In this document: positions 1 to 26,334 of the stretch, one piece after another
How positions within the stretch are numbered: position 1 is the stretch's first letter
Layout of the letters: each line of letters begins with the position of its first letter
Virus record (IMG/VR): IMGVR_UViG_3300021475_000051
Location: 1 to 26,334 of that record
Strand: one strand, 5' to 3'
DNA from: a virus
DNA: 26,334 bases
Translations under genes and position numbers: made by a program
The notes under the pieces: model-generated
The model's input: only the letters and a program-made list of their open reading frames with translations
What the model was told of the DNA's origin: nothing
Database searches by the model: none

Positions 1-54
1 GATCCTCACGGCCACGGCCCGGAGCTGCTGCGCGTACTGCCTCACGGTGGTCAC
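1..54 (-). CDS. 5' end of a further late gene (partial)
   Basis: Only the first 18 codons lie in the window. A GTG at 54-52 overlaps the TGA of the preceding tail gene (GTGA), the coupling seen at many junctions here; a second in-frame GTG at 45-43 is an alternative start. The visible residues (MTTVRQYAQQLRAVAVRI) look like the start of an amphipathic helix. No function can be assigned. It follows two short tail proteins, so another tail or accessory gene is likely. Confidence 0.45.
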   Translation of the reverse strand, partial: MTTVRQYAQQLRAVAVRI

Positions 55-581
55 AGCGGCAGTACCGTCAGGCTGCGGTCCACGAACGTGCCGGTGCCGG
101 ACAGGACCCGGTACTTCGCCGTGAACGTGTTGGACCCCGGGGTGAGGCCGGTCACCAGGAACAGTCCGGACACCCGCCCCCCGTTCGTGCCGAAGGGGCC
201 GCCCACCGCGTGGGCGTCGGTCGCCGCGATGGAGCTGGACCCGCTCACCGCCACACCCATGACGGAGAACCCGGTGCCCGAATTGGCCATGGCGCTGTAC
301 GGGGCGATCAGCGCCTGTGTCCCGGTGACCGTGGCCACCGCCGGTCCCGACGTGGCCAGGTCCGTGTAGGACGTGCTGGTGGTCGTCTCGGACGTGGCCA
401 CGCTCGCGGACGTGATGGTCCGCGCGGCCAGGGCGTTGGCGGCCGTGGAGATGAACCACTGACCGGCGGCGGACGCCTTCGCGGGGGCCGTCTCATTGAA
501 CAGGTCCCGTACGTACTGATTGAACTGGGCGGCGGTGAAGACGTTTCCCGCGACCGCTGTCATGGGAGTGGACCAGGCCAT
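51..581 (-). CDS. Short minor tail / virion surface protein, copy 2 of a tandem pair
   Basis: This 176-aa protein is a paralogue of the gene just upstream. Both begin with MxWxxPMTAVAGxV, continue with a helical stretch (AAQ-N-VRD...ETAPAxAS), have a Ser/Thr-rich middle (SETTTSTxYTDLAT), and end with a conserved segment (GLTPGSNTFTAKYR, then SGTGTF). The second half looks like a beta-sandwich. I recognise the family as small proteins common downstream of tail-tip genes in Streptomyces phages; the exact role (fibre or adhesin subunit) is inferred. The ATG at 581 is preceded by a GAGAGGGG ribosome site, and the gap to the previous stop is 12 nt. Confidence 0.75.
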   Translation of the reverse strand: MAWSTPMTAVAGNVFTAAQFNQYVRDLFNETAPAKASAAGQWFISTAANALAARTITSASVATSETTTSTSYTDLATSGPAVATVTGTQALIAPYSAMANSGTGFSVMGVAVSGSSSIAATDAHAVGGPFGTNGGRVSGLFLVTGLTPGSNTFTAKYRVLSGTGTFVDRSLTVLPL

Positions 582-696
582 AGTGCACCCCTCTCAGAGC
601 GGCATGACGACGATGCGGCGGGACAGGAAGGTGCCGGTGCCGGACGACACCCGGTACTTCGCCGTGAACGTGTTGGACCCCGGGGTGAGGCCGGTC
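88..696. repeat. Direct DNA repeat shared by the tandem tail paralogues
   Basis: Bases 88-153 and 631-696 align over 66 bp with mismatches only in a three-base block (103-105 versus 646-648). The last 48 bp, 106-153 and 649-696, are identical. The copies lie 543 bp apart and encode the same region of the two paralogues, around GSNTFTAKYR. The coordinates given span both copies. The near identity next to diverged coding sequence suggests recent duplication or gene conversion. Confidence 0.9.
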
Positions 697-1121
697 TCCA
701 GGACGGTCGTCCCGGCCGTGACGGAGTCGGTGTTCGCGTTGCCCATTCCCCGCGTGTCGGCTGACGCCAGCGACGTGGCCCCGGAGATGTCATAGGCGAT
801 GCGCGTGGTCCCGGCCCCTGAGTTCTGGGTGGTGCCGGCCACGACCACCAGGGCCATCGTCCCCGTGGTCACCGTGACGGCGGGGCCGGGCGTCGCCAGG
901 TCGGTGTACGTGGTGCTGGTCGTGGTCTCCGACGTCGTCACCGTGGCCGTCTGGCCCAGCCGCTGCACGATGGAGTTGGGGGCGTCCACGACGAAGTACC
1001 CGCTCACCGTGGAGGCGTTCGCCGGGGCCGTCTCCAGCAGGTTGTCCCGGACCGACTGGTTCCACTGGGCGGCGGTCAGCACGCTGCCCGCCACGGCGGT
1101 CATGGGCGCGGTCCAGGACAT
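594..1121 (-). CDS. Short minor tail / virion surface protein, copy 1 of a tandem pair
   Basis: This 175-aa protein shares its whole layout with the downstream 176-aa paralogue: the MSWTAPMTAVAGSV start, a helical N-terminal part, a Thr-rich centre and the GSNTFTAKYR motif near the C-terminus. The middle third (about residues 95-150) differs most between the copies, as expected if an exposed surface diverges while the fold and assembly region are kept. The ATG at 1121 has GGAG about 8 nt upstream and lies 4 nt after the previous stop. A minor tail or receptor-contact role is inferred from position and family resemblance. Confidence 0.75.
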   Translation of the reverse strand: MSWTAPMTAVAGSVLTAAQWNQSVRDNLLETAPANASTVSGYFVVDAPNSIVQRLGQTATVTTSETTTSTTYTDLATPGPAVTVTTGTMALVVVAGTTQNSGAGTTRIAYDISGATSLASADTRGMGNANTDSVTAGTTVLETGLTPGSNTFTAKYRVSSGTGTFLSRRIVVMPL

Positions 1122-1125
1122 CCGG

Positions 1126-1401
1126 CTACTCCGTTCCTGCGGTCTTGCGCGGCGCGCGCTTGCGGGGCGTGACGGCGGCCCGGGACACCTTCTCCGGTGC
1201 CAGGTCGGCCACGTCGTCCGCCCCGTCCGCTTCCTGCGGCCACGGCTCCGGGGCCGGGACGTCGCTGCGGGCGGGGGACCCCACCTGGGTCTCCGGGTCC
1301 TCCAACCGCTTCTCCAGTGCCTCCAGCCGCTCGATCAGCGGGCCCAGCGCGCCCTCCAGCAGCTGCCGGATCTCCTCGCGGATGACTCCCTGTACGGACA
1401 C
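1126..1401 (-). CDS. Small charged helical protein, unknown function
   Basis: A 91-aa protein. Residues 1-36 form a probable amphipathic helix or coiled coil (VIREEIRQLL, then LIERLEALEKRLED). The rest is low-complexity, Pro/Ala/Glu-rich, and ends in a basic patch (TPRKRAPRKT). The GTG start at 1401 is backed by a GGAGAGGAG ribosome site in the 13-nt gap after the upstream TAG. Similar small proteins occur among actinophage tail-tip genes, but I know no function. A self-associating N-terminus with a disordered tail would fit an assembly or linker role; this is inference. Confidence 0.7.
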   Translation of the reverse strand: MSVQGVIREEIRQLLEGALGPLIERLEALEKRLEDPETQVGSPARSDVPAPEPWPQEADGADDVADLAPEKVSRAAVTPRKRAPRKTAGTE

Positions 1402-1414
1402 GTGATCTCCTCTC

Positions 1415-1756
1415 CTACGCCGGTACCGGGACCCCGTGGTCCCGGTTCTCGTCTCTCAGGTCGTCCACGCTCTGGCCGTGCGGCAGGCCCACCTTCACGG
1501 CCTCCGGGTGCTCCGGCGGGTACCAGTTGCGGGTGTGCGGCAGCGGGCGGACGGCCAGCACCGCCATGGCGTCTCGCACGAACTCCGGGTCGGGCCATTC
1601 GATCATGTCCAGCTGGAGGCAGTAGGAACAGCGGAAGACCGGGAGCGGTGTGCCGTACGCCCGGTCCCCCTCCAGCAGCCATTCCGCGTTGGAGCAGCCG
1701 GGCCGGGAGCAGTCCCCGATCCACTGGCCGCTGTAGATCCGCGCCTGCACGGTCAT
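1415..1756 (-). CDS. Zinc-ribbon-like actinophage protein
   Basis: A 113-aa protein with two cysteine pairs: CSRPGC (residues about 16-21) and CSYC (about 44-47), consistent with one zinc site. The C-terminal half carries a conserved stretch (DAMAVLAVRPLP, then TRNWYPPEHPEA) and ends with HGQSVDDLRDEN. I recognise it as a widespread actinophage family usually annotated as hypothetical and found near tail genes. The ATG at 1756 overlaps the upstream TGA (ATGA), so translation is likely coupled to the tail-tip gene. No catalytic motif is visible; a structural or binding role is inferred. Confidence 0.75.
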   Translation of the reverse strand: MTVQARIYSGQWIGDCSRPGCSNAEWLLEGDRAYGTPLPVFRCSYCLQLDMIEWPDPEFVRDAMAVLAVRPLPHTRNWYPPEHPEAVKVGLPHGQSVDDLRDENRDHGVPVPA

Positions 1757-4614
1757 GTGCCGAGCCTCCCCACGTTGAAGACCCCCCGCAACGGGTCGTT
1801 GAAGACGAAGACCGTAGCCGGGTCGTCCTGGGACGGAGGGTCCCACACGCCCTGGTCGAACCCGGCCCCGCGCAGGTCGAACGTGAACGGGTTCGCCGAT
1901 CCGAAGGACCCGACCATCTCACAGCCCAGGACCACGGCGTGAACAGGCGGCTTGCCCCAGTCCATCCGGTCGGCCTGGTGCGCCACGTGCTCCACGTAGA
2001 ACTCCGCGTTCAGGCCCAGCTCCCCGTTGACGACCCGAATCAGGTCGGACACGGTCCGGGACACGATCTGCACGAAGTGCACCGGATCGGAGCAGACGAC
2101 CCGGATCTGGATCAGCGGCCGGCGCTCCGCGTACTTCGCCAGGACCGTCTGCGCGATGGCGTCCGCGTCCCCGGCCCCGGCCCACGGCACCGTGTCCGGG
2201 TACGCCTTCGTGCCGTGCTCCGCCGTGGACGTGGGGTCCGACCGGGAGACCGTCACCGTGTTGGCCACCGGAACCGAGTAGGCGCGTAGCTGCATCCCGG
2301 TCACGATGACGTCAGCGGACGTGGCCGTGAGCGTGACCGTGGTGGACAGCCCCGACGTCCGGCTGATGGACACGGTCAGTGTGCCGGCCCCGGTCACGGC
2401 GTAGTCCGTCCCGGCCACGGGGGTGATCGCGCCCAGGAACGGGTCGGAGGCCACTGCCTGGAGCGTGACCGGCTGCCCGGTGGTCACGCTGATCGTGGAC
2501 GTGGTGGACCACACGGCGGACGGGAGTGCCGCGATGGCGCGCTGCCCCACTTGGAACGTGACGGAGTTGATGATGTCCCGCCACCCGTGCGTGTAGGTGA
2601 CCGGGTCGGTGTAGGACAGCCCAGTGGCGGCCGGTACCGCGCAGTCGATGGCGGCGGCGGTGAACACGCCCTGCTCCTCCAGGGACTGGTCACGGAGCAG
2701 CCGGTGCGTCCGGTCGCGGAACACGAACGTGCCGTCCGGCCCGGCGTAGGCGATCGACGGCGGTCCCTCCGACTTCATGAGGTCCGACAGCGCGTCCCCG
2801 GCGGCGGTGGCGTCCAGCCACCACCACGGCATGACGGTCGCCCCCGGGTCGATGTCCCGGGGACCGGTCCAGCCCACCGCGTCCAGGATGATGTTCACCG
2901 CGTCCCCGGTCCGGATCCCGGAGTACAGCGTGGTGGTCACGGGCGTGGTCTGGATAGCGGCGGCGGAGTCCAGGAACGTGAAGTCCACCGTGCGGTTGTT
3001 GCGGTCCGCGTGCACGGTGTAGTCATCGATCCGGCCCGCGAACAGCGGGTACGTGTTGCCCCCGAACTGCACCTGGCCCGCCATGGGCCGGGCCGCGTCC
3101 AGGTTCCCGTTCAGCGGGGAGCTGGTGACGTCCGGGCTGTAGACGCGCCGGGTGTTGTCCACGGTGAAGGACGCGGTGCCGAGCGCGGCCGGGCTGATCT
3201 GCCGCATCTGGTCGCGCCCGTACGCCCACGCCGCGCCGGAGGACAGGATGTCCTGTCCCACCTGGTCCAGCGGGGACGGGGTGATCCGGTCCTCCGGCAG
3301 GGACGGGTCCATGAGCAGCAGCCCGTAGACGTAGAACACCTGGGACGTGGGCGGGGTGAGCCCGAACTTGAAGCGCACCGCCGCACGGGCTGCGGTGGCC
3401 GGCGCGGTCAGGGTCTGGACCAGGTGCGTCCACGTCCCGGCCGCGATGGTGGACAGGGACCCGAAAGACGTGGAGATGAAGGTGTCGGCGGCGGTGTACC
3501 AGTCCACGCACGTGCGCACGTCGCCCCACGCCGCAGGAGTCCATGCCCAGCAGTCCGCCACATAGGGCATGCCGGCCGTCACGGACCCGGACGCGGTGCG
3601 CGGGGCCTGGGTCATGCCGCCGCTGGTCGTCACACCGTCCGGGGTCACCACGGCCACGGGGACCCGGCGGCTGGACATGTACAGGCTGTCGCTCCACCCC
3701 ACGGACGCGCCCACCCCGGTCCACCCGGTGGTGCCGCCGGGGAAGTAGGGGTTCGCATTCAGGATCCGGCCGGCGGCGGCCAGCCCGGTCTGCGGCCAGT
3801 CCACGGCCCAGGTGTAGTCCGGCAGCCCCTCCGGCCCGCACTGGTCCCAGGGCCCGTTCACAGGGGCGGCGGCGGCACCGAAGGCGGTACCGGACCCGAA
3901 GGCGGTCTGGGCCTGGGCGACGCCGGCCCCCGCGCCGGGCGCGATCTTGATGGAGAGGGACACGCCCACGTCGCCGTCCCAGCTCCCGATGGAGTTCGTG
4001 GACGTGGTGCGCTGGGCCTGGAGTCCTGCCGCGAGAGCTGCCGCGTTGTCCCACACGCCCAGCGTCAGGGCGTGGAACGGGGTCGCCGTGGAGCGGCTGG
4101 TGTCGGACGGTGAGATGGTCGTGGAGACCAGGCTTCCGGACAGCCCCCATACCGTCATGAGCCAGGAGTTGGCGGCCGACGTGGTCAGCTGGGCCTGCTG
4201 CCGCGAGATGCTGGGCACCTCGCTGGTCCCGGCGACCGTGGCCGACACCTCGATCGGTGTGGACGTGTCGGTGCCGGTGTAGGAGAAGATCTGCGCGAGG
4301 ACGTCCGGTGTCCCGGCGGGCCACGCGGCGGTGGAGAACGTCCAGATCTGGAACGACCCCTCCGTCCCGGTGGCGACCCTGCGCCACACCTCCACGGTGG
4401 GGGGCTGGAACGACCCCGCCGCCGTGGCCGCGCGCCGCCGCTGCACCAGGGTCCAGCCGGCAGGCGGTGTGCTGTTCGTGTTGCAGTCGAACAGCAGCAC
4501 GGCCAGCAGCAGGTTCCCGGCCACGACTCCGGCGGGCACGCCGGCACCGACCACGCCGGACGCCGGCACGGTCCCGCTGATGGGCAGCCCGGCTGCCCCG
4601 AACGCGATGGCCAC
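1753..4614 (-). CDS. Large tail-tip / baseplate hub-like minor tail protein with carbohydrate-binding-like insert
   Basis: A 953-aa protein directly after the tape measure. Residues 1-230 form a beta-rich, Thr/Ser-rich domain and 230-255 an Ala/Gly linker. Residues about 285-435 look like a jelly-roll carbohydrate-binding module (opening NPYFPGGTTGWTG; Trp-rich strands DCWAWTP and DWYTAAD). The rest, from about 445, resembles siphophage hub/tail-associated proteins (YGRDQMRQ, SFTVDNTRRVYSPD, PLFAGRIDDY). No separate distal tail gene follows the tape measure, so this protein may combine those functions. GTG start, three bases after the tape measure stop. Wall-glycan recognition is inferred from the insert; tail location rests on gene order and hub-type motifs. 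Confidence 0.8.
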   Translation of the reverse strand: MAIAFGAAGLPISGTVPASGVVGAGVPAGVVAGNLLLAVLLFDCNTNSTPPAGWTLVQRRRAATAAGSFQPPTVEVWRRVATGTEGSFQIWTFSTAAWPAGTPDVLAQIFSYTGTDTSTPIEVSATVAGTSEVPSISRQQAQLTTSAANSWLMTVWGLSGSLVSTTISPSDTSRSTATPFHALTLGVWDNAAALAAGLQAQRTTSTNSIGSWDGDVGVSLSIKIAPGAGAGVAQAQTAFGSGTAFGAAAAPVNGPWDQCGPEGLPDYTWAVDWPQTGLAAAGRILNANPYFPGGTTGWTGVGASVGWSDSLYMSSRRVPVAVVTPDGVTTSGGMTQAPRTASGSVTAGMPYVADCWAWTPAAWGDVRTCVDWYTAADTFISTSFGSLSTIAAGTWTHLVQTLTAPATAARAAVRFKFGLTPPTSQVFYVYGLLLMDPSLPEDRITPSPLDQVGQDILSSGAAWAYGRDQMRQISPAALGTASFTVDNTRRVYSPDVTSSPLNGNLDAARPMAGQVQFGGNTYPLFAGRIDDYTVHADRNNRTVDFTFLDSAAAIQTTPVTTTLYSGIRTGDAVNIILDAVGWTGPRDIDPGATVMPWWWLDATAAGDALSDLMKSEGPPSIAYAGPDGTFVFRDRTHRLLRDQSLEEQGVFTAAAIDCAVPAATGLSYTDPVTYTHGWRDIINSVTFQVGQRAIAALPSAVWSTTSTISVTTGQPVTLQAVASDPFLGAITPVAGTDYAVTGAGTLTVSISRTSGLSTTVTLTATSADVIVTGMQLRAYSVPVANTVTVSRSDPTSTAEHGTKAYPDTVPWAGAGDADAIAQTVLAKYAERRPLIQIRVVCSDPVHFVQIVSRTVSDLIRVVNGELGLNAEFYVEHVAHQADRMDWGKPPVHAVVLGCEMVGSFGSANPFTFDLRGAGFDQGVWDPPSQDDPATVFVFNDPLRGVFNVGRLGT

Positions 4615-4617
4615 GGG

Positions 4618-7600
4618 TCACGGCCCCGTGGGGATGATGCCGCGCAACCGGTTCTCCCGCTTGGCCTGCTGGAGGGAGGCGACCAGCCAGTTCATCATGT
4701 CCCGCTGGCTGCCGATCACGCCCTGGTTCACCACCGTCAGATTGATCGTGACCCCCAACTGGTCCTTCGGCCCCAGGACCCGCTCCGGTCGCCCGGTCCG
4801 GTTGATGGCCAGGGTGGCCCCGGGCATGAGCAGGCCGCCGGAGTCGTACCCCATCGGGGGCAGGCTGGCGTTCGCCTGCTGCACCCGGGTGATGTTGCCG
4901 TACCGGGAGACGATGTAGCGAATGGCGGCGGCCACGTTGGCGACCGGGTTGAGGATGCCGAGCGACCGCAGCCCGGCGGGTACGTAATGGTCGAACGTCC
5001 CCGGGATCGTCTGCGCGAGCCCCTGGGACGGGTGGCCCAGCTGGGCGTTGATGTCCGTGCGGTTGACCGCCGACGCGTTCCACCCGGACTCGCGGGTGAT
5101 GAGCGTGTTCATCCCGGAGTACCACTGACCGGCCGTCCCGGGCGGAGGGACGTGGGCGGCGGCCATGGCCGACTTGATCACGGCCAGGTGCTGCCCGGTC
5201 GGGATGACCCCACCCATGGACACCATGGCCGCGTTGAACGCCTTCGCGTACGCGGACGTGATCGACTTGACCACGGGGGTCACGTTGTCCAGCACGGACC
5301 CGCGCATGCCCGCCTGCACCCCGGCGTCGGTCGGCAGGGTGTACGACACGGCCAGCCCATGGCGGCCGGTGACCGGGCCGCCCGTGGCGAACCCGGCCGC
5401 CTTGAGCACCTGCTTGCGCAGTCGTGCCACGGCGTAGTGGCCTCCCGCCGCGCGTACCTCCTTCGCCGTCCACACGTGCTCGTTGTCGGACAGCTTGGCG
5501 TCGATGTCGTCGCTGGTCTCCGTGCCCGGCCCCCGCACGGGTCCGCCGCCCGCGTACGTGAAACCGGTCGTGGACGTATAGGTGTGACCGCTGATCTTTC
5601 CTTCCGGCACCCCGTTGAAACTCACGGTGACCGGGACGGTCTTCGCCTTGATTCCACCCAGGGATTTGTTCACGGAATCGGCGAATGAATCGAACGCCTT
5701 ACTGGCCGTCCTGAGTTTCGGGCCGAGTCCGGGGATCCACCCGAACATGGCGGTGGCCCCGTGCAGGATGTCCCCGGCCATCTTGAGGAAGCCCTGGACG
5801 ATAAACCGTATGGCAGGCTGAATCCCGTTGGTCCACAGCCACATGAACGCCGTGGCCAGGGGGTGGATAACCCACTTGTCCAGGAAGTTCCACGTGTCCA
5901 CGGCGGCTGTCTGGATCTCGGCCCAGGCCTGTTTCCAGTGCAGTGCCAGATAAGCGAGCGGTGCCAGCGGGCCGAGAATGAGCAGGGCGAACTGGCCCAG
6001 CCCGTGAGTGAGGAATCCGTACACCTCGTCCCATATATTCTTGACGAATCCCCACGTGGCTTTCCACGCGGTCTGGAACCAGGTCGTCTTCGTGGCGATG
6101 AGGACGATGGCCGCCACCAGGGCGACTATCCCGATCACTACCCACGTGATCGGGGAGGCGAGCAGCGCCGTGGTCATGGCCCAGGTGGCGGCGATGGCCG
6201 GGCCCAGGGCGGCGGTCCACAGCCAGGTCGCGGCCGTCACTACGCCGGTCGCCACGGCGCTGGCTCCCAGCACCACGTTGCGGGCGATCATGGACGCGGT
6301 GCTGCTGACCAGGCTCACGACCGACGTGACCAGGGACGTGTTCCACAGCCAGGTGGCCGCCGTGGTGGTGGCGGTCCACAGTGCCTGGAGCCGGAGCTGG
6401 ACCCAGACCAGCGCCATCTGCGCCCGCAGCAGCACCATCTGTACCCGGCTCGCGCCGTTGGCCGTGGAGAACAGCCACGTGGCGGCGGCGGCGGCCCCCG
6501 TGTAGATCGCGTACAGCTTCATGGCCAGGTTCACGGCCACGATGGCGTTCACCACCTGGTTCAGCACCGGGACCGGGAGCGCGGCCAGGATCCTGGCCAG
6601 GGTCTCCGCCACCTTGAGGCCGATCCCGGTCAGCGGGCCCAGGCCACCGCCCACGTGGGTCAGCGCGGTGGCGATCTGCTCGAACGCGGCCCCCACCTTG
6701 GGGCCGTCCGCCTTCGCGGTGGCGAAGAACTTCTGGACCCCGGAGTCACTGCCCGCCGTCGCCCCCCACTCCGCGAACTTCGCCGTGAGCTTCGTCAGGC
6801 CGCCGGTCACCCCGGAGGCCATGGGCACGAAGGCGTCCAGGATCCCCGCGAAGCCGATGGCCAGGTTGCGGCCGATGTTGAGGAAGTCGGACAGCGCCCC
6901 GCCCGCGAGGCCGGAGATGTCCTTGCCGAACTTGGAGAAGACCTGGCCCCCGGTGCCGGCCCCGATGTTCTCCACGAAGGACTGGATCACCCCGGAGGCC
7001 TCTTTCACCACCGGGGTCAGCTTCGGCAGGAGACCCTGGAGCTTCTCGATACCGATGGTGAAGACCGGCATCGTGCTGCCCGACAGGGAGTCGGACCATT
7101 TCTTGAACGCGTCCGTGAGGCCGGAGTAGGCCACGGCTGTGGCACGGGTCGCCGGGGGCAGCCCTGCCAGCGTCTGGTTGTACGCGGCCTGGGCGTCCTT
7201 GACCTTGTCCTGGGCTGCCTTCTGGTCGGCCAGCGCCTTGACGTACGCCTTACCCCCGGTGGTCGCCAGGGACTGGGCCTTGGCCGTCGCCTCCGTCGCC
7301 TCCTTCTGGGCCGCGCTGTACCCCTTGGCCCCGGTGGAGGCCAGCGTCTGGGCCTTCTGGTGCGCGTCCGATGCCTGCTTGAGAGCGTCCTCATAGGCCA
7401 CGCCGCTCTTCGTCGCCTGCTTCTTGGCGTCGGCGGCGGCCAGGTCCGCCTTCGCCTGGGCTGTGGTGATCGCGGCGTACTGCTTGGAGGCGTCGGAGAT
7501 CGCGGCGAACTGTGGCTTCACGGCGGCGGCGAAAGCCCCGGCCGCCGCGCCGGCCCCGATGAAGCTGGTGGCGATCGCGCCCACGCCCGCGACCACGGGG

Positions 7601-7737
7601 GCGATGGCCGGCAGCAGCGTGGTCTGGAGCGCCTGCGCGCCGATCGCTCCGAACGCCTTGATCGTCTTCTCGGCCGGGTCCGTGTCGGCGGAGATGCGGA
7701 CGAACCCGGCCCCGATCAGGACACCGCCAATGGACAC
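4618..7737 (-). CDS. Tape measure protein with lytic transglycosylase-like domain
   Basis: A 1039-aa protein that sets tail length and usually passes into the cell at injection. The N-terminus (MSIGGVLIGAGFVRISAD) is typical of actinophage tape measures. Residues about 85-200 are an Ala/Lys/Gln coiled coil with three imperfect repeats of about 25 residues. Residues about 400-620 are hydrophobic, with recurring AATWLW-type motifs and membrane-like stretches. Near the C-terminus lies a lysozyme/transglycosylase signature, TRESGWNASAVN with putative catalytic Glu883, then GLAQTIPGTF. GTG start at 7737, three bases after the chaperone stop, with GGAG inside the preceding gene. Bases about 5570-6090 have lower GC than their surroundings, suggesting a mosaic segment. 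Confidence 0.95.
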   Translation of the reverse strand: MSIGGVLIGAGFVRISADTDPAEKTIKAFGAIGAQALQTTLLPAIAPVVAGVGAIATSFIGAGAAAGAFAAAVKPQFAAISDASKQYAAITTAQAKADLAAADAKKQATKSGVAYEDALKQASDAHQKAQTLASTGAKGYSAAQKEATEATAKAQSLATTGGKAYVKALADQKAAQDKVKDAQAAYNQTLAGLPPATRATAVAYSGLTDAFKKWSDSLSGSTMPVFTIGIEKLQGLLPKLTPVVKEASGVIQSFVENIGAGTGGQVFSKFGKDISGLAGGALSDFLNIGRNLAIGFAGILDAFVPMASGVTGGLTKLTAKFAEWGATAGSDSGVQKFFATAKADGPKVGAAFEQIATALTHVGGGLGPLTGIGLKVAETLARILAALPVPVLNQVVNAIVAVNLAMKLYAIYTGAAAAATWLFSTANGASRVQMVLLRAQMALVWVQLRLQALWTATTTAATWLWNTSLVTSVVSLVSSTASMIARNVVLGASAVATGVVTAATWLWTAALGPAIAATWAMTTALLASPITWVVIGIVALVAAIVLIATKTTWFQTAWKATWGFVKNIWDEVYGFLTHGLGQFALLILGPLAPLAYLALHWKQAWAEIQTAAVDTWNFLDKWVIHPLATAFMWLWTNGIQPAIRFIVQGFLKMAGDILHGATAMFGWIPGLGPKLRTASKAFDSFADSVNKSLGGIKAKTVPVTVSFNGVPEGKISGHTYTSTTGFTYAGGGPVRGPGTETSDDIDAKLSDNEHVWTAKEVRAAGGHYAVARLRKQVLKAAGFATGGPVTGRHGLAVSYTLPTDAGVQAGMRGSVLDNVTPVVKSITSAYAKAFNAAMVSMGGVIPTGQHLAVIKSAMAAAHVPPPGTAGQWYSGMNTLITRESGWNASAVNRTDINAQLGHPSQGLAQTIPGTFDHYVPAGLRSLGILNPVANVAAAIRYIVSRYGNITRVQQANASLPPMGYDSGGLLMPGATLAINRTGRPERVLGPKDQLGVTINLTVVNQGVIGSQRDMMNWLVASLQQAKRENRLRGIIPTGP

Positions 7738-7740
7738 GGG

Positions 7741-8426
7741 TCAGCGCTCCAGGCCGGGCGCGTACTGGGCCAGGAAGGCCTGGGACGCCTCTTCGTCGCT
7801 GACCCACCACAGCGGGGCGTCGGGGTCGCGGTCGTCCGGGACAGGGCTGCTGGAGGCGTTCACCGGCGTGCGCCACATGCTGACCCCCAGCTCGTTGTTG
7901 AACATCGCGAACACCTGCTCCGGGGTGGTGCCCTCCCGCTGGTAGTCCAGCGAGTCGAGCATCTCCGCGTAGACCACGTTCAGGAACCGGTCGAAGCGGA
8001 GGCTCCCGAGATCGACACCTCGCCCGATGTACTGCCCGTCCAGGCGATGCCAGTTCCCGGGCTGTCCGGCCCAGGCGCAGAGCTGTCGGACGGCATCGTA
8101 GGGCGCAGCCCGAAAGCCTCCAGCAGGTAGCTGATCGCGCCCTCCAGCTGGTCGAACTCGATCATGTCCGCCGGGTCGTGGGAGGACGTCATCTCGTTCA
8201 GCACCCGGTACGACTCCGGCTCCAGGAGCTCGCTCAGGATCTCCTTGAACGCCCCGATCTGCTGGTCCACGGGGGTGCCCGCCTCCATGGAGCCGAACCG
8301 GATGGTGAAGTCCATCACGGTGTCCGCCGGGAGGCCGACCTGACCGGTGTAGACCCTCGTCCCAATCCGGAACCGAGGTGCCGCGCCGCGCTTCTTCGAT
8401 AGATCCTTGATCTCTTCCTCAGCCAT
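7741..8426 (-). CDS. Tail assembly chaperone, long form made by -1 frameshift
   Basis: This is the predicted fusion product: codons from 8426 to 8055 in the first frame, then re-reading of base 8055 and continuation in the -1 frame to the TGA at 7743-7741, giving 228 aa. The second frame is open and protein-like right from the slip point (NWHRLDGQYIGRGVDLGSLR, then FLNVVYAEMLDSLDYQREG), before any good start codon, which supports frameshifting over a separate gene. In siphophages the two forms bind the tape measure and recruit tail tube protein. Position directly before the tape measure and the canonical CCCGGGA heptamer agree. An internal GTG near 7977 could only make a 78-aa fragment. Confidence 0.85.
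7980..8426 (-). CDS. Tail assembly chaperone, short (unshifted) form
   Basis: A 148-aa protein with an acidic/basic N-terminus (MAEEEIKDLSKKRG), a compact middle (VMDFTIRFGS, then GAFKEILSELLEPESYRVL), and a helical part (FDQLEGAISYLLEAFG) before a Ser/Gly/Pro-rich tail. The tail is the zero-frame reading past the slip site and is probably unstructured. I chose the ATG at 8426; a GTG two codons upstream (8432) is possible. Gene order (gp10-like gene before, tape measure after) and the slippery site make this the G-type chaperone of siphophage tails. It assists assembly and is normally absent from the virion. Confidence 0.88.
   Translation of the reverse strand: MAEEEIKDLSKKRGAAPRFRIGTRVYTGQVGLPADTVMDFTIRFGSMEAGTPVDQQIGAFKEILSELLEPESYRVLNEMTSSHDPADMIEFDQLEGAISYLLEAFGLRPTMPSDSSAPGPDSPGTGIAWTGSTSGEVSISGASASTGS
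8055..8061 (-). promoter_or_regulatory. -1 programmed frameshift site CCCGGGA
   Basis: The minus strand reads AGC CCG GGA ACT in the first frame, so C CCG GGA matches the X XXY YYZ rule exactly. Slipping back one base gives CCC GGG AAC and enters the open second frame. The site falls at codons 123-124 of the short form. I did not find a convincing downstream stem or pseudoknot by eye. Confidence 0.85.
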
Positions 8427-8442
8427 GGGCACAGCCTAGGAC

Positions 8443-8459
8443 GGATCTTTTCAAGATCC
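8443..8459 (-). other. Short hairpin over the gp10-like stop, before the chaperone
   Basis: A perfect 7-bp stem (GGATCTT / AAGATCC) with a 3-nt loop covers the stop of the gp10-like gene and lies 16 nt before the chaperone ATG. It could be a weak terminator or shape initiation of the chaperone; it is too short to be sure. Confidence 0.4.
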
Positions 8460-8870
8460 TCCCGCGAGGTTCCCGCCCGCGCGCAGGGCCCGCGTCATGA
8501 AATCGTTCGGCCGGTTTCCGGGGTGGTGTACGACCCGGGCGTAGACGTACTTCCTGCCGCCCTTCGGACGGAATCGCAGCCGCCCGTTCGGTCGCTTCGG
8601 GAAGATCAGGTGCGGCCGGGTGCCCTGGGTCACGTACATGGTCGCCGGGTGCGAGCACTGGATCTCGACCTGGTCGGAGTCGGTCCCGTTGGTGATCGTG
8701 ACCGATGTGATCTTCCGCTTCATGGAGCCCGGCGCGAGCTGGCGGGCCCGGGTCATGATCAGCCGCCCGCGCCGCTCCAGGTCGTTGGTGGTCGGCGACC
8801 CGCGCCCACGGAACAGCCGCCGGACGGCCACCCCGTCCAGCTTGATCGAGACCGTTACCTTCTCCGCCAT
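8451..8870 (-). CDS. HK97 gp10-like neck / tail completion protein
   Basis: A 139-aa basic protein of the HK97 gp10 type. The family pattern is visible: an N-terminal helix bearing RRGRLIMTRARQLAPG, a central strand region (SHPATMYVTQGTRPH), and the C-terminal VVHHPGNRP followed by FMTRALR. Such proteins act at the head-tail joint or tail terminator. The ATG at 8870 has GGAG about 7 nt upstream. Unlike most neighbours it does not overlap the upstream gene: a 59-bp AT-rich gap with a dyad precedes it. The stop lies within a small hairpin ahead of the chaperone. Confidence 0.8.
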   Translation of the reverse strand: MAEKVTVSIKLDGVAVRRLFRGRGSPTTNDLERRGRLIMTRARQLAPGSMKRKITSVTITNGTDSDQVEIQCSHPATMYVTQGTRPHLIFPKRPNGRLRFRPKGGRKYVYARVVHHPGNRPNDFMTRALRAGGNLAGGS

Positions 8871-8884
8871 CAAGATCTCCGAGA

Positions 8885-8920
8885 CTCGAGTATTAGTAAG
8901 TATACGCACGAATACTCGAG
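8885..8920. promoter_or_regulatory. AT-rich dyad before the gp10-like gene
   Basis: CTCGAGTATT (8885-8894) and AATACTCGAG (8911-8920) form a perfect 10-bp inverted repeat around a 16-nt centre. The minus strand carries TATACT inside the dyad (8898-8903), with smaller nested AGTAT/ATACT and GTAT/ATAC repeats. It lies in the only AT-rich gap of the neck region. It may be an operator overlapping a -10 element or a transcript stem-loop; no good -35 is visible. Confidence 0.5.
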
Positions 8921-8929
8921 CATTTTCGA

Positions 8930-9451
8930 TCACCCGCGCGTCAGCGACACCAGCACGTGGAGCTCCGACCCGACGCACGCGCCGTCCGGCCCGACCGCCG
9001 TCAGCTCCTGCACCAGGTAGTCCAGGATCTCCCCGGCCCCGTCGTCCTTCATCGTGCACAGCTCCCGCTCCACGGACGCCACCAGGTTGTACGCGTCCTG
9101 GGCCCACTGCTGCGCGTCCGCGTCCAGCGCGTCCTGGCCGGGGGCGGCCTCCGTCTGCGGGTTCTCCGGCTGGGTGGCGCACCGCAGCACCTGGAGGACG
9201 ATCTCCGCCACGTCCAGGGACGGGGAACAGCCCGCGCCCACCGGGGCCTCCACCGGGGCGGGGAACTCCTCCGAGGGATAGGTGCGCAGCACGTTGACGT
9301 ACAGCGCCCCGCACTGGCAGTCGTCCCACGCGGCCTGGTTCCCGGCCACCACCCCGTACCGGCACACCTGCGGCACCAGCGCCGTGGCCGCCGCGTCGCG
9401 CAAGGCGGCGGCCACGGCGTACCACTTGAGCGGGCCCGCGAGCATGGTCAC
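8930..9451 (-). CDS. Head-tail connector (stopper-type) protein, tentative
   Basis: A 173-aa acidic protein with several cysteines. The segment VCRYGVVAGNQAAWDDCQCG, then NVLRTYPSEEFP, and the later VLQVLRCATQPENPQ resemble a conserved actinophage family in the neck module, usually placed between the adaptor and the gp10-like gene. The C-terminus (GEILDYLVQELTAVGPDGAC, then SELHVLVSLTRG) looks like a beta strand cap. A GTG at 9451 overlaps the upstream TGA (GTGA); an ATG two codons later is the alternative. A stopper role is inferred from order. Following the stop is the AT-rich dyad region. Confidence 0.7.
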   Translation of the reverse strand: MTMLAGPLKWYAVAAALRDAAATALVPQVCRYGVVAGNQAAWDDCQCGALYVNVLRTYPSEEFPAPVEAPVGAGCSPSLDVAEIVLQVLRCATQPENPQTEAAPGQDALDADAQQWAQDAYNLVASVERELCTMKDDGAGEILDYLVQELTAVGPDGACVGSELHVLVSLTRG

Positions 9452-9846
9452 CCCGCCGCCTCGTTCCCAGCCTGGGCCCACAGCCGCTGGAGCGTGGCCG
9501 CGTCCAGCCCCTTGCACGCCTGCGGCTCCGTGCCCGGGGAGACCGTGGTGGGGTTGCCCAGCGCCTGCCGCCACTGCTGCACCAGGGCACCCTTGCACGC
9601 GGCCTGATCGGGCCCGGAACTACAGCCGGTGAGCAGGAACCCGCACGCGACCAGGTATGCCAGCGGGACCAGGGTCAGGGCCGCGACCCGGACCGCGTTG
9701 CGCCGTCGCTGGCCGCGCCACACACCGGTCACGTCGTTGACCCCCTTCACCCGCTGCCACGCCCCGTAACCGCCCATGCAGAACAGGGACGCCTCCAGGT
9801 CCCGCTGCTTCCGGGCCCAGCGCCAGCGCTTGAGTGCTGCCTTCAT
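9448..9846 (-). CDS. Predicted small lipoprotein embedded in the neck operon
   Basis: A 132-aa protein. Residues 1-50 are strongly basic (KRWRWARKQR, RGQRRR). Residues about 52-73 are a hydrophobic segment ending in the lipobox LLTGC, with Cys75 as the probable lipidated residue, followed by SSGPDQ. The exported part is about 57 residues with cysteines at 84 and 111 and a conserved-looking ACKGLDAATLQRLW. The ATG overlaps the adaptor TGA (ATGA), so it is coupled to a head gene. A 50-residue cytoplasmic leader is unusual for a lipoprotein. Phage lipoproteins can block superinfection (Llp of T5, Ltp of TP-J34); such a role here is inference. A bitopic membrane protein is the alternative. Confidence 0.7.
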   Translation of the reverse strand: MKAALKRWRWARKQRDLEASLFCMGGYGAWQRVKGVNDVTGVWRGQRRRNAVRVAALTLVPLAYLVACGFLLTGCSSGPDQAACKGALVQQWRQALGNPTTVSPGTEPQACKGLDAATLQRLWAQAGNEAAG

Positions 9847-10640
9847 GATCCTGCCCTCCGTGGCGGGACGCGGTCCACGGCGTAGACCCGGGACCGTTGC
9901 TGGAGCCTGTTCGGGTTGACGGCCGCCAGCCACAGGTCCACCAGGTAGACCCCGGTGCGCCCTGCCTCCACGGCCGCGTTGATGTCCGGGAACGTGATCG
10001 TGACGCCCTGCCGGATCAGGGACTGAAGCTGCATGGGCAGGCGGCAGTCCGCTCCGTTGCGGGCCCGCAGCACCTGGCACGCCAGCTCTCCCACCACGCC
10101 GGCCGCCTCGCTGGGAACGTCCAGCCCGTACGCGGCGGTGACAGACCACGTGCCCTGCTCCGTGTCGGCCAGCCGCAGGTTGTTGCAGCGTGGCCACCGG
10201 TACCCGTCCGTGCGCACCAGCAACCGGTTGTCGTCCAGCCGGTAGGCAGACGGGTCCAGCACCACCCCGTTGACCTTCACCTGGGTCACGGCGTTGCACA
10301 GCGACGGGAGCAGCACCGTGGGCACCTCCCCGCAGGAGCAGCCGCCGGAGCACTGCCCGCACTCGGAGGAGAACCAGTACGACGCGTCCCAGTTGGACGG
10401 GCTGCCGCCCCACTCCGACCACGGGAACAGCAGCGGGTGCGACTGAGGCCACGGCTGGTAGCAGCTGGGGCGGCACGGGCGCAGCGTGGTGGAGCAGGTC
10501 CCGTACCGGCGGCCGGACAATGCCCACAGCACCTTCGTGGCCATGGACAGCGCCATGCCCGTGGCCTCCTGGGAGTACGTGGACACGTCGCACGTCCAGC
10601 TCACCGGCCAGTCGTCGCACGGTCCGTCACTGAACGTCAT
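9843..10640 (-). CDS. Head-to-tail adaptor protein
   Basis: A 265-aa protein of the actinophage adaptor type. The start (TFSDGPCDDWPVSW) is followed by a helical part (EATGMALSMATKVLWALSGR RYG), a Cys-rich insertion with about a dozen cysteines, a strand region (VTQVKVNGVVLDPSAYRLDD), and a C-terminal helical part containing SEAAGVVGELACQVLRARNG. The Cys-rich stretch (about residues 47-100, including SSECGQCSGGCSCG) could bind metal. The ATG at 10640 overlaps the previous TGA. The protein would dock on the portal after packaging. The family assignment rests on the helix-strand-helix layout and position. Confidence 0.8.
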   Translation of the reverse strand: MTFSDGPCDDWPVSWTCDVSTYSQEATGMALSMATKVLWALSGRRYGTCSTTLRPCRPSCYQPWPQSHPLLFPWSEWGGSPSNWDASYWFSSECGQCSGGCSCGEVPTVLLPSLCNAVTQVKVNGVVLDPSAYRLDDNRLLVRTDGYRWPRCNNLRLADTEQGTWSVTAAYGLDVPSEAAGVVGELACQVLRARNGADCRLPMQLQSLIRQGVTITFPDINAAVEAGRTGVYLVDLWLAAVNPNRLQQRSRVYAVDRVPPRRAGS

Positions 10641-10981
10641 ACCGGCGGCACCTCTCCCACGGGCTCTCGGACCGTGAACGCGATCCGGATGCTGGCCAGG
10701 CGGACGGCACCGTTCCCGGCCCAGAACTCCGCCGTGTACGGGCCCGGCTCCGGCCACTCGCTCCCGGTCCACGGGTACGACACGTAGCCGTCCGTGCCGA
10801 CCAGGACGGACGCGGTGTACGTGGTGGCCACACCGGCCGGGGTACGGACCACGAAGGCCGCCGTGTACCCGGACAGGTCGATCCCGGTCCCGTTGGCGTC
10901 CTGGAACTGGTACGTGAGCGGAGGCTGTTTCTCCCCGCGCACGTACTGCCCGGCGTTCACGGTGGGCTGTGAGATCCGCAC
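10637..10981 (-). CDS. Ig-like / BppU N-terminal-like structural protein
   Basis: A 114-aa beta-rich protein. It contains VRGEKQPPLTYQFQDANGTG, DLSGYTAAFVVRTPAG and a closing strand set (ASIRIAFTVREP). This layout resembles the N-terminal domain of baseplate upper proteins (BppU) and small Ig-like phage proteins. I chose the GTG at 10981 because GAGGGAGG lies just upstream in the 13-nt gap; the longer open frame reads back into the previous gene and is not plausible. Location between capsid and neck genes suggests a virion decoration or neck-whisker part; this is inference. Confidence 0.7.
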   Translation of the reverse strand: MRISQPTVNAGQYVRGEKQPPLTYQFQDANGTGIDLSGYTAAFVVRTPAGVATTYTASVLVGTDGYVSYPWTGSEWPEPGPYTAEFWAGNGAVRLASIRIAFTVREPVGEVPPV

Positions 10982-10994
10982 GCTGCCTCCCTCG

Positions 10995-11729
10995 TCAGGC
11001 CGGGCCGAACGGTTCGCGCCCGGACAGCGACGTCCCCGGTTCCCGGCCACCGACCAGGGTCTGGTACGGCGGTGCGGGAACGGGCGAGGACACGCCGTAC
11101 GCGGCCCCGGAACCGTCTGCGGCCCCGGCGGTCACCACGATAGCCGCGCGCGCCGCGTAGGCCGTCCCGGTGCCGCTGGCGAGGCCCGCGTGCGCCACCG
11201 CGTCCTGGCCCGGGTCGGAGACCTGGACGTCCACCCAGTAGTTCGCCCCGGTGGTCAGCTCCGGGTACGTGGGCGTGGAGCTGATCACGTACCCGACCTG
11301 GATCCCGCCCGTGGCGTTCACGGTGGACGGGGCGGTCAACGGCCCGTCCACCACGTCCGCCGGGTAGCCGTCCGGGGTGGCGGAGTACCAGTTGTGCCCG
11401 CTGGACAGGTCCGTGATCGACGCCCGGTAGCGCTGGTTCGGGGTCAGCGGGACGGGCGGGCTAAGGGCGGTGAAGTTCCACTGGCCCTGGGTCAGGGTCC
11501 CGGTGTTGACCTGGGTGCCTGGAACGGCGGTGCCGGTCGTCCCGGTGGCCACCTGCCAGCACTGGTGCGTCTTGACGCTGGTGTCGGCCCCCGGCGCGCA
11601 CCACCACCAGAAACCGGTCAGGTTGGCGTCCGCCGTGACGTAGAACTCCACGCCCATGGTGTAGGACGTGGTGTCGGACGCGGGGGAGGACGGCCCGTTG
11701 GTCGCCGGAAAGATCCGGTAGTCGGCCAC
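10995..11729 (-). CDS. DUF4082-like beta-sandwich virion protein
   Basis: A 244-aa protein. The N-terminal 150 residues match the style of DUF4082-type beta-sandwich domains: DYRIFPATNGPSSPASDTTS, then GVEFYVTADANLTGFWWWCA, GQWNFTALSPPVPLTPNQRY. After about residue 185 the chain is low-complexity Ala/Gly/Pro and may be a flexible tail. GTG start 9 nt after the previous TAG with a GGGGG ribosome site. Such domains occur in surface-exposed phage and bacterial proteins. Capsid or neck surface adhesion is a reasonable inference, unproven. Confidence 0.7.
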   Translation of the reverse strand: MADYRIFPATNGPSSPASDTTSYTMGVEFYVTADANLTGFWWWCAPGADTSVKTHQCWQVATGTTGTAVPGTQVNTGTLTQGQWNFTALSPPVPLTPNQRYRASITDLSSGHNWYSATPDGYPADVVDGPLTAPSTVNATGGIQVGYVISSTPTYPELTTGANYWVDVQVSDPGQDAVAHAGLASGTGTAYAARAAIVVTAGAADGSGAAYGVSSPVPAPPYQTLVGGREPGTSLSGREPFGPA

Positions 11730-11738
11730 GGCCGCCCC

Positions 11739-12227
11739 CTACACGCTGAACGCGAAGACCCCGGAGGGGCTCCAGTTCAACGTAAAGGTTCCAGCCGTCA
11801 CGCTCTGTGCCCCGCCGAAGTAGTTGTAGCAGACGCCCTGGTCAGCGACGGTGCCACCAGAGATCGTGTCGTCGTACACCAGGCAGCCCTGGATCCCGGA
11901 CATGGTGACGGACGCGGACCCTGCGAGATTCGCAGCGGAGAAGGTGACGATGCCCCCGGCGCTGGCGGTCAGCCCGGTGCTCGCCAGCGCACGGCCGCCG
12001 GCCACCCATTCGGACGCGCCGGTCACCTCGTTGGCCGTGACCCACTGCCCGGTGTTGTAACCGGTGCTGGCGGTGGCCGCGTCCCGGTCGGGCGTCCCGG
12101 TGGCGTTGAACAGCGCGGCCTTGACCGTGTCCGTGGTCAGGCCGCCGTACCCGACCGGCTGCGTCCCCAGGTGCAGCATGGGCGCGGCCAGCCACGCCCG
12201 GAAGATCCTGCTCTCGGACCAGCTCAC
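11739..12227 (-). CDS. Conserved actinophage virion-associated protein
   Basis: A 162-aa protein, beta-rich after a short N-terminal helix (SESRIFRAWLAAPML). Visible conserved stretches are TVKAALFNATGTPDRDA, STGYNTGQWVTANEV and GCLVYDDTISGG followed by DQGVCYNYFGGAQSVTAG. I recognise this as a family repeatedly found in the structural modules of Streptomyces and related phages, normally without a function. The GTG at 12227 overlaps the upstream TGA (GTGA). A decoration or tail-tube-associated role is possible; I cannot decide. Confidence 0.7.
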   Translation of the reverse strand: MSWSESRIFRAWLAAPMLHLGTQPVGYGGLTTDTVKAALFNATGTPDRDAATASTGYNTGQWVTANEVTGASEWVAGGRALASTGLTASAGGIVTFSAANLAGSASVTMSGIQGCLVYDDTISGGTVADQGVCYNYFGGAQSVTAGTFTLNWSPSGVFAFSV

Positions 12228-12544
12228 CGGTTCATCCCCTCCCCCACGGCCGTGGGCGCGTTGACCATCACGTCGTTGGACCCGTCCGGCCGCTCGGTCA
12301 CCACGGCCATGACGTACCGGCCGTCCGCGTCCCGCTGGGCGTGCGCCCGTTCCCGCCCCACGTAGTCCTCCCGCTCCACGGCGAACACCCTCGCGCCGGA
12401 CCCGGCGGGGACCAGCGGGGCCAGCATGCCGCCCATGCCGGGGCACGGGTGGAACCGGTTGGGCTGCCCCACGGTGACGTCGGTCACCGGGCAGTTCGGG
12501 CACTCCCACCGCTGCTCCGGCGGCTGGAGCAGGACAGCGCCCAT
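12224..12544 (-). CDS. Small zinc-ribbon-like actinophage protein
   Basis: A 106-aa protein with an N-terminal metal-binding look: ECPNC (residues 14-18) followed by RFHPCPGMGG (about 29-38). The rest contains a conserved acidic-basic stretch (ARVFAVEREDYVG) and VMAVVTERPDGSNDV. It belongs to a common actinophage family of hypothetical proteins near the major tail or capsid genes. The ATG at 12544 overlaps the upstream stop by one base (TGATG). No enzymatic motif; possibly a folding or assembly helper, which is inference. Confidence 0.72.
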   Translation of the reverse strand: MGAVLLQPPEQRWECPNCPVTDVTVGQPNRFHPCPGMGGMLAPLVPAGSGARVFAVEREDYVGRERAHAQRDADGRYVMAVVTERPDGSNDVMVNAPTAVGEGMNR

Positions 12545-13233
12545 CAGAGCTGGGTGGGCGAGCAGGACGGCGACGGGGGCGGCGTGGTGGTCACGTTGAA
12601 GAACCAGTGCTGCTGCGCGGTGGCCACGAACCCGGCGGGCATCCACGACGTGGTTCCCGGGCCGTCCCCCCACCCGATCCCGGCGACCGCCGACGCCCCG
12701 CGCGACTGGCCGATGATCTGGAGCGAGGACCGGGCGTTGGCGATGGTGTAGCCGCCCAGCTTGCCCGCGCCGACGTTGGGCCAGGCGTTGTAGATGTAGC
12801 GCTGGAGGCCGCTGACCGGGTCGCACGCCCCGGACCCGGCGACCTGCTGCCACACCTCCAGGGACCAGCGGTTGGAGCTGTTCCCCTCCACGGCCGCGAA
12901 GCCGGTACCGGTCGCCCCCGCGCCCGTGGTCAGCTCCTGCATGGACGCCATCCACGCCGCGCCGGTCTGGTTCACCTCGCAGAAGTCCATGGTCAGCTGC
13001 ATGCGCTTGAGCGTGGGGTCGTCCATCTGGTTGACGCAGATCGACCCGTCTGCGGTCCGCTCGAAGAACTCCACGCCGTCTTCGTACTGCGGGTCCTGCT
13101 GGACCTGCACGAAGCCCTTGCTCACGACCACCATGGAGCCGGTGCCGGTCACCGGGGACCCGCAGGAGTCCAGCTTGACGAGTCGGTACATGGACCCCTT
13201 GATCGGGGTCACGCACGTAGCTGTGGCGGACAT
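12544..13233 (-). CDS. Probable major tail (tube) protein
   Basis: A 229-aa protein. The conserved layout RLVKLDSCGSPVTGTG, GFVQVQQDPQYEDGVEF, then DGSICVNQMDDPTLKRMQLT is what I associate with actinophage major tail proteins. Later segments (NRWSLEVWQQVAGSGACDP, YIYNAWPNVG) also fit. The mostly beta composition suits a tail-tube fold. The ATG at 13233 is preceded by AAAGGGG. No other tube candidate lies between the neck genes and the chaperone, which supports this call, but the place directly after capsid genes is unusual. The alternative is a capsid decoration protein. Confidence 0.6.
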   Translation of the reverse strand: MSATATCVTPIKGSMYRLVKLDSCGSPVTGTGSMVVVSKGFVQVQQDPQYEDGVEFFERTADGSICVNQMDDPTLKRMQLTMDFCEVNQTGAAWMASMQELTTGAGATGTGFAAVEGNSSNRWSLEVWQQVAGSGACDPVSGLQRYIYNAWPNVGAGKLGGYTIANARSSLQIIGQSRGASAVAGIGWGDGPGTTSWMPAGFVATAQQHWFFNVTTTPPPSPSCSPTQL

Positions 13234-13253
13234 TCAGTCACCCCTTTCCAGGG

Positions 13254-14159
13254 TCAGACGGTGGGGCTGGCAGGGACGCCGGTGGCGATCTGGGCGGCGA
13301 TCAAGCAGCACTCGTAACCGAGCACGTACGTGCGCTGGGCGATGGAGTGGATCGTGTTGGTGCGCTTGTCCAGGGACTCCGGCACCGGGTACGAGGTGAC
13401 GTCGGAGCGGTACCCGAACATCTGACCGGTGGCGTAGATCCACGACTGGCCGGCGGCCGGGGCGCTGCCGTCCGGGGCGGTTCCCGGGTAGCCGCCGCCG
13501 GGGACGACCAGGTTCCCGGCGGCCGTGTAGAGCTTCCCACCCTCGTCGTGGACCAGGGTCCAGGCCTGGAACGTGGGCAGCGCCCGGCGCGGGATGTGGA
13601 TGACGCCCCGGCCGCCGTAGCAGGCGGCCAGCTGTGCCTCCAGCTGGCCCAGCGCGTCCGTGACGTCCACCCCGGTCCCGGTGACCGCCTGGGTGGCCGC
13701 CGACTGGAGGATGATGTTCTGGCTGTCCAGCACCTGCGCGTTGGCGGCCAGGTGCGGGAAGGCGATGTTCGCCACCCCGCCCACCAGGCCGGTCCAGAAG
13801 GCGTTCTCCACGGCGTAGGACTCCAGGCGACCGATGGCCGTCCGGGCCAGGTCCATGTCCGCGAGCCCGACCGGCGAGCAGTCGAACTCCGCGTAGACCG
13901 TGAAGGGGGTCGCGCCCCGGTTCCGCTGGATCACGTTGCCCCCGGCGGGCAGCGTCGGGAACGGCGGGGGGCTGCCCGTGCCGGTCACCGCGATGCACTC
14001 GTCATAGAGCGTGTCCGGGACCTGCGGGCACCACTCCTGCCAGGTCACGCCGTTCTGCCAGTGGGGGTCACCGGGGGAACGCTGCTCCACCGCGTCCCAC
14101 AGGGCGTAGGGAAGCGGCTCGAAATCGGGTCCGTCAACTAGCTGGCGCGGTCCGGCCAC
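13254..14159 (-). CDS. Second capsid-associated protein (possible pentamer / minor capsid protein)
   Basis: A 301-aa protein directly after the major capsid gene. Features include a leader with WQNGVTWQEWCPQVP and YDECIAVTGTG, then TPFTVYAEFDCSPVG, a long helix (LARTAIGRLESYAVENAFWTG), and a C-terminal half with GVIHIPRRALPTFQAW and WIYATGQMFGYRSDV. The helix followed by AFWTG and the late beta domain recall HK97-fold capsid or encapsulin-like proteins. Some actinophages encode a separate pentamer protein here. GTG start with GGGAGG 5 nt upstream. The fold is my inference; location in the head is well supported by context. Confidence 0.6.
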   Translation of the reverse strand: MAGPRQLVDGPDFEPLPYALWDAVEQRSPGDPHWQNGVTWQEWCPQVPDTLYDECIAVTGTGSPPPFPTLPAGGNVIQRNRGATPFTVYAEFDCSPVGLADMDLARTAIGRLESYAVENAFWTGLVGGVANIAFPHLAANAQVLDSQNIILQSAATQAVTGTGVDVTDALGQLEAQLAACYGGRGVIHIPRRALPTFQAWTLVHDEGGKLYTAAGNLVVPGGGYPGTAPDGSAPAAGQSWIYATGQMFGYRSDVTSYPVPESLDKRTNTIHSIAQRTYVLGYECCLIAAQIATGVPASPTV

Positions 14160-14196
14160 GGCCGCCTCCCTTCGTCGTCAGGCTGGAGGGGACGGG

Positions 14197-15984
14197 TCAG
14201 ATCTGTGCGCCCAGGGTCTGGCCCAGGACACCCGCACCGTTGACGGAGAACGTAGCGGTGTAGCGGCGGCTCTCGTGGCCCACCTTGGCCACCAGGTGCG
14301 CCTCCTCCATCCACGCGGCGGTGAAGTCGTTCTCCGCGTTGAGGATGCTGTCCCGGACCACGCCCAGGTCCAGGGTCATGCCGGAGCCGTGGACGAACGT
14401 GCCCGCCGCGTACAGCAGGAAGTCCACGCTGGTCGGCCACGCGGTCATCGCGCCGCCGGGCAGCGCGGCCGGGTTGCCGAAGCCGCCGGCCCCGCGCACC
14501 TGCCAGTCGGACACGAACTGGGCGGCGATCCCGCGCGTGGCGAAGAACCCACGGATCATCTGGTCCGTGACGTCCTCCAGCTCCACCGCCGTGCGCCAGG
14601 CCAGGTCCGCCCGGACGACGGGAAGGATCCACTCCGGGATGACCAGCTCCAGGATCGCGGTCGCGGACATCCCGAACTTCTGCCGGTAGTCCACGGCCGC
14701 CAGCTCCACGCCGGACAGCACGGTGTTGAACGCGGCCTTGTTGGCCCCGCCGATGGCGATGGCGCTGGACGACAGCGCGAGCATGAGCGCGATCAGGCGG
14801 GCGTTCTTCGTGTGCTCGTACGCGTTGCGGATCAGCCGCAGGAAGTTCGCGGTCGCCTCCGGGTACGCGCTGTCCGTCAGGTTCCCGGCGGTCAGCGTGA
14901 TGCCGTACAGCTCAAGGCGCGTCTCGTTGAACGTGGCGCACGGCACGCGGAGCGTGGGCTTGTTCGGGGAGCCGGTGACGGTGGCGATGTCGTCCGCCTC
15001 CGACCACAGCCACGGCACGGTGCCGTTGGTCATCGGGAAGGCGAACCCGCCCAGGCCCGACGCGGCGTTGGACGCGCCGGAGGTGTAGAAGATGTCCGCG
15101 ATGGACGGGCTGACCGGGTAGCGGACACCGCCACGGGTCACGCCCACGGTCGGCAGGTCGATGATCCCGGACGGCACGTCCGAGATGTTGAACAGGTCAT
15201 AGCGCACCTCGGACGGGGCGCACCAGCCACCGCCGGCCAGGAGCGCCTCCTGGCGGCCACGCTTCGTGACCTCCGCCAGGATGGCCTCCACCTGGCCGGG
15301 GTTCGTGCGCTCGTCCAGGGTGTGGGAGAACTCGTTGCGGATCGTGGCCACCGGGTGGCGCGGGCTGCCCTCGCCCATGCGCATCTCCGGCAGGCTGGAG
15401 GCGCGGATCTGGACGGCCGCCACCAGGGCGTCCATGTCCTGGATCTCGGCCCCGGCCACCAGGGACGCGCGGGGCACGTCCACGTTGGAGTACATCGTGA
15501 GCTGGCTGCCGGTCTTAGCCACGCCCTGGTCGGGGGCCTGCCCGGCGGCGGCGGACAGGGACGCCAGCTGCTTGCCGGGGGCGGTCCTGCTGCCGTTGAA
15601 GACCTTGAGGAACGCGTCCGTGAAGCCCTGCCCGGCCGCCGCCACGATCTCCGCCACGTCCACGGCCCCGGTGCCGCCGGTCGGCTCCGTGGTCTCACCG
15701 GGCCCGTTGACGCGGGCCGCGAGCCGCTCCATGGTGGCGGCGGTTCCGTCGCGCTCCGCCTCCGTGGTGAGCGTGGCGCGCAGCGCGCGGGCCGCCTGCT
15801 CCGCCTTGATGGCGTCCAGGTCGCCGGCCAGCTGCTCCGCGTAGGACAGCGCCTCCGGGGTCCAGTTGTCGGCGTCGCCGTGGACGCGGGTGAACTCCCG
15901 GTGCGCCTCGTCGTGGGCCGCCGTCAGGTCGGCCTCACTGAGGAGCGGGAGGTTCTCGGGACGGGTGAACAGTTCTCCAGCCAC
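14197..15984 (-). CDS. Major capsid protein with long N-terminal scaffold-like region
   Basis: A 595-aa protein. Residues about 1-125 are helical and charged (EADLTAAHDEAHREF, DAIKAEQAARALRA), resembling the delta/scaffold region that a prohead protease removes in HK97-type phages. The body has capsid-like segments: VPRASLVAGAEIQDMDALVA, YPVSPSIADIFYTSG, ARLIALMLALSSSAIAIGG and GVVRDSILNAENDFTAAWME. Length exceeds the usual 300-400 aa, explained by the N-terminal part. GTG start with GGGAGG 7 nt upstream. A 3' neighbour may add capsid vertices. The upstream terminator and AT-rich dyad suggest its own transcript, matching the high copy number needed. Confidence 0.85.
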   Translation of the reverse strand: MAGELFTRPENLPLLSEADLTAAHDEAHREFTRVHGDADNWTPEALSYAEQLAGDLDAIKAEQAARALRATLTTEAERDGTAATMERLAARVNGPGETTEPTGGTGAVDVAEIVAAAGQGFTDAFLKVFNGSRTAPGKQLASLSAAAGQAPDQGVAKTGSQLTMYSNVDVPRASLVAGAEIQDMDALVAAVQIRASSLPEMRMGEGSPRHPVATIRNEFSHTLDERTNPGQVEAILAEVTKRGRQEALLAGGGWCAPSEVRYDLFNISDVPSGIIDLPTVGVTRGGVRYPVSPSIADIFYTSGASNAASGLGGFAFPMTNGTVPWLWSEADDIATVTGSPNKPTLRVPCATFNETRLELYGITLTAGNLTDSAYPEATANFLRLIRNAYEHTKNARLIALMLALSSSAIAIGGANKAAFNTVLSGVELAAVDYRQKFGMSATAILELVIPEWILPVVRADLAWRTAVELEDVTDQMIRGFFATRGIAAQFVSDWQVRGAGGFGNPAALPGGAMTAWPTSVDFLLYAAGTFVHGSGMTLDLGVVRDSILNAENDFTAAWMEEAHLVAKVGHESRRYTATFSVNGAGVLGQTLGAQI

Positions 15985-16059
15985 GGAATGGCCTCCCTAA
16001 CCGTCTGGCCGCGCGTAAGGCGGGTTTGGCCGAACGGTAGCACCGATCATGGAATCTGT

Positions 16060-16098
16060 CGCATAGCAACCATTTCACCTAATCAATTGGATGAAATG
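16060..16098 (-). promoter_or_regulatory. AT-rich dyad and candidate promoter before the capsid gene
   Basis: CATTTCA (16071-16077) and TGAAATG (16092-16098) form an inverted repeat with a 14-nt centre. On the minus strand TTGATT (16086-16081) and TATGCG (16065-16060) could be -35 and -10 elements, but the spacing of 15 is short. The stretch is conspicuously AT-rich and lies between the terminator and the capsid gene. Confidence 0.35.
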
Positions 16099-16101
16099 AA
16101 A

Positions 16102-16130
16102 GGCCCGGCCTGTGAATCACAGGCCGGGCC
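16102..16130 (-). terminator. Strong intrinsic terminator between protease/micro-ORF and capsid gene
   Basis: A perfect 13-bp GC-rich stem (16102-16114 with 16118-16130) closes a 3-nt loop. On the minus strand the stem is followed by TTTCATTTCATC, a T-rich tail. It begins 14 bases after the micro-ORF stop. Confidence 0.85.
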
Positions 16131-16144
16131 GGATCACGCTCTGG

Positions 16145-16219
16145 TCACTCCGCCGGGGGCTCCGCAGGCTGCGGAACCTGCGGCGGGGGCGGGGGCTGCT
16201 GTCCACCGCAACCGCACAT
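16145..16219 (-). CDS. 24-aa Cys/Pro-rich micro-ORF
   Basis: A complete small ORF of 24 codons: ATG at 16219, TGA at 16147-16145. The product starts MCGCGGQQ, followed by five prolines and a Pro/Gln/Glu-rich end. It starts 5 nt after the stop of the fusion gene, with GGGAGAG about 8 nt before the ATG, inside the end of that gene. It lies between the head protease gene and the terminator, so it would be the last cistron of that transcript. I recall similar MCGC-type mini-proteins near capsid genes of actinophages, from memory only. The CGC motif could bind metal. Expression is inferred from the ribosome site and spacing. Confidence 0.55.
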   Translation of the reverse strand: MCGCGGQQPPPPPQVPQPAEPPAE

Positions 16220-16224
16220 GCTGA

Positions 16225-19200
16225 TCACTCTCCCTTGACTCGCCGGGCCAGCTCCGCCATCCGCTCACGGATCTCGTCACCGGCCCTGTCCACGTGGCCC
16301 GTACCCGGTGCCATGGTAGGCGCACCGGCCGCGACCAGCGCCATGGGCTGCCCGGACGCGGTGAGCAGCGCCGGGCGCGGCACCGGGAAGCCGGGCACGT
16401 TGACGGCCAGCAGGCCGACCAGGCGCAGGTGCCCGCCGATCCGCCGCCAGTCCCCGGACACCTGACCGGACGCCCGGAGCTCGGAGACCAGCGCCGGGTC
16501 CACCCCGGCGCGGACGCTTCCCGCCACCCAGATCCCGTGGGCGTCGTTGCCCACGGCCACGTCCGCGACCGCCGTGCCGGTGTCGTCGTAATGGGCCGCC
16601 GCCGCCTGGTGCCCCTTGGACAGCGCCGCGTGCCCGGTGCCCAGCGTGATCTGCCCGACGCTGACCCCACGGCCCTCCGCCGTGAGCAGCTCGCCGGTCA
16701 GGTAGTACGCGTGCTCGTTCTCACGCGGGGGCTTCACGCACTCCCCGCCCATCCCGATGTGGCAGGTGGACCAGGTGGCCGCGTGCCCGTACACGCGCCC
16801 GGCCGCGTCCACGGTGATCGGGGTGGGCAGCGACAGGCCCGGGTCCGCGAACCAGGAGACCGGCGGCGCGGCCGGAGCGCCGTGGGCCACGACCGCGCGC
16901 GGGGCCCGCATGGGCACCGCCGTGGACCACTCCGCTTCCGTCATCTGACCGCCCGCGACCACGGCCCCGCTGTCGTCCGTGAGCGCCACGTACGCCTCCA
17001 CGAAGGCGGGGATGTCGCACAGCGTGGCCGCCCGCACCCGGCCGCCGTGAAAGATCACGCCCTCCGGCTCCATGCCGGACATCATGATGTCCAGCGCGTC
17101 CATCCCTTCGGCGGCGGCGGGCCAGACCGTCTCGATCACGGCCCCGGAGATGTCGTCCGCGTCGATGCTCACCCCGCGCAGGAACCCGTCCTTGACCATC
17201 TGGTGCGCCTGGACCCCGTCCGGCGTGGACAGGTTGAAGACGCCCTCCCCACGGATCAGGGACCCGTCCCGCCATACCTTGTCGATCCGGCCGACGTTGA
17301 CCGCCTCCGTGCGCGCCTGGCCGCCGTGGGAGTCCACCCGGTTCCAGCGCAGCGTCACCTCACCGGGCGTGATGTCCTGCGGCAGCGTCAGCGCGCCCTC
17401 CGCGAACTGGCGACCGTCACCGGTCGGCTTGCCCTCCACGGCCAGCACGCCGTTCCACGGCGCGGTGGGGCCGCCGGCCGGGATGTCCGCCCCGTCCGGG
17501 GTGGCCGGGGCCTCCGTCTGAGCGGCCAGCTGCTCCGTGCCGGAGGCGGCGGCCGTCACCGGAACGCACCCGTCGTGGTCGGGGTCGCGGGTCATGCCGG
17601 GCGGGCACGGAGGCGGGGTGTCTCCGGGGTTCCAGTCGGCGGGCACGCACCCGTCCCCGCCCGGGTCGGCTTTCCAGCCGTCCGGGCAGGAGAGGGCGGC
17701 GGCGGCCGTCAGCGATGGGGGCACGTCTTCTCCAAGGGAGTGGTAGTGGGACCGCAGGTGCGCCTTCGCCCTGGCCACGGCAGCCGGGTCGTGGCCCTTG
17801 AGCGACCCGGCCCGGGACGCGGCGGCGTGGAGCCCGGCCACGCTGAGCGCTCCGGTCGGTTCGTGGTGCGGCAGGAAGCAGCGTTCCTTGACCGTCCCGG
17901 TGCCGGGGTCGCAGGCGGCGGACGCCGTCTTGTACTGGTCGTCACTGAACCGGGAGGCCGCGCCGTCCCAGGGCGTGGTCACCTTGGACGTGGACGCGCC
18001 GAAGTGCTGGTGCTGGTCCGGGCAGTCGTCGCACTCCGTGGCCGCAGCCATGTCCGGGTCGTTCTCGTGCAGCCGCTTGTCCTTCTTCGTGCCCGGGTTC
18101 GGCTTGCCTCCCAGGTCCGTGGTCGTGGTCAACTCCGTCTCCTCCGCTGCCGCCGTGATCCCCTGGTCCCACACCGCGATGGCCACGCCCCGGCAGCGGT
18201 CGCCGCCCAGGCACCCCGTGTACCCGCCGGAAGGGTACGCCTCGTCCACGGCGGCCAGGGTCGGGAACTGGTGGCCGTCGATGTCCCGGCACGGCTTGCA
18301 CGTGTTCCGGTCCAAGATCTCGGATGCGTAGTAGTCCGCCTTCGGGGCGGCCTCCAGCACGGCCATCCGGCCCGCGTTCTGGGCCGCCGTCACCGCCGCG
18401 CCCAGCTGCTCCCGGGTGTACGCGTCGGACAGGTCCTGGAGCGTCTGGTCGACCTCGGAGGCCAGCCGGATGCCGGAGTACACCCCGAACAGCGACCGGG
18501 CCCGCTGGCGGGCGGCGTTGACCATGCGCGAGCCCAGCACGTCGGAGGTGACGGCCGCGACGTTGCGCAGCAGCCGCCGGCCGGACAGCCCGGCCGCCGT
18601 GACCGCGTCCGGTCCCAGGTCCCAGTGCGGGACCTTGACGCCCTGTCGCTCCGCCTCCGCCTGCTGTGCCTTGCCCGCCGCCTCCGCTGCCGCCTCCATG
18701 CGGGCGTACAGCAGGGACGCGCCGTGTGCGGTGCTGACCGACAGGCCGGACAGCTCAGAGGCCGTGTCATCCGTCAGCATCTGCTGGCGGATCTCGTTGC
18801 GCCACGCCGTGGTGACCGTGGCCCAGTCGTGCGTGGCGGCGTTGACCGCCGACGTCCACCCCGCCTGGTGGGCGGAGAAGTCGCACGTGGACGCCAGCTC
18901 CACCGGGGTCGGCCTGCGGCGCAGCGTGGTCCCGGCGGCGGTCAGCGGGTCCTCCGGTTCCGTGGTCCCGTCCAGCGGGATGTCCGTGTCCTGGTCGCCG
19001 AAGGACACCCGTACCCGGTCGAACGTGACCGGCCCCAGCCGCTGCTCCATCACCGGGACCATGGACGGGTCGTCGGTGTACTGGGCGCAGACGTGCGCCA
19101 CCCAGGGGGTGTGCTGCTGCGGGATCTCCGGCTGGTCGGCGTGCATGTCCTCCAGCGCCATGACCGCACCGACGTGCGCCGACTCCAGGCCTGGACCGTC

Positions 19201-19566
19201 CTGGGTGCTGTCGTCCCCGACCGACCAGACCCAGGACGGGTTCTCACCGTCCCCGTTCCAGTGCGCCACCCCGAAGACCGTCGCCGGGACCGGGGGCATC
19301 CCCGCGAACTCCTCCCGCAGTCCCTGCACCAGGTCCGCGCGCTGCTCCGGGCTCCACGCCGTGGCGTCCGGGCCCAGGTAGAACAGCGTGCAGTGCAGGT
19401 CCTCCGGCGACTCCCCGCCGTCCACGGCCAACCGCTTGGCGTCGGCGGCCACGGGCATGAGAGCGATCATGCAGCCGGACGTGTGGCTGCCGTCAGCAGC
19501 TGAGATCAGCGCGTCCAGCGCGGCGGGGGCGGCACGGTGCGCGGCCCGTACCAGGTCGTCAGACAC
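16225..19566 (-). CDS. Fusion of 2H phosphoesterase-like, MuF-like and capsid maturation protease-like domains
   Basis: A 1113-aa protein. Residues 28-195 resemble 2H phosphoesterases: HCTL at 58-61 is a good first motif, while the second, HVCA at 158-161, has Cys in place of Thr/Ser. Residues about 230-470 are MuF-like (helical, ending ILDRNTCKPCRDIDGHQFP and CLGGDRCRG). Residues 531-620 contain PWDGAASRFSDDQY and RCFLPHHEPTG, a segment seen near prohead proteases. Residues 627-669 hold two Cys repeats (CP-G---DP--DGCVP). Residues 700-860 look like the protease (His747 in RVDSHGG, Ser800 in RGVSID). Residues 885-1085 are a conserved C-terminal domain (TGHAALSKGH, SGDWRRIGG, NVPGFPVPRP). The GTG start overlaps the portal stop by 8 nt. 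It probably acts inside the prohead. Confidence 0.85.
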   Translation of the reverse strand: MSDDLVRAAHRAAPAALDALISAADGSHTSGCMIALMPVAADAKRLAVDGGESPEDLHCTLFYLGPDATAWSPEQRADLVQGLREEFAGMPPVPATVFGVAHWNGDGENPSWVWSVGDDSTQDGPGLESAHVGAVMALEDMHADQPEIPQQHTPWVAHVCAQYTDDPSMVPVMEQRLGPVTFDRVRVSFGDQDTDIPLDGTTEPEDPLTAAGTTLRRRPTPVELASTCDFSAHQAGWTSAVNAATHDWATVTTAWRNEIRQQMLTDDTASELSGLSVSTAHGASLLYARMEAAAEAAGKAQQAEAERQGVKVPHWDLGPDAVTAAGLSGRRLLRNVAAVTSDVLGSRMVNAARQRARSLFGVYSGIRLASEVDQTLQDLSDAYTREQLGAAVTAAQNAGRMAVLEAAPKADYYASEILDRNTCKPCRDIDGHQFPTLAAVDEAYPSGGYTGCLGGDRCRGVAIAVWDQGITAAAEETELTTTTDLGGKPNPGTKKDKRLHENDPDMAAATECDDCPDQHQHFGASTSKVTTPWDGAASRFSDDQYKTASAACDPGTGTVKERCFLPHHEPTGALSVAGLHAAASRAGSLKGHDPAAVARAKAHLRSHYHSLGEDVPPSLTAAAALSCPDGWKADPGGDGCVPADWNPGDTPPPCPPGMTRDPDHDGCVPVTAAASGTEQLAAQTEAPATPDGADIPAGGPTAPWNGVLAVEGKPTGDGRQFAEGALTLPQDITPGEVTLRWNRVDSHGGQARTEAVNVGRIDKVWRDGSLIRGEGVFNLSTPDGVQAHQMVKDGFLRGVSIDADDISGAVIETVWPAAAEGMDALDIMMSGMEPEGVIFHGGRVRAATLCDIPAFVEAYVALTDDSGAVVAGGQMTEAEWSTAVPMRAPRAVVAHGAPAAPPVSWFADPGLSLPTPITVDAAGRVYGHAATWSTCHIGMGGECVKPPRENEHAYYLTGELLTAEGRGVSVGQITLGTGHAALSKGHQAAAAHYDDTGTAVADVAVGNDAHGIWVAGSVRAGVDPALVSELRASGQVSGDWRRIGGHLRLVGLLAVNVPGFPVPRPALLTASGQPMALVAAGAPTMAPGTGHVDRAGDEIRERMAELARRVKGE

Positions 19567-21358
19567 GGTCCACCTGCCGGGCCGGGGTGAGCAGCGTGGG
19601 CACCATCACGGACAGGTCCACGAACGGGTCCGACGCGCCCACCTGGACGCGGCCGAAGGCGTCCAGCAGGACCCGGTACGTGCCCGGCGTCCCGGGCACG
19701 GCGGCCGGTGCCTTGCGCATCACGGCGAACGTGTGCGGGCACGCGTACGCGTTGCCCTTGCAGACCGGCGGGTGGAACAGCGCCCACTGCCCGTCCGACA
19801 GGAACCGGGCATGGTGCATCTGGCGCGCCTGCACCCCGCGCCGCATCCGGGCCACGGCGGCGGCCTGCCCCGGCGGTGCCTTCGCGGACGGAGCGCCGCC
19901 CGCGTCCGGCGGCGGCCCGGGAGGTGCCTGCTTCGGTGTCGGCAGCGTCTCGCCCTCAGCGTCCGTGGCGGGGCCGGCCGCGCCGGGGCCGGTCGTGGCC
20001 GGGGCGATCAGGGACGTGCCCACCAGGGCGTCCAGCGCGCCGGGGGCCGCGCCGTGGACGTTGCGGATCAGGGCCTTCAGACCGATGGCCTTGAGCTCCT
20101 CCGGCGACGGCTTGTCGTCCGGGGAGAAGCCGGTGGCGGTGCGCAGCGCGTCGCCGCTGATCTCCATCCGGTCATAGGCGTCCTTCGCGTTCTGGGACGT
20201 GTCCGGGCGCAGCGTGAGCTCCGACATGTCGTACCAGACGACGTACTTCATGGCGTTCGGGTCGTCGGACGCGGCCAGCCGGGGCTGGAGGTAGCCGGTC
20301 GTCAGCGCGGCACAGATCTGCTCCACCAGCGGCGCGATGTGCGCCTTGAGACCGGACTCCTCCACGGCCCACGCGGACCAGTGGTTGGTGTCGCCCAGGC
20401 CCAGCATCACGTCCGAGGGGATGTCCAGGATGGTGGCCAGCCGCCGGATCGCCTGGTCGCGCCGGTCGAGGATCTTCTCGTCCAGCGTGACCGTGAAGTC
20501 AATGAACTTGATCTTGTCGACCAGTTCGGCCGGGACCATGAGCGGGATCGGGACCGCCGCCCGCGCCGTGCCCGGCGTCGCGATGGCGGTGGCCGCGATC
20601 TCCACCCATTCCATCGTGATCGGGTCCTCCGCGTCCGCGAACTCCTCACGGACCGGGAAGGTCATCTCCTCCGGCAGCACGATCATGCCGGAGGACGCCA
20701 GCCGGGACAGGTACTGGGCCCGGATCGCGCGGTTGACCAGCTCCAGCTCCCGCATCACGTCCAGCGCGGCGCGGGCCGGGGAGTCGGCCAGGTGGTAGAA
20801 GCGGTCACCGGGCCGCCAGATCCGGACCGGGATGGAGTCCTTGGCCAGGTCGCGCCACTTGGCCCCGGTGTTGACCGTGTTCTCGTCCGTGACCTGGTAC
20901 GTGCCGCCCTGGGCGCGCACCTCCGCCACGGACCGGACCTGCCAGGTGGACACCGGCCCGCGCTGCTCCCCGATGGTGTAGCACTCCCCGGGGACGGAGA
21001 GCTGGATCGCGAGCCTGCGCATGATGTCCGCCCGGCCTCCGATCCCGTTGCCGAACTCGCTCATGGCCTGGGCCGCCAGGCCGTCGTCCACGATCGACGG
21101 CTCATCGGAGGCCGGGTCCAGCTCACCGGCCCGCAGCCGCACCCGGGAGATCATGTTGGCCAGCCAGTTCACGCCGTAGCGGAACTCGCCCAGTGTCTCG
21201 TAGTACGTCCACGCCTCGTTCTGCCAACGGTCGGTGACCCGGATGTACTGGGCCTGCGGCGCGGCGGCGGGAACGGCTGCGGCGGTCAGCGCGGCGGCCT
21301 CCGGCGACGCGGGGGGCGGTGCCGCGCCGCGACCGGTGATCACGTCGTACCACGGCAT
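19559..21358 (-). CDS. Portal protein
   Basis: A 599-aa portal, the dodecameric ring through which DNA enters and leaves. Segments typical of actinophage portals include NEAWTYYETLGEFRYGVNWL, SVPGECYTIGE, LADSPARAALDVMRELELVN, and DIPSDVMLGLGDTNHWSAWA followed by IAPLVEQICAALT (stem and clip). After about residue 455 the chain is Pro/Ala-rich and then has a Cys/His-containing extension (HHARFLSDGQWALFHPP, ACPHTF), longer than in minimal portals. The ATG at 21358 has a GGAGGA ribosome site. It lies 45 bp after the small zinc-ribbon gene and overlaps the fusion gene, the usual portal-MuF order. Confidence 0.92.
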   Translation of the reverse strand: MPWYDVITGRGAAPPPASPEAAALTAAAVPAAAPQAQYIRVTDRWQNEAWTYYETLGEFRYGVNWLANMISRVRLRAGELDPASDEPSIVDDGLAAQAMSEFGNGIGGRADIMRRLAIQLSVPGECYTIGEQRGPVSTWQVRSVAEVRAQGGTYQVTDENTVNTGAKWRDLAKDSIPVRIWRPGDRFYHLADSPARAALDVMRELELVNRAIRAQYLSRLASSGMIVLPEEMTFPVREEFADAEDPITMEWVEIAATAIATPGTARAAVPIPLMVPAELVDKIKFIDFTVTLDEKILDRRDQAIRRLATILDIPSDVMLGLGDTNHWSAWAVEESGLKAHIAPLVEQICAALTTGYLQPRLAASDDPNAMKYVVWYDMSELTLRPDTSQNAKDAYDRMEISGDALRTATGFSPDDKPSPEELKAIGLKALIRNVHGAAPGALDALVGTSLIAPATTGPGAAGPATDAEGETLPTPKQAPPGPPPDAGGAPSAKAPPGQAAAVARMRRGVQARQMHHARFLSDGQWALFHPPVCKGNAYACPHTFAVMRKAPAAVPGTPGTYRVLLDAFGRVQVGASDPFVDLSVMVPTLLTPARQVDRV

Positions 21359-21403
21359 GGCGTCCTCCGTCCGGGTCGGATGGGGATCACGGTACCGCGC
21401 CGG

Positions 21404-21586
21404 TCAGGGAGCGGCGTCCGCCGTGGTGTCCGCGACCCCGCCGGGGCACCGCTGCTTGACCCCGCCGGACTGCATCCGGTCGTGCGGCAGGACCACGACG
21501 GTGGGGCGCGTCGGCTTGACCTGGCTGCTGCGCACCTCCCCGCACGCGGGGCAGTAGATCCGCGTCTCCGTCGTGGTCCGGCTCAT
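21404..21586 (-). CDS. 60-aa zinc-ribbon protein
   Basis: A 60-aa protein. CPAC at residues 12-15 and a later RCPGG suggest a small zinc site, although a fourth ligand is not obvious. The middle (KPTRPTVVVLPHDRMQSGGV) is strand-like. The ATG at 21586 overlaps the upstream TGA (ATGA), so it is coupled to the peptidase-like gene. Small actinophage proteins of this type often precede the portal gene and have no known function. Confidence 0.7.
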   Translation of the reverse strand: MSRTTTETRIYCPACGEVRSSQVKPTRPTVVVLPHDRMQSGGVKQRCPGGVADTTADAAP

Positions 21587-22128
21587 GCCTCCTGCCTCGC
21601 GCGTTCCTGGGCCAGCGCCAGTTTCCACAGGTCGCCCGGCGTCACGTCGCCTTCCCAGCGCCCGTCCTCGAACAGGTGCCAACCGCCATCCATCGCGGAC
21701 CGGTCTGCCAGCTGGGAACAGATCATGTGACCGCTGCTCCGGATGTAGGCCTCCAGTCCCGGCGTCGGGACGTGGAACCGGCGCTCCCCGATGGCCGCGT
21801 AGTCCAGCCAGCTGTACCCGACCCCCTTGCGCCCGGTCGCCGGGTCGGGGCCGTATCCCAGCGCCGCTCTCGTGACGTCCAGCCGGTACTGCTGCGGGCA
21901 GCGCAGCCACATGACGCGGGACGGGTCATAGCGCTTGAGGTCGGACAGCAGCGCGCCACCGGGCTCCGCTTCAATGATCTTCTGACTGCCCACGTAGACG
22001 AAGGCGTGCTCGTACCGGGAGAAGCCGTCGCCCACCAGCCACTGGCCGACCCGGATGCCGCGCCCGGCCCAGCCGCTGATAGACGTCAGCCCGATATCCC
22101 CGGGCAGCGGAACGTAGCTCTCCGTCAT
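21583..22128 (-). CDS. Permuted NlpC/P60-like (YiiX-type) cysteine peptidase or amidase
   Basis: A 181-aa protein. PLPGDIGLTSISGW near the N-terminus is the usual GD-I opening of this superfamily. His41 (YEHAFVYVG), Glu53 or Glu55 (IIEAEPGG) and the late Cys137 (MICSQLAD) have the permuted papain-like order His-acid-Cys seen in YiiX/LRAT-type enzymes. No signal peptide is visible. The ATG overlaps the upstream stop (ATGA). Possible roles are wall peptide cleavage at lysis or entry, or an amidase/acyl transfer reaction in the cell; context between membrane proteins and portal does not settle which. The fold call is by motif only. Confidence 0.68.
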   Translation of the reverse strand: MTESYVPLPGDIGLTSISGWAGRGIRVGQWLVGDGFSRYEHAFVYVGSQKIIEAEPGGALLSDLKRYDPSRVMWLRCPQQYRLDVTRAALGYGPDPATGRKGVGYSWLDYAAIGERRFHVPTPGLEAYIRSSGHMICSQLADRSAMDGGWHLFEDGRWEGDVTPGDLWKLALAQERARQEA

Positions 22129-22574
22129 GACTCACGCTCCGGCCAGTGCCAGGTCCCGGGCGGCGGCTGCGCTCCCGGTTCTGCCTCCGTCCTGTCCCAC
22201 TGGGTGTACGGCACGTGCTCGTTGAAGAACATCCCGGTCGGGTTCACCACGCACATGCCGACGTCGTAACCGTCCTCGGTCAGGTAGACCTGGCCGGGCT
22301 CCTGATGGGCGACGCCCACGGACGTGACGATGGCGGCCCTGCACACCGCCGGGTACGCCCGGGTCCCGTCCTCACGCACGGGCGTGCCGTGGCTGACGTA
22401 GTGCACGACACGTCCCACGGTCGGGATCATGCTTCCCTCCAACAGTCGGGTGGCCGCCTCCGGGTCGGGGCAGCCGAGCAGGGAGCAGGTGACGTAGCCG
22501 CCCTCTCCCAGAAACAGGGTCGGGTGCCCGCAGGCCGGGCAGTCCCCGGCCACGTCCAGGTCATTGATCTTCAC
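22125..22574 (-). CDS. Zinc-ribbon protein fused to a conserved actinophage domain
   Basis: A 149-aa protein. Residues about 11-37 form a zinc ribbon (CPACGHPTLFLGEGG, then CSLLGCPDP), resembling a small family I tentatively know as DUF6085. The second part has VGRVVHYVSHGTPVREDG, AYPAVCRAAIV, and the ending VGMCVVNPTGMFF then WHWPE, a domain common in actinophages as a stand-alone hypothetical protein. I chose the GTG at 22574 because it overlaps the previous TGA (GTGA); the longer open frame shadows the DUF1360 gene. The function is unknown. Confidence 0.75.
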   Translation of the reverse strand: MKINDLDVAGDCPACGHPTLFLGEGGYVTCSLLGCPDPEAATRLLEGSMIPTVGRVVHYVSHGTPVREDGTRAYPAVCRAAIVTSVGVAHQEPGQVYLTEDGYDVGMCVVNPTGMFFNEHVPYTQWDRTEAEPGAQPPPGTWHWPERES

Positions 22575-22987
22575 GCCCACTCCCGCGAGGCCAGCAGCGC
22601 GCCCGCCGCCCACACGGCGGGGCCGACCAGCCACGGGTCCGGCACGCCCACGGTCATGTCCGTGACCAGGGTGACGACCCCGGCCACCCAGCCGGACGCG
22701 CACCAGGCGCAGGAGACCAGCTTGGCCAGCCAGTACGGCGACCAGGACGCGCGGGTCAGGTACCGGACCGTCTTGTCCCCCTGGTGGCCCAGGGCCCAGC
22801 CCAGGGACGTGCGTCCGTCCGCGACGGAGGCCGCGTGCCGGTCGATCTCCTGCTGCGTCAACGGACGCCACCCGCCACACACTCGGTCACGGAGAGCGAG
22901 CATGGGCGGGAAGTCGTCGGTCGTCAGCAACCGCGTGGCCCGGTACACGGTGAGGGCCATCACCGTGAGCAGCAGCCAGAGCGGCAC
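22571..22987 (-). CDS. DUF1360-like membrane protein
   Basis: A 138-aa protein with a hydrophobic N-terminal segment (PLWLLLTVMALTVYRATRLL), then TTDDFPPMLALRDRV, and a CAWCASGWVAGVVTLV segment followed by a C-terminal hydrophobic helix. The ATRLL-D...CxWCxSxW pattern is the DUF1360 signature, found in Bacillus and actinophage proteins. The GTG start directly follows the upstream TGA. Such proteins in phage late regions are sometimes annotated as holins; with the other membrane protein it may form a holin pair. The role is inferred from context. Confidence 0.75.
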   Translation of the reverse strand: MPLWLLLTVMALTVYRATRLLTTDDFPPMLALRDRVCGGWRPLTQQEIDRHAASVADGRTSLGWALGHQGDKTVRYLTRASWSPYWLAKLVSCAWCASGWVAGVVTLVTDMTVGVPDPWLVGPAVWAAGALLASREWA

Positions 22988-23362
22988 TCAGGCCGCCTGG
23001 GAGACGTCGGCACGGGTGAGCGGGACGGGCGTCACCTGGTGGCGGGTGACCAGCACCAGGACGGCCAGCACCAGGCCGTTGATCGCGGCCACCACGCCCG
23101 GGTCCACGTTGTAGTGCAGGCCCAGCAGCAGGTCGGCGGCGGCCGTGACCACAGTGGTGAAGGCGGCCGGCGCAACGGGGCGCACCATGGCGGCGGCCAC
23201 GGCACCGAACACGGCGGTGATCAGGGCGACGATGAGCGCGCCCACGGTGTCCGTGAGGCCGCCCACGTTCAGGGCGACCAGCAGGGACACGGCGGCGGAG
23301 ACGAAGCCCAGGATCAGTTGCGGCTCTCCGCCCAGCGGGGCACGGGCTACGGGAGTGGACAT
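22988..23362 (-). CDS. Small multi-pass membrane protein, holin candidate
   Basis: A 124-aa protein with three or four predicted membrane segments: LILGFVSAAVSLLVALNVGG, LIVALITAVFGAVAAAMV, FTTVVTAAADLLLGL and INGLVLAVLVLVT. A short polar N-terminus and short C-terminus fit small phage holins. I chose the ATG at 23362, ten codons inside the longest frame, because GAGAGGAA lies at the right distance upstream. It follows the large terminase after a 149-bp gap with a hairpin. The function would be to open or depolarise the membrane at lysis; topology supports it but other small membrane roles remain possible. Confidence 0.68.
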   Translation of the reverse strand: MSTPVARAPLGGEPQLILGFVSAAVSLLVALNVGGLTDTVGALIVALITAVFGAVAAAMVRPVAPAAFTTVVTAAADLLLGLHYNVDPGVVAAINGLVLAVLVLVTRHQVTPVPLTRADVSQAA

Positions 23363-23476
23363 GACGGTTCCTCTCAGTCTGCTACTGCTCATCGGCTACG
23401 GGCAGTGTGGCACGGTTCGATTAAAGCAACGCCCGGCGCTATGCTGCTCCCTGCCGCGTGACCGCACCGCGTGCCC

Positions 23477-23512
23477 ACGAAGGCCCGTGCCCCGGCAGAC
23501 ACGGGCCTTCGT
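23477..23512. terminator. Hairpin abutting the large terminase stop
   Basis: A perfect 13-bp stem (23477-23489 with 23500-23512) and a 10-nt loop begin at the last base of the terL stop codon. There is no T-run on either side, as is common for GC-rich actinobacterial hairpins. Probably a terminator or 3' stabiliser for terL. The rest of the 149-bp gap (23363-23511) holds a slightly AT-rich spot near 23415-23430 but no clear promoter. Confidence 0.65.
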
Positions 23513-24882
23513 CACCGGTCCACCACCTTGTCCGTGCCGCCCAGGCCGGAGCCGACCTTGATGCCGCCCTTTCCCCCGGACAGCCGCGCCACGCCCAACC
23601 CCACCGCGTCCCAGACCATGGCGTCCAGCCGGTCAGGGCTCCAGTCCAGCTCCGGCGTCCACGTGGCCAGCTGGTCCTCCAGCGCCTCGAACCGGCCCGC
23701 GTGGTGCCACCGCCGCTGCTCCGTGAGCGCGGACACCGGCTCCGCGCGCACCCGCTTGCCCCGGGTCGCGGTGACGGTGCGAATCTTGATCGGGATGCCC
23801 ATGGCGTCGGCGGCGGACCGGATCGTGGAGATCGCCATGTCCCGGCCGTAGTTGGTCTCCACCGTGATGTCGTCCGCGTTGAAGTCCACGGCCGCCTGGA
23901 CCGCGCGCCGACCCCACCCGTCCGGCTTGAGATGGCAGGTGTAGTCCGCGAGCACGAAGCCGTGAACGTGCTGGCGTCCGCCGTCCTCCGGCGTCCAGAG
24001 GCCGCTCTTGCCCGCGACCACGATGCCCTGTTCGCCGGCTCCGCCGGACGGGTCCACGCCCACGGTGCGCCGCAGCAGCGGCGGCATGTCGTCCGGGTCC
24101 ACCCGCGCCGCGTTGATCATGTCGCGGGTCCAGAGCGCGTTCTCGTCCTCCTCCATGAGCAGGCCCAGCAGCTCCTGGTCCCCCTTGCGGGTGTCCTTGT
24201 ACGCGTCCTCCAGCGCGTCCCGGATCTCCTGCGGCAGGTGGGGATTGTCGTACGTGGACGCACGGGTCACGACCGTGTTCCGGAACTCGCCCTTGTCCAG
24301 GCGCTTGATCAGGCCGCGCGGCTTCGGGGTGGTGGACCCGATCCAGCGCGGGTGCGGGCCGGTGCGCAGGCCGAAGCGCATCTGGTCCCAGCCCTCCTCC
24401 AGCCACCGCCAGGCGGCCAGCTCCTCCAGCCAGAACAGGCACCGGTTACCGCCGGACCGCAGGCGCTCCGTGTCGTTGAAGCTGTCCGCGCCGAACAGCT
24501 TCGCCTCCGACCCGTTGGGCCAGCGCACGACCGTGCCGCCGGGAACCGTGACCATGCGCGCGTGCGGGTCGTGGGCCAGGATCCCGGACGGCCCGGTGAC
24601 ACACGACGTGGCCGCGTCACCCTGGGTCGGGGCCACGATCCCGATCCAGTGCGGGGTGTCGCCCTTGAGGCACGGCGGCCCCTTGACGTGGTCGGAGACG
24701 TACTTCGCGCAGGCGTCCGTCTTGCCTGCCCCACGGCCGGCCAGGAGCAGCCAGCCGTACCAGTCGCCCGGTGGCGGCACCTGGTGCGGTCGCGGGGTCC
24801 AGCGCGGGGACAGCAGCTCCGCCACGCGCGCGGACAGCAGCTGTGCCGCCTCGCTGGCGACGCCCGCCTGATCAAGTCCCAT
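23512..24882 (-). CDS. terL: Terminase large subunit
   Basis: A 456-aa packaging motor ATPase and nuclease. Walker A is GRGAGKT at residues 49-55, Walker B is CLFWLEE at 148-154, and a coupling motif follows (STTPKP, 183-188). The RNase H-like nuclease half has Asp277 (GVDPSG), an acidic position around 338-342 (DDITVETN) and Asp420 (PDRLDAMVWD). The length is near the usual 450-550. I chose the ATG at 24882; the frame stays open to 25008, but that stretch reads through the hairpins and looks non-coding. It follows terS after 191 bp. Confidence 0.95.
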   Translation of the reverse strand: MGLDQAGVASEAAQLLSARVAELLSPRWTPRPHQVPPPGDWYGWLLLAGRGAGKTDACAKYVSDHVKGPPCLKGDTPHWIGIVAPTQGDAATSCVTGPSGILAHDPHARMVTVPGGTVVRWPNGSEAKLFGADSFNDTERLRSGGNRCLFWLEELAAWRWLEEGWDQMRFGLRTGPHPRWIGSTTPKPRGLIKRLDKGEFRNTVVTRASTYDNPHLPQEIRDALEDAYKDTRKGDQELLGLLMEEDENALWTRDMINAARVDPDDMPPLLRRTVGVDPSGGAGEQGIVVAGKSGLWTPEDGGRQHVHGFVLADYTCHLKPDGWGRRAVQAAVDFNADDITVETNYGRDMAISTIRSAADAMGIPIKIRTVTATRGKRVRAEPVSALTEQRRWHHAGRFEALEDQLATWTPELDWSPDRLDAMVWDAVGLGVARLSGGKGGIKVGSGLGGTDKVVDR

Positions 24883-24914
24883 GGCTGCATGATGCCCGGT
24901 CCCGGACACACGGA

Positions 24915-24948
24915 CGTCCCGGCCACCGCGAGGGTGATGGCCGGGACG
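24915..24948. terminator. Hairpin 2 in the terS-terL gap
   Basis: A perfect 11-bp stem (24915-24925 with 24938-24948) and a 12-nt loop lie 33 bp before the terL ATG on the minus strand. No T-run follows. It may be a terminator, attenuator or packaging-related structure. Confidence 0.5.
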
Positions 24949-24988
24949 CTTGCTCCGCGTAGTGAGCACGGCCACGGTACCGCAGCAC

Positions 24989-25023
24989 GAAGCCCCTGCC
25001 GGTATCAAGTCGGCAGGGGCTTC
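24989..25023. terminator. Hairpin 1 in the terS-terL gap
   Basis: A perfect 13-bp GC-rich stem (24989-25001 with 25011-25023) and a 9-nt loop lie 50 bp after the terS stop. No T-run is present. Together with the second hairpin it fills most of the 191-bp gap, in which I see no credible gene. Confidence 0.6.
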
Positions 25024-25073
25024 GGTCGGGCTTCGCGGGCCCGGTAGCCATCCGGTTCAGTGGCAGGCCGCCG

Positions 25074-25667
25074 TCAGTCTCCCAGAGCGTGCTGCTCGCT
25101 GGCAACCGCCGTCAGCTCCCGCTGCATGTGCTCCAGCATGAGCTGGCGCGTGGACGGGTCCAGGCCCATGGCCTCCGCCACCCGCAGCAGCGTGTCCGCG
25201 ACCACGGACGCCTCCATGTGCTGGCGCGCGTCCAACGCGATCTTGAGTTCCTTCGGGGCGTTGAGTCCGTGGCGCAGCGCGTAGCGGTCGGCGATCCGGC
25301 CCAGCCGGTCCACGGCCATCAGGACGGGACGCGGGTCCTTGAGCGGGATCCCTTCCTCGTCCTTGACGATCCGGCCGTCCGACACCACCAGGTGGTCCGC
25401 GTCCAGGATCTTGTACAGCCGCTGCCGCAGGTCGTCGTCCCGGTCGTCCTCGATCTGCCGCTGTTCGATCAGGTCGTGGGCCAGCTGCTCCCGCTCGTTC
25501 TTGAGCGCGCCCTTGATCGCATTGTAGGCGGCCGACCGGTCCGCGTACCCGGCGTAGACGGCGGCCTGCTCCCACGTCGCGCCCTCGCGGCGCGCCTGGA
25601 GGACCCGTCGCCGTTTCGTGGCCGCGTCCCACTGGTCCTCCGGCCCCGGTCCCGCCGTGTGCGCCAC
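25074..25667 (-). CDS. terS: Terminase small subunit
   Basis: A 197-aa DNA-recognition subunit. The N-terminal part is a helix-turn-helix-like region (KRRRVLQARREGATWEQAAV, then YADRSAAYNAIKGAL). A central helical part (LIEQRQIEDDRDDDLRQRLY) fits the oligomerisation core. The C-terminal helices (DARQHMEASVVADTLLRVAE) resemble other actinophage TerS proteins. GTG start two bases after the preceding TAG; no strong ribosome site, so translation is probably coupled. It lies directly before terL, though separated by hairpins. It should bind the phage pac or cos region, which I cannot locate. Confidence 0.82.
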   Translation of the reverse strand: MAHTAGPGPEDQWDAATKRRRVLQARREGATWEQAAVYAGYADRSAAYNAIKGALKNEREQLAHDLIEQRQIEDDRDDDLRQRLYKILDADHLVVSDGRIVKDEEGIPLKDPRPVLMAVDRLGRIADRYALRHGLNAPKELKIALDARQHMEASVVADTLLRVAEAMGLDPSTRQLMLEHMQRELTAVASEQHALGD

Positions 25668-25669
25668 GG

Positions 25670-26334
25670 CTACTGGGCCAGCCGGGCGGACAGCTTGTCC
25701 AGCAGGGCGTCCACCAGCGCGTCCTGCTGCTCCGTCGTGAGCCCGGTCGTGGACAGGTTCTGGAGCGAGAGCTGGACGGCGGACAGCGCGGCCCCGTTCG
25801 CCTTGGCCTGGGTCTGGAGCTTGTCCATGTCGGCGGCCACGGCGGCGGCCAGGGCGTCGATCTTGTCGTCCGCCTGCTTGGCCCCGTTCAGCACCTCACC
25901 GACCGTGGGGTTGTACGGCGACCCGTCCGCCGCCGGGACGTCCGCGTAGGCGGGCATCCGGTGATTGATGATCGTGTCCACGTCGGCGGAGCTGATCGTC
26001 ATGTCTTCCTCCAGTGGTGGGTACTGGCCCCAGTCGGCGGCCAGGATGTTGTTCACGTCCGCGTCACCGGACAGGGCGGTGTGGCCGTTCTGGTACAGCA
26101 CGGCGTGCGGGTCCAGCTTGCCGCCGGACCAGGCGGTGGTCTGCCAGCAGCCCCGGTACCCGGCGGCGTACGCGGCGGTCGTGATCTTGTAGCCGCCGTA
26201 CGGGGCCGTGTTCGCCTTGCCGATGATCGACGCGGCACCCTCGAAGTACGGGCTCACGGACGGCCACGTGGTGTCGGTGTCCACCGCGAACCGGATCTTC
26301 TGGGTGGTCGGCATGCCGCAGGCGTTGCGCTGGG
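25670..26334 (-). CDS. Lysin-like protein with DUF1906 glycoside-hydrolase-like domain (5' end missing)
   Basis: The frame is open through the window edge: codons for Q-R-N-A-C-G precede the first visible ATG at 26314, so the true start is outside. The visible part shows IRFAVDTDTTWPSV, then YGGYKITTAAYAAGYRGCWQ, TAWSGGKLDPHAVLYQNG and DADVNNILAADWGQYP, the end of a Rv2525c/DUF1906-type barrel in which the late Asp and WG motifs are typical. A linker (INHRMPAYADV, TVGEVLNGAKQADD) leads to a C-terminal helical region of about 60 residues that may oligomerise. This domain occurs in actinophage endolysins, so a wall-degrading role is likely. The missing N-terminus may hold another domain. Confidence 0.78.
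   Translation of the reverse strand, partial: QRNACGMPTTQKIRFAVDTDTTWPSVSPYFEGAASIIGKANTAPYGGYKITTAAYAAGYRGCWQTTAWSGGKLDPHAVLYQNGHTALSGDADVNNILAADWGQYPPLEEDMTISSADVDTIINHRMPAYADVPAADGSPYNPTVGEVLNGAKQADDKIDALAAAVAADMDKLQTQAKANGAALSAVQLSLQNLSTTGLTTEQQDALVDALLDKLSARLAQ

What the first reader, a model, noticed from the sequence alone, without database searches (positions are those of the whole stretch)
9448..9846. Lipoprotein-like gene inserted among neck genes
A basic N-terminus, a membrane segment and an LLTGC lipobox mark this product as a likely lipoprotein, yet it is translationally coupled to head-tail joining genes. Known phage lipoproteins protect infected cells or receptors from other phages. 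The long cytoplasmic leader is atypical and may reflect a new type.
Basis: partly seen in the sequence, partly recalled or inferred. Interest (0 to 1): 0.52.

Follow-up and report, generated by a model that had tools for sequence, protein, structure and literature searches.

The report
Streptomyces-type lipoprotein inserted in phage neck
A phage carries, squeezed between two of its particle-assembly genes, one extra gene for a small membrane-anchored protein of an undescribed family found in Streptomyces bacteria and their resident phages, probably cargo that alters the infected cell's surface rather than a part of the phage particle.

Summary
The gene (minus strand 9846..9448, 132 aa) has a basic leader, a hydrophobic segment and an LLTGC lipobox (Cys75), and overlaps the head-tail adaptor gene (ATGA) and the next gene (GTGA). 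The closest related phage contig, L006, lacks exactly this gene (395 bp), and none of 17 adaptor loci has a gene there. The leader matched nothing. The ectodomain (residues 80-124) belongs to a family absent from Pfam, NCBIfam and PADLOC and essentially from PHROGs: a profile built without the window protein gives it 40.5 bits, against 12.5 for the best of 2000 shuffles. The family is small lipoproteins with a Cys-paired helical hairpin, found here almost only in Streptomyces chromosomes, plasmids and prophages of an unrelated virion type, just before the packaging genes. The lipobox Cys is kept in 24 of 25 relatives; none is a neck protein. I read it as horizontally acquired, moron-like cargo, made late and anchored outside the host membrane. 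Blocking a second phage (Ltp-like) or protecting progeny (Llp-like) is the likeliest role, inferred only. The long leader, with a possible second start, is the unusual part.

The parts
9448..9846 (-). lipoprotein-like gene, 132 aa
   Evidence: ORF, coding-type base composition, Shine-Dalgarno-like site; absent from the close relative L006
9854..9859 (-). GGAGGG, probable ribosome-binding site of the inserted gene; the equivalent site precedes the phrog_810 gene in L006
9697..9846 (-). basic leader, residues 1-50, no relatives found
   Evidence: net +10, pI 11.7; tblastn of residues 1-71 in named phages empty
9730..9732 (-). possible internal start GTG39 after AAGGGGGT, which would give an ordinary lipoprotein signal peptide
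   Evidence: pattern only
9622..9687 (-). hydrophobic segment and lipobox LLTGC ending at Cys75
9475..9609 (-). ectodomain, residues 80-124, Cys-paired helical hairpin (Cys84, Cys111)
   Evidence: profile match 40.5 bits; helices 81-97 and 116-131 in the model
9843..10640 (-). upstream neighbour, head-tail adaptor
   Evidence: phrog_783, E 4e-52
8930..9451 (-). downstream neighbour, phrog_810 protein of unknown function

Best explanation
The gene is moron-like cargo: one complete coding unit inserted between the adaptor gene and the phrog_810 gene of an actinophage, probably of Streptomyces. Shown by sequence: a clean insertion, real coding, and an ectodomain of a Streptomyces lipoprotein family that recurs in unrelated temperate Streptomyces phages and plasmids. 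Inferred: it is co-translated with the late structural operon, exported, lipid-modified at Cys75 and held on the outer face of the host cytoplasmic membrane, with the Cys84-Cys111 hairpin facing the wall. Least certain: late in infection it works against other phages, either by hindering DNA entry at the membrane as Ltp does, or by masking a receptor so that released progeny are not trapped, as proposed for T5 Llp. It is not a virion neck part.
For: Exact 395-bp difference from L006; none of 17 adaptor loci has a gene there. Ectodomain profile made without it: 40.5 bits against 12.5 for the best of 2000 shuffles; independent hits with the protein alone in Streptomyces genomes, best E 1.7e-9. 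Lipobox Cys in 24 of 25 relatives. Relatives lie in nine phage loci of another capsid type and on plasmids, as expected of mobile cargo. No promoter-like site of its own.
Against: No functional data. It is expressed, if at all, with late genes, so a lysogen-protection role is doubtful here; the nearest relative shows neither PF00589 nor PF00239 (the record may be incomplete). No sequence match to Ltp or to any PADLOC model. The ectodomain is net neutral, unlike acidic Ltp. Some relatives sit beside ordinary chromosomal genes, so the ancestral role may be cellular. From ATG1 the n-region is too long for the usual lipoprotein patterns.
Confidence: 0.4

Rival explanations
1. It is a membrane protein that tunes lysis or envelope integrity at the end of infection, the basic leader acting in the cytoplasm and a possible internal start giving a short lipidated form.
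For: Membrane segment, late operon, possible second start at GTG39; a related prophage has annotated holin and membrane-protein genes between capsid and tail genes.
Against: It lies far from any recognised lysis gene in the window; the close relative does without it at this site; relatives lie on plasmids and chromosomes.
Confidence: 0.15
2. It is a host gene carried by chance, with a cellular role (for example at the cell envelope) and no benefit to the phage.
For: Chromosomal relatives next to alkyl sulfatase and phospholipase A2 genes; only one phage has it at this site.
Against: It keeps an intact frame, coding-type composition and exact overlaps; the family recurs at one fixed place in nine phage loci.
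Confidence: 0.2
3. It is a virion or assembly protein of the neck.
For: Position between two neck-region genes with overlapping frames.
Against: Absent from the closest relative and from all 17 adaptor loci; homologues are lipoproteins; no structural PHROG or Pfam match.
Confidence: 0.04

Closest known systems
Uncharacterised small Streptomyces lipoproteins (e.g. plasmid proteins WP_263217093.1, WP_331743620.1, WP_328891613.1)
   Same: Lipobox, about 9-13 residues, then a Cys-paired helical hairpin with motif AACK ... PxACxGxD
   Different: They have short signal peptides; the window protein has a 50-residue basic leader
Ltp of Streptococcus thermophilus phage TP-J34 (superinfection exclusion lipoprotein)
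   Same: Phage-encoded small lipoprotein with a small helical ectodomain outside the cytoplasmic membrane (passages of PMC3952083)
   Different: No sequence match in Pfam; Ltp lies in the lysogeny module and its repeat region is negatively charged, this one lies in the late operon and is net neutral
Llp of phage T5
   Same: Lipoprotein cargo of a tailed phage thought to protect the infected cell and its progeny (recalled; PMC9586334 seen only as a search listing)
   Different: Llp sits in an outer membrane and acts on FhuA (recalled); this host is inferred to be Gram-positive. Sequences not compared

Membership tests
Streptomyces Cys-hairpin lipoprotein family (defined here) | Ectodomain profile match with both cysteines at the usual spacing | tested here: met
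   40.5 bits; best of 2000 shuffles 12.5, of 2000 Cys-keeping shuffles 7.5; Cys spacing 27 as in most relatives
Streptomyces Cys-hairpin lipoprotein family (defined here) | Lipobox Cys 9-13 residues before the first ectodomain Cys | tested here: met
   Cys75, spacing 9
Streptomyces Cys-hairpin lipoprotein family (defined here) | Short signal-peptide n-region | tested here: inconclusive
   Not met from ATG1 (n-region about 50 residues); would be met from GTG39
Bacterial lipoproteins | Hydrophobic region followed by a lipobox ending in Cys | tested here: met
   LLTGC, Cys75
Bacterial lipoproteins | Lipid attached to the Cys | not testable with these tools
   needs labelling or mass spectrometry
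Ltp superinfection-exclusion family | Sequence match to the Pfam model of Ltp repeats | tested here: not met
   no Pfam family at E<=0.5; relatives likewise give no Ltp hit at E<=1. The Ltp model's presence in Pfam is recalled
Ltp superinfection-exclusion family | Blocks DNA entry through the tape measure protein | not testable with these tools
   needs phage challenge
Ltp superinfection-exclusion family | Gene in the lysogeny module | tested here: not met
   lies between neck genes
Phage morons | Single gene inserted cleanly between genes that are adjacent in a relative | tested here: met
   395-bp difference from L006
Phage morons | Own promoter and terminator (classical definition, recalled) | tested here: not met
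   no promoter-like or terminator-like site in 8400-10900; the scan covers only sigma-70-type patterns

The most novel reading that the evidence does not exclude
An unnamed family of Cys-hairpin lipoproteins is a general surface-exclusion tool of Streptomyces phages and plasmids, passed between unrelated virion lineages. This phage has a two-start version of it: a long form with a basic cytoplasmic tail and a short lipidated form, both driven by the late operon and placed so that it takes over the ribosome site of the next neck gene.
Probability: 0.12. Interest if true: 0.68.

Novelty: new variant of a known kind. Interest (0 to 1): 0.42.

Why it matters
If the exclusion reading is right, it gives a defined candidate family for superinfection exclusion in Streptomyces; in the paper searches made here (listings only) no Streptomyces phage lipoprotein of this kind appeared. 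The fixed place just before the packaging genes in temperate phages, and the separate capture in a neck operon, make it testable with one cloned gene. Even without that function, the case shows a whole gene placed between overlapping neck genes while keeping the overlaps and taking over the downstream gene's ribosome site.

Tried and rejected
Full-length searches with the window protein found nothing: named phages at E<=1, IMG/VR, one-genome-per-species contigs. The first link to the family was an E=7 plasmid hit, accepted only after the profile test. With the ectodomain alone at E<=10, four named-phage records matched weakly; the two Gordonia phage Getalong rows were rejected because the protein is no lipoprotein and lacks the motif, the other two (E 6 and 9) were not followed. 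Matches to about residues 20-93 in long Streptomyces frames were not counted; those reprinted looked like chance or wrong-frame matches. Eleven of the 26 genomes match only weakly (E 9.7e-7 or worse); those looked at match mainly the signal peptide, and none is counted as family. The structure model is good only for the ectodomain (mean pLDDT 63.8, leader and membrane segment low) and had no PDB match at E<=0.001. A profile scan of IMG/VR with alignment A3 could not run. The second repeat of longer relatives (L038, L030, L029) scores only 3-5 bits against the profile, so a duplication is suspected, not shown. Lipobox Cys68 was considered and set aside on spacing.

Full report
What is there. 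The window is an IMG/VR virus record of 26,334 bases, 71% G+C. Its minus strand reads, from packaging to tail: terminase, portal and a large maturation-region protein (these names read by eye), then major head protein (phrog_777), a phrog_779 protein, major tail protein (phrog_792), a variable block, head-tail adaptor (phrog_783), the gene in question, a phrog_810 protein, and further neck and chaperone-like genes up to the tape measure. The flagged gene runs from ATG 9846 to the stop at 9448. It has GGAGGG 7 nt before the ATG and coding-type base composition in leader, membrane segment and ectodomain alike, so it is a real gene. Its start overlaps the adaptor stop (ATGA) and its stop overlaps the next gene's GTG (GTGA).

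It is an insertion. A scan with the adaptor found 13 IMG/VR loci; the closest, L006, has an 88% identical adaptor and aligns at 77-82% DNA identity over most of 16 kb. In L006 the adaptor runs straight into the phrog_810 gene. Window 9846 and window 9451 both correspond to the same L006 base: a difference of 395 bp, one gene with one overlap. On the two sides, 48 of 60 and 52 of 64 bases are identical. The GGAGGG that serves the phrog_810 start in L006 now precedes the inserted gene. In 17 adaptor loci (L002-L018: four named phages and 13 IMG/VR contigs) the next ORF begins at or within a few bases of the adaptor's end; 0 of 17 has a gene between.

What family it is. Full-length searches found nothing. 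The ectodomain resembled a Streptomyces plasmid protein weakly, which led to a family of small Streptomyces lipoproteins. A profile of 21 ectodomains, made without the window protein and without signal peptides, gives the window ectodomain 40.5 bits (E 1.2e-14 for one comparison, 1.2e-8 for a million); the best of 2000 shuffles reaches 12.5 and of 2000 Cys-keeping shuffles 7.5. Independently, the protein alone found the family in Streptomyces genomes (best E 1.7e-9 per genome, residues 62-126, 295 genomes searched). The pattern is AACK, then about 27 residues to PxACxG(L/V/I)D, with two helices each beginning near a Cys. The window protein has Cys84 and Cys111 at the usual spacing. No Pfam or NCBIfam family (E<=0.5 and E<=1) and no PADLOC model was found for it; in PHROGs only weak matches exist, phrog_3641 (0.045) for the window protein and phrog_12816 (1e-5 and 9e-5) for the N-terminal part of two relatives.

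Where the family lives. With an alignment model, 26 of 295 Streptomyces genomes matched at E<=1e-4, of which 15 (E<=1.3e-12) show the Cys-pair ectodomain. In a draw of 396 genomes across the phylum, 3 matched, all three of which were also in the Streptomyces draw. First-look candidates were capped, so these are lower bounds. Of 16 genome stretches fetched, 5 (L092, L101, L102, L104, L106) carry phage terminase, portal and capsid genes beside it. IMG/VR adds L029, L030, L115 and L116; L114 is the same element as L106. In all nine the lipoprotein gene lies just before the HNH, small-terminase or large-terminase genes. The records of L029 and L030 carry serine integrases. Those phages use another capsid family (phrog_10) than the window phage (phrog_777), so the lipoprotein has moved between unrelated virion types. 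None of 50,697 named phage records matched the window protein or two relatives used as queries at E<=1 or E<=10. The contig of the nearest relative, L006, lacks the neck insertion but has another small lipoprotein elsewhere whose ectodomain is a weak family match (record E 5.6e-4; 12.0 bits, 0 of 5000 Cys-keeping shuffles reach it).

How it probably works. The relatives make it likely that the C-terminal domain is an exported, membrane-tethered hairpin: the lipobox Cys is present in 24 of 25 relatives (four of these 24 have relaxed boxes seen by eye, and L075 has an unclear N-terminus), and the exception, L076, keeps a plain membrane segment. Cys75 fits the family spacing, Cys68 does not. From there on it is inference. 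The gene has no promoter-like site of its own and would be made late, with the neck proteins. A protein that appears late on the outer face of the membrane and is not needed at this site by the close relative is best explained as acting against other phages. Ltp of phage TP-J34, a lipoprotein that stops DNA entry and interacts with the tape measure protein, is the functional model (passages of PMC3952083 and PMC11480721). Against a close parallel: Ltp lies in a lysogeny module and its repeats are acidic, whereas the window ectodomain is net neutral. The nearest relative shows neither integrase family, though its record may be incomplete.

The leader. No relative of residues 1-71 was found in named phages. 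From ATG1 the n-region is far longer than usual; from GTG39, preceded by AAGGGGGT, the protein would have a normal lipoprotein signal. Both may be made. That is the most unusual feature and it is untested.

Host. Streptomyces is inferred from the family's distribution; nothing in the record names the host.

Verdict. The gene is a horizontally moved member of an unnamed Streptomyces lipoprotein family with an atypical N-terminus.

Noticed in passing
L109 1348-1704 (contig of L006, about 6249-6605): The nearest relative phage carries another small lipoprotein with a weak family match, on the strand opposite to the tail genes and after a WhiB-like ORF (by eye).
   Followed up: partly
L007 9815-10306: A different 163-aa lipoprotein-like ORF lies in the same neck region of another adaptor-bearing contig, after the neck ORF 9376-9807; no family match.
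   Followed up: partly
L016 9811-10077: A small regulator-like ORF (88 aa, by eye) is inserted in the neck region of a related phage.
   Followed up: no
window 10995-11729: A DUF4082 protein (E 1e-14) sits between major tail protein and adaptor; most of this stretch has no DNA match in L006, so it is a second variable spot.
   Followed up: no
L093, L094, L096, L097: Chromosomal family members lie beside a divergent alkyl sulfatase gene and a co-directional secreted phospholipase A2 gene in 4 of 4 such loci, which may hint at the ancestral role.
   Followed up: partly
L106 9411-9758: A prophage family member without lipobox: a cytoplasmic leader and a plain membrane segment before the same ectodomain.
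   Followed up: partly
window 51-581 and 594-1121: Two neighbouring paralogous proteins of about 176 aa with the same beginning, probably tail-fibre type (by eye).
   Followed up: no
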